53,884 bases of DNA, taken from positions 1-53,884 of the forward strand of contig CANRID010000013.1 of NCBI GenBank assembly GCA_947630665.1. The letters are read 5' to 3'. Shown here in pieces: positions 1-53,884 of this stretch (position 1 is the first letter of the stretch; each line of letters opens with the position of its first letter). This DNA is from an uncultured Bacteroidales bacterium (GTDB taxonomy: Bacteria; Bacteroidota; Bacteroidia; Bacteroidales; UBA932). Made by a program: the position numbers and the translations under genes. The notes beneath the pieces were generated by a model. That model was not told where the DNA came from. It saw only the letters and a program-made list of their open reading frames with translations, and did no database searches.

Positions 1-334
1 CCATATTCTTCAGAAGAACGGAGAAATTTTTTGTGTCAAAAGAGTCATCGGCATCAAGGATCTTTATATATTTGCCTGTCGCTTCCCGAAGGCCTCGATT
101 GATACACGAGCCGTAGTTACCGTTTTCCTTGTCTATTACACGGAAAATCTCGGGATATGACTGCTCGTATTCGTGCGCAATGACGGATGACGAATCTTGG
201 CTGCCGTCATTGATAACAAGGACCTCCAATGATTTAAGAAGGTCTTTATCATCGATTATCAATGAATTCAAACATTTCCGGAGATATTTCTCCATGTTGT
301 ATGTCGGGATGACAACGGTTAGGATTTTGTTCAT
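1..334 (-). CDS. Family 2 glycosyltransferase (N-terminal part, cut by window edge)
   Basis: Reading minus from the ATG at 332-334 gives an uninterrupted frame of 111 codons that runs off the left edge, so only the N-terminus is present. It starts MNKILTVVIPTYNMEKYLRKC, the nucleotide-binding start of GT2 glycosyltransferases, continues with the VINDGSQDSS segment, and has ILDADDSFD, the DXD-type metal and sugar-nucleotide site, near residues 93-101. Such enzymes transfer sugars from nucleotide donors to glycans at the cytoplasmic membrane. The acceptor and sugar cannot be told from this fragment. It lies 29 bp after the radical SAM gene on the same strand and could be cotranscribed with it. 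Confidence 0.85.
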   Translation of the reverse strand, partial: MNKILTVVIPTYNMEKYLRKCLNSLIIDDKDLLKSLEVLVINDGSQDSSSVIAHEYEQSYPEIFRVIDKENGNYGSCINRGLREATGKYIKILDADDSFDTKNFSVLLKNM

Positions 335-363
335 ATTTCAATTTCTAATGCTTTCGTTACAGA

Positions 364-1305
364 TCACGCGAGCCGGCCCTGCCATGTGTTCCGCTCTTCC
401 AACCTCGCTTCCAACAGTCTGAGCAGCTCCACGTTCCTTATTTTTCCCCATGGAGTCTCGTTCACGAAACGGGGCGGCACCTCTCCCGCAAACCTTTCTA
501 TATATAGATCGGGACGGAGCCGTTCCAGAAAATCGATAAAAAAATCTATATATTCCTCCAAAGTAAACCGGAAAAAATCTTCGGGGCAACGTGCGAACTC
601 CCGTTCCATTGCCGTGCCCTTTACAATCTGCAACTGGTGGAATTTAACGGAATTGAGCGGAAGCCCGTTAATCAACGGAGCCATATTCAGCATATCCTCC
701 CGGCTTTCTCCGGGCAAACCGAAAATAAAATGGGCTCCCTGATGAATACCCCGTCGGGAAGTTGCCTCAATGGTCTTCACGGCCGTGCGGAAATCATGGC
801 CCCGGTTGATTCTGAGCAAAGTCCGGTCATAGCATGATTCTATCCCGTATTCTATCATTACGATTTTCGATTGGGACAGCTCCTGCAGGTAATCCAGTTT
901 CTGTTCATCCATGCAATCGGGACGCGTACCTATTACAATCCCTTTTATGGCAGGATGCTCCAATGCCTGGGCATATATCTTCTTCAAATCTTCCAGCGGC
1001 GCATAAGTATTCGAATACGGCTGGAAATAAGCCAGGTAGTTTTCCGCAGTACGATATCGTTTCTTATGGAATCCGATTCCTTCCTCTATCTGGAGTGCGA
1101 CAGATTTATCGGGAGTACTGTAAGAAGGATGGAAAGCGGCGTTATCGCAATAGGTGCAGCCGCCCCGGGAAATCGTTCCGTCCCGGTTCGGACACGTAAA
1201 TCCGGCATCGATGACGATTTTCTGAAGCCGGCATCCGTATTTTTCCTTAAAGTATCCTACTAACGAATTGTATCTTTTCACTTTGCGGAAGGGATTGGAA
1301 TCCAT
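364..1305 (-). CDS. YhcC-type (TIGR01212) radical SAM protein
   Basis: A 313-residue protein with the arrangement of the TIGR01212/YhcC family. The cluster motif CPNRDGTISRGGCTYC at residues 38-53 gives cysteines C38, C50 and C53, spaced CX11CX2C, which would ligate the SAM-binding 4Fe-4S cluster. FIFGLPGES further on is a typical radical SAM barrel segment. The cellular substrate of this family is not established to my knowledge, so no reaction is assigned. The start overlaps the 3' end of the upstream YhcH-family gene by 28 bp, which suggests translational coupling. No other early Met fits, so this start is kept. Confidence 0.88.
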   Translation of the reverse strand: MDSNPFRKVKRYNSLVGYFKEKYGCRLQKIVIDAGFTCPNRDGTISRGGCTYCDNAAFHPSYSTPDKSVALQIEEGIGFHKKRYRTAENYLAYFQPYSNTYAPLEDLKKIYAQALEHPAIKGIVIGTRPDCMDEQKLDYLQELSQSKIVMIEYGIESCYDRTLLRINRGHDFRTAVKTIEATSRRGIHQGAHFIFGLPGESREDMLNMAPLINGLPLNSVKFHQLQIVKGTAMEREFARCPEDFFRFTLEEYIDFFIDFLERLRPDLYIERFAGEVPPRFVNETPWGKIRNVELLRLLEARLEERNTWQGRLA

Positions 1306-1742
1306 ACCTTGAAAATGGCTTTCTTGATTTCTCCCTCCCCCATAAGCGGGGCATGGGCGTCTGCCGGAAAAACGATAGCCAGATTATCCGTTCCCAACAC
1401 TACATAATTCTCAGGTTCTCCCGACAGAAAAGCGGTATCGGTCGCCTCGTCGTACTCCCTGTCTTCGGATGAGCATCTTCTCCGGTCTTTTATCCCCATG
1501 GTTTCCGACCCTTCTAATAACACATGTATATCTATATGAGAATCATGTACTTCCAATTTCGGAGGTTCCAGACCTTTGGCCGGTCCTTTCCACACCGTAC
1601 AATACACTTTTTCTCCGTCTATTTCATATTTTCCCTCTTCCAGGGCATGCAGATCGTTTTTCTTGATGAACTGATAGACTTTATCGAAACCTTCCTGCAA
1701 GGTCCGGTATTTTTCAAAACTTCTTACAGAATCCAATATCAT
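1278..1742 (-). CDS. YhcH/YjgK/YiaL (DUF386) family protein
   Basis: A 154-residue protein of the YhcH/YjgK/YiaL cupin-like family. Recognisable parts are the N-terminal GKYEIDGEKVYC region, the EVHDSHIDIHVLLEGSE stretch with clustered His and Asp, and FPADAHAPLMG near the C-terminus, which supplies probable metal-ligand histidines. Members include TabA and proteins encoded with sialic-acid genes, and have been proposed to act on sugar anomers or epimers. No sugar operon is present here, so the substrate is unknown. A -7 box lies about 20 bp upstream of the ATG. Confidence 0.85.
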   Translation of the reverse strand: MILDSVRSFEKYRTLQEGFDKVYQFIKKNDLHALEEGKYEIDGEKVYCTVWKGPAKGLEPPKLEVHDSHIDIHVLLEGSETMGIKDRRRCSSEDREYDEATDTAFLSGEPENYVVLGTDNLAIVFPADAHAPLMGEGEIKKAIFKVWIPIPSAK

Positions 1743-1761
1743 AATAGTATAAATTTATCTA

Positions 1762-1769
1762 CAAATATA
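1762..1769 (-). promoter_or_regulatory. Candidate -7 box for the YhcH-family gene
   Basis: On the minus strand this reads TATATTTG, matching the Bacteroidetes -7 consensus TAnnTTTG. It sits 19 bp before the ATG at 1742. I see no TTTG at the expected -33 position, so the call rests on the -7 box and placement only. Confidence 0.4.
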
Positions 1770-1799
1770 GTTTTTCTTTACTATTTATCCGGTCGTTTC

Positions 1800-1830
1800 T
1801 TGAAAATCATAGACAGAATGGATATCTTTG
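1800..1830 (+). promoter_or_regulatory. Promoter of the NlpC/P60-epimerase pair
   Basis: TTG at 1800-1802 and TATCTTTG at 1823-1830 are separated by 20 bp, fitting the Bacteroidetes -33/-7 arrangement. Transcription would begin about 1836, leaving an untranslated leader of about 40 nt before the ATG at 1878. Confidence 0.6.
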
Positions 1831-1877
1831 TAAAGATTTTGCCAAAGGACTTGTTAACATAAAATCATAACAACTTA

Positions 1878-3113
1878 ATGAAAAGACCACTCATCCTATT
1901 CTCCGTTTTTTTAGCATTTCTGGCCGGTTGCTGCACCGATAAAAAAGATGCTAATATCGACAAATTCTCATCGGTTTACAAAGATATCAAAAACCGGTAT
2001 GCTCCCGATGGCCGCTCCAAAACTTTTGAGATCAGGCTCAATAAAGAAGGAAACGCCTATGTGCTTAGAGGCGCCGCTACGGAAGCGGATGCAAAAAATG
2101 CGCTTATAGAAGAATTAAAAGCCAATAACATACAGGCTCTCGACAGTATCGTCCTGCTGCCCGATGCAAAATTGGGGGAGAAACTTTACGGCATAGCCAC
2201 GCAATCCGTCATCAACTTCAATACCTCCGGAAAATTCAGCGCCGAGTCCGCCACCCAGACTTTGATGGGGACTCCGGTGCGTATTCTGGAGAAAAAGGAA
2301 GGCTGGACCCGGGCCGTCACTCCGGAAGGGTATATCGCCTGGGTTACCTCCGGAAGCCTGGCCGAAATGACAAAACAGGAATACGATGCCTATACAGCCG
2401 CTCCCAAAGTGGTGGTAACGGCAAAATACGCGGTCATTACTGAAAAACCGGATGACAAATCCCTGATGGTCAGCGATGCTGTTTGGGGAAACATATTGCT
2501 GGATTTGGGAAGCGCGGGCAATTACCGGAAAGTGGGAATCGCCGATGGCCGCACCGGCTATCTTCCGAGAAACTATGTTCAGGATTTCGGCAAATGGCTC
2601 GAGAGCCGCAATCCTTCTCCGGAAAACTTGGTAGCCACAGCCAAACAATTCATAGGCGTGCCTTATATGTGGGGAGGCACCTCCATTAAAGCGGTGGATT
2701 GCAGCGGCTTTACCAAGTCCGTTTATTACCTGAACGGAATCATTCTTCTCAGAGACGCATCCCAGCAAGCCTATACAGGGCAGGACGTGGATATTTCCAA
2801 ATATGTAAGCGATAAGGAATATACCGCCCAGGCTTTAGAAAACCTCCAAACCGGCGACCTCTTGTTTTTCGGCACTGCGGCAAACGGGGAAAAAGCGGAA
2901 CGTATCAGCCATGTGGGGATGTATATAGGAGACGGCGTTTTCATCCATTCCGCCACCAAAGTGCGGATCAACAGCCTCCTTCCGGACGCCTCCAATTATT
3001 ATGAGGGTTACGTACGCTTGGTAAGGGCGCAGCGCATTCTGGGCAATGAGGATATGGGAAAAGGAATCGTTTCCATAGGAAAATCCTCCTATATGCCGGA
3101 AAGCGGCCGGTAA
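1878..3113 (+). CDS. NlpC/P60 peptidase lipoprotein with SH3-like domains
   Basis: A 411-residue exported lipoprotein. The N-terminus ends in the lipobox LAGC (C18), so it should be anchored in a membrane facing the periplasm. The middle carries bacterial SH3-like segments (for example GTPVRILEKKEGWTRAV and a second copy around GNYRKVG). The C-terminal NlpC/P60 domain has DCSGF with catalytic C275, HVGMYIG with H345, and a third polar residue H357. These enzymes cut the gamma-D-Glu-diamino acid bond of murein peptides. The epimerase gene that follows acts on L-Ala-Glu products in related clusters such as Bacillus ykfABC, which supports a murein-peptide salvage role. Confidence 0.9.
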   Translation: MKRPLILFSVFLAFLAGCCTDKKDANIDKFSSVYKDIKNRYAPDGRSKTFEIRLNKEGNAYVLRGAATEADAKNALIEELKANNIQALDSIVLLPDAKLGEKLYGIATQSVINFNTSGKFSAESATQTLMGTPVRILEKKEGWTRAVTPEGYIAWVTSGSLAEMTKQEYDAYTAAPKVVVTAKYAVITEKPDDKSLMVSDAVWGNILLDLGSAGNYRKVGIADGRTGYLPRNYVQDFGKWLESRNPSPENLVATAKQFIGVPYMWGGTSIKAVDCSGFTKSVYYLNGIILLRDASQQAYTGQDVDISKYVSDKEYTAQALENLQTGDLLFFGTAANGEKAERISHVGMYIGDGVFIHSATKVRINSLLPDASNYYEGYVRLVRAQRILGNEDMGKGIVSIGKSSYMPESGR

Positions 3114-3223
3114 ATACTGCAAAGCCGAAAGCGGAAAACTCCCAACACAACGGTACGAATTTCCGCATAAACCCTGCCCGCAGCCCGCGCGACTATTAAC
3201 GAACAAATAATACCTTTTACGAT

Positions 3224-4366
3224 ATGTTAACCAACAGAAGAAGTTTTCTTAAATCAGCAGGTCTTCTCGCTGCCGCCGCGGCAGTATTGGATCCTGCAAG
3301 CCTGTTTGCACAAAAAGAAGGCAAAAAATCAGGGAGCAAAGTCATGAAATTATCATTTATGCCGTACGATGCGCAAATGCGTCATGTATTCACCATTTCC
3401 AACTCCTCCAGGACCAGCACGCCTATCGTCCTGACGGAAATCACATACGATGGAGTAACCGGTTACGGCGAAGCCGCGATGCCGCCTTATTTGGGAGAAA
3501 CACAGGCTTCGGTAATCGAATTTCTGAAAAAGGTAGATTTGAGCCGTTTCAGTTCTCCGTTCCTGATCGAGGACATTATGGCTTATGTAGACGGTATCAC
3601 CACCAACAATACGGCTGCCAAAGCCGCCGTTGATATCGCCCTGCACGACCTGGTAGGAAAGCTTATCGGCCAGCCGTGGTGGAAAATCTGGGGTTTCGAC
3701 CCTTCTACCTGTCCTAACACCTCCTATACGGTCGGCCTGGACACCGAAGAAGTGGTAAAAGAAAAAACGAGGGAAGCATCCCCTTATAAAGTCATCAAGG
3801 TAAAACTGGGCCGAGACGAAGCGACCGATAAAATGATGATAAACACCATCCGTTCCGTAACCGATACCGTTATCTGCGTAGATGCCAATCAGGGGTGGAA
3901 AGATAAACACTATGCCTTAGATATGATCAACTGGCTCAATGAAAGGAACGTAAACATGATCGAACAGCCTATGCCCAAGCTCCTGCTGGACGAAACCGCA
4001 TGGGTTACCGAGCGCAGCCCTCTGCCGGTTATCGCGGACGAAGCCTGCCAGCGTCTGTCCGACATCCAAAAACTCAAAGGCGCATATAGCGGCATCAATA
4101 TCAAGCTGATGAAATGTACCGGCCTGCGGGAAGCCCGCGAAATGGTAAGCCTGGCCCAGGCATTGAACATGAAACTGATGATCGGCTGTATGACCGAAAC
4201 CTCGTGCGCTATTTCGGCAGCCGCACAGCTGGCGCCTAAAATGGAATGGGCGGATCTGGACGGAAACCTGCTCATCGCCAACGACTGTTTCAAAGGGATG
4301 CAGATCGTTGACGGAAAAATTACACTGGAAGATCTGCCGGGCATCGGAGTAGAGAAACGGAAATAA
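3224..4366 (+). CDS. L-Ala-D/L-Glu-type dipeptide epimerase, Tat-exported
   Basis: A 380-residue enolase-superfamily protein of the muconate lactonizing subgroup. All expected active-site positions are present: the KVK pair K192/K194, metal ligands D220 (VDANQGW), E247 (IEQPM) and D272 (IADEA), and the second catalytic base K294 (IKLMK). This set is characteristic of dipeptide epimerases that invert the C-terminal residue of L-Ala-D-Glu. It begins NRRSFLKSAG followed by an Ala-rich hydrophobic stretch, a twin-arginine signal, so it is predicted to fold in the cytoplasm and work outside it. It follows the NlpC/P60 gene by 110 bp on the same strand. Exact dipeptide specificity cannot be read from the sequence. 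Confidence 0.88.
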   Translation: MLTNRRSFLKSAGLLAAAAAVLDPASLFAQKEGKKSGSKVMKLSFMPYDAQMRHVFTISNSSRTSTPIVLTEITYDGVTGYGEAAMPPYLGETQASVIEFLKKVDLSRFSSPFLIEDIMAYVDGITTNNTAAKAAVDIALHDLVGKLIGQPWWKIWGFDPSTCPNTSYTVGLDTEEVVKEKTREASPYKVIKVKLGRDEATDKMMINTIRSVTDTVICVDANQGWKDKHYALDMINWLNERNVNMIEQPMPKLLLDETAWVTERSPLPVIADEACQRLSDIQKLKGAYSGINIKLMKCTGLREAREMVSLAQALNMKLMIGCMTETSCAISAAAQLAPKMEWADLDGNLLIANDCFKGMQIVDGKITLEDLPGIGVEKRK

Positions 4367-4411
4367 CCGGAAAGGTCCTTGCAAAAACAGCCGGCATTCG
4401 ATAATTTGTTA

Positions 4412-4419
4412 TATCTTTG
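4412..4419 (+). promoter_or_regulatory. Candidate -7 box for the small conserved gene at 4451
   Basis: TATCTTTG matches TAnnTTTG exactly and lies 31 bp before the ATG at 4451. No clear TTTG occurs 18-21 bp upstream, so the -33 element is weak or absent. Confidence 0.5.
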
Positions 4420-4450
4420 CGGCCGAACCAATTATTTAAATTTTATAGAC

Positions 4451-4723
4451 ATGGCAAATTTAAGAGTTATTAAAAAAGATATTACTTACCTGATAAACGA
4501 GGTTATCTCGGATTGCTGGACTTTCATGTATATGTATCCCGACAAAAAACAGGAAGAAGTCCAAAAAATCATTTCCGATGCGATAGAACTGGGAGATGAC
4601 CTGTTCGGACAGGTAAACCTCTATCCGAAAGAAGGCGCCCGCCAGCATTTCAAACAGGTGAATCAGAAATTGCTGTCCGGAGTAGATGATTTGTTCAAAA
4701 GAATCAGCGAACTGGCCAAATAA
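4451..4723 (+). CDS. Small conserved hypothetical protein (90 aa)
   Basis: The frame is open further upstream, but the ATG at 4451 lies just after a promoter-like box and gives a compact 90-residue product starting MANLRVIKKDITYLINEV. It is predicted to be mostly alpha-helical, has no signal peptide or membrane segment, and carries no motif I can tie to a function. Its own -7 box and the hairpin right after its stop suggest a single-gene transcription unit. I recall similar small helical proteins in Bacteroidales genomes but cannot give a role. Confidence 0.75.
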   Translation: MANLRVIKKDITYLINEVISDCWTFMYMYPDKKQEEVQKIISDAIELGDDLFGQVNLYPKEGARQHFKQVNQKLLSGVDDLFKRISELAK

Positions 4724-4728
4724 TCGGG

Positions 4729-4769
4729 CAAAGGCAAATGCGTGCCGGTCTTTTACCGGCCCGCCTTTG
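4729..4769 (+). terminator. Two-tier hairpin after the 90-aa gene
   Basis: An outer stem CAAAGGC (4729-4735) pairs with GCCTTTG (4763-4769), and an inner stem GCCGGT (4744-4749) pairs with ACCGGC (4755-4760) around a CTTTT loop. It begins 6 bp after the stop. The following T-run is poor, so termination is likely but not classical. Confidence 0.5.
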
Positions 4770-5014
4770 TCTGCCGAATTGAGGGCGACCCTTTAAGTCA
4801 TTGCCGGCTTTTGGGTTGCCCTCTTGTTATGATACCGCCGCACTACATCGCAATCTTTTTTCCAACCCTCGCAGGGCTTGCGTTGCTCTTTTTGCTGTTT
4901 TCTCATTTATAGATAGAATTTTCCCAACTTGTTCCGGATTCCCGGCAACGAGAACAACCGTGAAACGTTGCGCGAACTCCTGTCCGACAGGTGGGCAAAA
5001 CAACCCAACTAAAA
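4770..5014. other. Gene-free stretch beside the ORF6N gene
   Basis: No gene is supported here. A perfect inverted repeat CCTGTC-C-GACAGG lies at 4979-4991, soon after the ORF6N stop on the minus strand. A minus-strand frame ends at 4827 with LRGLEKRLRCSAAVS, but it overlaps the ORF6N end and has no start signal, so it may be a decayed fragment. Confidence 0.3.
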
Positions 5015-5947
5015 TCAATCCTCTATTTTCTTGATGAGTTCGGTTGCCGCGATGTCCCGCATGAATGTGAATCCAAACCACTTTTTACCTAAATCCTTGA
5101 TGGAAGCTCCAATATGATACACTTCATCGTCAATGAGCAGAAAGCGGTCATGCGCCTTGTTGAACTGTTTTATCTCGATATGCGGATATTGGACGTTGTG
5201 GCGGTCAACATCCAACTGGAACTGATTACTGACATGATGCGTGTAGATAGTAGCAGATACCCCTTTTACTCTTTTATCAAGCAAAGCAAGCACGGTGTCA
5301 TCCACATAATTGTCAATCAGTACAATGGATTGTTTTGCTTTCCGTATCAAATCGGACACGAAACGGTAAGCGTCAAACACTTGTCCGTCGTAGAATATGC
5401 CCTGCATCGGAGGAATGCCGGCATCCAAGCGCTTGAAAACCTCGTCTATGCGTCTGTCGGTCACTTCCTGATGCTGTTTCATTTCCAGTTGGTGATACTC
5501 GATAGTTTCAAGTCGTTGGAACAATTGGGCATTGGTAGCAATGAAACGGCGCATGGCAATGAAAGCTCGCATGATGCGAATATTCACCTCAACGGCAGTT
5601 TGCGACTTCAATACAGAGCTAAGCATCGCGATACCTTGCTCTGTGAATGCATACGGCAGTTTTCTGGTACCACCCCAACTTGATGTCGCAAAATGCGATA
5701 TCAAGTTATCCAGTTCTTCTTTGGTAAGTTGAAACATGAAATCGTCAGGAAAACGGTTTATATTACGTTTCACCTGCTCATTCAATCTTCGTGTCTCTAC
5801 ACCATACAACGTGGCCAAATCATTGTCAAGCATTACCTGTTGGCCTCTGATTAATTTAATCATCGGCTGGATGTTGATTACTTCAGGCAACCGATCGCAA
5901 TTTGCAACCGACTTGCTTGCTTTACCCTCCATCTTCTCCTTTGCCAT
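5015..5947 (-). CDS. ORF6N-domain protein with a PLD-like C-terminal domain
   Basis: A 310-residue protein. Residues about 29-120 form an ORF6N domain (LIRGQQVMLDNDLATLYGVE, then NRFPDDFMFQLTKEE), a DNA-binding domain known from phage antirepressors and common in Bacteroidetes genomes. A helical linker (about 130-175) leads to a C-terminal half resembling one half of a phospholipase D fold: AKQSIVLIDNYVDD, then H266-D-R268-F-L-L-I-D273 followed by GASIKD. That is HxRx4D in place of the usual HxKx4D. It may be a DNA-binding regulator or nuclease-like defence factor. No phage genes adjoin it. The function is unproven. Confidence 0.8.
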   Translation of the reverse strand: MAKEKMEGKASKSVANCDRLPEVINIQPMIKLIRGQQVMLDNDLATLYGVETRRLNEQVKRNINRFPDDFMFQLTKEELDNLISHFATSSWGGTRKLPYAFTEQGIAMLSSVLKSQTAVEVNIRIMRAFIAMRRFIATNAQLFQRLETIEYHQLEMKQHQEVTDRRIDEVFKRLDAGIPPMQGIFYDGQVFDAYRFVSDLIRKAKQSIVLIDNYVDDTVLALLDKRVKGVSATIYTHHVSNQFQLDVDRHNVQYPHIEIKQFNKAHDRFLLIDDEVYHIGASIKDLGKKWFGFTFMRDIAATELIKKIED

Positions 5948-6169
5948 ATCCCTGCTTTATTGTCCGTTTTCATCCAAATCCTTTGACAATCTCAATACCC
6001 GACTCATTCTCAATCTTGCAGAGGATTTCCAACGCCATATTCTTTTGCCCTTTCACAGGGCAAGTATATGTTGTGTCAAGCTGAGTTCCTGTAAAGGTAA
6101 TACAAAAATCTGTAAACACAACTTTACTGTACCTAACCAAAGATTTAGGGATGTTGCGATTTGTTGCGG
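5948..6169. other. Intergenic stretch between the M48-like and ORF6N genes
   Basis: No gene is supported. On the minus strand a TTG-N19-TACCTTTA arrangement resembles a promoter with one mismatch and could serve the ORF6N gene. A hairpin TTGCCC/GGGCAA lies at 6045-6063. A minus frame ending at 5970 encodes a short Cys-containing peptide (MALEILCKIENESG), which might be the end of a decayed gene. Confidence 0.3.
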
Positions 6170-7000
6170 CTAAAAAAGATGGTAGTTCCGTAATCTTTTT
6201 TCCAACTCTTTCTCTTTGCCTGCACAAACCGCATTTACCAATGCGTGGAAACGGGGGCTATGGTTATGATGCACCAAATGGCATAATTCGTGAACGATTA
6301 CGAAATCGGCCAGATCTTCCGGCAATTCTATCAAATGGATATTCAGATTCAGATTTCCGCGGACGGAGCAACTGCCCCAATTCGACCGGTTGTTTTTTAA
6401 AGCGATCTTCTTATAGTCAAACCATCTGTCTGCCGGCCCCCGGCAATCTTTGTTTCTCCCTTTGGAAGGAACCGGCTCCAGCAAGGCCTTATCTTCTATA
6501 GAGGCGATTATCCCGCAAAGGACACCGGCCAATTTTTCCACTTTCGGAAAAAGCAATTCCTTCGCTTCCTTTCTCAAAGCACGCAGATATCCCTCCTTTA
6601 AGGCACTCCCCTGAGCCGAACCGCAGGCCGGCAATTCATCCCAATGGCGAGGATACAATATTTCATATCTGTCGGGATACCTGCATGTTTTTATAAGATT
6701 GGGGTCCTGATTCTCAGGCGCATAATCGAATACGATCTTCCGCCCTATCGTTTGGATTTCCACTCCCCTCCCGAAACTCTGTCCGGTTGCGATGCGCTTT
6801 TGAAGCTGTTTCTGCCGGATTTTTACGATCTCCTCCACTTTACTGTCCACAAATTTCTGCGCCTGGGCATACGGTACGAAAAAAGGCATCGAGACCCTGA
6901 TTCCCCTAACCGGACTGATATTTATTTTCAGGGTTTTGCTTTTCAGTCTTTTAACGTACAGGATTTCACCTAAAACAGGATGAACAATCGTCTTCTCCAC
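6170..7000 (-). CDS. YgjP-type (DUF45) zinc metallopeptidase
   Basis: A 276-residue protein of the YgjP/DUF45 family, related to SprT and M48 enzymes. The C-terminus has HELCHLVHHNHSPRFHALV: H237 and H241 form the HExxH zinc site with E238 as the catalytic base, and the later HSPRFH supplies the third ligand region. NRSNWGSCS before it is another family signature. There is no signal peptide, so it is cytoplasmic. It starts 12 bp after the CMD-cupin stop on the same strand and is probably the last gene of the flavodoxin-led operon, although its family is usually encoded elsewhere. Substrates are unknown. Confidence 0.85.
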   Translation of the reverse strand: MEKTIVHPVLGEILYVKRLKSKTLKINISPVRGIRVSMPFFVPYAQAQKFVDSKVEEIVKIRQKQLQKRIATGQSFGRGVEIQTIGRKIVFDYAPENQDPNLIKTCRYPDRYEILYPRHWDELPACGSAQGSALKEGYLRALRKEAKELLFPKVEKLAGVLCGIIASIEDKALLEPVPSKGRNKDCRGPADRWFDYKKIALKNNRSNWGSCSVRGNLNLNIHLIELPEDLADFVIVHELCHLVHHNHSPRFHALVNAVCAGKEKELEKRLRNYHLF

Positions 7001-7012
7001 CTCTACAGGCTC

Positions 7013-7840
7013 CTATCTGGCTATATTGTCGTACTGCTCGTCCGTTACGGGTTCGAGCCACTCGTTGGAGGCGTTCTCCCCGGGAATCTCGAAAGCCAGG
7101 TGTGCGAACCAACTGTCTGCCGCAGCGCCGTGCCAATGTTTCACGTTTGCGGGAATATGGATGACCGTGCCCGGCAGAATTTCCTGTGCCGGTTTGCCCT
7201 CTTCCTGATACCAGCCGCGGCCCGCCACGCCGACGAGCATCTGTCCGCCACCTTTCGTTGCACGGTGGATATGCCAGTTATTGCGGCAGCGCGGTTCAAA
7301 CGTAACGTTGGAGATTATTACCTGCTCAGTCGATATGGGTGCGAGATAACTGTTTCCTATGAAATATTTGGCATACGCCGTATTCGGCTCACCGACAGGA
7401 AAAATCATCTCGCGTTGGAAAGCCGCTTTCGCATCTTCCCCTGTCGTGTCTTCCGCCCACACGTCTTTGGCGAGCCGGAATGCCGCCCACGCTTTCGGCC
7501 AGCCTGCGTAAAATCCTATATGCGTAATGATTTCCGCAATCTCGGTGCGGGTAATGCCGTTGTTCTTAGCCGACTGAAGATGATATATCAGCGAACTGTC
7601 CGTGATGCCCTGACTGATGAGTGAAGTGATGGTTACCAGACTGCGGTCGCGCAGACCGAGTTTGTCGGTTCGGCTCCACACCTCGCCGAAGAGTACATCA
7701 TCATTGAGTTCCGCGAATTTCGGCGCGAACCCGCCCAATTGGTCGTGTCCGGCGGTCTGTACGATTTTTTCCTGTGCCATAACATTAACATTTATCATTA
7801 AACTTATTGTCAAAAATAAATAAAAATAATATCGTTTCAT
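7013..7840 (-). CDS. Exported carboxymuconolactone decarboxylase-cupin fusion
   Basis: A 275-residue protein with a signal peptide ending about MAQ at residue 23. Residues about 35-135 form a carboxymuconolactone decarboxylase-like (CMD) domain, including SLISQGITDSSLIYHLQSA and IAEIITHIGFYAGWPKAW. It lacks the AhpD CxxC pair, so it should not be a peroxidase-type member. Residues about 165-268 form a cupin with NWHIHRAT...G as motif 1 and PGTVIHIPANVKHWHGA as motif 2, supplying the metal histidines. CMD-cupin fusions are common in Bacteroidetes. The 8 bp gap to the amidohydrolase gene shows operon membership. The substrate is unknown, possibly a lactone or cyclic acid. Confidence 0.88.
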   Translation of the reverse strand: MKRYYFYLFLTISLMINVNVMAQEKIVQTAGHDQLGGFAPKFAELNDDVLFGEVWSRTDKLGLRDRSLVTITSLISQGITDSSLIYHLQSAKNNGITRTEIAEIITHIGFYAGWPKAWAAFRLAKDVWAEDTTGEDAKAAFQREMIFPVGEPNTAYAKYFIGNSYLAPISTEQVIISNVTFEPRCRNNWHIHRATKGGGQMLVGVAGRGWYQEEGKPAQEILPGTVIHIPANVKHWHGAAADSWFAHLAFEIPGENASNEWLEPVTDEQYDNIAR

Positions 7841-7848
7841 GACTGTTT

Positions 7849-9252
7849 CTATTGAATTGTATTGATAATTCTGTTGGCAGGATTCAGCGGTTTCTGGTCA
7901 GACAACACCAATGTCTTGACCATCTGCAGTGTTCCCTGTTTGTACTTTTGAAAATGCGCCGATGCTATGTGCGACCTGTATGCCTCCGCGCTGGCATAGG
8001 TTTCGAGAATCGTAATCCGGCAAGGGTTATCCTGCTCCGCCACGGCGTACATGGTCAGTACGCCCGGCTCGGTGCGCAGGGAGATTTCGCCGACTTCGGC
8101 CGCATATTTCATGTATTCCTCCAGGTATTCGGGATAAACCTCTATCTTCGACAGACGCACGATGCCGTCTGGCTGCATGGGCTGTTTGGAGCACATTCCC
8201 TGTGCCTTGTCCTTCCTCGTCTCAGGATTTGTTTGCCGGACAGACCGGCCGCCGAACAGGGCCTTCGCATTTCCTGCCATGATGTCGTCCGCATACGGTG
8301 CCGTCTGTTCGTCTTCGGCCAGCCGCGACCGCAGGCTTTTCAGCGCCTCGGTCAGGACGGCTGCCGGTTGATAAGGATAATCGGAACCGTACAGCAGATG
8401 ATCGGGCGTAGTGAGGGTCAGCAGGGATTTCACGACGTCGGGCGTCGCCCCTCCGGCAAGGTCGTAATAGAGGCGGGAGAGGTTGGCTTCCCAATCGACC
8501 GCCTGCATATAGCCTTTTGCCTGCATTGCCGGCAGAATGGCTTTCATGCGCGGGACGGCCAACGGCAAAAACGACCCGCAGTGCGGCACGACAATCCGAA
8601 GGCCGGCATAACGGGCCGGCACGTTGCGGGCAATCATATTGAGGACTGCACGCGTGGTTTCGGAAGGATATTCGTAAACGGCGAGCGGTGCGGTGGCGAT
8701 GATGTCTTCGTTTACCGGAGACGGCTTGTGCGGATGCAGGAGGATGACCGCCTTGCGCTCGTTCAGCACCGCCATCAGCGGGTCGAGCGCTTCGTCGCCT
8801 ACATACTGCCCCCGGCTGTTCGTCGCGAGCTTGATGCCGTCCGCGCCGAGCGTATCGAGTGCATAAACGGCCTCTTCGATGGCCGCCTTCACATCGGGCA
8901 GGGGCAATGAAGCGCAGAACAGGAACTTGTCGGGATAGTCGGCTTTCAGTTTTGCACAGGCTTCATTGTAACGGCGCACCGCTTTCCGGCACTCCTCCGT
9001 ATCTCCGAAATAAGGTTGGGGTGCAGGCATGGAGAGCAGACTGGTTCCGATGCCCGCCGCTTCCATGAATTTCAGGTGAGCGGATACGTCCCATTCAGGC
9101 AAAGGAAATGTTTCTTCCATGACAGCCCCATGCCTTTCGAGCAGCGCCTTGAATTCGGGCAATATATTGTGGCAATGCACATCGACAGCCTGTTGCGCCG
9201 TCGCCGTAAAAAGCGGGAACATAAACGAGAGTATAAAAATAATCCGCTTCAT
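7849..9252 (-). CDS. Exported amidohydrolase fused to an ABM domain
   Basis: I set the start at the ATG ending 9252, which has GGAG 7 bp upstream and begins MKRIIFILSFMFPLFTATAQ, a signal peptide. The longer frame to 9300 runs into the flavodoxin gene. The product has 467 residues. Residues about 20-335 are an amidohydrolase-2 (ACMSD-like) barrel: VDVHCHNILPEF opens it with HxH, IVLLHPHKPS and VPHCGSF add histidines, and LLYGSDYPY gives the final Asp. Residues about 370-465 (IVRLSKIEVYPEYLEEY through SAHFQKYKQGTL) form an antibiotic-biosynthesis-monooxygenase (ABM) domain. Family members decarboxylate or hydrolyse aromatic-derived acids, while ABM domains often oxidise quinols. The real substrate is unknown. 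Confidence 0.88.
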   Translation of the reverse strand: MKRIIFILSFMFPLFTATAQQAVDVHCHNILPEFKALLERHGAVMEETFPLPEWDVSAHLKFMEAAGIGTSLLSMPAPQPYFGDTEECRKAVRRYNEACAKLKADYPDKFLFCASLPLPDVKAAIEEAVYALDTLGADGIKLATNSRGQYVGDEALDPLMAVLNERKAVILLHPHKPSPVNEDIIATAPLAVYEYPSETTRAVLNMIARNVPARYAGLRIVVPHCGSFLPLAVPRMKAILPAMQAKGYMQAVDWEANLSRLYYDLAGGATPDVVKSLLTLTTPDHLLYGSDYPYQPAAVLTEALKSLRSRLAEDEQTAPYADDIMAGNAKALFGGRSVRQTNPETRKDKAQGMCSKQPMQPDGIVRLSKIEVYPEYLEEYMKYAAEVGEISLRTEPGVLTMYAVAEQDNPCRITILETYASAEAYRSHIASAHFQKYKQGTLQMVKTLVLSDQKPLNPANRIINTIQ

Positions 9253-9266
9253 CGGTTGTCTCCACT

Positions 9267-9827
9267 CTATTTCACGCCGGGGGCGACACGTTCTGCCCAC
9301 TGGCGGATGGACGCTTCGCCGAGACTGTTCAACAGTTTCCCTTCGGCCCAGTTCAGTTCCGGATATTCGGCTTTCAGACTTTTTACGCTGTGGTCTATTC
9401 CGCTGCCTCCCGATGTGGCAAACGGAACGATTGTCTTGCCTTTCAGGTCATGATTTTCGATGAATGTATTGATTACCCGCGGTGCGAGGTTCCACCAGAT
9501 AGGATAACCGATAAAAATGACGTCGTAAGCGGCCACGTCCAACTTTTTGCCTGCAAGGGCGGGACGCGACTTCGGATCGTTCATCTCCACCGAACTGCGC
9601 GACCGTCTGTCATTCCAATTGAGATCGGCGCTTGTGTAAGATCGGGCAGGCGTAATCGCATAGCATTCCCCGCCCGTAATGTCAGCCAGTTTTTCTGCTG
9701 CCCGGGCCGTCGTTCCCGTTGCCGAAAAATAGGCGACCAAAATACGTTTGCCGTTATTCTGTGCCATAATCTGTGTGTTTGTAATTAAAAGTGTAACAAT
9801 TGCGAATAAAAGAGTTTTTGCTTTCAT
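9267..9827 (-). CDS. Exported flavodoxin
   Basis: A 186-residue flavodoxin with a signal peptide ending about MAQ at residue 23, placing it outside the cytoplasm. YFSATGTTARAAEKLA is the FMN phosphate-binding loop, IGYPIWWNLAPRVINTF contains aromatic residues that usually flank the flavin ring, and PFATSGGSGI is the third flavin loop. It is the first gene of an operon with the amidohydrolase-ABM and CMD-cupin genes (14 bp gap to the former). Its upstream region holds a -7 box and two direct-repeat operators. Most flavodoxins are cytoplasmic electron carriers, so an exported one raises the question of how it acquires FMN and electrons. Confidence 0.9.
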   Translation of the reverse strand: MKAKTLLFAIVTLLITNTQIMAQNNGKRILVAYFSATGTTARAAEKLADITGGECYAITPARSYTSADLNWNDRRSRSSVEMNDPKSRPALAGKKLDVAAYDVIFIGYPIWWNLAPRVINTFIENHDLKGKTIVPFATSGGSGIDHSVKSLKAEYPELNWAEGKLLNSLGEASIRQWAERVAPGVK

Positions 9828-9888
9828 ATCTTCATTTCATTTCGATTTTCTTGATAAAACACATCTTCCGTTTTTCATATTCCGAATG

Positions 9889-9896
9889 CAAAAGTA
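9889..9896 (-). promoter_or_regulatory. -7 box of the flavodoxin operon
   Basis: On the minus strand this reads TACTTTTG (TAnnTTTG). It lies 61 bp before the flavodoxin ATG. No good -33 TTTG is visible. Instead the proximal copy of an AraC-type direct repeat begins exactly 22 bp upstream, as expected for a promoter that needs an activator. Confidence 0.65.
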
Positions 9897-9918
9897 GGAA
9901 GAACGTCTCGCACCGATT

Positions 9919-9935
9919 TTGCTGCGAGGCTCAAA
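9919..9935 (-). promoter_or_regulatory. Proximal AraC-type operator of the flavodoxin operon
   Basis: The plus strand reads TTGCTGCGAGGCTCAAA. It matches the copy at 9941-9957 at 15 of 17 positions, in the same orientation, with start-to-start spacing of 22 bp (about two helical turns). This fits tandem binding by the two helix-turn-helix units of an AraC dimer. Binding is inferred, not shown. Confidence 0.65.
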
Positions 9936-9940
9936 ATGCT

Positions 9941-9957
9941 TTGCTGTGCGGCTCAAA
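9941..9957 (-). promoter_or_regulatory. Distal AraC-type operator of the flavodoxin operon
   Basis: The plus strand reads TTGCTGTGCGGCTCAAA, the second direct repeat. Its last 5 bp overlap the 3' end of the AraC-type gene. A third, more diverged copy lies upstream of that gene at 10816-10830. Confidence 0.65.
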
Positions 9958-10768
9958 TCATGCTGGGTGCATAGCCGTATGTCTCCTTATAGATTTTCGA
10001 GAAATGGGAAAGATTCTTGAATCCTACATCGAAGCAGACTTCCGTTACCTTTTTCTTGCCGGATTTTATCAGGTCGTGTGCGGCCTCCAACCGCCGTTTG
10101 ATAAGCCATTTCTGTGGCGTGAGATTGCTCACTTTCGCAAAATCGCGTTTGAATGTCGCCAGACTGCGGCCGGTATAACTTGCAATGTCTTCCATCGACA
10201 AGTCATACATGTAGTTTTCGTTCAGATAATCGAGAATGTCGATTTTCCAGGGATCGACAAAATCGAACAGCGAGGCATACAGGCTCTTGTCGGTATTGAG
10301 CAGCACATAGACCCCTTCTGTCATTTTCAGTTTCAACACATCGTCGGAAGGCCGCACACCCGCATCGAAATAAGGGATCAACGACTCGAACAGACTGCGT
10401 ATGTCCGGACGGTTATTCGGCAATACCCGCAGGCTCACTTTTTCCCGTTTCGATTCCATGCGAATCTCTTTCCTGTCGAGCGTTTGATAGAACTCCCGCA
10501 AAAACGGTTTCGTAAATTTCAGCACGATGGAGCGATACGGATGCTCCGGGTCGGCATGTTTCTGCAGCCACATCCGGTTATCCCGCCGCATGAAAGCGCA
10601 CTCGCCCGGATGCAATACCGTCTTCTTTCCACGTTCCTCTATTTCCAATCCGCCGGAACACAGATAGATAAGCGTATGTTCCCGATTCTCGTGGGCACAG
10701 CCTCTATCGTCGGTGAAAAAACTTGCTATAAGGATGTTCGAGCAGTCGAACACTTCTAATCGTTCCAT
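9953..10768 (-). CDS. AraC-family transcriptional regulator
   Basis: The start at the ATG ending 10768 is chosen because AGGAG lies 7-8 bp upstream and the longer frame to 10978 runs through the promoter region with non-AraC-like sequence. The product has 271 residues. Residues 1-160 are a cupin-like sensing domain (IYLCSGGLEIEERGKK, LHPGECAFM). Residues about 170-271 hold the two helix-turn-helix units: LSMEDIASYTGRSLATFKRD, then TEVCFDVGFKNLSHFSKIYK. It sits upstream of the exported redox operon on the same strand, 125 bp away, and the repeats in that gap and upstream of its own start suggest it controls both. The inducer is unknown. Confidence 0.92.
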   Translation of the reverse strand: MERLEVFDCSNILIASFFTDDRGCAHENREHTLIYLCSGGLEIEERGKKTVLHPGECAFMRRDNRMWLQKHADPEHPYRSIVLKFTKPFLREFYQTLDRKEIRMESKREKVSLRVLPNNRPDIRSLFESLIPYFDAGVRPSDDVLKLKMTEGVYVLLNTDKSLYASLFDFVDPWKIDILDYLNENYMYDLSMEDIASYTGRSLATFKRDFAKVSNLTPQKWLIKRRLEAAHDLIKSGKKKVTEVCFDVGFKNLSHFSKIYKETYGYAPSMI

Positions 10769-10785
10769 ATCAATCTCCTTTTTTA

Positions 10786-10793
10786 CAAAAATA
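10786..10793 (-). promoter_or_regulatory. -7 box of the AraC-type gene
   Basis: Minus-strand TATTTTTG (TAnnTTTG), 17 bp before the ATG, leaving a short leader that still contains the AGGAG ribosome site. The operator copy at 10816 begins 22 bp upstream, the same distance as at the flavodoxin promoter. Confidence 0.6.
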
Positions 10794-10815
10794 AGGATTT
10801 GTATGAATCCGTGTT

Positions 10816-10830
10816 TTGTTGTACGGCTCA
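10816..10830 (-). promoter_or_regulatory. AraC-type operator upstream of the regulator gene
   Basis: The plus strand reads TTGTTGTACGGCTCA, matching the distal flavodoxin-operon repeat at 13 of 15 positions. Only one good copy is visible here, which suggests weaker binding or a different outcome, such as autoregulation. Confidence 0.55.
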
Positions 10831-10922
10831 TTTTTACAATTGGAGCATCGGGCGGCCCGGATATCGGAGAAGAAAATAAAAGCGGCGGCGCACGGGGCAA
10901 AGCCAAAAAATTCCAATAATAG

Positions 10923-10952
10923 TTGCAGGTAAAAAAATAATCCCTATCTTTG
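10923..10952 (+). promoter_or_regulatory. Promoter of rpsO
   Basis: TTG (10923-10925) and TATCTTTG (10945-10952) are separated by 19 bp, close to the Bacteroidetes vegetative promoter consensus. The ATG follows 45 bp after the -7 box. Confidence 0.7.
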
Positions 10953-10997
10953 CACTCCCCGATTTTGGGACAAAACAATTAATAATCGCTTAGCAAA

Positions 10998-11273
10998 ATG
11001 TCAGAATATTTAGCATCGGACAAAAAGCAAGAGATTTTCGGTAAATACGGAAAGTCTAATAAGGACACCGGCTCACCTGAAAGCCAGATAGCCCTATTTT
11101 CCTACCGTATCGCTCACCTTTCCGAACATCTGAAAAACAACAAAAAGGACTTTGGCACCCAAAGATCCCTGCTCAGATTGGTAGGTAAAAGGCGTCGTCT
11201 TCTGGATTATCTCAAATCCAAAGACATCGAGAGATACAGGAATATTGTGAAGGCGTTGAACCTTCGTAAATAA
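10998..11273 (+). CDS. rpsO: 30S ribosomal protein S15
   Basis: A 91-residue S15, about the usual length, with the family signature around TGSPESQIALFSYRIAHLSEHL and the RRRLLDYLK helix near the C-terminus. S15 binds 16S rRNA early in assembly of the 30S platform. The gene has its own promoter and is followed closely by a strong terminator, so it appears monocistronic. In many bacteria rpsO is directly followed by pnp. Here a META-domain gene on the opposite strand lies between them. Confidence 0.97.
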   Translation: MSEYLASDKKQEIFGKYGKSNKDTGSPESQIALFSYRIAHLSEHLKNNKKDFGTQRSLLRLVGKRRRLLDYLKSKDIERYRNIVKALNLRK

Positions 11274-11291
11274 TAAAGAAAAAACATGGGA

Positions 11292-11323
11292 AAAGGGGAT
11301 GATTGCTGCGAGTCATCCCCTTT
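11292..11323. terminator. Intrinsic terminator between rpsO and the META gene
   Basis: Perfect 11-bp stem AAAGGGGATGA (11292-11302) with TCATCCCCTTT (11313-11323), 10-nt loop, followed by CTTCTTTT on the plus strand. The minus strand also ends in a T-rich run after the stem, so it may serve both converging genes. Confidence 0.85.
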
Positions 11324-11405
11324 CTTCTTTTATCCGTGACCCATTCTTCCGAAGCCCTTTTCAAATATCCGGCTCTTCCGAATTTTGCCATTTGCTCAAT
11401 ATCCG

Positions 11406-12410
11406 TCAATCCTCCGGTACCTGTGTTATACGGACCAGTCCTAATTTCTTCTGTACGGTATCCTCAGTTCCGGAGACGGTCTCCGTTGAACTTTCTTTTT
11501 TCCCAAGCTCCATTATCTGGGTTCCCTGAGCATCGTATAATATCGCACGGCTCCCGGATAATACATAAAAAGACTTCATTTCATTGAGAGCCCGGAGGAT
11601 CATCTGCTCCGTTTCCATATCCCCGCACATCATCATGGTCGTTGCGATAGAACCCGGAACAAGCGACCGGGGATTCCCCTCCTGCTGAGAATAATTTCCC
11701 TGAAACGTATTGCATCCGCCGTTTCCGTAAATTTTGTTTTCCCGGGTATCGAAACCTATAAAAGGAACCTTTGCGCTCTTCCCGACAGGTTTCCCGTTTA
11801 CCGTACAGATCAGCCATTCGCCGTTCAGGGCTTCTATTCCTTCGGAATAACGGATATGCCTGTGTCTGTCTCCTTCCGGAGATCCGTTGTCTATAACTTC
11901 CGTTCCCTCGGCTGAAGCCACTCCAATACTGTCTTTTTCAACTTGTTCTTCTTTAGTACTCTTTTGCAGAACCATAATCTGTTTCCCCTCCGTATCATAT
12001 AAGGCGACCTTATCGCCCCGGGCGGGTCCCGATTCGCCTGCCGGCGCAAAAGAAGCCACTTCAGGCAAAGTCTCCAGAATGCTGAGTTCGAGAGCCATGT
12101 CCGGACATGCCATACGGGTGGTCGCCACAGGACCTATCGACAGGGCCCCCGGTTTGAGCGAATCCGCCTCGAATGAACCCATCATCCGGTTGCATCCGGC
12201 ATTCCCGTAAATACGTCGGGCCGCATAATCGAATCCGATAAACGGAGTATTCCCCAATGAATCTGCCTGCACCGTCTGGCCGTTTACTTCCGCAATTGTC
12301 CACTCGCCGTCCAAGGCGGAAGGAGACATCACGTTCGACTCAGTCCCGCACGAAAACGGCAAAATAAGAGTTAAGCACATAAGCCTTAGAAAAAAAACCG
12401 TTTTTTTCAT
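11406..12410 (-). CDS. Lipoprotein with two META domains
   Basis: A 334-residue protein with an N-terminal hydrophobic signal ending in a possible lipobox (PFSC, C21; the -3 Pro is atypical). Two META/HslJ-like domains follow: LDGEWTIAEVNGQTV to YGNAGCNRMMGSF (about 34-80 onward), and LNGEWLICTVNGKPV to YGNGGCNTFQGNY (about 195-240 onward). Both contain the typical GCN pair and later MACPDM or MMCGDM segments, so the second looks like an internal duplication. A low-complexity linker joins them. HslJ has been linked to stress tolerance, but META domains have no defined activity. The gene lies inverted between rpsO and pnp. Confidence 0.85.
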   Translation of the reverse strand: MKKTVFFLRLMCLTLILPFSCGTESNVMSPSALDGEWTIAEVNGQTVQADSLGNTPFIGFDYAARRIYGNAGCNRMMGSFEADSLKPGALSIGPVATTRMACPDMALELSILETLPEVASFAPAGESGPARGDKVALYDTEGKQIMVLQKSTKEEQVEKDSIGVASAEGTEVIDNGSPEGDRHRHIRYSEGIEALNGEWLICTVNGKPVGKSAKVPFIGFDTRENKIYGNGGCNTFQGNYSQQEGNPRSLVPGSIATTMMMCGDMETEQMILRALNEMKSFYVLSGSRAILYDAQGTQIMELGKKESSTETVSGTEDTVQKKLGLVRITQVPED

Positions 12411-12523
12411 AATATCCGTTTCATTAATTGATTTATGCTGGTAAAGATACGATAAATTTCAACTGGAAAGTCGGGAAACAGACATAATTTACGGGGAAAA
12501 CTCTCCCGATAACGAATTATTTA

Positions 12524-12531
12524 TATCTTTG
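12524..12531 (+). promoter_or_regulatory. Candidate -7 box of pnp
   Basis: TATCTTTG matches TAnnTTTG. No convincing -33 element is visible. Transcription from here would give a leader of about 120 nt containing the inverted repeats described separately. Confidence 0.5.
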
Positions 12532-12579
12532 TAAGATATTTGCAAAATTTTTTATAAAATACACGGCCTGCCAACAAAG

Positions 12580-12646
12580 GCGACTCGCGGCGGGAAGTGT
12601 TGCTGAAAGAATTAATAATAAACTCTCATCGGGAGAGGCGAGTCGC
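12580..12646 (+). promoter_or_regulatory. Structured leader of pnp, possible autoregulatory hairpin
   Basis: GCGACTCGC (12580-12588) is the perfect reverse complement of GCGAGTCGC (12638-12646), enclosing 49 nt. Inside it CTCTC (12623-12627) pairs with GAGAG (12633-12637) around ATCGG. The outer stem closes 11 nt before the ATG. In Escherichia coli, pnp is autoregulated through a leader stem cut by RNase III. That this leader works likewise is inference. Confidence 0.5.
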
Positions 12647-12657
12647 ATTTGAAAAAT

Positions 12658-14976
12658 ATGAATGTAGTGAAAAAGGCCATCTTATTAGACGATGGCAGAA
12701 CCATTGAAATTGAGACCGGTAAATTAGCCAAGCAGGCCGATGGAGCGGTAGTTGTCAAAATGGGAAACACAATGCTTCTGGCTGCGGTCACCTGCGCCAA
12801 GGAAGCTAAAGAAGATGTGGATTTCATGCCTTTGCAGGTAGATTACAAAGAGAAATTCGCCGCCGCCGGAAGATTCCCCGGAGGCTTCATGAAACGGGAG
12901 GGCAGGGCCTCCGATTATGAAATCCTAATCGCCCGACTGATCGACCGCGCATTACGTCCTTTATTCCCGGATGATTTCCACGCAGAAGTTTTCGTAACCG
13001 TCAATCTTATTTCCGCCGATAAGGAGATCATGCCCGATGCCTTAGCGGGTCTGGCAGCCTCCGCAGCGCTGGCCGTAAGCGATATACCGTTCAACGGTCC
13101 TATATCCGAAGTAAGGGTGGCACGCATCAACGGGGAATTCTGCATCAATCCTACTTTTTCCGCTTTGGAAGAAGCGGATCTGGACATTATGGTAGCGGCG
13201 ACCCTCGACAACATCATGATGGTGGAAGGTGAAATGAAAGAGGTGAGCGAGAAGGTAATGCTGGATGCGATTAAGTTCGCCCACAATGAGATAAAGAAAC
13301 AATGCCAGGCCCAGATAGAACTGATGGCGGAAGTAGGCAAAACCGAAAAACGGACGTATTGCCACGAGAAAAACGATGAGGAACTCCGTCAGGCCGTTCA
13401 TGAATATTGTTATGACAAATGTTACGCCATCGCCAAGAGCGGCACCGCCAAACATGAAAGGACCGATGCCTTCGATGCGCTGGAACAGGAATTTTTGGAA
13501 ACGATACCGGAAGAGGAAAGAGAGGAAAAAACTCCGATGGTAGCCCGTTATTTCCATGCAGTAGAAAAAGAAGCGATGCGGAATATGATTCTGAACGAGG
13601 GTATCCGGTTAGACGGCCGCACCACCACCCAGATCCGCCCGATCTGGTGCGAAGTGGACTATCTTCCGTGCGCCCACGGCTCTGCAATCTTCACCCGCGG
13701 CGAAACCCAGTCCCTTACGACCGTAACCTTAGGGACGAAGTTAGATATGAAGGAAATGGATGAGGTATTGGTTCAGGGATCCGAGCCGTTCGTCCTCCAT
13801 TATAATTTCCCGCCGTTCTCTACGGGAGAGGCAAAAGCGCAAAGAGGAGTCGGCAGAAGGGAAATCGGACACGGCAACTTAGCTTACCGGGCCTTAAAAC
13901 CGATGGTTCCTACGGGAGAAGAAAACCCGTATGCCGTACGGGTAGTATCGGATATTCTGGAATCCAACGGTTCTTCCTCCATGGCTACGGTCTGCGCCGG
14001 CACCTTGGCATTGATGGATGCAGGTATCCAATTGAAAAAACCCGTATCCGGAATCGCCATGGGATTGATTTCCGACCCGAAAACCCAAAAATACGCCATT
14101 CTGTCCGATATTCTGGGAGATGAAGATCACTTGGGAGACATGGACTTTAAGGTAACCGGCACCAAAGACGGCATTACCGCCACCCAGATGGATATCAAAG
14201 TGGACGGTCTGTCTTACGATGTCCTGGAACAGGCGTTAGAACAGGCACGCCAGGGCCGCATGCATATTATGGGGGAGATGATGAAAACTATCAGCGCTCC
14301 GCGTCCAGATCTGAAACCGCACGCGCCTCGCATCGTCCAGATTACCATTCCGGGCGAATTTATCGGAGCAGTAATCGGAACCGGCGGAAAAGTCATCCAG
14401 GAAATCCAGAAAACGACAGGTACCACCATCACCATTACGGAACAGGATGAATTGGGTATCGTAGATATCTTCGGAGACAATAAAGAAGGGATGGATGCCG
14501 CCCTGAAATGGATCAAGGATATCACCACCGTTCCGGAAGAGGGGAACATCTATAAAGGCAAGGTCGTTTCCATTCTGGAATTCGGAGCTTTCGTACAGAT
14601 ATTGCCGGGCAAGGAAGGTCTGTTGCACATTTCCGAACTGGACTGGAAGAAAGTAGATAAAGTGGAGGATGTCCTGAAAGTCGGCGACGAGGTAGAGGTG
14701 AAACTGCTCGAAATCGACAGCAAGACCGGCAAGATGAGACTTTCGCGCAAAGCGCTTCTCGAAAAGCCGGAAGGATATGTAGAACCTGTACGCAGACCGC
14801 GTCCGGAAGGAGACAACCGCGGAAGGCGGGACGGCGGAGCCAGAAGGAATGACCGCGGCCCGAGAAGAGAGGATCGCGGCAGACGCGATGACAGGAGAGA
14901 CGACCGTCGGGACGAAAGAAGAGACAGCGGCAAAGAAGATTCCCGCGACGGCGGACAAAACAATCCGGCAGAATAA
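12658..14976 (+). CDS. pnp: Polyribonucleotide nucleotidyltransferase (PNPase)
   Basis: A phosphorolytic 3'-5' exoribonuclease of RNA turnover. I use the ATG at 12658 (772 residues) rather than the TTG nine bases upstream. Two RNase PH-like domains flank a helical linker: the first includes [13 protein letters not shown], the second [20 protein letters not shown]. Then come a KH domain ([20 protein letters not shown], with the GxxG loop) and an S1 domain ([20 protein letters not shown]). Residues 712-772 form an Arg/Asp/Gly-rich tail of RGG-like and RRD repeats, probably RNA-binding, longer than in many PNPases. It follows a structured leader and ends at a strong terminator. Confidence 0.97.
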
Positions 14977-14999
14977 TCTCCTTCCACGGGAAACATGGA

Positions 15000-15036
15000 A
15001 AAGGGGATGGCTCGACAATAAAAAGCCATCCCCTTT
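15000..15036. terminator. Terminator shared by pnp and the DAACS symporter gene
   Basis: Perfect 13-bp stem AAAGGGGATGGCT (15000-15012) with AGCCATCCCCTTT (15024-15036), 11-nt loop, T-rich on both sides. It lies between converging genes and resembles the rpsO terminator, which shares the upstream ACATGG and AAAGGGGATG core. Confidence 0.85.
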
Positions 15037-15054
15037 ATTTTCAATAATTCTCTT

Positions 15055-16281
15055 TTAAATATTCAGCGTTTCCCCTTCCGATTTGGCGATAACGGCCGCC
15101 GCACAAGTATTTCCATACGTATTTACAGCGGTCCGCGGCATATCGCACAACTGTTGTACGGCCAATACCAAACCGATTCCTTCCAAAGGCAGCCCCACTA
15201 CCGACAAGACGACGGTAATCATTACCAGTCCCGCCATCGGGATGCTCGCCGTACCGATAGCCGCCATCAGCACGGTAGCCACGACCATCAATTCCTGGCC
15301 GATGGACAGATCTATTCCGTAGGCCTGGGCAATAAATATAACCGTAACGCCTTCGTATAATGCGGTTCCGTTCATATTCACGGTCGCTCCGAGCGGCAGG
15401 GTAAAACTGGCGATCTTATTGGAAACGCCCGTTTTTTCCTGAATGTCCTTTAAGGCTATCGGGAGCGCAGCTGCAGACGAGCAGGTAGAGAAAGCGGTCA
15501 GGATAGCCGTGGACATCTGGCTGATATGTTTCCACGGATTTCCCTTGCCCAATAAATATACGATCAACGGCAATACGATCAATCCGTGGATCAGACAGCC
15601 GGCCCATACGATCAAGGTATAAAATCCCAGACTGCTCAGAACTCCTATCAGTTTTTCATGATCGCCCGCCTGATCGCCTACCATGGTGGCGACTATGGCG
15701 AATACCCCTACGGGTGTGAATTTTATCACGAATAGGGTAATCTGCATGATAATATCGAAAAACCCATTGAAAAGATCGGTGAGCATGACCCGGGTCTTGT
15801 CATTGGATTTGGTTATGAAAAATCCTAACAGAATGGAGAAAAATATGATAGGAAGCAGATTGCCATTCGCCAGCTCGGCAAAAATGTTGTCGGGAATAAT
15901 TCCTACGATCTGATCTATGAATGAAACCTGCGTGGCCTTGATTCCTTCCACCGACTCGCTGAAATTAGTGGAAGCCCCCACCCCGGGTTGGAATATATTT
16001 ACTAAAGAAAGACCTATAACTATGGCTATCAGGGTAGTTACAATATAAAATAAAAATGTTTTCCCGGCTATACGGCCCAGATCGGACGATTTGCCGATGC
16101 TCGCCACCCCCATTACCAAAGAGGAGAATACCATGGGGATAATGATCATTTTCAATGCCCGCAAAAACATATCGCCGGCCCATTTCACATAATGGGTATA
16201 GTCATAAAAGAAATACCCGAACACGCCTCCTATCAGGATGGCGATCAGTATCTGCCAATGTAATGCTAATTTGGTTTTCAC
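15055..16281 (-). CDS. Dicarboxylate/amino acid:cation symporter (DAACS family)
   Basis: A 408-residue inner-membrane transporter of the glutamate/aspartate and C4-dicarboxylate symporter family. Signatures are the Ser-rich re-entrant loop (STCSSAAALPIALKDI), NMNGTALYEG in place of the usual NMDGT ion-binding motif, and GTASIPMAGLVMI in the second re-entrant loop, with several transmembrane helices before them. Members use Na+ or H+ gradients to import acidic amino acids or C4 acids. The racemase gene starts the pair and ends 47 bp upstream on the same strand, which favours uptake of glutamate or aspartate. Confidence 0.92.
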   Translation of the reverse strand: MKTKLALHWQILIAILIGGVFGYFFYDYTHYVKWAGDMFLRALKMIIIPMVFSSLVMGVASIGKSSDLGRIAGKTFLFYIVTTLIAIVIGLSLVNIFQPGVGASTNFSESVEGIKATQVSFIDQIVGIIPDNIFAELANGNLLPIIFFSILLGFFITKSNDKTRVMLTDLFNGFFDIIMQITLFVIKFTPVGVFAIVATMVGDQAGDHEKLIGVLSSLGFYTLIVWAGCLIHGLIVLPLIVYLLGKGNPWKHISQMSTAILTAFSTCSSAAALPIALKDIQEKTGVSNKIASFTLPLGATVNMNGTALYEGVTVIFIAQAYGIDLSIGQELMVVATVLMAAIGTASIPMAGLVMITVVLSVVGLPLEGIGLVLAVQQLCDMPRTAVNTYGNTCAAAVIAKSEGETLNI

Positions 16282-16328
16282 AACAGGTCAAGTTCTAATT
16301 GGTTAGTTACGATATAGATAAATGAAAT

Positions 16329-17036
16329 TTAACGGTTGTTTTCCGGTGCATATAAATAAGAAATGCAGGCATTGGCCAAGGCTGCCAGACAGTCGATGCT
16401 CATGGATTTATCCAATCCCGTATAATCGTAGGCGATAGGAAGTTCGGTGCAGGCGCAAACCACCGGCAATTTTTCTTTTTCCCATAGTTCCCCGATAATT
16501 TTTTTATACATCCGGCCCGCTTCTTCGCGGCGTCCGGCCTTTACTAAGTCCGTCACATCGTGAATGATTATATTTTGCTCCGGAGACGGTATCCGGAACC
16601 GGTATCCCATCGCCTCGGCATGACGCTGGTACAGGCCGGTCTTCATGGTTCCGAGCGTGGAGGTGAGCCATGCCCCTTGCGCAGATGCGGTCCGGGCTTC
16701 GCGGATGGTCTCGTCTATTATATGGATCAGGTGCATGGGGATTTCGTCGATCATTTCGTCCAGAAAAAAATGGGCGGTATTGCAGGTAACGGCCAACACC
16801 TCGGCGCCCCATTCATGCAGGCACGCGATTCCCCTGCGGATATCGGCCCGGGGATCGGGTCCTTTACCCAATAAATACGTCGTTCTGTCGGGAGTAATGG
16901 TATTGGAATATACGATCATCTGAGGATGTTCCTGATCGCAGGAAGCAGGAGCTTTCTCCGCCAGCAAGCGTAAAAAATCGGCAGTGGCGGCGGGTCCCAT
17001 TCCTCCCAGGACACCTAAAACTTTTTTCGGTCTCAT
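16329..17036 (-). CDS. Aspartate/glutamate racemase family protein
   Basis: A 235-residue cofactor-independent racemase. LGVLGGMGPAATADF opens the Asp/Glu racemase fold. The two catalytic cysteines are C85 in VTCNTAHFF and C196 in CACTELPI, the usual acid/base pair for both stereochemical directions. It resembles the RacD/YgeA group acting on free aspartate or broad amino acids rather than MurI, but specificity cannot be fixed from sequence. It is probably cotranscribed with the DAACS symporter gene, suggesting imported acidic amino acids are interconverted between D and L forms. Confidence 0.88.
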   Translation of the reverse strand: MRPKKVLGVLGGMGPAATADFLRLLAEKAPASCDQEHPQMIVYSNTITPDRTTYLLGKGPDPRADIRRGIACLHEWGAEVLAVTCNTAHFFLDEMIDEIPMHLIHIIDETIREARTASAQGAWLTSTLGTMKTGLYQRHAEAMGYRFRIPSPEQNIIIHDVTDLVKAGRREEAGRMYKKIIGELWEKEKLPVVCACTELPIAYDYTGLDKSMSIDCLAALANACISYLYAPENNR

Positions 17037-17143
17037 GAGTAAATCTCGGTTAACAATTTAAGTGTGTTAAAAAATGCATACAAATATACATAATAATAGT
17101 TTATATCAATTAATTATTAAAACCGGAGGGCAACAAAACGGGA

Positions 17144-17175
17144 AACGGGACACCGGCGTCTTCCGGCATCCCGTT
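17144..17175 (-). terminator. Terminator of glyA
   Basis: AACGGGA (17144-17150) pairs with TCCCGTT (17169-17175), with an inner CCGG/CCGG pair. On the minus strand it is followed by TTCCCGTTTTG. It lies 46 bp past the glyA stop. Confidence 0.65.
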
Positions 17176-17221
17176 CCATTATGAAAACCAAACTATTCGG
17201 AGTCATTATTCTCCGAAACTC

Positions 17222-18502
17222 CTACCAGATGTTCAGAGGACGTCCGTTCATGATTTGATGAACCTCCGCCTTCACAGCCTCCAATACCTGAGGATCATCC
17301 GGATGGCTCAATACCTTGTCTATCAGATTCACGATAACCGGCATATCTTTTTCTACCAGACCTCTGGAAGTAACCGCAGGAGTTCCTACGCGGATACCGG
17401 AAGTTTGGAAAGGAGAACGGCTGTCGAATGGAACCATATTTTTATTAACGGTGATATCGGCCTGAACCAACGTTTTCTCGGCTACTTTTCCGGTCAGATC
17501 CGGGAACTTGGTCCGCAGGTCGATCAGCATTACATGGTTGTCGGTGCCGCCGGATACCACTTTATACCCTTTTTCAATAAATGCCTCCGCCATAGCGGCC
17601 GCATTCTTTTTTACCTGAATCTGATATTGTTTGAATTCCGGTTGGAGAGCCTCGTAGAAGGAAACGGCTTTGGCTGCGATGCAATGTTCCAGCGGTCCGC
17701 CCTGGATGCCCGGGAACACGCTCGAATTCAATACGGCGGACATTTTCTTGATCTCCCCTTTAGGAGTTTTGATTCCGAAAGGATTATCGAAATCTTTTCC
17801 TATCAGGATGATACCGCCTCTCGGCCCTCTGAGGGTCTTATGGGTAGTAGAGGTTACGATATGTGCGTATTTTACCGGATTCTTCAACAAACCTGCAGCG
17901 ATCAGTCCGGCCGGATGGGCCATATCCACCATGAAAATGGCGCCTACTTTGTCGGCGATGGAGCGCATCCGTTCCCAATCCCATTCGCGGGAATAAGCGG
18001 AAGCTCCCCCCACTATCAGTTTGGGTTTATGCTCCAATGCTATTTTTTCCATCTCATCGTAATCTACCAGCCCGGTTTCTTCATTCAGGTGATAAGCGAC
18101 GGCTTTATATAAAATACCCGACATATTCACCGGAGATCCGTGTGTCAGATGTCCTCCATGTGCGAGGTCGAGCCCCATAAAGGTATCTCCCGGTTTCAGA
18201 CAGGCCATGAATACCGCCATATTGGCCTGAGCGCCGGAGTGAGGCTGCACATTGGCATATTCGGCATCGAATAACTGGCATATACGGTCGATGGCCAGCT
18301 GTTCCACCTGGTCCACTACCTCGCATCCGCCATAGTATCTTGCGCCGGGATAACCTTCTGCATATTTATTGGTTAATACTGAACCCAAAGCAGCCAGCAC
18401 CTGGTTGCTTACGAAGTTTTCGGAGGCGATCAGCTCTATCCCGTGAAGCTGTCTGTTTTCCTCTTTCTTAATCAAATCCGCTATTTGTAGATCCTGTTTC
18501 AT
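17222..18502 (-). CDS. glyA: Serine hydroxymethyltransferase
   Basis: A 426-residue PLP enzyme that interconverts serine and glycine while forming 5,10-methylene-tetrahydrofolate, a main source of one-carbon units. The pyridoxal lysine is K222 in [15 protein letters not shown], the diagnostic motif. [11 protein letters not shown] near the start and [15 protein letters not shown] are other conserved blocks, and the length is normal. It has its own -7 box and a terminator, so it is likely transcribed alone. It is divergent from the TrmH-like gene across a 124-bp region. Confidence 0.97.
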
Positions 18503-18572
18503 ATTTTTTAATTTTTGCTAAATCTGTATTATTGATTAAAAGTAAACTCTATATTTCATAAGCAAATTACTA

Positions 18573-18580
18573 CAAATATA
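18573..18580 (-). promoter_or_regulatory. Candidate -7 box of glyA
   Basis: Minus-strand TATATTTG, 70 bp before the ATG, in the divergent region shared with the TrmH-like gene. No -33 match is clear. Confidence 0.4.
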
Positions 18581-18594
18581 TAAATTAAATCCCT

Positions 18595-18602
18595 TATCTT
18601 TG
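18595..18602 (+). promoter_or_regulatory. -7 box of the TrmH-like gene
   Basis: TATCTTTG matches TAnnTTTG. An in-frame TTG at 18600 lies inside this box and so cannot be the translation start. The ATG at 18627 follows a leader of about 18 nt. Confidence 0.5.
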
Positions 18603-18626
18603 CCGCAGGTACGAAAACTTTTTCGG

Positions 18627-19166
18627 ATGTTCAGAAAATTACGTAACGACGAGTTGGGAAGGCTATCGGCGGAAGAATTCAAAAAATCGGAAAAACTGCC
18701 GGTGGTTTTAGTATTGGACAATATCAGAAGCCAGCACAATATAGGATCCGCATTCAGAAGTTCAGACTCTTTCCGGGCGGAGAAAATATTTCTTTGCGGG
18801 ATATGCGCCGTGCCTCCTACTCCGGAAATCCATAAGGCGGCCTTAGGCGCCGAGTTTTCGGTAGAATGGGAATATTTCCGGGAAACGGCCGCTGCGGTAG
18901 AGAAACTTAAGGGACAAGGATATACCGTTATCAGCGTGGAACAGGCAGAGAATTCGGTTTCCCTCGAAAAGCTGGAGCTGTCGGGAAGTAAAAAATACGC
19001 CCTGATTTTCGGGAACGAGGTAAAGGGAGTCCAGCAGCAAATAGTGGATATGAGCGATTCCGTGCTGGAGATTCCGCAATTCGGCACCAAACATTCCCTG
19101 AACGTTTCCGTTTCGGTAGGAATCGTGCTTTGGGAATGCTGTAAAGCACTCCGGATAATCGGATAA
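18627..19166 (+). CDS. TrmH/SpoU-family RNA 2'-O-methyltransferase
   Basis: A 179-residue SPOUT-class methyltransferase. The three family motifs are present: NIRSQHNIGSAFRSSDSF (motif 1), ALIFGNEVKGV (motif 2) and IPQFGTKHSLNVSVSVGIV (motif 3), which together form the trefoil-knot SAM site. Members methylate ribose 2'-OH in tRNA or rRNA. The short length without an N-terminal substrate-binding domain resembles TrmH-like or TrmL-like enzymes, but the target nucleotide is unknown. The start is chosen after the -7 box. The zinc protease gene follows after 18 bp on the same strand. Confidence 0.9.
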   Translation: MFRKLRNDELGRLSAEEFKKSEKLPVVLVLDNIRSQHNIGSAFRSSDSFRAEKIFLCGICAVPPTPEIHKAALGAEFSVEWEYFRETAAAVEKLKGQGYTVISVEQAENSVSLEKLELSGSKKYALIFGNEVKGVQQQIVDMSDSVLEIPQFGTKHSLNVSVSVGIVLWECCKALRIIG

Positions 19167-19184
19167 GATTTAAATTCTATCGAT

Positions 19185-21665
19185 ATGAGAATATTCAAAA
19201 AAATCCTTCTGCTAATTTGTATCGCCGGAGTCGGCGTATGCAGTACAGAAAGCCTTTGCGCACAGCGTAAAAGCGACAACAAACAAGCGCGGCAGCAAAA
19301 AGAGACGGCTGCTGCCGATACGGTAAAAAAAGAAACGGAGGCAAAAACGCCTGTTCCGCTGGAAAAATTCATCCGTCCCGACGCTTCGTCAATGCAGGGA
19401 CTGACTACCGTTTATAAACAGAACGGAAAATATTATCTGAACATAAACGACACTTTGCTGGGAAGGGATATCCGGATGGTAAGCCGTATCTCAAGAGCGG
19501 CGGAAGGGATCCAGAACAGCTATGCGGGCGATGTCATCAACTCGGCCATGTTCCGTTTCGTGAAAGGTCCCGACAACAAGATTTTCTTGAAAAGCCTTCA
19601 GTATGAAATGCGTTCAGACACCTCGGCCGCCATGTTCCAGAATGTGGAGCATTCCAATTATCCGGCTATTGTCGCAACGTTCCCTATCAAGGCCCGTTCC
19701 ATAGACAATAAAGACAATATCATCGATGTAACGGACTTTTTACTATCCGACCCCGAATATCTGTTTTTTTCAAAATGGCAAAAAAAGAGGTTCAAACTGG
19801 GTTCTCTGCAAAAGGACAAATCCTATATAGAAGGAATCAAGACCTTTCCCCTCAATACGGAAATGAAAGTAGTAAATACCTATTCCAGGGAGGAAAACGA
19901 ACCTACCATCACCTATATGCTGAACGCATCTTTCGTATTGCTTCCGCGTATCCCGATGGTCGCACGCTACGCCGATGCGCGAGTAGGATACTTCACCGAG
20001 ACTTATACCGATTTCGATAAGAACCCCCAGCGGGTGGAAAGAACCCGCCTTATCACCCGGTGGCGTCTGGAACCCAAACCGGAAGATATGGAAAAATACC
20101 GGCGGGGCGAACTTGTGGAGCCGGCCAAGCCGATTATATTCTACATAGATCCGGCAACTCCAAAAGAATGGGTGCCGTATCTGATCCAGGGGGTGAACGA
20201 CTGGCAGGGAGCCTTCGAAAAAGCCGGATTCAAAAATGCCATTTATGCGCTTGAAGCTCCTTCACCCGCACAGGATTCCACCTGGTCCTTAGAAGATGCC
20301 CGACATTCGGTAATCGTCTACAAACCATCCGACATTGCCAATGCCAGCGGTCCCCACGTAAGCGACCCGCGCTCGGGAGAAATTCTGGAAAGCCATATAA
20401 ACTGGTACCACAATGTAATGTCCCTGCTCAGGAATTGGTATTTCATCCAGGCATCCCCTTCCGACCCCGGAGCCCGGAAGATGACTTTCGACCCGGAGCT
20501 TATGGGACAGTTGATCCGTTTTGTCTCCTCCCACGAAGTCGGACACACGCTGGGACTGAGGCATAACTTCGGAGGTTCCTCCCATTACACCGCCTCGCAG
20601 TTGAGAGATCCCGAATTTTTAAGGGAAAACGGAAATTCCGCTTCCATAATGGATTATTCCCGTTTTAATTATGTGGCGCAGCCGGAAGACAATGTTCCGC
20701 GGGAACAATTATTCCCTAAAATAGGTCCTTATGACAAATGGGCCATCGAATGGGGCTACCGGAGATATCCGGATATAAACGATCCTCAAAAAGAACTTTC
20801 CCTGTTAAACAAACAGATTATAGAAAAATTGCGCAATCCCGTTTATGAATTCGGAACCGAAAGCGATCCCGATGATCCGCGCTACCAAAGGGAAGATCTG
20901 GGAGCCGATCACATGGAAACGAATGAACTGGGTATTAAAAACCTGAAATATATCATGGGCCGTCTGGGAGAATGGACCAAAGAGCCTAACGAAGATTACC
21001 AAAACCTGAAGATTCTCTACGGAGAGATCGTGACACAATATAACCGCTATAACAACCACGTGGCAAAATGGATCGGCGGCATCTACACGAATCCTAAAAA
21101 AGTGGAACAGCCCGGTCCTGTGGTTTCTTACGTAGAAAAAGAAAAACAGGAAAAAGCGATGGACTTCCTGAAACGGAATCTGTTCGATCCCCAGCTATGG
21201 CTTATACCGGAAGATGTGCTGAATAAAACCGGAGACAAAACAGGAACGATTATGGAAGACACCTATAGTTCCGTATTAAAAAATATCCTCAGCAAACGGG
21301 TTCTTCTAAATCTTTACAACGCACAAATAGCTTTAGGAAACAAGGCTTACTCTCCGGAAGATCTGTTCGCCGGACTCGACCGCATGATCTGGGTTCCCCT
21401 GACCTCCGGAAATGAGAAAGATATTCTAAGGCGCCTCCTGCAAAAATCCTATACGGATGCCCTGACACATCTTTATGCCGACCTTTCCCAAAAAGACAAC
21501 AGCGATGCGGTTTCGCTTGTCTATTATCAATTATCGGAACTGGAGAAAAAATTAAAATCGCAGGCGGTTTCCGCTCCGGCAATCAATAAAGCCCATTATC
21601 TGTACCTGGCCGACAAAATAGACCGGGCCCTGACGGAAACGGAACACCCGGAAGCGAAAAAATAG
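19185..21665 (+). CDS. Secreted zinc-dependent metalloprotease (DUF5117 type)
   Basis: An 826-residue exported protein with an N-terminal signal (ILLLICIAGVGVCSTESLCAQ) followed by a Lys/Gln/Glu-rich linker. The central part matches the large Bacteroidetes zinc-dependent metalloproteases of the DUF5117/DUF4953 kind. The zinc site is H450-EVG-H454-TLGLR-H460, the extended metzincin-like HExxHxxGxxH form, followed by SIMDYSRFNYVA, which contains a Met-turn-like SIMDY. The long C-terminal domain is helical. These are thought to act in the periplasm or outside the cell, but natural substrates are not known to me. The gene ends at a strong terminator. Confidence 0.88.
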   Translation: MRIFKKILLLICIAGVGVCSTESLCAQRKSDNKQARQQKETAAADTVKKETEAKTPVPLEKFIRPDASSMQGLTTVYKQNGKYYLNINDTLLGRDIRMVSRISRAAEGIQNSYAGDVINSAMFRFVKGPDNKIFLKSLQYEMRSDTSAAMFQNVEHSNYPAIVATFPIKARSIDNKDNIIDVTDFLLSDPEYLFFSKWQKKRFKLGSLQKDKSYIEGIKTFPLNTEMKVVNTYSREENEPTITYMLNASFVLLPRIPMVARYADARVGYFTETYTDFDKNPQRVERTRLITRWRLEPKPEDMEKYRRGELVEPAKPIIFYIDPATPKEWVPYLIQGVNDWQGAFEKAGFKNAIYALEAPSPAQDSTWSLEDARHSVIVYKPSDIANASGPHVSDPRSGEILESHINWYHNVMSLLRNWYFIQASPSDPGARKMTFDPELMGQLIRFVSSHEVGHTLGLRHNFGGSSHYTASQLRDPEFLRENGNSASIMDYSRFNYVAQPEDNVPREQLFPKIGPYDKWAIEWGYRRYPDINDPQKELSLLNKQIIEKLRNPVYEFGTESDPDDPRYQREDLGADHMETNELGIKNLKYIMGRLGEWTKEPNEDYQNLKILYGEIVTQYNRYNNHVAKWIGGIYTNPKKVEQPGPVVSYVEKEKQEKAMDFLKRNLFDPQLWLIPEDVLNKTGDKTGTIMEDTYSSVLKNILSKRVLLNLYNAQIALGNKAYSPEDLFAGLDRMIWVPLTSGNEKDILRRLLQKSYTDALTHLYADLSQKDNSDAVSLVYYQLSELEKKLKSQAVSAPAINKAHYLYLADKIDRALTETEHPEAKK

Positions 21666-21694
21666 TACTCCGAAAGGATACCTCCGCATACTTG

Positions 21695-21738
21695 AACCGC
21701 ACTCCAAAAGTCGACAAACTAACTTCGGGAGTGCGGTT
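21695..21738 (+). terminator. Terminator of the zinc protease gene
   Basis: AACCGCACTCC (21695-21705) pairs perfectly with GGAGTGCGGTT (21728-21738), followed by T-rich sequence. The loop is 22 nt. It lies 29 bp after the stop. Confidence 0.8.
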
Positions 21739-21762
21739 TTTTATCACGGAACAAAAGAAAAT

Positions 21763-22062
21763 TTACGGATTCATCATATCGGTATTCCGGTAATTGAGAA
21801 TTTCGTAAATTGCCTCGATAGCCGTAGCGGCCGGCCCTTTGGGATCGATCATTTTTGCCTTATTGTAAGCATTGATCGCATCTCCCCACAATTGCTGCCG
21901 CCGGTAAATTCCCCCCAGCAGATACCACGCATACGAATTCCCCGGCTCTCTTTCAAGCAGAAGATTCAGCTGGTCGTAGGCCTGATCCAACTTTCCTTCC
22001 CGTAACAGGGCCTCTATTTCCAACGTGGTGAGTATTTGCGATATGGCTTTCTTTTTATCCAT
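21763..22062 (-). CDS. Small TPR-repeat protein
   Basis: A 99-residue protein made of tetratricopeptide-like helices. EALLREGKLDQAYDQLNLLLEREPGNSYAWYLLGGIYRRQQLWGDAINAYNKAKMIDP contains about two repeats with the usual small and aromatic positions. No signal peptide is seen. It starts 4 bp after the rnfA stop, so it looks like the last gene of the rnf transcription unit. It may help assemble the Rnf complex or simply share the operon. I know no assigned function. Confidence 0.75.
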   Translation of the reverse strand: MDKKKAISQILTTLEIEALLREGKLDQAYDQLNLLLEREPGNSYAWYLLGGIYRRQQLWGDAINAYNKAKMIDPKGPAATAIEAIYEILNYRNTDMMNP

Positions 22063-22066
22063 AACC

Positions 22067-22669
22067 TTATTTTACTAATCCGGAAAATCCCATAAACGCC
22101 ATAGCGAGAATTCCCGCCGTCACCAAGGCTATCGGGATACCCTTGAATGCTTTTGGAACATTGGAAAGTTCCAATTGTTCTCTCAGGCCCGCAAATAATG
22201 TCATGGCAAGTCCGAATCCCAATGCGCTCGCGATGGCATATACGACCGATTGCCCCAAATTCAGCAGATGGGCATCGCCTCCGAATGTGAACTCTTTGGT
22301 AACCACCATAATGGCCACACCCAATACGGCGCAGTTAGTGGTAATCAGCGGAAGGAAGATTCCCAACGCCTGGTACAGGGACGGGCTTATTTTTTTAAGG
22401 ATGATTTCCACCATCTGCACCAGCGATGCAATGACCACGATAAAGGTAATGGTTTGCATGAATTCGATATGCAAAGGCACCAGAATATAATACTGCACCA
22501 TATAGGTAACTAAAGTCGCTACGGCCATCACGAAACAAACCGCCCCCGACATACCCACGGCGGTGGACACTTTGTTCGATACCCCTAAAAACGGGCACAC
22601 CCCCAGAAACTGGGCCAGCAATATGTTATTGACAAAAACAGCCGAAATAATAATCAGAATATATTCCAT
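22067..22669 (-). CDS. rnfA: Rnf complex subunit RnfA
   Basis: A 200-residue integral membrane subunit of the Rnf ferredoxin:NAD+ oxidoreductase, which couples electron flow between ferredoxin and NAD to ion movement across the cytoplasmic membrane. It has six predicted helices and the conserved starting block [20 protein letters not shown] plus [10 protein letters not shown], characteristic of RnfA/RsxA and the related NqrE. Cysteines in the membrane region (C24 and C112 areas) correspond to the pair that holds an Fe-S centre between RnfA and RnfE. The order rnfB-C-D-G-E-A supports Rnf over Nqr. Confidence 0.93.
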
Positions 22670-22681
22670 AATTTACCTGTT

Positions 22682-23269
22682 TTAGGAGATTTTAGTTTTA
22701 GCTTTATTAAACAGCACCATCAGATACCCCAGAACGATAAAGGCACCCGGAGCCAGCACGAAAGCGAGCATGCCGTCCGCATCCGCGAGCTTGTGGCCGA
22801 ATACGGAAAGCCCTCCGAACAATTCCCGCACGAAACCCAGCACGGTAAGGGAGCATGCAAAACCTAACCCGATTCCTAATCCGTCGAATGCAGACCGGAT
22901 TACGGAGTTTTTGGAAGCGAAGGCTTCAGCCCTGCCTAAGACGATACAGTTCACTACGATCAACGGTATAAACAATCCGAGCGTTTCATATAAAGCGGGA
23001 ACATAGGCCTGCATGACGAACTGAACGATCGTAACGAAAGCCGCTATGATCACGATATAACAGGGGATCCTCACTTTTGCGGGAATAAACGACGCTACGG
23101 AAGAGATCGCCATATTGGACAATACCAATACGACCATCGTAGCCAGTCCCATGCCCAATCCGTTCATGGCGGAAGTAGTCGTTCCCAAGGTAGGACACAT
23201 TCCCAGCATAAGAACGAATGTGGGATTTTCCTTTATAATTCCTTTGGTAATTAAACTCAAATTGCTCAT
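22682..23269 (-). CDS. rnfE: Rnf complex subunit RnfE
   Basis: A 195-residue membrane subunit, paralogous to RnfA and inverted relative to it in the membrane. Conserved blocks are KENPTFVLMLGMCPTLGTTTSA near the start and LIVVNCIVLGRAEAFAS in the middle, with one Cys in each half-membrane position matching those in RnfA. It lies between rnfG and rnfA with very short gaps (2 bp and 12 bp), typical of this operon. It carries electrons through the membrane section of the complex. Confidence 0.93.
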   Translation of the reverse strand: MSNLSLITKGIIKENPTFVLMLGMCPTLGTTTSAMNGLGMGLATMVVLVLSNMAISSVASFIPAKVRIPCYIVIIAAFVTIVQFVMQAYVPALYETLGLFIPLIVVNCIVLGRAEAFASKNSVIRSAFDGLGIGLGFACSLTVLGFVRELFGGLSVFGHKLADADGMLAFVLAPGAFIVLGYLMVLFNKAKTKIS

Positions 23270-23271
23270 AA

Positions 23272-23847
23272 CTATTTCTGTTGAATGTCCTTAAATGTTT
23301 TATATGCAGTCTCCACCGCATCGCAGAATGCACGGGAGGATATAGTGGAAGCCGTAATGGCATCTACATCGCCGCCGTCCTTCTTAACGGACAGATGAAA
23401 GGTTTCCGGATTTTTACCGTTGAACTGGACGCTGAAATTGCTTTTTTTCACATCTATCTTATCTCCCAGTCCGGGCGTTTCCGTATGGGAAATGACCGCC
23501 GTATTGTAAATCGTCCCGTCCGGCTCAAAACCGACCATCAGCACGATCGCGCCCCCGAATCCTTTGGAAGTGGCTGCCTCGATCGCATATCCTACAATTT
23601 CCCCGTCCTTTTTAGCCGGATAGACCATAGAAGTTTTTCCGTCTGTCGTCACTTCGAATTTTTCGGCTGAAGGATCGTTGTCGAAATCGGGCACCACGCC
23701 TGAAATGGCACTATTCACTTTGGCGATTTTCGCGGCATCGATCAGATCTTTGGTCAGGGCGTAAATTCCGCCTACTCCCGCAGAAGCGACTAAGCAAACC
23801 ACGAAAAGAGTAATTACCATATTACTGAAAGTAGATTCCTTTGCCAT
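23272..23847 (-). CDS. rnfG: Rnf complex subunit RnfG, covalent flavoprotein
   Basis: A 191-residue subunit with one N-terminal membrane anchor (residues 10-32) and a periplasmic FMN-binding domain. ETPGLGD lies at 123-129. The FMN attachment segment is TASTIS at 165-170, where T168 would bind FMN through a phosphoester in the S/T-G/A-A/S-T-x-S/T motif placed by flavin transferase ApbE. The middle residues differ from the common SGAT form, but spacing and context fit. No apbE gene is in the window. Confidence 0.92.
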   Translation of the reverse strand: MAKESTFSNMVITLFVVCLVASAGVGGIYALTKDLIDAAKIAKVNSAISGVVPDFDNDPSAEKFEVTTDGKTSMVYPAKKDGEIVGYAIEAATSKGFGGAIVLMVGFEPDGTIYNTAVISHTETPGLGDKIDVKKSNFSVQFNGKNPETFHLSVKKDGGDVDAITASTISSRAFCDAVETAYKTFKDIQQK

Positions 23848-23849
23848 CT

Positions 23850-24836
23850 TTATTTCCTCCCGAATCTTTTAGGTTTTACATACATGTTAATCAGCGGAAC
23901 GGTAGCGTTCATGATCAGAATCGCGAAAGAGATTCCCTCCGGATACGACCCGAACTGGCGGATAAGCACCGTAATGATCCCGATGCCTATTCCGTAAATT
24001 ACCATTCCTTTATGACTCATAGGAGAAGTCACGTAATCGGTTGCCATAAAAATGGATCCTAACAGCACGCCTCCCGTCAAGAGATTGAACAGCGGATCCG
24101 TATAACGGGTAGAATCTACTCCCCACAAAATACCGGAAAATACGGCCACCGTTCCCAGGATCGCTATCGGGATATGAGGGGCAATGACTTTGCGCACGAG
24201 TAAATAAACCAATCCGATGAGAAGTGCCAACGCCGAGATCTCTCCGACCGATCCGACCCTGGCGAAAAGCATCTGCGTATATGAAAAATCATGTTCGGCG
24301 AAAATCTGTTGGAGAGTCTCCCCTTTGCTGAGCGCCTCTTTCACGATTCCGAGCGGAGTAGCTCCGGAAGAAGCATCGATTGCGCTCCCGAACCATGAAT
24401 CCGGCATAGTCCAGTCCGTCATGATAACAGGGAAAGAAACCAGCAGGAATACGCGGCCCACCAAAGCGGGGTTGAACAGATTCTGTCCGAGTCCTCCGAA
24501 AGTCATTTTGGCGATACCGATAGCCACGATGGACCCGATGACCATAATCCACCACGGAGCATTCGGGGGCAGGTTCATAGCCAATAGAATACCGGTTACG
24601 GCCGCCGAATAGTCGCCGATGGTGACCTTGGTCCTCAACATATATTTTTCAATCAGGTATTCCACCGCCACACAGGCGGCAACCCCTATTAATGTCAGTC
24701 TGAGAGCGGAAAAACCAAAGAAATATATTGAAACCGCCAGAGAAGGGAGCAACGCGATAATGACGTCCCTCATCAAGTTTCTGGTATTATCCTTCCCGTG
24801 AATATGGGGAGAAGGCGATACAAGCAGTTTTTTCAT
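23850..24836 (-). CDS. rnfD: Rnf complex subunit RnfD, covalent flavoprotein
   Basis: A 328-residue polytopic subunit that passes electrons across the membrane. The FMN site is SGATPLG with T160 as the expected covalent attachment residue. NLFNPALVGRVFLL and the repeated transmembrane helices are family features, and SPSPHIHG near the N-terminus is conserved in RnfD/NqrB. It lies between rnfC and rnfG in the classical order, 2 bp upstream of rnfG. Confidence 0.94.
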   Translation of the reverse strand: MKKLLVSPSPHIHGKDNTRNLMRDVIIALLPSLAVSIYFFGFSALRLTLIGVAACVAVEYLIEKYMLRTKVTIGDYSAAVTGILLAMNLPPNAPWWIMVIGSIVAIGIAKMTFGGLGQNLFNPALVGRVFLLVSFPVIMTDWTMPDSWFGSAIDASSGATPLGIVKEALSKGETLQQIFAEHDFSYTQMLFARVGSVGEISALALLIGLVYLLVRKVIAPHIPIAILGTVAVFSGILWGVDSTRYTDPLFNLLTGGVLLGSIFMATDYVTSPMSHKGMVIYGIGIGIITVLIRQFGSYPEGISFAILIMNATVPLINMYVKPKRFGRK

Positions 24837-24867
24837 CAGTATAATTTTTTAATTTAAGTAGTGTTCA

Positions 24868-26199
24868 TTAATTTTTCGGACGGCTTCGCATAATCCTCAT
24901 GACCTGCCCTTTCGCAAGACGGATCATATCCAGCAACGGGATATAGGCCGGGCATGTAAAAGAACAGCACCCGCACTCTATGCAATCATATACCCGGTTC
25001 GCTTCCAGATCGTCCATCCGGCCGGCTCTTCCTAACTTGTTCAATAAATAAGGCTCGAGTCCCATCGGACAAACCGATACGCATTTGGCGCACCGGATGC
25101 AGTTGCCCTCTTCCTTCCTTTTGGTCTGTTTTTCCGTCAGGAACAATACGGAAGAGGAACCTTTTAAAGTAGGCGCATCTATATTGCACATGGCCTTGCC
25201 CATCATCGGTCCGCCGCTAATCACTTTAACCGCTTCTTCCGGCACCCCGCCCACGGCCTCGATGATTTTGCTTATCGGCGTACCTACCCGGTGTTTGAAA
25301 TTCCGCTGCTGCGGACAGCATTCTCCGGTAACGGTCAGAATACCCTCGAACAACGGTTTGTTTTTCTGCACGGCTTCATATACCGCCAACGCAGTGCCCA
25401 CGTTCTGAACCACCGCACCCGTATCTATCGGGAGTCCCATGGATGGAACCTGACGGCCTACCACCGCATCGATCAATTGCTTTTCACCTCCCTGGGGATA
25501 TTTCTTCTTCAACGGCACTATCTGAATATCCGGATATTTTTCCGAATATCCGCTCAGTACCCGGATCGCTTCCGGTTTGTTTTCTTCTATCCCGACAAAA
25601 CCTTTCGTTACCCCCAGCGCCTTCATCATGATAGCGGCGCCTATAAGCACCTGCTCGGGCATCTCTATCATGACCCGGTAATCGGACGTCAGATACGGCT
25701 CGCATTCCGCCCCGTTTATAATCAGGAATTCCGCCTTTTTCCCCGGAGGCGGCGAGAGTTTCACATTGGTAGGGAATGTAGCCCCTCCCAATCCTACTAT
25801 GCCGCATTCGGCTATCCGTGCGATGATTTCCTTTTGATCCAGTTTTATTTCCCTCACGATATCTTCAGACCGGTCGATCCCTTCCATCCACTCATCCCCT
25901 TCCACATCGATTATAACCGCTTTGCATAAATTCCCGGCCAGATCCTTTACCATTTCTATGGATTTGACCGTACCGGAAACGGAGGAATGTACCGGCGCCG
26001 AAATGAATCCGTTGGCCTTGGCTATCAGCTGGCCCGTCTTCACCTTGTCGCCTGCCGCCACGACCGGTTCGGCCGGAGCGCCCAGATGCTGAGACATGGA
26101 TATATATGCCACTTCGGGTATCGGGAAGTTCTCGATAGCCGCACCGGCAGAGATTTTACTATCGCAGGGATGAACTCCGCCTATTGAAAATGTTTTCAT
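24868..26199 (-). CDS. rnfC: Rnf complex subunit RnfC, NADH-binding iron-sulfur protein
   Basis: A 443-residue soluble subunit on the cytoplasmic side. The N-terminus GGVHPCDSK is typical of RnfC. GIVGLGGATFPTNVKL is the nucleotide/flavin-binding glycine loop also found in NuoF, and an SLBB domain follows. Two 4Fe-4S motifs are CIRCAKCVSVCPMGLEP and CIECGCCSFTCPAYIP near residues 375-425. It exchanges electrons with NAD(H) and passes them to RnfB or the membrane part. It overlaps rnfB by 4 bp. Confidence 0.94.
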   Translation of the reverse strand: MKTFSIGGVHPCDSKISAGAAIENFPIPEVAYISMSQHLGAPAEPVVAAGDKVKTGQLIAKANGFISAPVHSSVSGTVKSIEMVKDLAGNLCKAVIIDVEGDEWMEGIDRSEDIVREIKLDQKEIIARIAECGIVGLGGATFPTNVKLSPPPGKKAEFLIINGAECEPYLTSDYRVMIEMPEQVLIGAAIMMKALGVTKGFVGIEENKPEAIRVLSGYSEKYPDIQIVPLKKKYPQGGEKQLIDAVVGRQVPSMGLPIDTGAVVQNVGTALAVYEAVQKNKPLFEGILTVTGECCPQQRNFKHRVGTPISKIIEAVGGVPEEAVKVISGGPMMGKAMCNIDAPTLKGSSSVLFLTEKQTKRKEEGNCIRCAKCVSVCPMGLEPYLLNKLGRAGRMDDLEANRVYDCIECGCCSFTCPAYIPLLDMIRLAKGQVMRIMRSRPKN

Positions 26200-27215
26200 A
26201 TCGCTCTCTGATTTTCCTGGTTATTCACTGATTCTGTTCCGGCTGCTGGAGTTTCAGCTACTGGAGCCTCAACCGCTGGAGTTTGAGCCGTTGGAGTTTC
26301 AACTACCGGAGCTTCAACCACCTGCGTCTTAACTGACTGTGTTTCAGCCGCCGGAGTTCCGGCAGCGGGCTGCGGCTCCGCAGGTTTGGCCGGCTTCGGC
26401 GGGAAATTGACCGCCAGAATAGCTCCCGTCGGACAAGCCTCCACGCACTTACGGCACAAACGGCATTTATTATAATCTATATAGGATAAATTATCTTTTA
26501 CGGTAATCGCTTCGAACGGGCATACTTTGGCACATTTCATACATCCGATGCAGGCTGCCGCACAGGCTTTCTTAGCCACACCCCCCTTATCCTTGTTCAC
26601 ACACGATACATATACCCTGCGGGATTTGATTCCTTTGTTCCTCAGTTCTATAATCATGCGAGGGCAGGCTTTCACACAGGCCCCGCAAGCCGTACATTTA
26701 TTCTCATCCACTTCCGGCAGTCCGGTCTGGGGATTTATATGAATGGCACCGAAACTACAAACCTTTGTACAGTCCCCTTGCCCCAGACAACCGTATTTGC
26801 ATCCCGTATCTCCCGTATATAGGGAATTCATGACCGCACAGGAGGCCACTCCATCGTATATATTGGTTTTCGGACGGTTCTCGCAGGTTCCCGAACAGCG
26901 TACTACAGCCACCATAGGGGCTTTTTCGGCTATCTGAATACCCAATTTTTCCGCTACGAGCTTCATTACGGGATTCCCGCCGACCGGACAGAACAGATTG
27001 TCCAGATTGGGAGCCTTCACACAGGCTTCGGCAAAAGCCCGGCAGCCGGCCTGTCCGCACCCGCCGCAATTCGCACCGGGCATCAGAGGCTCTATCTCAT
27101 CGATGCGAGGATCCTCTTCTACCTTAAATTTCTGTGCTACAAGATATAGCACGACCGCCAGCACAAGTCCCAGAAGACTCAGGCTAACTACGGTAAAAAT
27201 AATAGTAGTACTCAT
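26196..27215 (-). CDS. rnfB: Rnf complex subunit RnfB with a repetitive C-terminal tail
   Basis: A 339-residue ferredoxin-like subunit. Residues 5-28 form a single membrane anchor. The Fe-S motif C50, C53, C58 and C76 (ANCGGCGQAGC...FCPVGG) follows, then several 4Fe-4S ferredoxin motifs such as CTACGACVKACPRMI, CIGCMKCAKVCP and CRLCRKCVEACPTG. It takes electrons from ferredoxin at the cytoplasmic face. Residues 274-339 are an unusual tail rich in Pro, Ala, Val, Glu and Thr with repeats like VETP, VEAP and AETP, absent from many RnfB proteins. It is first of the rnf genes and overlaps the RseC-like gene by 4 bp. Confidence 0.94.
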   Translation of the reverse strand: MSTTIIFTVVSLSLLGLVLAVVLYLVAQKFKVEEDPRIDEIEPLMPGANCGGCGQAGCRAFAEACVKAPNLDNLFCPVGGNPVMKLVAEKLGIQIAEKAPMVAVVRCSGTCENRPKTNIYDGVASCAVMNSLYTGDTGCKYGCLGQGDCTKVCSFGAIHINPQTGLPEVDENKCTACGACVKACPRMIIELRNKGIKSRRVYVSCVNKDKGGVAKKACAAACIGCMKCAKVCPFEAITVKDNLSYIDYNKCRLCRKCVEACPTGAILAVNFPPKPAKPAEPQPAAGTPAAETQSVKTQVVEAPVVETPTAQTPAVEAPVAETPAAGTESVNNQENQRAI

Positions 27216-27646
27216 TTATAGTTATAGTTTTTAGCAATTGTAAACACGAACTTATCCGCTATCCTCCCTCTGAACAAATAAATAATAAAATAATAAATTC
27301 CAATGGAAGACAAGGCGATAAGCCCAACCCACAACTCGCTCAGGTTTAAGTTGGGCAAATATAATAATAATATCATTAAAATTATCAACGGAATCACATA
27401 AGAAAGCCAGACAGCCTTGTACCCCATAGAGGGAACCATCCGGATGATCACTTCTTCTCCCACCCGGTACGTTTCACCGGAATCATTAGGCACTTGTATA
27501 AATTTGATTTCCGAGTCTCCTGCTCCGCAGACGCTTTTCGCATGACAGGAAGCGCACATGGACTTATTCAGAAACCGGGCTGTAATCGACTCGGGAGTAA
27601 TCTCCGTTATCTCCCCCTTATGTTCTATATATTTATTTCTCGACAT
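27212..27646 (-). CDS. RseC/SoxR-reducing family protein
   Basis: A 144-residue RseC-family membrane protein. The cytoplasmic N-terminus has C31ASC34HAKSVC40, a Cys cluster conserved in this family and possibly an iron-sulfur or redox site. Two transmembrane helices follow at about residues 76-95 and 100-122. In Escherichia coli RseC works with the Rsx (Rnf-like) complex in reducing SoxR. In Bacteroidales the gene commonly precedes rnfB, as here. No soxR is visible, so a role as an Rnf accessory is more likely than SoxR reduction. Confidence 0.88.
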   Translation of the reverse strand: MSRNKYIEHKGEITEITPESITARFLNKSMCASCHAKSVCGAGDSEIKFIQVPNDSGETYRVGEEVIIRMVPSMGYKAVWLSYVIPLIILMILLLYLPNLNLSELWVGLIALSSIGIYYFIIYLFRGRIADKFVFTIAKNYNYK

Positions 27647-27680
27647 TTTTCATTTCAGGTTAATCGAAACAGGTTTTGAA

Positions 27681-28520
27681 TCACTTGATTTTACTGGTCA
27701 CAGGATACTTCAGCTCCTCCCACTCGGTCAAACGGCCCGACACCTTGCCCACGATAATAGGAGATTCGAACAGCAGCGGTATCTTATTTTCGTCATCCGT
27801 AATCCAGATGGTCATCTCTTCCTTTCCGGTAAAAACGTCCCCGGCCACTAACTTGGCGGAAAATTTAAGCGTCTTGAAAGTCCCGAGTCCTTGAATCTTT
27901 TTTACTTCCTTGCCCTTATAAATATAATAAAGATCATAGATATCGGTATCGATAGCAAAAGAAATGGGCTGGGGGACATCCGTCGGGATCTTGGAAAAAT
28001 CCAGAGTTCTGCATGCGAAAAAAAGAGTGACCAAATCATACGTGGCAGCCGTTCCGGGGAGGACGGTATCTCTGGGAGGCCTGTCGTTTTTCTGAACGGT
28101 AGCATGTATGTTATAGTTCTCCTTATCGAAATTATATATATTTTTCATGGCATGCTTCCCTTCATAAGTATCCCGATAGAAAGATGCCGGCCGGAGCGTC
28201 TGTGCATAGAACCTGCTTTCGAAATGCTCCCGCACCTTGAAAAATATATCGTAAAACTTGAAAGTATGCCCTTCTACCACTGCATGGAAGATACCGTCTC
28301 CATATTCCAGCTGCACGGTAGCGCTTCCCACATCCGTATTTATCCCTCCCCATTTATAATTCATGGCATAATGAAGGGTCTCTCCGTCTTTATAAGGCAA
28401 TTCCCGGGGCTGGCCTTTCAGCCCGCAAGAGAACACGAGACTAAAGAGAACCGCCGATACCGCAACCGGCAGCTTCCCGGCAAGTAATCTCCGGAGAATA
28501 TATGGTACTGCAAGCGTCAT
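27681..28520 (-). CDS. DUF3108 domain protein, exported
   Basis: A 279-residue exported protein. The N-terminal hydrophobic region ends in LVFSC, which could be a lipobox, followed by a polar stretch. The rest fits DUF3108: YKDGETLHYAMNYKWGG at the start, then a beta-rich fold with HFESRFYAQTLRP and TIWITDDENKIPLLFESPI. The function of DUF3108 is unknown. Such proteins sit in the periplasm or outer membrane. It overlaps dnaB by 4 bp, so the two are coupled despite unrelated roles. Confidence 0.85.
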   Translation of the reverse strand: MTLAVPYILRRLLAGKLPVAVSAVLFSLVFSCGLKGQPRELPYKDGETLHYAMNYKWGGINTDVGSATVQLEYGDGIFHAVVEGHTFKFYDIFFKVREHFESRFYAQTLRPASFYRDTYEGKHAMKNIYNFDKENYNIHATVQKNDRPPRDTVLPGTAATYDLVTLFFACRTLDFSKIPTDVPQPISFAIDTDIYDLYYIYKGKEVKKIQGLGTFKTLKFSAKLVAGDVFTGKEEMTIWITDDENKIPLLFESPIIVGKVSGRLTEWEELKYPVTSKIK

Positions 28521-30043
28521 TCTACACCGGTATTATCAAATTCATCGGAAGCATCTAAAAACTCATCCTGCGGCGAATTCATACGAGATCCGTATGCTTT
28601 CGAAGAGGCATCCGCATCCGGAAGAGGTACATTAAGGGCGGCATCCGTAATATCCACGAACCGGACTTCCGAGCTGCGGAATCTCATCTGTACATCGCAT
28701 ACCTGACCGTTACGATGTTTTGCGATGATTATTTCTGTCAGGCCCACCTGCGCAGGATCTTCCGCCAGCCCGTAATACTCGGGGCGGTGGATGAACATAA
28801 CGATATCCGCATCCTGCTCTATGGCGCCGGATTCGCGCAAATCGCTCAATTGGGGCCGCTTGGCGCCGCCGCGGGTTTCCACGGCGCGGCTAAGTTGGGA
28901 AAGCGCAACGATAGGAACATTGAGTTCCTTCGCAATCGCTTTCAGGGACCGGGAAATGGCCGACACCTCCTGTTCCCGCATTCCCTTTAATTCCGGAGGT
29001 CCCGTCATCAATTGCAGATAGTCTATCACAATCAGTTTCACTCCGGCGGAAGAAACTAACCGGCGTGCTTTGGAACGGAACTCATATATGGAAAGAGAGG
29101 GAGTATCGTCTATATATAAAGGCGCCTGGGACAAGGCATTCAGCCGCTCGTTCAGTTGCACCCATTCATGCTCTTCCAATTTCCTTCCCCCTTTGATCTT
29201 TTCGGCGGACAAACCCGTTTCGCTGACCATCAACCTTTTGACTAATTGGACCGAAGACATTTCCAACGAGAAAAACGCCACGGGAATCTTATGATCTACC
29301 GACATATTCCGCGCCATAGTAAGCACGAAAGCCGTTTTACCTACCGAAGGACGGGCCGCGATGATAATCAGATCGGAAGGCTGCCAGCCCAAAGTTACGC
29401 GGTCTATTCCGGTATATCCGCTGGGAATCCCGCTCAGCCCGTCTTCTCTGAGCTGGGCCGATTGCAGATCGTCTATCGCGGCATTGATAATATCCTGTAC
29501 AGACTGGGTTTCCCGTTTCATATTCCGGTCGGCCAAAGTGAATATTTTCTGCTGGGTGGAATCCAGCAAGTCGTCCACCGAAAGGGAATCATCGAAAGAA
29601 TCCCGCTGCACCTCATAGGAAATGGAAATAAGTTCCCGTTGGATATATTTCTGCACCAGAATCTTCGTATGGTAATCCAGATGGGCGGCGGCGCCTATTT
29701 TCATACTTAGCTGGCTCAGGTAATACGGACCTCCTATTTCTTCCAGATCTTCCGTTTTTTTCAGTTCCTGAGCCACCGTGTAAATATCCACCGGATCATG
29801 TCTGAGCGCCAGCGAGGAAATAGCTTTAAAGATTTTCCGGTTGCTCTCCTTATAAAAACACTCCGGCACCAGTACATCCAGCACATCCGCTACGGAATTG
29901 GGTTCGAGCAGCAACGCCCCCAGTACGGCTTCCTCTATGTCGATAGCCTGAGGCGGTTTTTTCCCGTTCTCCAATCCTATAAGCTCCAGGTTTTTCAATT
30001 GGCCGGAACCCGAAGGACTTTTTCTGTTGAGAGTTTTAGCCAT
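28517..30043 (-). CDS. dnaB: Replicative DNA helicase DnaB
   Basis: A 508-residue hexameric helicase that unwinds DNA at the replication fork. The N-terminal domain (AVLGALLLEPNSVADVLDVL) is followed by the RecA-like ATPase core: Walker A ARPSVGKTAF, Walker B KLIVIDYLQLM, and LSQLSRAVETR, which includes the arginine-rich H4 region. No intein interrupts the Walker A site. The C-terminus is acidic. It lies within a long run of same-strand genes between the aminotransferase and DUF3108 genes. Confidence 0.97.
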   Translation of the reverse strand: MAKTLNRKSPSGSGQLKNLELIGLENGKKPPQAIDIEEAVLGALLLEPNSVADVLDVLVPECFYKESNRKIFKAISSLALRHDPVDIYTVAQELKKTEDLEEIGGPYYLSQLSMKIGAAAHLDYHTKILVQKYIQRELISISYEVQRDSFDDSLSVDDLLDSTQQKIFTLADRNMKRETQSVQDIINAAIDDLQSAQLREDGLSGIPSGYTGIDRVTLGWQPSDLIIIAARPSVGKTAFVLTMARNMSVDHKIPVAFFSLEMSSVQLVKRLMVSETGLSAEKIKGGRKLEEHEWVQLNERLNALSQAPLYIDDTPSLSIYEFRSKARRLVSSAGVKLIVIDYLQLMTGPPELKGMREQEVSAISRSLKAIAKELNVPIVALSQLSRAVETRGGAKRPQLSDLRESGAIEQDADIVMFIHRPEYYGLAEDPAQVGLTEIIIAKHRNGQVCDVQMRFRSSEVRFVDITDAALNVPLPDADASSKAYGSRMNSPQDEFLDASDEFDNTGVE

Positions 30044-30083
30044 TTCTTTAATAACGTATTTCTAATTATAACTACAAATTTTA

Positions 30084-31280
30084 TTACAGACGGTTCAATG
30101 CCCTTATAATAGCTTCTACGGCCATATCGATCTCTTGATCGTTTATACATAGGGGCGGAGCGATCCGGAAAGAGGTGGGCTGGAACAAAAACCAGTCTGT
30201 CAGCACCCCTTCTTCCAAAAGTAAATATAATATCTTTTTGGCTTTTTCGCAATCCTTTAAATCTACCGCAATCAGCAAGCCCGCTGCACGTATCTCTTTA
30301 ACAAGGGGATGCGACTTTAAAGCATCCGTAAATCTTTTGGATTTCCTTTCCACTTCCGCTATCCAGTTTTCCCGCAACAAAATTTTCAAAGCCGCCAACG
30401 CCGCCGCACATGAAACCGGATGTCCGCCGAAGGTAGTGATATGTCCCAGCGGAGGATGATCCCGCCAAGCGTCCATCAATTCCTCCGAAGCCGCCAAAGC
30501 GCCCAACGGCATACCTCCGCCCAATGCTTTGGCAAGGGTCAGCATATCGGGTTCGACTCCGTATTTCTGAAAAGCGAACATCTTGCCCGTACGGCCGAAC
30601 CCCGTCTGGATTTCATCGAAAATCAGCAAAGCGCCCGTCCGGGTACATCTATCCCGGAGCGATTTGAGAAATTCCTCCGTCGGGACCTGGACTCCTCCTT
30701 CTCCCTGTACCGGCTCTATCAGTACGCAGGCCGTTTTTTCCGTGATGCGGTCCAAAGTCTCCGGATTATTGAATTCTATATGATTCACACAAGGCAGCAG
30801 GGGCCGGAAAGAATTCTTGAAATCCTCGCTGCTCATCATGCTGAGCGCCCCGTGCGAACTTCCGTGATACGCATTGTAACAGCTTATCAGCTCTCTCCTG
30901 CCGGTTACTCTCTTGGCCAATTTCAACGCGGCTTCGTTGGCTTCGCTACCGGAATTCACATAATAGATCATTTGCAGTTTTTCAGGCAAAAGGGAAGCCA
31001 GCAACCGGGCGTGCAACACCTGCGGAGACTGGATCATCTCTCCGTATACCATCAAATGGGCATGCTTTTCCACCTGCTCCTTAACCGCGTCTATCACTTC
31101 CCGGTTTCCGTGTCCCACATTGCTGACCGATACCCCCGAAATCAGGTCGATATAGGTCTTGTCGGGACCGTATAAAAAAACACCCTCTGCCTTCCGGATG
31201 TCTATACCCAGCGGGGAAGAGGATGTTTGAGCCACATGTTTAAAGAAAAGCTCCCTTAAAATAGAGGGTCTTTGTTCCAT
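30084..31280 (-). CDS. Class III aminotransferase
   Basis: A 398-residue PLP-dependent aminotransferase of class [21 protein letters not shown] is the conserved cofactor-binding segment and [16 protein letters not shown] holds the Schiff-base lysine, K251. The family includes acetylornithine, ornithine and 4-aminobutyrate transaminases. In Bacteroidetes such proteins near dnaB are often annotated only as aspartate aminotransferase family, and I cannot choose a substrate. No arginine biosynthesis genes adjoin it. It lies just after the zinc-ribbon gene (3 bp gap). Confidence 0.88.
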
Positions 31281-31283
31281 AAA

Positions 31284-32105
31284 TTATTCCTGCTCGAATT
31301 CCGAACTGACCAGAATCCTTCCGCAATATTCGCATACGATAATCTTTTTGCTCAGGGCAATATCCATTTGTCTCTGAGGCGGAATTTTATTAAAGCATCC
31401 TCCGCAGGCATCTCTTTTGACGGTTACCACCGCCAGCTTGTTCCTGGCATTGGAACGCACTTTTTTATAAGCGTTCAACAATCGCCCGTCTATCTGGGAT
31501 TGAAGCGATTCGGATTCTTTCAGCAAGTCCTCTTCCTCTTTTTTGGTCTCCTCCACAATCGTCTCCAATTCCTTTTTCTTGGCCGCCAGATCTTCTTCGC
31601 GCCCTTTGATCCGTTCACCGGCCTGCGCCAAAGCTTCTTTCTTCTCCGCCAAAAGGAGGGTATTGTCCTTTATCTTCTTTTCGGAAAGCTGAACTTCCAG
31701 CTCCTGATATTCTATCTCCTTGGAAAGGGAATCGTATTCCCGGTTGTTCTTGACATTATCTCTCTGGGCTTCGTATTTCTCAATCAAAGACCGGCTGTTG
31801 AGAATATCTTGTTTTTTCTGGGAAATGAAAGCCTCTGTTTCCTTGATTTCTCTCTGGAGATTGGATATGCGGGTCCGCAAACCCTCTATATCGTCTTCCA
31901 GATCCTGCACCTCTAATGGAAGCTCTCCCCTGAGCAGATAGATTTTGTCGATCCGGGTATCGGTTTGCTGCAATTTATACAAAAGGCGCAGCTTCGTCTC
32001 CATGCTTCCATCCGGATCCAGATTTTTGGCGATCTGCAACGATGTAAAAGTCTCGCCTTCGATTATCGGAGGGACGACTGTCTTTATTTTTTTACTTGTA
32101 GCCAT
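31284..32105 (-). CDS. Coiled-coil protein with C4-type zinc ribbon
   Basis: The start is placed at the ATG ending 32105 (MATSKKIKTVV), since the longer frame overlaps the Nif3-like gene. The product has 273 residues. Residues about 40-215 form a long charged coiled coil. The C-terminus has CGGCFNKIPP...CEYCGRIL, two CxxC knuckles of a zinc ribbon, as in the C4-type zinc ribbon family (DUF164). Family members are often encoded beside Nif3-like proteins, as here, and may form a complex with nucleic acid, but the function is not defined. Confidence 0.88.
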   Translation of the reverse strand: MATSKKIKTVVPPIIEGETFTSLQIAKNLDPDGSMETKLRLLYKLQQTDTRIDKIYLLRGELPLEVQDLEDDIEGLRTRISNLQREIKETEAFISQKKQDILNSRSLIEKYEAQRDNVKNNREYDSLSKEIEYQELEVQLSEKKIKDNTLLLAEKKEALAQAGERIKGREEDLAAKKKELETIVEETKKEEEDLLKESESLQSQIDGRLLNAYKKVRSNARNKLAVVTVKRDACGGCFNKIPPQRQMDIALSKKIIVCEYCGRILVSSEFEQE

Positions 32106-32115
32106 TATGTAAGCT

Positions 32116-32877
32116 TTAATAGTAATATATGGGATTATTGTTTTCTTTAGTAATTGAAACCGTAAAGTTAGGAAAATTTTTGCAAAGTATTTCGGAGAAT
32201 AACCGGACAACATCATATTCGCTGTTATAATGTCCTATATCCATTACCATAAAATCGTTTTCGCAAAAAAAGTCGTGGTAGGTAAGATCTCCCGTAATAT
32301 AGACCTGGGCGCCCTCACTTCTGGCATCGGAGATAAAAGACCGGCCGCTTCCTCCGCAGACCGCCACCCGCCGGACAAGAGATTTCAACGGGCGCGAAGT
32401 GCGCAGCCGGGGAATCCCCATTTTTTCCTGGACGAATTTCACGAACTCTCCGGCCGTCAGAGGGGTCTTCATGTCTCCGACCGCTCCGAATCCATCGGCC
32501 TGCAAGGGCCGGACACCGGTCAGCTCCAACTTGTGCGCCATCAGTCCGCTGACTCCCCCCGCCGCCTTATCCATATTGGTATGGGCAGAATACACTACGA
32601 TTCCGTGCCGGATAGCCGTTTCGATAATCCTGCCCGTAATATGCTCCGGTGTTACGGATTTTAACTTTCCGAATATAAGGGGATGATGCGCTATTACCAG
32701 ATCGCAGCCCTCCCGGACCGCTTCCCGCATCACATTTTCCGTACAATCCAGGGCGATCAGGGCTTTCCCGACTTCCTTATCGGGATTCCCGACGGAAAAT
32801 CCGGAATTATCCCAGCTTTCCTGCATGGAAAGAGGTGCGAAATCTTCTATAGGCTTTACAACCTCTCTTGCCGTCAT
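32116..32877 (-). CDS. Nif3-like dinuclear metal-centre protein
   Basis: A 253-residue protein of the NIF3/YbgI family, which forms a hexameric ring with a dinuclear metal site in each subunit. LVIAHHPLIFGKLKSVT, SAHTNMDKAAGG and VMDIGHYNSE supply the conserved metal ligands. It lacks the PII-like insert seen in longer members. Reported activities include GTP cyclohydrolase-like behaviour in some homologues, but the general role is unclear. The zinc-ribbon gene follows after 10 bp, a widely seen pairing. Confidence 0.9.
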   Translation of the reverse strand: MTAREVVKPIEDFAPLSMQESWDNSGFSVGNPDKEVGKALIALDCTENVMREAVREGCDLVIAHHPLIFGKLKSVTPEHITGRIIETAIRHGIVVYSAHTNMDKAAGGVSGLMAHKLELTGVRPLQADGFGAVGDMKTPLTAGEFVKFVQEKMGIPRLRTSRPLKSLVRRVAVCGGSGRSFISDARSEGAQVYITGDLTYHDFFCENDFMVMDIGHYNSEYDVVRLFSEILCKNFPNFTVSITKENNNPIYYY

Positions 32878-32914
32878 ATTTTTCCCGGTTTAATTTTATT
32901 TAACTTCCAATATA

Positions 32915-33358
32915 CTATGCCTCGGCATAATCCGGATCCTCTTTGTCTTCTGTCGGGACATCCCCGCTTTCTTCTTCCGGATCTTTTGCCGGGTTATCTG
33001 CCGGAGCCTCTCCCGGAGCCGTTAATGAAGCCGATATTTCCAGCAATTTCTCCTTTATGCCATTGAGCCGGCTTATCACATCCATCCGCTGATCTTCTCC
33101 CGTAATATTATCCTTCATCCGTCTGGCCGCGCCTTCAAGCGTCATTCCCCGTTCCTTCACTAAATAATAGATGACTTTGAAATTGGCCAGATCCTGGGCC
33201 GTAAACAGCCTGTTGCCTTTTTTATTTCGTGCAGGCTTAATGAAATCCGGAAACTTCTGGGCCCAGAAACGTACCAAGGAGGTATTTTCTCCCAAGATCC
33301 GGGAAACTTCGCCGATCGAATAATACAGTTTCTCAATGGTTTTCTCTTTGTACGGCAT
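32915..33358 (-). CDS. MerR-family transcriptional regulator
   Basis: A 147-residue protein with an N-terminal MerR winged helix (YSIGEVSRILGENTSLVRFW, then KKGNRLFTAQDLANFKVIYY, residues about 10-80). The C-terminal region is short and acidic, lacks the Cys pattern of metal-sensing MerR proteins, and has no clear effector domain, as in a common Bacteroidetes subgroup. It follows the two M23 peptidase genes (20 bp gap). Its target genes are unknown, and no MerR-type dyad is obvious nearby. Confidence 0.85.
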   Translation of the reverse strand: MPYKEKTIEKLYYSIGEVSRILGENTSLVRFWAQKFPDFIKPARNKKGNRLFTAQDLANFKVIYYLVKERGMTLEGAARRMKDNITGEDQRMDVISRLNGIKEKLLEISASLTAPGEAPADNPAKDPEEESGDVPTEDKEDPDYAEA

Positions 33359-33378
33359 ATTATCAAGAATTATTAAAA

Positions 33379-34338
33379 TTAATCCAGCGATTGGCCCGTA
33401 TTGGCCGTAATGGTCGCCATCTCCCGGAACATCGCAGGGTTGAGATCCGCAAAGAAATAATTGATCGGATCCAGATTTTCCTCTTCGTAAATTATTTCAT
33501 AATGCAGATGGGGTACAAAAGACATGCCCGACATACCGATTCTTGCAATTACCGCTCCCTGTTCTATTTTCTGTCCCTGCCTGACCAATATATCCCCCAA
33601 ATGCGTATAACGCGTAACATACCCGTTCTGATGGTTTATGGTTATCGTATTCCCCTCCCCTCTCTTGGAATGCACGGTTTTTTCCACGATTCCGCGGGCG
33701 GGAGCGATAATCTCCGTACCGGTGGCACCCAGCAGATCGATTCCCCCGTGCATAACCACGCTCTTATAAAACGGATTGATCTTCTTTCCTACGGAGGCCC
33801 CGGTCTGGCTGATGGAAAAATTCCTCACAGGCACTATGGACGGAATATTCCGGACATCCTCGCCCAGTTCTTCAAAAGCCTTCCCGATCATGGAAATGGC
33901 CTCATCCACATTCCCCGCCTGACTCTCGATTTTCCGGATCTCTTCCCGGGAACGGTCGATTATCTTCTCATTATGAAGGGTATCTATCTGGTCGAGGAAT
34001 CCGTTGTCATCCGAACCGTCATAAAGGAAACGGGGAGGGTCCGCATCGAATATGCTCCTGTAGATTTCCCGGTCCTTTATCTGGAGACTCTGCACCGCAT
34101 TATCCAGCAAGTCCATCTTCCGGGCCATCTTTTTGTATTCTTCTTCCAAGATTTTATTTTCCCTGCCAAGCTGCCGCTCCTGATCCGTACTGAAAAAAAG
34201 AGAAATGACCAGATAATAAAGAACCGCCAGGAGAATGCTGACAACAATATACTTGACGATTCTCTTGACCCAATCCTTTACATTTTTTTTATCTTCGACA
34301 AATTTTAGCTGTTCCCTATTGAATTTATATTTCCCCAT
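33379..34338 (-). CDS. M23-family peptidase, membrane-anchored (first of two)
   Basis: A 319-residue protein with one membrane segment at residues 29-50 and a coiled coil at about 55-80, placing the C-terminal M23 (LytM/LasA-like) domain in the periplasm. HGGIDLLG (HxxxD) and HLHYEI (HxH) supply the zinc ligands, and RYTHLGDILVRQGQKI lies between. With these ligands intact it could be an active peptidoglycan endopeptidase, although many such proteins regulate amidases instead. Its start overlaps the stop of the neighbouring M23 gene by one base, so the pair is translationally coupled. Confidence 0.88.
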   Translation of the reverse strand: MGKYKFNREQLKFVEDKKNVKDWVKRIVKYIVVSILLAVLYYLVISLFFSTDQERQLGRENKILEEEYKKMARKMDLLDNAVQSLQIKDREIYRSIFDADPPRFLYDGSDDNGFLDQIDTLHNEKIIDRSREEIRKIESQAGNVDEAISMIGKAFEELGEDVRNIPSIVPVRNFSISQTGASVGKKINPFYKSVVMHGGIDLLGATGTEIIAPARGIVEKTVHSKRGEGNTITINHQNGYVTRYTHLGDILVRQGQKIEQGAVIARIGMSGMSFVPHLHYEIIYEEENLDPINYFFADLNPAMFREMATITANTGQSLD

Positions 34339-35306
34339 TATCCCATATTTTTGATTCTGGGCTTGATCATTGCATGGTACGGTTCTCCTTTCAGATCGGG
34401 ATTATAATAATTTAAAGGATTCACACGATTATTCTTGTACAGCACTTCATAATGCAGATGGGACCCTTTGGATCGTCCGGAATTCCCCACCCGCGCGATT
34501 TCTTCTCCCCGCTGCACATAATCGCCCTCTTTAACGAACACTTCGCTTAAATGCGCATACCGCGTTTTATATCCGAATCCGTGATCGATCACTATTTCGT
34601 TTCCGTACCCGAAGAAATTGAATCCCACTTCCACCACCTTGCCGGAACCGGTAACGAATACGGGTTCTCCCGTAGGCATCGCCAGATCTATTCCCTGATG
34701 CATGCGCGGCGAGCCGGTAAAAGGATCGTTTCTAAATCCGAAATAGCTCGACATGCGGGCCCTGTCCAGATATACCGGAGGAATGGCAGGCACGCAAGAG
34801 GCCATATCGCTGGCCCGCTTGGACAGTATCGCCACTTCATCATAGGAATGGGACTGGACGGAAGCCTTCTTATATAAGATATCCACTTTCTTTTCCACAT
34901 CCGTAACGAAAAGGGCACTGCTCAGACCTGACAGATGGGCATATCTATCTACCCCTCCGAAACCGGCGTTCCGTACCTCTTGGGATATTTCCTCCATACC
35001 GAAAATAGGACGGTACATGTTATTATCCCTCATCTGCAATTCCAAAAGTATCCTGTTATTCTGTTCGAATCTCTTGTTCAACACTTCCAGTTTGGAATGC
35101 AATTCCACCGATTTCCGTTTTAGGGTTATCGTCTTGGGCGTTTCCAATTTCAGATACTGGGTATAGAAGGCATAATACCCGAAAAAAGATACTATGCTCA
35201 ACAAAAACAATACGAATCCCTTGGAAAATCGTTGTTTAAGCGGTATTCGGTGGATTTCGTAAACTAAGGTCTCTGCATTGAATTCGTATCTTTTTCCCCT
35301 TGCCAT
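34338..35306 (-). CDS. M23-family peptidase, membrane-anchored (second of two)
   Basis: A 322-residue paralogue of the adjacent M23 protein with the same layout: a membrane segment about residues 30-50, a coiled coil, then an M23 domain with MHQGIDLAMPTGEP and GSHLHYEV carrying the zinc ligands. YRPIFGMEEI in its linker parallels YRSIFDADPP in the other protein, showing that both derive from one ancestor. It is first of the pair and has a candidate -7 box upstream. Two coupled copies may act together in cell-wall cutting during growth or division. Confidence 0.88.
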   Translation of the reverse strand: MARGKRYEFNAETLVYEIHRIPLKQRFSKGFVLFLLSIVSFFGYYAFYTQYLKLETPKTITLKRKSVELHSKLEVLNKRFEQNNRILLELQMRDNNMYRPIFGMEEISQEVRNAGFGGVDRYAHLSGLSSALFVTDVEKKVDILYKKASVQSHSYDEVAILSKRASDMASCVPAIPPVYLDRARMSSYFGFRNDPFTGSPRMHQGIDLAMPTGEPVFVTGSGKVVEVGFNFFGYGNEIVIDHGFGYKTRYAHLSEVFVKEGDYVQRGEEIARVGNSGRSKGSHLHYEVLYKNNRVNPLNYYNPDLKGEPYHAMIKPRIKNMG

Positions 35307-35333
35307 TTAATAAGATCCGGTTTTGACGACTGC

Positions 35334-35341
35334 AAATATAA
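35334..35341 (-). promoter_or_regulatory. Candidate -7 box of the M23 pair
   Basis: Minus-strand TATATTTG, 27 bp before the ATG of the first M23 gene. It may drive a long minus-strand transcript. The -33 element is not clear. Confidence 0.4.
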
Positions 35342-35405
35342 AAAATTTTATATTAATCCCATTATTTTATATAATAATTTATTACACCGTTCTCTCTATT
35401 TTCGC

Positions 35406-35413
35406 TACTTTTG
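35406..35413 (+). promoter_or_regulatory. Candidate -7 box of queG, overlapping the start region
   Basis: TACTTTTG matches TAnnTTTG and ends 4 bp before the ATG at 35418. If used, transcription would begin at or just past the ATG, giving a leaderless or nearly leaderless mRNA. It may instead be a chance match. Confidence 0.35.
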
Positions 35414-35417
35414 TAGA

Positions 35418-36419
35418 ATGCCGGACCAAAATTCACACATATATGAAACGATCTCCCGGTTAGCGTCCGATATGGGATTCGGGGATTTCGGTTGCGCCCG
35501 GGCGGGCCGGATGGACACCGATGCGCAGCATTACGGCAAGGCTCTCGCACAAGGCCGGTTCGCCGGAATGACCTATCTGGAAAAAAATCTCGAAAAAAGA
35601 TTCGATCCGCGGCTATTGGTGGAAGGGGCCAAAACCGTTCTGTGCTTTCTGGCCCCCTACGGGAATCCTGTAATCGATATCCCGACAGCCAACCAATCGC
35701 CCTCCGTTTCCGCCGCCTCCGGCATATCTTTCCCGATGCCTTTAAAAATCGCGTCCTACGCCTGGGGCCGGGACTATCATAAAATCATTAAGGATAAATT
35801 ACATATTCTGCTGAAAAAAATGCAGGAAACGGTTCCCGGCACCAAAGGAAGGGTTTTCGTAGATTCCGCTCCCGTATTGGAAAGAGCCTGGGCCGTACGG
35901 GCGGGTCTGGGATTTATCGGGAAAAACAATTTCCTGATCAGTCGCAAATGCGGCATCCGCAATTTCATAGGGATTATCATTACCGATCTGGAATTGCCCT
36001 GCAGCCGTACAGAAGAAAAAAATTATTGCGGCAACTGCACCCGGTGTCTGACAGAATGCCCGTCGGGAGCCTTATGCGCTCCCTTTACGCTGGATGCACG
36101 CAAATGCGTTTCCTATCAAACGATCGAAAGCAAATTGCCGGCCGGCAGCGAACCCGTACGGATATTCCGCGACGGATGGTATTTCGGGTGCGATGCCTGT
36201 ATGAACGCCTGTCCCTGGAACAGGAAGAACATCCCGGGCTGGGCAGAATTCCATACCCACACGAATCTGCTCTCCCGGGCAGACGGCCTCTGGTGGGAAC
36301 ATCTCTCCCAAGAGTCTTTCGCCGAAAGATTCCGGGATTCTCCCCTGCAAAGGGCCGGATTGGAAAAAATCCGGGACTCGGTCCGGAGCTGTTTAGAACA
36401 AAAAGACTTATATGTTTGA
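35418..36419 (+). CDS. queG: Epoxyqueuosine reductase QueG
   Basis: A 333-residue enzyme of the last step of queuosine tRNA modification, reducing epoxyqueuosine to queuosine with a cobalamin cofactor and two 4Fe-4S clusters. The cluster motifs are CGNCTRCLTECPSGAL and CDACMNACPWNRK near residues 195-270. SAPVLERAWAVRAGLGFIGKNNFLIS is the conserved segment before them. The length is slightly under some family members, but the motifs are complete. The GSCFA gene follows 26 bp downstream. No other queuosine genes are in the window. Confidence 0.93.
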   Translation: MPDQNSHIYETISRLASDMGFGDFGCARAGRMDTDAQHYGKALAQGRFAGMTYLEKNLEKRFDPRLLVEGAKTVLCFLAPYGNPVIDIPTANQSPSVSAASGISFPMPLKIASYAWGRDYHKIIKDKLHILLKKMQETVPGTKGRVFVDSAPVLERAWAVRAGLGFIGKNNFLISRKCGIRNFIGIIITDLELPCSRTEEKNYCGNCTRCLTECPSGALCAPFTLDARKCVSYQTIESKLPAGSEPVRIFRDGWYFGCDACMNACPWNRKNIPGWAEFHTHTNLLSRADGLWWEHLSQESFAERFRDSPLQRAGLEKIRDSVRSCLEQKDLYV

Positions 36420-36445
36420 CAATTAATAACGTCTGAATCATAACC

Positions 36446-37432
36446 ATGAACCTTCACACCGATATAAAAACCGATCCCCTTCATTCTCCGATACATTATA
36501 CGGACCACATCCTGCTGTTAGGATCCTGCTTTGCCGACGAAATAGGCTCCCTGCTGGACTTTTACAGGTTCCGGGTATCGGTAAACCCTTTCGGCACGCT
36601 CTACAATCCCGCTTCCGTAATATCGGCTTTGGAGCGGCTGGCTTCCCGACAAGAATTTACAACAGAGGATCTGGTGGAAAACCAGGGTATATATGCCACC
36701 TTTTTTCATCACAGCGACTATGCCGACACCGATCCCGACCGCTTTCTGTCCAATGCCAATACGTCCCTCCGAGACAGCGCCGACTTTTTCCAGAAAGCGA
36801 ATACGGTCATTATCACTTTGGGAACCGCCCGCATATACCGGCACATAGAAAAAGACATTATCGTCTCCAATTGCAGGAAAATGCCCGCCAGCCTGTTCAG
36901 GCAGGAATTGCTGGATGTAACCCGGATTGTCGGGATGCTGAAAGATTTCATTTGCAGGTTTCCCGACAAAAAATATATTTTAACCGTCAGCCCCGTCCGG
37001 CATCTGAAAGACGGAGCCCACGGGAACCAGATCAGCAAGGCGATCCTATTGCTGGCCGTAGAAAAACTGTGCGAATCTTTTGCCGATGCTGCAAAGGGAA
37101 AGCCTCTCATCTATTATTTTCCGGCTTACGAAATCATGATGGACGAACTGCGGGATTACCGTTTCTATGCCGATGACATGCTGCATCCTTCTCCTTTGGC
37201 CGTACGGTATATCTTTGAACGGTTTCGCGAGAATTGCATTGCGCCCCAGGATTATCCGTTGATGCAACGTGTAGAAAATCTGGAAAAACGCCTGCGCCAT
37301 AAACCGCTCTTTCCCGACAGCGACTCCTCGAAGTCCTTCCGGGAAAAACTCCTCCGGGATGAAGAATCCTTAGAAAAAGAATATCCCTGCCTGTCCCGAC
37401 GGACCCTTCCCGACAGGAACAACCGCCCTTAA
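36446..37432 (+). CDS. GSCFA-domain (SGNH-like) protein
   Basis: A 328-residue protein of the GSCFA family. The name-giving motif is G26-S27-C28-F29-A30, and S27 would be the nucleophile in SGNH/GDSL-type hydrolases. DDMLHPSPLAV in the C-terminal third has the Asp-x-x-His pair, and LTVSPVRHLKDG is a middle block. No signal peptide is seen, so it is cytoplasmic. Substrates of GSCFA proteins are not known. It follows queG closely and probably shares its transcript. Confidence 0.88.
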   Translation: MNLHTDIKTDPLHSPIHYTDHILLLGSCFADEIGSLLDFYRFRVSVNPFGTLYNPASVISALERLASRQEFTTEDLVENQGIYATFFHHSDYADTDPDRFLSNANTSLRDSADFFQKANTVIITLGTARIYRHIEKDIIVSNCRKMPASLFRQELLDVTRIVGMLKDFICRFPDKKYILTVSPVRHLKDGAHGNQISKAILLLAVEKLCESFADAAKGKPLIYYFPAYEIMMDELRDYRFYADDMLHPSPLAVRYIFERFRENCIAPQDYPLMQRVENLEKRLRHKPLFPDSDSSKSFREKLLRDEESLEKEYPCLSRRTLPDRNNRP

Positions 37433-37461
37433 TCCGGGTCTCATTCCCATTAAAAACAGAA

Positions 37462-37490
37462 TCGGGCTATAGCACTCGACTATAACCCGA
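37462..37490 (-). terminator. Terminator between GSCFA and the ribosomal operon
   Basis: TCGGGCTATAG (37462-37472) pairs with CTATAACCCGA (37480-37490) apart from one central mismatch. On the minus strand it is followed by TTCTGTTTTTAATG, a U-rich tail, fitting the end of the ribosomal operon after rplQ. It may also act on the converging GSCFA gene. Confidence 0.7.
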
Positions 37491-37532
37491 CCCGATAACA
37501 ATTTACCAATATTGGATTGTAGGTATGTAAGC

Positions 37533-38102
37533 TTATTTGGCGGCTTCTTCCGGAGCCGGTGTATCTGCTTGCGGTTCCGCTACAGGAGCTGCTTCCGCTT
37601 TCGGTGCGGCCTCTTCTTTGGCCGTCTCCTCGGTCTTAGGCGCAGCTGCCGTTTCGGAAGATGCCGATTTCTTGGCCCGGCCTCTTCGGGTAGCCGGTTT
37701 CTTAGCGGCTTCTTTCTTAGGTGCAGCGGCTGTCAAAGCGGCTTCGTTGAAATCCACAAGCTCTATGATAGCCATATCGGCGCCGTCACCTACGCGGAAT
37801 CCGGTTTTTACAATACGGGTATATCCACCCGGACGATCTGCAATCTTAGGAGCGATAGTGCGGAAAAGCTCGCTTACGGCCTCCTTTTGCTTGAGGTAGC
37901 TGAAAACCATACGACGGGAGTGGGTACTGTCCTCTTTCGATTTGGTAATCAGAGGTTCTACATATATCCGCAAAGCCTTGGCCTTAGCGACAGTAGTCTG
38001 AATGCGTTTGTGCAGTAAAAGAGAGGATGCCATATTCGCCAGCATCGCTTTCCTGTGACCGCTTTTGCGCCCCAAATGGTTGAATGACTTATTATGCCTC
38101 AT
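37533..38102 (-). CDS. rplQ: 50S ribosomal protein L17 with Ala/Lys-rich tail
   Basis: A 189-residue L17. Residues 1-118 are the conserved body ([20 protein letters not shown], then [20 protein letters not shown]), and residues about 125-189 are a low-complexity Ala/Lys/Glu/Pro tail. L17 in many bacteria is about 120-130 residues, and a long tail is common in Bacteroidetes. L17 sits on the outer surface of the 50S subunit near the exit tunnel. It is the last gene of the operon and follows rpoA as in most bacteria. Confidence 0.97.
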
Positions 38103-38108
38103 TTTATA

Positions 38109-39107
38109 TTACTTTTTTTTCAATTCTATATTATACTTTGTAACATCCATGCCGAACGATAATTTCAATCTATCGATCAGCATATCGATTTCCGTTAACG
38201 ATTTCTTTCCGAAATTTCTGAACTTCATCAATTCGGAACGCTGATGCGAAACAAGGTCTGCAAAAGTTTCTATCTCCGCGGCTTTCAAACAATTCAATGC
38301 CCTTACGGAAAGTTCCATGTCGGACAGCTTGGTCAACAGCAGGTGGCGCATGCGCAGCGATTCCTCGTCAAGCTCGTTGCTTACCACCTCCGGAGTCGTT
38401 TCCAGACTGATTTTTTCATCGGAGAACAACATAAAGTGATGGATCAGGATCTTGGCCGCTTCCTTCAAAGCTTCCTTCGGATGGATGGACCCGTCCGTGA
38501 CGATCTCTATGTTCAATTTCTCATAATCGGTCTTCTGTTCCACACGCCAGTTCTCCACGCTGTATTTGACGTTTTTGATAGGCGTAAAAATGGAATCCAC
38601 CGGTATCGTGCCGAACGGAGCCCCCTCTATTTTATTTTCCTCTGCCGGAACGTAACCCCTTCCCTTACCGATCCTCATCTCGATAACCAGCTTCACGGAC
38701 GGCTCCATGGAGCAGATATGCAGCTCGGGATTCAAGACCTTGAAAGAAGACAGATTCTTGGAAATATCCTCAGCAGTAAAGTCTTGCTTACCACTAACAG
38801 TTACCGTTACCACTTCGCTGTCCTCTCCCTCGATCATTCTTTTAAAACGCACTTGTTTTAAATTCAGGACAATATCGATCACGCTCTCGATGACCCCGGG
38901 GATGGTGGCAAATTCATGGTCGACTCCCTGTATTTTAATCGAAGTGATAGCAAAACCTTCCAGGGAAGATAATAATATCCGTCTCAACGCATTCCCGATG
39001 GTAATGCCATAACCTGGCTCCAGCGGGCGGAACTCAAATTTTCCAAAAGTTTCGGTCGAGTCGAGCATTATTACCTTGTCGGGTTTTTGAAATGCTAATA
39101 TTGCCAT
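38109..39107 (-). CDS. rpoA: RNA polymerase alpha subunit
   Basis: A 332-residue alpha subunit. The N-terminal dimerisation domain has [21 protein letters not shown] and the later [13 protein letters not shown] block. The C-terminal domain ([21 protein letters not shown], then [14 protein letters not shown]) carries the helices that contact UP-element DNA and regulators. It organises the assembly of beta and beta-prime. It lies 43 bp after rpsD, in the usual rpsD-rpoA-rplQ order. Confidence 0.98.
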
Positions 39108-39150
39108 TATAGTTTAGTTTTATCAGTGTTACGCTTAAAAGCAAGCTTTA

Positions 39151-39756
39151 TTATTTAGAGTATAACTCAACGATCAACTGCTCGTTGATAGTTTCAGGGA
39201 TTTCGGTTCTGTCGGGAAGATTCAAGAATTTGCCGGAAAGGGTTGCAGCATCCCATTCGAGCCACGGATATTTCCCGGCTGAAGCGGAAAGACTGTCCTG
39301 GATAACTTCCAGGCTCTTGGATCTTTCGCGAACTCCGATCACATCTCCCGGTTTTACCAGCAAGGACGGTATGCTCGCAAGTTCCCCGTTGACCACGATG
39401 TGGCAGTGGGTTACCAACTGTCTCGCAGCGGCGCGGGAAGGAGCTATTCCCAACCTGTACACCATGTTGTCCAAACGGGATTCAAGCAGCATGATCAGGT
39501 TCTCGCCCTTACGGCCTTTCATCTTGGAGGCTTTCTCGTACAGATTGTGGAATTGTCTCTCCAATAAACCGTATGTATATTTTACTTTCTGTTTTTCTTT
39601 CAGCTGAATGCCGTACTCGGAAGATTTCTTTCTTTTCCTGGCCAGTCCGTGTTGTCCCGGAGGATAATTTTTACGTTCAAAACTCTTATCGGGACCAAAT
39701 ATCGGTTCTCCAAACTTGCGGGCGATCTTAGTAGTCGGCCCAGTATATCTTGCCAT
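39151..39756 (-). CDS. rpsD: 30S ribosomal protein S4
   Basis: A 201-residue S4 with the S4 RNA-binding domain ([26 protein letters not shown]) and the conserved start [16 protein letters not shown]. The N-terminal zinc-binding Cys cluster found in some bacterial S4 proteins is absent. S4 is a primary 16S rRNA binder that starts 30S body assembly and can repress its own operon in several bacteria. It lies between rpsK and rpoA. Confidence 0.97.
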
Positions 39757-39783
39757 ATTAAACTAAATTTAAATTATTTGGAA

Positions 39784-40176
39784 TTATACTCTGCGGCGAC
39801 CTTTAGGTCTGCAACCGTTATGAGGAAGCGGAGTAACATCGACGATCTCCGTCACCTCGATTCCTGCGCCGTGAATAGTACGAATCGCAGATTCACGTCC
39901 GGCACCCGGCCCTTTCACAAAAGCCTTTACCTTACGCAATCCTAAATCGAAAGCCACTTTCGCACAATCTGCCGCGGCCACCTGGGCTGCATACGGAGTA
40001 TTCTTTTTAGAACCCCGGAATCCCATTTTCCCGGCAGAAGACCAACTGATAACTTGTCCCTGGCTATTGGTCAGGGTAACTATTACGTTATTGAAAGTCG
40101 AGGAAATATGAGCCTCGCCATACGCATCGACCTTAACAACTCTCTTCTTATTTGATGATCCTGTTTTTTTTGCCAT
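39784..40176 (-). CDS. rpsK: 30S ribosomal protein S11
   Basis: A 130-residue S11, close to the usual length. [24 protein letters not shown] and [21 protein letters not shown] are conserved, and the basic C-terminus ends [11 protein letters not shown]11 forms the 30S platform near the mRNA exit channel and binds S18. The gene starts 11 bp after rpsM on the same strand. Confidence 0.98.
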
Positions 40177-40187
40177 AATCTTAGGTT

Positions 40188-40565
40188 CTATTTAGTTGCT
40201 TTCTTCTTGTTGGCTACTGTCTTCTTCTTGCCTTTGCGGGTACGCGCATTATTCTTGGTGCTTTGGCCTCTTACGGGAAGTCCAAGACGGTGACGGATTC
40301 CCCGGTAGCAGCCGATATCCATCAGTCGTTTAATATTCAACTGAATAGAAGAACGAAGCTCGCCCTCAATTTTATACTCTTCTGCAATGGTCGCCCTGAT
40401 TGCAGCGATTTGGTCATCTGTCCAATCTTGCACCTTCGTATTGAGATCAATACCGTTTTTAGTAAGGATTTTTTTGGCAGAACTGCGACCAATTCCAAAG
40501 ATATAGGTCAGACCTATCTCTCCACGTTTGTTTTTTGGTAAATCAACTCCGGCTATACGTGCCAT
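40188..40565 (-). CDS. rpsM: 30S ribosomal protein S13
   Basis: A 125-residue S13 with the start [26 protein letters not shown] and the helix-two-turn-helix region, then the basic [20 protein letters not shown] tail. S13 sits in the 30S head, contacts L5 and the P-site tRNA, and forms intersubunit bridge B1. It follows rpmJ, as in most spc-alpha clusters. Confidence 0.98.
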
Positions 40566-40606
40566 AATTTATCTGTTTTTTCTTTATTGTTTACAATTAG
40601 AAATAT

Positions 40607-40723
40607 CTATCCCTGGCGCATTTTAAATTTAGGATTCTTTTTACAAATCACATACAAACGGCCTTTGCGTTTTACGATTTTGCAGTCCTCACTACGCTTT
40701 TTAATGGATACTTTTACTTTCAT
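40607..40723 (-). CDS. rpmJ: 50S ribosomal protein L36, partial zinc-ligand form
   Basis: A 38-residue L36, read minus from the ATG at 40721-40723. It starts [20 protein letters not shown] and ends NPKFKMRQG. Canonical zinc-binding L36 has C11, C14, C27 and H33. Here position 11 is Ser and 33 is Phe, while C14 and C27 remain, so zinc binding is unlikely. L36 occupies the 50S side near the peptidyl transferase region. It lies between infA and rpsM, the standard place. Confidence 0.95.
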
Positions 40724-40735
40724 TGTATTTGGTTT

Positions 40736-40954
40736 TTATTTGTATCTGAAAGAAATTCTTCCTTTTGTCAAATCATAAGGAGACATTTCGATCCTAACCT
40801 TATCGCCAGGAAGAATACGGATATAATGCATGCGCATCTTTCCGGAAATGTGAGCGACAATCACATGACCGTTTTCCAGTTCCACTCTGAACATGGCATT
40901 GGACAACGCTTCAATTATGGTTCCGTCTATTTCTATGGCTGCTTGTTTCGACAT
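40736..40954 (-). CDS. infA: Translation initiation factor IF-1
   Basis: A 72-residue IF-1 with the single OB fold typical of the family ([20 protein letters not shown], then [20 protein letters not shown]). It blocks the A site of the 30S subunit and helps IF-2 and IF-3 during start codon selection. It lies 27 bp after map and 12 bp before rpmJ, the common order. Confidence 0.98.
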
Positions 40955-40981
40955 ATTTTCTCCTTACAATTTAATTTAACT

Positions 40982-41746
40982 TTATTTATTTTCAATATAT
41001 TCATACGTTGTCAAGACTTCCGGAGCCTCCCGCCTCACAACGACCATAAACTCGAAATGAGCCGAATTTTTTCCGTCTGCCGTACTTACGGCCCAACCGT
41101 TATCTGCGAGGAAAATCTCTTTCCTGCCGGCATTGATCATCGGCTCTATGCAGATGACCATTCCCTCGACCAGTTTTTTCCCCTGTCCGGCCTTTCCGTA
41201 ATTGGGAACTTCCGGCGATTCGTGCAGGTTTTTCCCCACACCGTGGCCGACCATTTCCCGTACTACCGAAAACCCGTGTCCTTCCGTATACCGCTGTATT
41301 GTATTGCCGATATCCCCTATCCGGTTGCCCGCAATCGCTTTTGCGGCACCCAGGTAAAGGGACTCTTTGGTAACCTGCAGCAATCGGGCGGTTTCCGGGT
41401 CGATATTCCCGACAGGAAACGTATATGCCGAATCTCCATAGAATCCTTTATATACGGTACCGCAATCCACCGATACGATATCCCCCTCTTTAAGGCAGTA
41501 ATCCGATGGAAATCCATGCACTACCACATCATTGACGGAAATGCACAACGTATAAGGAAAGCCGCCGTAATTAAGAAAGCCCGGCACCGCTCCGTGATCC
41601 CGAATATAGGTCTCCGCTATCTCATCCAGGCGTTTGGTTGTCACCCCCGGAGCGATCGCCTTCCCTACTTCAGCCAACGTTTTGGAAACCAGAATGGCAT
41701 TCTCTTTCAGGATTTCTATTTCCGCTTCAGTCTTGAGCCTTATCAT
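40982..41746 (-). CDS. map: Type I methionine aminopeptidase
   Basis: A 254-residue type I enzyme that removes the start Met from nascent proteins. The five metal ligands are present in the expected segments: VDCGTVYKG (Asp), YGDSAYTF (Asp), GHGVGKNLHESP (His), VICIEPM (Glu) and SAHFEFMVVV (Glu). There is no N-terminal extension. It follows secY as in many bacterial ribosomal operons, linking protein export and processing with translation genes. Confidence 0.97.
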   Translation of the reverse strand: MIRLKTEAEIEILKENAILVSKTLAEVGKAIAPGVTTKRLDEIAETYIRDHGAVPGFLNYGGFPYTLCISVNDVVVHGFPSDYCLKEGDIVSVDCGTVYKGFYGDSAYTFPVGNIDPETARLLQVTKESLYLGAAKAIAGNRIGDIGNTIQRYTEGHGFSVVREMVGHGVGKNLHESPEVPNYGKAGQGKKLVEGMVICIEPMINAGRKEIFLADNGWAVSTADGKNSAHFEFMVVVRREAPEVLTTYEYIENK

Positions 41747-41767
41747 TTCAAAAGAACTATTGAAAAA

Positions 41768-43087
41768 TTACATTCCCGTACGGCCTTTCAGACGTCCCGT
41801 CTTCATTAAACCGTCGTAGTGGCGCATTAACAGATAGCTTTCTATCTGTTGCAGGGTATCCAGAATCACTCCGACCAGAATCAGCAGGGAGGTTCCTCCG
41901 TAAAAATGGGCGAATTGGTTATTGATACCCAATTTCATGGCAAATACCGGCATAATAGCGACCAGAGCCAAAAATATGGACCCAGGCAACGTAATGCGTG
42001 ACATAACGACATCCAGATACTCCGCGGTTTTCTTACCCGGTTTGATCCCGGGGATGAACCCGCCGTTTTTCTTCATATCCTCTGCCATCATTGTCGGATT
42101 TACGGTTACTGCGGTGTAGAAGTAAGTAAATGCGACAACCAGTAAGCCAAATATCAGATTATACCAGAACCCAGTGTAGTTACCAAGCGTAGCGGCTAAA
42201 CCACGGGTGGCGTCAAAACTGGCGAATATGAGAGGGAATAACATCAAAGCCTGCGCGAAGATAATTGGCATAACGCCAGCCGCGTTTATCTTCAACGGGA
42301 TATATTGACGAACCCCACCATATTGTTTGTTCCCGACAATTCTTTTGGCGTATTGTACCGGGATCTTGCGGGTACCCTGTACCAAAGCGATGGTAGCGAC
42401 GAACACGAAGAATAAGATCACCAGTTCCACGATAAGCATCAGGAAGCTGCCGGTGGTCTGATTCAGGCGCGTTCCGAATTCCGCAGCCAGCGCATACGGC
42501 AAACGGGCGATAATACCCACCATAATAATCAAGGAAATACCGTTCCCCAATCCCCGGTCGGTAATCCGTTCACCCAACCACATGATAAACATGGTACCGC
42601 CGATCAGTACGATCGTGGCGAACAGATTGAAAGAGAATCCTTTTATCAGGAAAGCCGTCTCCGGCAATTGCGAATGCAGATTGGTAAGATATGCAGGCCC
42701 CTGGAGAGCCAGAATCACAATTGTCAGATAACGGGTCCATTGATTCATTTTCCGGCGACCGCTTTCACCTTCGCGCTGCAACCGCTGGAAATATGGAATC
42801 ATGATACCCAGAAGCTGGATAACGATGGATGCCGAGATATACGGCATTACGCCCAACGCAAAAATCGAAGCATTTCCGAAAGCGCCGCCCGAGAACATGT
42901 TCAATAATCCCATCAGGCCTTCCGAAGTCTGGGATTGCAGATTTGCAAGCTGGGTAGGATCTATGCCGGGAACGACTACAAAACTTCCCAGACGATAGAC
43001 CAACAGAAGCAGGACGGTATAGACAATCCTTTTCCGCAGCTCTTCAATCTTGAAAATATTTTTTATAGTTTCAATTAATTTTTTCAT
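41768..43087 (-). CDS. secY: Protein translocase subunit SecY
   Basis: A 439-residue inner membrane protein with ten predicted helices that forms the SecYEG channel. FVVVPGIDPTQLANL near the start of TM1 and the plug region, YISASIVIQLLGIMIPYF, and PLKINAAGVMPIIFAQAL are family landmarks. The cytosolic loop RKIPVQYAKRIVGNKQYGG binds SecA and the ribosome. It sits between rplO and map, so its expression follows the ribosomal genes. Confidence 0.98.
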   Translation of the reverse strand: MKKLIETIKNIFKIEELRKRIVYTVLLLLVYRLGSFVVVPGIDPTQLANLQSQTSEGLMGLLNMFSGGAFGNASIFALGVMPYISASIVIQLLGIMIPYFQRLQREGESGRRKMNQWTRYLTIVILALQGPAYLTNLHSQLPETAFLIKGFSFNLFATIVLIGGTMFIMWLGERITDRGLGNGISLIIMVGIIARLPYALAAEFGTRLNQTTGSFLMLIVELVILFFVFVATIALVQGTRKIPVQYAKRIVGNKQYGGVRQYIPLKINAAGVMPIIFAQALMLFPLIFASFDATRGLAATLGNYTGFWYNLIFGLLVVAFTYFYTAVTVNPTMMAEDMKKNGGFIPGIKPGKKTAEYLDVVMSRITLPGSIFLALVAIMPVFAMKLGINNQFAHFYGGTSLLILVGVILDTLQQIESYLLMRHYDGLMKTGRLKGRTGM

Positions 43088-43093
43088 TTGGCT

Positions 43094-43540
43094 TTAGATT
43101 ATAGTTGCAGAACCTTCCAGAGCTTCTATCTTTGCAATGGCCGACTTCGAGAAAGCATGGGCGGTCACATCGAGTTTCACCTTCAATTCCCCGTTCCCTA
43201 AAATCTTTACCAAATCTCTCTTGGATACGAGTCCATATTCGACCAAAGTATCGAATCCGATGACGGTCAGTCCGGACTTTTCGCTTAATGCCTGTAAACT
43301 GGACAAATTGATCGCCGTATACTCCACTTTGTTCGGATTCTTGAATCCGAATTTAGGCAAACGTCTCTGAATAGGCATCTGGCCTCCTTCAAAACCAAAT
43401 TTACGAGAATAACCGGAACGGGACTTGGCGCCGTTCATACCGCGGGTAGATGTTCCGCCATGGCCGGAGCCTTCTCCGCGACCGATTCGTTTCTCTCTCT
43501 TTGTAGAACCTTTTGAAGGTTTTAATGTATGTAATTTCAT
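43094..43540 (-). CDS. rplO: 50S ribosomal protein L15
   Basis: A 148-residue L15. The basic, glycine-rich N-terminus (KREKRIGRGEGSGHGGTSTR, then KSRSGYSRKFGFEGGQMPIQ) threads into 23S rRNA, and the C-terminal globular part ends AKIEALEGSATII. L15 is a late-assembly 50S protein. It lies 6 bp upstream of secY, the classical rplO-secY junction. Confidence 0.98.
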   Translation of the reverse strand: MKLHTLKPSKGSTKREKRIGRGEGSGHGGTSTRGMNGAKSRSGYSRKFGFEGGQMPIQRRLPKFGFKNPNKVEYTAINLSSLQALSEKSGLTVIGFDTLVEYGLVSKRDLVKILGNGELKVKLDVTAHAFSKSAIAKIEALEGSATII

Positions 43541-43554
43541 CCCTAAATCTCCTA

Positions 43555-43737
43555 TTAGCTAATTTCTTCTACTTTAACAAGGTGCAGGACCTTTTGCAAC
43601 ATTCCGTTGCGCACGGGATCCAGCTCCACCTCCACAGAATGATTGATTCGGCGGATTCCTAAAGAGGTAAGGCACGCGATCTGCCTTTTGGTAGCGCCGT
43701 TCTTACTTTTGACTTGCGTAATTCTTACTTTTGCCAT
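43555..43737 (-). CDS. rpmD: 50S ribosomal protein L30
   Basis: A 60-residue L30 (AKVRITQVKSKNGATKRQIA at the start), normal for the short bacterial form. It binds 23S and 5S rRNA neighbourhoods of the 50S subunit. It lies between rpsE and rplO with 14 bp on each side. Confidence 0.96.
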   Translation of the reverse strand: MAKVRITQVKSKNGATKRQIACLTSLGIRRINHSVEVELDPVRNGMLQKVLHLVKVEEIS

Positions 43738-43751
43738 TTTTCCTTGCCTCC

Positions 43752-44270
43752 TTAACCGTTAAATACTTTATTCATGTGAATTCCCCTCAGTCCTGCGATG
43801 GTATAGGCATCGCGCATTTCAGCAAGCGCGGCTACGGTGGCCTTTACCAGATTGTGAGGATTCGAAGATCCCTTGGATTTAGCCAATACGTCATGGATTC
43901 CAACGGATTCGAATACAGCACGCATGGCACCTCCGGCCTTTACCCCTGTACCGGGAGCCGCAGGTTTCATAAATACGTTAGCCCCTCCGAATTTAGCGCT
44001 CTGTTCATGAGGAATGGTTCTTTTATTCAAAGGAACTTTCACCAGATTCTTCTTGGCATCTTCTATTCCCTTGGAAATAGCAGTCGTAACCTCATTCGCC
44101 TTGCCGAGGCCGAAACCTACCACGCCGTTCTCGTCTCCTACGACAACTATCGCGGCAAAACTAAAATGACGACCGCCCTTGGTTACTTTTGTAACCCTTC
44201 TTACGGCAACCAGCCGGTCTTTTAACTCGAGTTCGGTTGTTTTCACCTTTTTTACATTCATATTTGCCAT
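43752..44270 (-). CDS. rpsE: 30S ribosomal protein S5
   Basis: A 172-residue S5 with the double-stranded-RNA-binding-like N-terminal domain ([20 protein letters not shown]) and the C-terminal domain ([20 protein letters not shown]). S5 contributes to decoding accuracy and mRNA entry. It follows rplR by 6 bp. In Gram-negative bacteria, changes in this protein can give spectinomycin resistance. Nothing unusual is seen here. Confidence 0.98.
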
Positions 44271-44276
44271 AGTTCC

Positions 44277-44639
44277 CTAGAATTTAAGTCCACCCTCGCG
44301 AGCGGCATCAGCTAAACTTTTTACTCTTCCATGATAGAGATAACCTCCGCGGTCGAAAGCCACTTCAGTGATTCCTTTTGCAATAGCGCGCTCTGCCGCC
44401 GCCTTGCCGACCATGGAAGCAATTTCCACATTCGTTTTTCCTTTGGTCTGTTCTGCGATCTGTTTATCTAAAGACGAGGCGGCCGCCAGGGTAACCCGGT
44501 TCACATCGTCGATCAGCTGAACATAAATCTGCTTGTTGCTCCTGAACACACACATCCGGGGTTTCTGGGCGGTTCCCTTTACCGTTTTACGAATGCGGTA
44601 ATGTATTCTTTTTCTTCTTTCTGTTTTATTTATAGCCAT
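44277..44639 (-). CDS. rplR: 50S ribosomal protein L18
   Basis: A 120-residue L18, with the basic N-terminus ([20 protein letters not shown]) and the conserved C-terminus ([20 protein letters not shown]). L18 joins L5 and L25-type proteins in attaching 5S rRNA to the large subunit. It lies between rplF and rpsE in the usual order. Confidence 0.98.
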
Positions 44640-44653
44640 AAACCTTCTCCTTA

Positions 44654-45214
44654 TTATTTAGCGCCTGCCGATTTTCCGGCCTTGCGACGAAGTTGCTCAC
44701 CAACAAACTTAATACCTTTGCCCTTGTACGGTTCAGGCTTACGCAATGAACGGATTTTGGCCGCAACCATTCCGAGCAATTGCTTGTCATGGCTTTTAAG
44801 CACCAAAACCGGATTAGCTCCTTTCTTAACAGGTTCCGCTTCGCCTTTCACTTCCGCCGGAAGCTGAAGATGAATATCATGAGAGAAACCCAGACTGAAT
44901 TCCAGTATCTGGCCTTTTACCTCTACACGGTAACCTACGCCCACCAATTCCTGTTTAATGGTAAAACCGGTAGAAACTCCTGTTACCATATTATGGATCA
45001 GTGCACGATACAGCCCATGCAACGAACGATGGCGCGGCTGGTCTGTAGGTCTTGCTACAGTCACTACGCCTCCCTCCACGGCGACTTTAATATCCGGATC
45101 GACCTTTTGGGTCAACTCGCCGAGCGGGCCTTTAACCTTTACCACATTATCATTGCTGACCGTTACGGTCACCCCCTGTGGCAGGCTTACAGGTAATTTT
45201 CCTATTCTTGACAT
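44654..45214 (-). CDS. rplF: 50S ribosomal protein L6
   Basis: A 186-residue L6 with two related domains, ending in the conserved [19 protein letters not shown] followed by a basic tail. The N-terminal [19 protein letters not shown] is typical. L6 lies near the factor-binding centre of the 50S subunit. The gap to rpsH is 27 bp. Confidence 0.98.
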
Positions 45215-45241
45215 TTAGTTTAAAAATTTAAATGGTAAATA

Positions 45242-45637
45242 CTAGTAAACATAGCACAATACTTCTCCTCCCACATTCAAGGCCTTAGCCTCCTTATCGG
45301 TGATAATGCCTTTGGAAGTGGAAAGAATGGCAATACCCAGACCGTTCAAGACTCTCGGGAGATTTTCTACTCCCCGGTATTGCCTTAAGCCCGGTTTACT
45401 GATGCGGATCAGTTTTTTAATAGCGCTTTTCCGGGATTCCGGATGATATTTCAGAGCTATTTTGATAATATTGAAAGGCTTGCTTTCAACTAATTTGTAA
45501 CTCAGGATATAACCCTTCTCGTGAAGCACGCGGGTCATTTCCATTTTCATTTTTGAAGCCGGAATCTCTACGGTTTTATGCCCTGCCATAGAAGCATTGC
45601 GGATTCTGGTCAAAAAGTCTGCAATTGGATCAGTCAT
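45242..45637 (-). CDS. rpsH: 30S ribosomal protein S8
   Basis: The start is the ATG ending 45637 ([20 protein letters not shown]), giving the standard 131 residues. The 11-residue upstream extension in the open frame is not conserved. The C-terminus [17 protein letters not shown] and GEVLCYVY are diagnostic. S8 binds the central domain of 16S rRNA and, in Escherichia coli, represses the spc operon by binding mRNA at rplE. I see no obvious copy of that site here. Confidence 0.97.
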
Positions 45638-45750
45638 TTTACGTTGTTTTTTAAGATTCGACACCCGCATCGGGGCGCCCGATATCCAAATGTTAATATT
45701 AAAATTATTACTAATAGGGCTCCGGTTTTACCGTATGCCCTGATATATTG

Positions 45751-46020
45751 CTACCAGCTGGCTTTGTGAACGCCCGGGATCAAACCCTTGCTGGCCATTT
45801 CACGAAACTGGATACGGCTGATACCGAAAATACGCATATACCCTTTCGGTCTGCCGGTAAGCGAGCAGCGGTTATGCTTGCGGACCGGGCTGGCATTCTT
45901 GGGTAATTTATCGAGAGCCGCATAATCGCCGGCCTCTTTCAATTGTTTGCGTTTTTCAGCATACTTGGCACATAATTTTGCGCGTTTGATTTCGCGCGCC
46001 TTCATTGATTCTTTTGCCAT
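45751..46020 (-). CDS. rpsN: 30S ribosomal protein S14, zinc-free type
   Basis: An 89-residue S14 of the long, zinc-independent kind: the short zinc form of about 61 residues has two CxxC pairs, which are absent here. The C-terminus [20 protein letters not shown] and [15 protein letters not shown] are conserved. S14 is in the 30S head and is among the last proteins to join. It lies between rplE and rpsH. The 113-bp gap to rpsH is the widest in this part of the operon. Confidence 0.97.
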
Positions 46021-46033
46021 TATCTATCTCCGT

Positions 46034-46657
46034 TTATGATTTCTTACTGTTTTTAAAAGGCAGACCGAATTCGCGAAGCAATGCGTAAGCCTCTTCATCG
46101 TGTTCGGTATTGGTAACGAAAGTTACCTCCATACCCAAAACCTTGGTAATTTTATCTATATCGATCTCCGGGAAAATAATCTGCTCCCGGATTCCGAGGG
46201 TATAATTGCCTCTTCCGTCGAATTTCTCGTCGATTCCTTTAAAATCCCTGATACGCGGAAGGGCCACGGAAATAAGCCTTTCCATAAATTCGTACATCTT
46301 GGCTCCCCGTAAAGTAACTTTTACTCCGATAGGCATTCCCTTACGAAGTTTGAAGTTGGAAATATCTTTCTTGGAATAAGTCAGCACAGCTTTCTGGCCG
46401 GTAATGAGGGTAAGCTCCTGCTGAGCCACTTCCACTAATTTCTTATCGGCCGTAGCCTGTCCCATACCTTGATTGATAGTGATCTTTTCCAATTTAGGAA
46501 CCTGCATTATGGATTTATATCCGAAATCTTTCTGCAATTTTCCGATTATTTCCTCTTTATATTTCTTTTGAAGATTAGGGACAAAACCTTCTAACTTCTG
46601 CTGCGTGCCCTGCGCTTTAGGAGCGGCTGCGGCTTTTGTCTTTTGCTCTTTTGCCAT
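46034..46657 (-). CDS. rplE: 50S ribosomal protein L5 with N-terminal extension
   Basis: A 207-residue L5. The conserved body starts about residue 29 ([20 protein letters not shown]) and includes [13 protein letters not shown] and [20 protein letters not shown]. The first 28 residues are an Ala/Lys/Gln-rich extension not usual in L5 (about 180 residues). L5 binds 5S rRNA and contacts S13 and P-site tRNA. Its ATG overlaps the rplX stop by one base (TAATG), so the genes are coupled. Confidence 0.96.
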
Positions 46658-46980
46658 TATTTAATTTCCTCCCCAGATTTTTTTGCATAACGCACTAATT
46701 TGCCATTGCTGCCTATACGGCGCCCGATTCTGGTAGGTTTTCCCGTAGAAGGATCCACCACCTGCAAATTCGAAATATGAATACCGGCTTCCTGCTTGAT
46801 AATACCCCCCTGAGGATTTTTTGCATTCGGCTTGGTATGCTTGCTGACCATATTGAGTCCTTCGACTACCGCACGGTCCTTACTTTTAATGACTTCCAGC
46901 ACCTTTCCGGTTTTACCCTTATCGTCACCGGCGTTCACATATACTAAATCGCCTTTCTTGATATGTAATTTCCTGTTCAT
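46657..46980 (-). CDS. rplX: 50S ribosomal protein L24
   Basis: A 107-residue L24 with the KOW motif near the start ([20 protein letters not shown]) and the conserved [21 protein letters not shown]24 starts 50S assembly and lies at the polypeptide exit. It ends in TAA overlapping the rplE ATG. It follows rplN after 12 bp. Confidence 0.98.
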
Positions 46981-46992
46981 ATTATTACCTTT

Positions 46993-47358
46993 TTATAATA
47001 CCTCCGGTGCCAGAGAAACGATTTTCATATAGTTGTCGCGCAACTCCCTTGCTACCGGACCAAAGATACGGGTTCCGCGAACCTCGCCCTGATTATTCAA
47101 CAACACGCACGCGTTCTCATCAAATCTGATATAGGAACCGTCGGCGCGACGAATCTCTTTTTTAGTACGAACTACTACGGCTTTTGAAACCGAACCCTTT
47201 TTGGCATCGCCGCCGGGGATGGCGCTTTTCACGGCGACTACTATCTTATCGCCCACTCCCGCATAACGGCGGCGGGTACCGCCCAGCACACGGATACAAA
47301 GGACTTCTTTCGCCCCGCTGTTATCCGCTACCATTAATCGTGTTTCTTGCTGTATCAT
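46993..47358 (-). CDS. rplN: 50S ribosomal protein L14
   Basis: A 121-residue L14, the usual length, starting [20 protein letters not shown] and containing [20 protein letters not shown] and [21 protein letters not shown]14 takes part in the bridge between subunits and is bound by the silencing factor RsfS. It lies 2 bp after rpsQ. Confidence 0.98.
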
Positions 47359-47360
47359 GG

Positions 47361-47615
47361 CTATTTAACTTTTTCTACAATTTCAACTAATCTCCAGCAC
47401 TTGGTCTTGCTCAACGGACGGGTTTCCATAATTCTTACGGTATCTCCCTCGCTGCACTCGTTTTTCTCATCATGAGCAACGAACTTAGTGGTTTTATTTA
47501 CGAACTTTCCGTAAATAGGGTGTTTCTTTTTTGTTTTTACGGCAACGATGATCGATTTTTCCATCTTGTTGCTTACCACTACACCTATTCTTTCTTTACG
47601 AAGATTTCTTTCCAT
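47361..47615 (-). CDS. rpsQ: 30S ribosomal protein S17
   Basis: An 84-residue S17 with an OB fold: [20 protein letters not shown] at the start and [20 protein letters not shown] further on. It binds 16S rRNA early in assembly of the 30S body. Length and order (rpmC-rpsQ-rplN) are standard. Confidence 0.98.
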
Positions 47616-47622
47616 GAACTAT

Positions 47623-47823
47623 TTATTTTTTGTTCTGGTTTTCTATTTGACTCAGCACCGTGAGCATTCTTGCGATATTCTTTTTTGTTTTTCCGATTTT
47701 GGATGAATCCTCTAACGGAGAGATGGCATGATTCATCCTCATCTGGTCCAGAGCCGCTCTTTCGGTCTCTATACGCTCCCGTAAATCTTTTTCAGACAAT
47801 TCACGTATTTCTTTTATTTTCAT
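47623..47823 (-). CDS. rpmC: 50S ribosomal protein L29
   Basis: A 66-residue two-helix protein, MKIKEIRELSEKDLRERIET and the later RMLTVLSQIENQNKK, matching L29. It sits beside the exit tunnel next to L23 and helps bind trigger factor and SRP. It follows rplP by 17 bp. Confidence 0.97.
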   Translation of the reverse strand: MKIKEIRELSEKDLRERIETERAALDQMRMNHAISPLEDSSKIGKTKKNIARMLTVLSQIENQNKK

Positions 47824-47840
47824 TTTGCTCTTCCATTAAA

Positions 47841-48260
47841 TTATTCGACATAATCTCTGCGAACTACGAATTTGGTAGTTACCGGGAGCTTCTGCGCACC
47901 CAGACGAAGCGCTTCCTTCGCAACCTCCATCGGAACGCCTTCCGCCTCGATCAGCATTCTGCCGGGAGTAATAGGGGCCACGAATCCTTCCGGAGCTCCT
48001 TTACCTTTACCCATACGTACTTCGGCCGGTTTTTTGGTATAAGGCTTATCGGGAAATACCCTGATCCAAATCTTACCCTCACGTTTCATATAACGGACTA
48101 CGGCCTGACGTGCAGCCTCGATCTGCTGACCGGTCAGCCAGCAGGACTCAAGTGTCTTGATTCCAAATGAGCCAAATGCCAATTGATTGCCTCTTTGGGC
48201 CATCCCCTTCATGCGGCCTTTCTGCTGCCTTCTGAATTTGGTTTTTTTTGGTTGTAACAT
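47841..48260 (-). CDS. rplP: 50S ribosomal protein L16, first gene of the operon here
   Basis: A 139-residue L16 with full N-terminus ([20 protein letters not shown]) and the usual [19 protein letters not shown] block. L16 is essential for the peptidyl transferase region and is added late to the 50S. In nearly all bacteria rpsC precedes it. Here no rpsC or other S10-cluster gene lies upstream. Instead an AT-rich intergenic region of about 250 bp with its own promoter leads to a dipeptidase gene. The ribosomal operon therefore seems to begin at rplP in this genome, or the window contains an assembly join. Confidence 0.97.
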
Positions 48261-48350
48261 TACTTTTACAATTTAACAATAACAGTATTGTATTTCTAAC
48301 TTATTAATCCTCAATATTATAGCTGTAACGGAGCCATAAATCTCGGGTTG

Positions 48351-48380
48351 CAAATATACACAAAATATTTAACATACAAA
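48351..48380 (-). promoter_or_regulatory. Promoter of the rplP-led ribosomal operon
   Basis: On the minus strand TTTG (48377-48380) and TATATTTG (48351-48358) are 18 bp apart, matching the Bacteroidetes -33/-7 pattern. Transcription would start near 48345, leaving a leader of about 85 nt before rplP. The surrounding region (48261-48511) holds no gene. A perfect palindrome GACAAATTTGTC lies at 48490-48501. Confidence 0.65.
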
Positions 48381-48511
48381 TTTTTTAGGCATTTATTTTA
48401 TCAATTTTGGACAAAAAAAATTGCCTATCAAACATGCCATTTTCATTCAGTTACAAAAATGAAATTGTCTTTGGAAATTCAATTTTCGGACAAATTTGTC
48501 GCGCTTTTAAT

Positions 48512-49663
48512 CTATTTTTTCAGCGACTTCGCCACTTCCTCGACTTTTTTCCACACGCGGAGCAAATTGCCTCCCCAGAAAAGGCCCAGTTCTTCCGGCG
48601 TGTAGCCTCTTTTAAGCAGTTCTATGGTAAGAGCCTTCATTTTGGAAACATTTTCCAAGCCAACGATTCCGCCACCCCCGTCGAAATCGGTTCCTAAGCC
48701 CGCATGTTCTATGCCCACCTGATTCCTGACATGATCGATATGATCCGCCAGATGTTTTACCGTCACCTCTTTCTTGGGAAGCGTCGAGAGGAAAAACCTT
48801 CCCGTAGCCACCTGGATATTGCCTCCTTTGGCGGCGATGGCCTTCAATTCCTCATCCGTCAGATTCCTTTTATGATTCTTTATGGCCCATACTCCGGAGT
48901 GGCTCGCGATAATCGGAGCAAGGCTGCACTCCAACACATCCTTTACCGTACTGGAAGCGGCGTGGGAAATATCTACCATCATTCCCAATTCGTTCATCCT
49001 GCGTACCACTTTCCTGCCGAAATCGGACAATCCTCCGTGTTCCGGTCCCGTCTTATCCATAGAAGCATCGCAAAGCTCATTGTTTCCGTTATGACAGAGG
49101 GTAATATACCGGACTCCCATATCATAAAACTCATCCACCCTTTCCAGCTTATCTCCCAAGGCATATCCGTTTTCGATCGCCAACACCACGGCGCTTTTGC
49201 CCGCTTTCTTGATACGCGCGATATCTTCCGGCGTATATGCGATCTCGGCCTGATCCGCATGGTCCGCCACATACTGTTTGAACATTTGCAGCTCGTTCTT
49301 CGCATAATGATAAGCCGAATCCAAAGATTGCGGATCCCGTTTGTTCTGTTCCAAGTAAATGGCGAAAAACGCGCAATCCAACCCTCCTTCCTTCATCATT
49401 TCAAATGTAACCTGTCCTTTTTGCACGCTGTAATCCTCTTGCTCCGGATGAATAAGCCATCCGGCCGTATCGTTATGAGAATCTAAGGTGATATATTTCC
49501 GGTGGATCTTATCGGCCTGCTCCTGATACTGCGCCTGAGTAAACGTTTCGTTCTTTTCTCCGTTCTGTCCCTGAGCCACTCCCGGCAAAAGCAGAACGCA
49601 TATTCCCAATGAAATTCCGGCGGCTCTCCCCTCCCGGAAACACTTTCCAATACTGATTTTCAT
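48512..49663 (-). CDS. M19-family membrane dipeptidase, exported
   Basis: A 383-residue exported metallopeptidase of the renal dipeptidase (M19) family. The N-terminus has a signal peptide. LDSHNDTAGW (HxD ligand pair), VVLAIENGYALG (bridging Glu), MVDISHAASSTVKDVLECS and LAPIIASHSGVWAIKNHKRN (His and Arg ligands) form the active site. M19 enzymes cleave dipeptides, including those with D residues at the C-terminus. The gltS gene lies 54 bp upstream on the same strand, consistent with cleavage of Glu-containing dipeptides followed by glutamate uptake. Confidence 0.92.
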   Translation of the reverse strand: MKISIGKCFREGRAAGISLGICVLLLPGVAQGQNGEKNETFTQAQYQEQADKIHRKYITLDSHNDTAGWLIHPEQEDYSVQKGQVTFEMMKEGGLDCAFFAIYLEQNKRDPQSLDSAYHYAKNELQMFKQYVADHADQAEIAYTPEDIARIKKAGKSAVVLAIENGYALGDKLERVDEFYDMGVRYITLCHNGNNELCDASMDKTGPEHGGLSDFGRKVVRRMNELGMMVDISHAASSTVKDVLECSLAPIIASHSGVWAIKNHKRNLTDEELKAIAAKGGNIQVATGRFFLSTLPKKEVTVKHLADHIDHVRNQVGIEHAGLGTDFDGGGGIVGLENVSKMKALTIELLKRGYTPEELGLFWGGNLLRVWKKVEEVAKSLKK

Positions 49664-49679
49664 TCCTATTCAATTTAAT

Positions 49680-49693
49680 ATTGTCCCGACAAT
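49680..49693. repeat. 14-bp palindrome ATTGTCCCGACAAT between gltS and the dipeptidase gene
   Basis: Arms ATTGTC and GACAAT around CC. It starts 16 bp before the dipeptidase ATG. An identical 14-mer occurs at 52731-52744 between uppP and the LpxH gene. It may be a regulatory site, RNA hairpin or a short repeat family. Confidence 0.5.
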
Positions 49694-49717
49694 CAATCTT
49701 ATCATCGGCATAAGTCA

Positions 49718-51085
49718 TTATTTTACCTGTTTTGCGATCTTTTCCGGCTTGACCCACCATTTCATCTTCCTTGCGAGAAAGAGCAGCAGCGCCGACAACA
49801 CTAAACAAGCCAGCATGAGCCATAATCCCAACCCGTTTACGAACAATATCGGCACAAAAGTAATCAGCAGGATTTCCACCGGCGCGACAGGAAGATATGC
49901 CAGGGCATAATCGTCCATAGCCTTGCTCGCCAATTTAGGATCCACGATCCGGATCAAGGCTATACCCATGGCCATTGTCCCGGTCCACCAGCCCCATGCG
50001 AAAATCGTCCGCTCGAACCAGTAAGTCTTGGACAGCCGGCGGCCGAAATAAAACGTAACGGCCCATACCATAATCACTCCGAATACAATCAATACGACCA
50101 ACGGCACGGCATATTTCACCACCACGCCCAACTTGATGGACGCCACTCCGCACGTCACCAACAAATCGGTAAACGAACTGCTGATGCGCTGGGTAGTTTG
50201 CGGACATATATAATCCGAGACATTTACCCGGTCGAATATTTTCTTCAGCAACAATCCTACGATGAAAGCGCAACTGAAAACGGGAAGCTCCAGCTGAGGA
50301 TAATACAATTTTACTCCCTGACTGACAAGATATCCCATCAACGCTACCACAAATACGAAAGCCATGTGGAACGTCAGCGAGTCTATGGAGATGGAAGAGG
50401 TGGTGGCATCTCCTAAGGAATCCCTTTTTTCGGAAGGCACCAGACCGCTCCGAAGCTCATCGGGCAGATCCGCGAAATCGGTAATGAAAGCCGTCTGCTT
50501 ATGGCGGGCCGCCCATTTGATCATGATCAGGCCGCCGACAATCGCGCATACCACACCCACCGTAGCGGTAGTCATCCCCAAACTGCGGGCTTCATCCCAT
50601 CCCAATCCCTCGAAAGCGGAGCCTATCGCGGCAGCCGTGCCGTGTCCTCCGTAAAATCCGGTGGAAAGCATTACCCCGAATGCGTCGTTTATATCGGGCC
50701 ATATCCATTTAAGTACGAACAAGCCGAACAGACCGGCCAGCGCCCATTGAAGCAGCATGCCTATCTGCGCATATACCCACATGGGGCCCACGCGGTGAGC
50801 GACTTCCTTCATCGGGACCTTAGGAGAAGAAAGCGGCAACGCCCCGAACACCAATGCGATCAGAATAGCCGCGTATGTTCCCAAATTATTCGAAAGCGGC
50901 AGCCAGTCCAAGCCGTTGGGTCCGAAAACCAATCCCAATAATCCTGCAATCAGACTGGCCGGGATAAAAAGTTTCTGGGTTATTCTTACCTTTACCCTGA
51001 TAAATTTGCCGACCAGCAGAAGGGCGAAAATCATACCCAGATCCACGAAAAACGACCAGGGGGTAAAATCCGTCATATTCAACAT
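49718..51085 (-). CDS. Sodium/glutamate symporter GltS family
   Basis: A 455-residue inner-membrane protein of the GltS family. SWSF-type start, LIAGLLGLVFGPNGLDWLP, STGFYGGHGTAAAIG (first re-entrant loop) and WGWWTGTMAMGIALI (second re-entrant loop) give the inverted-repeat structure with about 11 helices. The family imports glutamate with Na+. The dipeptidase gene lies after it and may supply glutamate from peptides. A -7 box lies upstream. It differs from the DAACS transporter in fold and is a second route for acidic amino acids in this window. Confidence 0.9.
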   Translation of the reverse strand: MLNMTDFTPWSFFVDLGMIFALLLVGKFIRVKVRITQKLFIPASLIAGLLGLVFGPNGLDWLPLSNNLGTYAAILIALVFGALPLSSPKVPMKEVAHRVGPMWVYAQIGMLLQWALAGLFGLFVLKWIWPDINDAFGVMLSTGFYGGHGTAAAIGSAFEGLGWDEARSLGMTTATVGVVCAIVGGLIMIKWAARHKQTAFITDFADLPDELRSGLVPSEKRDSLGDATTSSISIDSLTFHMAFVFVVALMGYLVSQGVKLYYPQLELPVFSCAFIVGLLLKKIFDRVNVSDYICPQTTQRISSSFTDLLVTCGVASIKLGVVVKYAVPLVVLIVFGVIMVWAVTFYFGRRLSKTYWFERTIFAWGWWTGTMAMGIALIRIVDPKLASKAMDDYALAYLPVAPVEILLITFVPILFVNGLGLWLMLACLVLSALLLFLARKMKWWVKPEKIAKQVK

Positions 51086-51124
51086 AGTCCGTAAGGAGTT
51101 AGGTTATTTAAATTTTGAATCTAT

Positions 51125-51132
51125 CAAAGATA
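51125..51132 (-). promoter_or_regulatory. Candidate -7 box of the gltS-dipeptidase genes
   Basis: Minus-strand TATCTTTG (TAnnTTTG), 39 bp before the gltS ATG, within the divergent region shared with the DUF4294 gene. No clear -33 element is visible. Confidence 0.45.
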
Positions 51133-51178
51133 AGGTTTTTGGCGTAAAAATTGATAAAAAATATGAAACACCATTAAA

Positions 51179-51874
51179 ATGAATCCTGTTTTATTATTCA
51201 CGATATCGATTTGCTTCCTGACTGCGCTGTCCGCACCGGCCGCATCGCAGGCCCAGACCAAAAGCCGGGAGCAGCGCCCTCCCGTCGTTTCATCCGCCGG
51301 GTCCGCCGCCGTACCGCAAAAAAAGGGTTATCTTATCGGTTATAAAATAGAAAACAGCGATACCGTGTATGTAGACAAGCTCAGCCCCGTATATGTATTC
51401 AACCGTCCGGAAGGACGTAAGAAAAGCAAACAATGGCGCGAGTATTACAAATTGATTTACAATTTCAAGAAGACTTACCCTTATGCCCTTAAAGCCAAAC
51501 AAATTACGCGCGAGGCCGACAGCACCATCGCAGTCTCCGGGTTCAATAAACGCGAGAAAGAAAAATATTTGAGCCAGTTCGAGCGGAAACTTTTCAAGGA
51601 ATTCGACAAACCGTTACGCAATCTGTCTTTCTCCCAGGGGAAACTGTTGCTCAAGCTCATCGACCGCGAAATAGGGCAGACCTCCTATTATATCATTAAA
51701 AATTACCGGGGAGGAGCGGCGGCAGGGTTCTGGCAGGGAATCGCGAAACTGTTCGGCTCCGACCTGAAAAAGCCCTATGATAAATTCGGAGAGGACAAAC
51801 TGATAGAAGACCTGGTCGAAATGTACCAGCGGGGGACTTTCGATTATCTGTACTATTCCCTTTACGCCCGCTGA
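51179..51874 (+). CDS. DUF4294 protein, exported
   Basis: A 231-residue exported protein with a signal peptide (LLFTISICFLTALSAPAASQA). The DUF4294 body follows: DTVYVDKLSPVYVFNRPEGR, then KQWREYYKLIYNFKKTYPYALKAK and SFSQGKLLLKLIDREIGQTS. This domain is largely limited to Bacteroidetes and its function is unknown. The C-terminus is basic and Tyr-rich (YQRGTFDYLYYSLYAR). It is convergent with the LpxH gene, only 16 bp apart, with no strong terminator between them. Confidence 0.88.
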   Translation: MNPVLLFTISICFLTALSAPAASQAQTKSREQRPPVVSSAGSAAVPQKKGYLIGYKIENSDTVYVDKLSPVYVFNRPEGRKKSKQWREYYKLIYNFKKTYPYALKAKQITREADSTIAVSGFNKREKEKYLSQFERKLFKEFDKPLRNLSFSQGKLLLKLIDREIGQTSYYIIKNYRGGAAAGFWQGIAKLFGSDLKKPYDKFGEDKLIEDLVEMYQRGTFDYLYYSLYAR

Positions 51875-51890
51875 CCCCGGACAATACGGA

Positions 51891-52697
51891 TTATTGGCGA
51901 TTGCCTTCCTCCGGCACGGCTTCCGGAGCGACGGGTTCTTCTTCCGCTTCGTACTGTCGGGAAACCAGATTCTCCCCATCGAAAACCAAATAATCGAAAT
52001 TATGTATCCATTCCCCCAGCAACACCAATTCGCCTCCGTTTTTCAGAGGCATCCGGGTTTTATAATGGAAATGTCCGAAGATGAAATAATCTATTTTTTC
52101 ATCGGCCTCCCGACAGAGCTGATATTCATTGGAGAACCTGACGATACCTTCCTCTTCTCCCCGAAACGCATATTGCTGCCCTTTCGCAAGCCGGTTGTGT
52201 TTGCTCCAGGCATGGGCCAGCCCGAAGGCCCAACGGGGATGGATCCCGCTGAAAAGCACCTGGAGGAACCGACAGTTAAAAACGGCTTTCAAGAACTTAT
52301 AACCCCGGTCTCCGCGCCCTAAGCCGTCTCCGTGCCCTAAACAAAACCATTTCCCCTCTAAACAAACCGCATAGGGCTGCCTTTTCATTACCAGCCCCAA
52401 CTCCCTTTCGAAATAGCCGTATGTCCAGATATCGTGATTGCCGTTAAAGAAATATATCTCCGTACCGCGGTCATGCAGCTGTGCCAAAGCCCCCAGCGTA
52501 CGGGTAAAGCCGCGCGGAATCACATTCTTATATTCATACCAGAAATCGAAAATGTCTCCCAATAGAAACAAGGCTTTGGTTTCCGCAGGCAGGCTGCGCA
52601 AAAAACCTGAGAATTTCCTTTCCCGACGGGCCGGATCTTTATAATCCAGCCCCAGATGTATATCCGAAACGAAATAATATAAATTTTTCTCTGCCAT
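51891..52697 (-). CDS. UDP-2,3-diacylglucosamine diphosphatase LpxH-like
   Basis: The start is set at the ATG ending 52697 (MAEKNLYYFVSDIHLGLDYK), because the longer frame to 52757 overlaps the 3' end of uppP and lacks family similarity. The product has 268 residues. The metallophosphatase motifs appear in order: SDIHLG, GDIFDFW, GNHDIW, GHGDG and GHFHYK. LpxH-type enzymes hydrolyse UDP-2,3-diacylglucosamine in lipid A synthesis at the inner membrane. Bacteroidetes usually have this type. It probably belongs to a unit with uppP and the DUF3098 gene. Confidence 0.85.
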   Translation of the reverse strand: MAEKNLYYFVSDIHLGLDYKDPARRERKFSGFLRSLPAETKALFLLGDIFDFWYEYKNVIPRGFTRTLGALAQLHDRGTEIYFFNGNHDIWTYGYFERELGLVMKRQPYAVCLEGKWFCLGHGDGLGRGDRGYKFLKAVFNCRFLQVLFSGIHPRWAFGLAHAWSKHNRLAKGQQYAFRGEEEGIVRFSNEYQLCREADEKIDYFIFGHFHYKTRMPLKNGGELVLLGEWIHNFDYLVFDGENLVSRQYEAEEEPVAPEAVPEEGNRQ

Positions 52698-52728
52698 ATT
52701 TTTTTGATCCCGGGAAATATCCGGACTG

Positions 52729-53553
52729 TCATTGTCCCGACAATACGGTCCCGACAATACATGCTATGCCTGCCAGGGTGCAATAAACGGCGAATCCCCA
52801 AAGTTTCGCTCTCTTTACCAGATTAATCATAAGGGTGCAGGCGAACAGCCCCGAAACGAAAGCGGTCACAAATCCCAAAGTCAAAGGAAGTATCCCGACG
52901 GAACCTGACGAACTGCCGAAATCCCCTCCGACCAATTCTATAAAGGCCTCTCCTAAGATAGGAATCAGCACCATTAAAAAAGAAAATCCGGCTACCTCCG
53001 CTTTTTTCACTCCTAACATCAGCCCGGTGGAAATGGTCGATCCCGAGCGGGACAGTCCCGGCAATACGGCTACCGCCTGGGCGATCCCCATGACAAATGC
53101 CTCCTTATAACCGATCGGTTTCCCGGACTTTCCTCCCTTTTCCGCCTTTTTAGTCAGGATTTCGCTTAATGACAACAATAAGGCGGTCACCAGCAGCATG
53201 ATGCCCACCACTGTCAAACCCGATCCGAAAATTTCCTCTACCTGTTCCTTGAAAAACATCCCGACTACAAAAACCGGGATCATGGAAACGCCTATTTTAA
53301 ATATATACTGCTTTTCGGGATTCATTTGCAGATTGAAAAATCCTTTCAGCAATTTAAGGATATCTTTCCGGAAAGCCACGATGGTGCTCAGAACGGTCGC
53401 CGCATGTACGGCGACTTCAAAATTCAGGTCATTGCCGGACTCCAGCCCGAACAAGGTTTTGAATATCGTAAGATGCCCGCTGCTGCTTACGGGGAGGAAC
53501 TCTGTCAGGCCCTGGATAAGGCCCAATACGACGGCTTGTATCTCGGACATCAT
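52729..53553 (-). CDS. uppP: Undecaprenyl-diphosphate phosphatase UppP
   Basis: A 274-residue membrane phosphatase (BacA type). GLTEFLPVSSSGHLTI (with the Glu-rich catalytic helix) and LPGLSRSGSTISTG (with the catalytic Ser/Arg pattern) are the two inverted-repeat active-site motifs, and multiple helices surround them. It dephosphorylates C55-PP to C55-P, recycling the lipid carrier used for peptidoglycan and other envelope glycans. The final codons lie in a short tandem repeat (GTATTGTCGGGAC twice). The DUF3098 gene overlaps its start by 4 bp. Confidence 0.97.
   Translation of the reverse strand: MMSEIQAVVLGLIQGLTEFLPVSSSGHLTIFKTLFGLESGNDLNFEVAVHAATVLSTIVAFRKDILKLLKGFFNLQMNPEKQYIFKIGVSMIPVFVVGMFFKEQVEEIFGSGLTVVGIMLLVTALLLSLSEILTKKAEKGGKSGKPIGYKEAFVMGIAQAVAVLPGLSRSGSTISTGLMLGVKKAEVAGFSFLMVLIPILGEAFIELVGGDFGSSSGSVGILPLTLGFVTAFVSGLFACTLMINLVKRAKLWGFAVYCTLAGIACIVGTVLSGQ
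52731..52744. repeat. Second copy of the ATTGTCCCGACAAT palindrome
   Basis: Identical to the 14-mer at 49680-49693. It overlaps the uppP stop codon and is followed by a partial copy (GTCCCGACAAT) within the last uppP codons. Confidence 0.5.
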
Positions 53554-53822
53554 TTATTCTCCTTACCGCGATACATGATTGCAAAAACTTCTACCGCCAT
53601 ACCCAACAGGATCACCACCGGAGCCAGGACAATGCGGGTAAAACTGAACATCCGCGGATTGAACGATCCCGGATCATCAGTTCCGCCTCCCAGCATGAGG
53701 ATATATCCCAATATCATGATTCCCAACCCGATCAGGATATAGGAAATGTTCTTATAAGGGATTGCGAATGCCTTCGCATCCGTTTCCGTATTCTTCAAAT
53801 TCTTTTGAACCGTTTTCTTCAT
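53550..53822 (-). CDS. DUF3098 small membrane protein
   Basis: A 90-residue protein with two predicted transmembrane helices (NISYILIGLGIMILGYILML and IVLAPVVILLGMAVEVFAIM), ending in a basic tail. It matches DUF3098, a Bacteroidetes family commonly encoded just before uppP and after ftsX. It overlaps uppP by 4 bp. The function is unknown. The reading frame remains open upstream to the window edge, but this ATG gives the family-typical start. The last 62 bases of the window are too short to identify the next gene. Confidence 0.88.
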   Translation of the reverse strand: MKKTVQKNLKNTETDAKAFAIPYKNISYILIGLGIMILGYILMLGGGTDDPGSFNPRMFSFTRIVLAPVVILLGMAVEVFAIMYRGKENK

Positions 53823-53884
53823 ATACCTTAATTCCGCAACATGATTGATAATTATTTTTATAAGTTCCTGGGCAACAAAATGTT

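Follow-up and report, generated by a model that had tools for sequence, protein, structure and literature searches.

The window, a 53,884-nucleotide stretch of DNA (contig CANRID010000013.1, positions 1 to 53,884) from an uncultured Bacteroidales bacterium of the UBA932 lineage, carried an AraC-family regulator gene (araC hereafter) and a three-gene operon headed by a flavodoxin gene (Table 1); because araC and the flavodoxin operon both lay on the minus strand, the sites described below were read functionally on that strand. The araC product contained a C-terminal double HTH (Pfam HTH_18 at 1.2e-18 and HTH_AraC at 5.8e-14, both over cut-off) plus ExsA_N (47.2 bits vs. a cut-off of 27) as a separate N-terminal regulatory domain, and its predicted structure had a pLDDT of 90.5 with a beta-rich N-terminal part. 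A YgjP-like metallopeptidase gene (6170-7000) came after the operon on the same strand, outside the cassette shared with relatives (see below).

Table 1. Features of the araC-flavodoxin locus (positions in the window)
Feature	Position	Strand	Remark
CMD (carboxymuconolactone-decarboxylase) + cupin protein, operon gene 3	7013..7840	-	cupin below Pfam cut-off
Amidohydrolase fused to ABM (antibiotic biosynthesis monooxygenase) domain, operon gene 2	7849..9252	-	
Flavodoxin (Flavodoxin_4), operon gene 1	9267..9827	-	Pfam; apparent signal peptide by eye
-7-like box TACTTTTG, flavodoxin operon	9889..9896	-	no -33 TTTG
Eroded hairpin	9905..9930	-	5' arm inside proximal half-site, 7/8 pairs, weak T tail
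Proximal half-site TGAGCCTCGCAGCAA, flavodoxin operon	9919..9933 (9933-9919 as read)	-	22 bp from -7 box
Distal half-site TGAGCCGCACAGCAA, flavodoxin operon	9941..9955 (9955-9941 as read)	-	5' TGA = araC stop codon
araC-family regulator gene, 271 aa	9953..10768	-	ExsA_N-type N-terminal domain + AraC-type double HTH
-7-like box TATTTTTG, araC promoter	10786..10793	-	no -33 TTTG
Single half-site TGAGCCGTACAACAA, araC promoter	10816..10830 (10830-10816 as read)	-	22 bp from -7 box

The initial annotation had proposed three copies of an AraC-type operator at two promoters, and all three were recovered with the sequence and coordinates claimed (plus-strand starts 9919, 9941, and 10816). They shared the minus-strand form TGAGCCnnnnRRCAA; the two copies of the flavodoxin operon were repeated with a 22-bp period, and the distal one overlapped the 3' end of araC, the stop codon TGA serving as its bases 1-3. 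The gap between half-site and -7 box was exactly 22 bp in both promoters, likewise as claimed, giving composite matches (half-site, 22 bp, TAnnTTTG) at 9889-9933 and 10786-10830, which were the only two zero-mismatch composite matches in the genome. A consensus derived from these copies had three exact matches in 2,240,499 bp, all in the window, and at ≤3 mismatches it had 19 matches within the window (9.0 expected; 0 of 100 shuffles reached 19). Weaker matches elsewhere in the genome look like background, since 34 matches with ≤2 mismatches were obtained vs. 27 with the reversed control; a wider regulon sought with the composite at ≤3 mismatches was not supported (43 matches vs. 50 in the reversed control). 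The suggested genome scan for further sites thus returned the two named promoters as exact matches but no additional member above background, and the regulon in the source genome would consist of the flavodoxin-operon and araC promoters.

The same arrangement was then scored beside araC orthologs in named genomes, using the best 80 of 360 loci (58-93% identity, 764 kb in total). Half-sites with ≤3 mismatches lay exactly 22 bp from TAnnTTTG in 127 instances and exactly 44 bp from it in 62, and any other spacing up to 60 bp gave at most 6; exact half-sites at these best 80 loci gave 34 at 22 bp, 7 at 44 bp, and 1 at each of two other spacings. The 44-bp peak is the 22-bp distance plus one 22-bp period, i.e., the distal copy. 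Thirty permuted-consensus controls gave 0-2 matches at 22 bp, and one of them gave 27 matches at a single spacing other than 22, perhaps because it contained the real motif at an offset. With a relaxed filter that tolerated ≤2 mismatches in the half-site and one in the box at spacings of 20-23, sites were present at 64/80 araC promoters, 68/81 adjacent target regions, and 5/1649 opposite-strand windows, and absent from 16/80 araC promoters and 13/81 adjacent regions (best 80 of 360 loci, with or without the window). These loci were related to one another, forming 32 clusters at 80% araC identity, of which 26 had a strict target site, 24 a tandem, and 21 an araC-promoter site. The half-site, the 22-bp period, and the 22-bp box distance therefore recurred beside araC orthologs, i.e., the repeats were kept in relatives having the system, and they are almost certainly regulator landing sites kept in many gut bacteria.

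A strict filter retained 129 promoters (53 araC and 76 target promoters) in 81 loci (the best 80 of 360 plus the window), with both promoter classes in 45/81 loci and neither in 5/81. The two classes differed in the distal half-site (≤4/11 mismatches), which accompanied 69/76 target promoters vs. 4/53 araC promoters. A hidden distal half-site at the araC promoters was sought and rejected: the distal position was at random level (6-11 mismatches) in 49/53, the other 4 having it, and no column from -70 to -43 rose above about 0.33 bits. One half-site at araC vs. two at the operon, as seen in the window, is by these counts a conserved difference. An A-rich stretch occupied -42 to -39 of araC promoters (L086-L165), just upstream of the single half-site; in target promoters, the second half-site lies farther upstream. 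The extended form of the half-site at target promoters was about TTTGAGCYnnnCARCAAA, and the layout agreed with that of AraC-type operators, in which two-block half-sites of some 17 bp are directly repeated at close to 21 bp beside the -35/-33 region: the period here was 22 bp, and the distance to the -7 box was fixed at 22 bp. The housekeeping promoter consensus of Bacteroidota consists of TAnnTTTG at -7 and TTTG at -33. The absence of a -33 TTTG claimed for the two window promoters held true and was general: the -7 element was present and the -33 element absent in the window pair and in all 129 promoters, and in 0/76 target and 0/53 araC promoters did a TTTG (or TTG) have its end 19-24 bp ahead of the box.

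Across 393 genomes of the order Bacteroidales, the AraC protein was detected at E ≤1e-50 in 28. The tandem composite (≤1 mismatch) had 27 matches in 17/393 genomes (0 with the reversed-pattern control); all 17 were among the 28 AraC-bearing genomes, none of the 365 AraC-less genomes had the tandem, and 11/28 AraC-bearing genomes had no tandem match at ≤1 mismatch. When the spacing was left free (7-37 bp), 25 exact matches were obtained in the 393 genomes vs. 2 in the control: 9 of the 25 fell at 22, their 9 genomes all belonging to the 28 with AraC, and the other 16 were scattered with ≤2 per spacing. The regulator as traced by these searches is spread over several families of gut Bacteroidales.

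The regulator most likely switches on the neighboring redox-detoxification genes and itself. Class-II activation plus autoregulation by the AraC protein of 9953-10768 through the half-sites is a reading that we hold with high confidence. Two regulator subunits would occupy one face of the DNA at the tandem half-sites, separated by a single 22-bp period, or roughly two helical turns; the proximal half-site, fixed 22 bp upstream of TAnnTTTG, would adjoin the would-be -33 position, and because no -33 element is found there, the regulator would stand in for it; the single half-site in the same register at the araC promoter would provide autoregulation. Class-II activation is proposed because the rigid register and the missing -33 are its prediction. 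An AraC protein activating its neighbor and controlling itself, as initially put forward, stayed the best reading of this anatomy; binding by the AraC protein, activation rather than repression, dimer use, and the signal are inferred.

Three other accounts of the half-sites were weighed. The AraC protein might mainly repress from the same operator and leave it, or change its grip, upon induction: AraC-family promoters under autoregulation can be repressed, binding beside the core promoter could hinder polymerase, and the araC promoters without a second half-site may respond differently from the target promoters. The register of the sites was nevertheless rigid, 22 bp upstream of the -7 box, and repression would not need the lack of a -33 TTTG seen in 129/129 promoters, which makes this account improbable. 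Less probable still is an account in which some other regulator (e.g., a hybrid two-component protein) binds the motif and araC is a passenger. The hybrid two-component systems (HTCS) of Bacteroides, a genus of the same order, are large sensor-kinase hybrids in the membrane that are dedicated to polysaccharides; their DNA-binding domain is of the AraC type, and direct-repeat motifs leaving about 21 bp between tandem sites have been predicted for them (PMC3878776). Against this, AraC was present in 17/17 tandem-operator genomes with the tandem in 0/365 AraC-less genomes, half-sites also preceded the araC gene itself, and the recognition-helix residues were identical throughout 80/80 AraC orthologs. 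Unlike an HTCS, the window AraC would be a 271-aa one-component regulator of redox-type genes, and no sensor kinase or receiver domain was detected in it (Pfam, E 0.001). Chance or drift, i.e., a functionless local duplication, would fit the presence of only three copies in the source genome and the near-control frequency of two-mismatch matches, but the motif, period, and register were conserved across orthologs, and the spacing peak plus the tandem co-occurrence exclude it in practice.

The proximal half-site was also part of a potential hairpin. In the window, the hairpin had one mismatch and folded no better than shuffles (z -0.92), and the terminator scan gave no minus-strand terminator in window 9700-11000; a plus-strand candidate at 10809-10826, overlapping the araC half-site, was discarded as uninformative (shuffles averaged 1.8 vs. 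one found). In relatives, a strong stem between proximal half-site and spacer (score ≥7) was formed in 42/76 target promoters, 1/53 araC promoters, and 6% of shuffled target spacers. The proximal half-site doubled as the 5' arm of a terminator-like hairpin in 38 of the 73 distinct target promoters, with two geometries (28 long-type and 10 short-type), neither of which occurred at full stem in any of 51 distinct araC promoters; a G+C-rich stem followed by a T run, as in intrinsic terminators, was seen in 38 of the 73 distinct targets and not in the other 35. Fold z values against shuffles were -7.2 for L097, -4.7 for L103, and -5.5 for L113, and moderate (about -2.7) for L121 and L086. The long-type N4 columns, left free by the operator, covaried (T-A, A-T, C-G, and G-U forms), and all four pairs were formed in 26/73 distinct sequences vs. 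a mean of 12.8 and a maximum of 21 in 2000 shuffles that ignored the relatedness of sequences; short-type covariation was not above such shuffles (10 observed, a value reached by 506/2000).

The hairpin was distributed over 7/26 target-site clusters (araC at 80% identity), and well-supported branches of the araC tree required at least four changes of the long label and at least two of the short label. It was found in 39/69 target promoters having a co-directional upstream gene and also in 3/5 having a minus-strand upstream ORF, of which L094 is probably an ORF-call artefact, L158 is ambiguous, and L118 looks real: in L118:1751-3312, a strong operator hairpin was located downstream of a divergent 477-codon ORF, which would leave it no upstream message to end. 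Among the 54 target promoters less than 250 bp from araC, 20, including that of the window, had the araC stop codon as the TGA of the distal half-site.

These overlaps raise the possibility, which we rate slightly below an even chance, that the operator is an element of about 60 bp with several overlapping readings: stop codon, DNA operator, and terminator arm of the araC message. The proximal half-site of many relatives would then have two roles, as operator in the DNA and, in the transcript, as the source of the 5' arm and some of the loop of an RNA terminator ending the araC message, the terminator sitting within the spacer of the promoter that the AraC protein would activate; araC transcription would cross the operator in each round, could clear it, and would end just short of the -7 box, and such crossing would couple regulator synthesis to target firing. 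Alternatively, the inverted arm beside the proximal half-site in relatives would be a third, inverted operator half-site instead of a terminator 3' arm, a reading that is disfavored and unlikely. The inverted arm did mirror half-site positions 1-12 in the 28 long-type promoters, and the divergent ORF of L118 argues against a terminator there. The inverted copies were selected by pairing and are informative at unpaired positions only, where the operator-invariant T at position 0 was kept in 0/28, A13 in 7, and A14 in 13; moreover, the short type paired just 8 positions before its T run, and the tails were T-rich in the two hairpin types (0.67 and 0.82 vs. 0.30-0.38 in other promoters). If the terminator reading is true, the operator-terminator overlap in relatives would provide a compact coupling of regulator to target.

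Regulon content was assessed from 192 predicted proteins whose genes follow target promoters, the cluster representatives being named by Pfam. These proteins included (i) four large clusters, aldo/keto reductases (46), flavodoxins (45), hexapeptide acetyltransferases (40), and CMD-cupin proteins (21); (ii) smaller clusters of ABM fusions with flavin reductase or amidohydrolase (7) and of SDR (7); and (iii) the smallest groups, RibD_C (2), alpha/beta hydrolase (2), and iron-type alcohol dehydrogenase (1). A few operons had unrelated genes downstream (L128; L100, where DUF3737 and a multi-spanning protein resembling a transporter were encoded), and some had no gene call. When tandem operators were taken from the DNA pattern alone, 25/27 were re-located; gene 1 or 2 matched the regulon clusters in 21/25, of which five did so weakly (<30% identity) and seven had already been part of the first set, and of the remaining four, L219 resembled an FMN reductase and L201 an alcohol dehydrogenase by eye, with no fit for L204 and L221. 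The predicted regulon is thus mostly composed of redox-type enzymes. A twin-arginine motif was seen by eye in 43/46 aldo/keto reductase N-termini (cluster c1, e.g., L092:2537-3688), the twin-arginine score of one scanned reductase being 20.1 bits vs. a cut-off of 22.7; these starts suggest export of cofactor-loaded enzyme, and the operon genes as a whole point to a system, in part exported, that would counter oxidants or reactive carbonyls.

Because enzymes of redox and carbonyl type, many of them carrying export signals, make up most of the regulon, the signal is probably an oxidant or electrophile, which the AraC protein perhaps senses via its N-terminal domain; Cys24 and Cys57 are candidate sensing residues. 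Both cysteines were invariant in 80/80 aligned AraC orthologs (best 80 of 360; 41-93% identity to the window protein), and His26 and His31 were conserved in 75/80 and 76/80, respectively. A thiol switch in the window protein would be plausible by analogy, since in E. coli RclR, which senses HOCl and belongs to the AraC family, a disulfide linking two cysteines of the N-terminal part activates the protein (PMC7464077). The window AraC and RclR have in common two N-terminal cysteines and redox targets, the role of the cysteines here being suggested by conservation. They differ in their target genes, and the window AraC was not RclR itself (NF040475 at 22.7 bits vs. a cut-off of 400, over the HTH part only).

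E. coli AraC binds tandem direct half-sites about two turns apart at araBAD I1-I2, the proximal one by -35, and controls its own gene. The present locus resembled it in the tandem direct half-sites, the proximal one adjoining -35/-33, and in the proposed self-controlling activator, but it differed in the half-site, in the TAnnTTTG promoter without -33, in the single half-site of the araC promoter, and in having no sugar operon. When aldehydes are present, YqhC, another AraC-family protein of E. coli, raises the adjacent aldehyde-reductase genes yqhD/dkgA. The present regulon likewise included aldo/keto reductases and one iron-type alcohol dehydrogenase but differed in the operator, the export signals, and the flavodoxin, acetyltransferase, and CMD-cupin genes. 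Within the openly licensed PubMed Central literature, no description of the motif or regulon was recognized, which is weak evidence; in their accessible parts, PMC12274486 reports an ABM protein in the glyoxal response of Pseudomonas with AraC not mentioned, and PMC10434189 concerns an iron stimulon. The type of wiring is familiar and the set of regulator, operator, and regulon appears new, the less usual aspects being the exact register, the split into one or two half-sites, and the apparent doubling of the operator as terminator stem in relatives. A motif, a base-pair-exact register, and a gene set are hereby supplied for a one-component, probably stress-sensing regulator, and they make AraC-type activation of -33-less promoters open to direct testing in this phylum, the araC promoter with its one half-site and the operon promoter with two offering a built-in comparison.

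The extent of the cassette was delimited by DNA similarity to relatives. In L086-L088 and L090-L093 combined, this similarity began at about 7026 and extended to 10833-10835; in L089 it stopped at 10803. The shared segment covered the stretch between the CMD gene and a point a few bases past the araC half-site, with the edge there in seven of eight loci. Cassette pieces were 84-90% identical to L086-L089, and rpsO, which was also near araC in L086-L088 (one other genus), was 71-72% identical. The AraC protein (E ≤1e-20) was not found in the 36 other searched genomes of the genus, many of them incomplete, and families were mixed in the araC tree. Horizontal transfer of the cassette together with its operators, with an operator as its edge, is suggested by these three observations, namely, cassette identity above that of rpsO, absence from the 36 congeners, and the mixed families. 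In two genomes, G294 and G373, the AraC system is, by gene and operator counts, expanded: each encoded three AraC paralogs, accompanied by five and four tandem operators, respectively.
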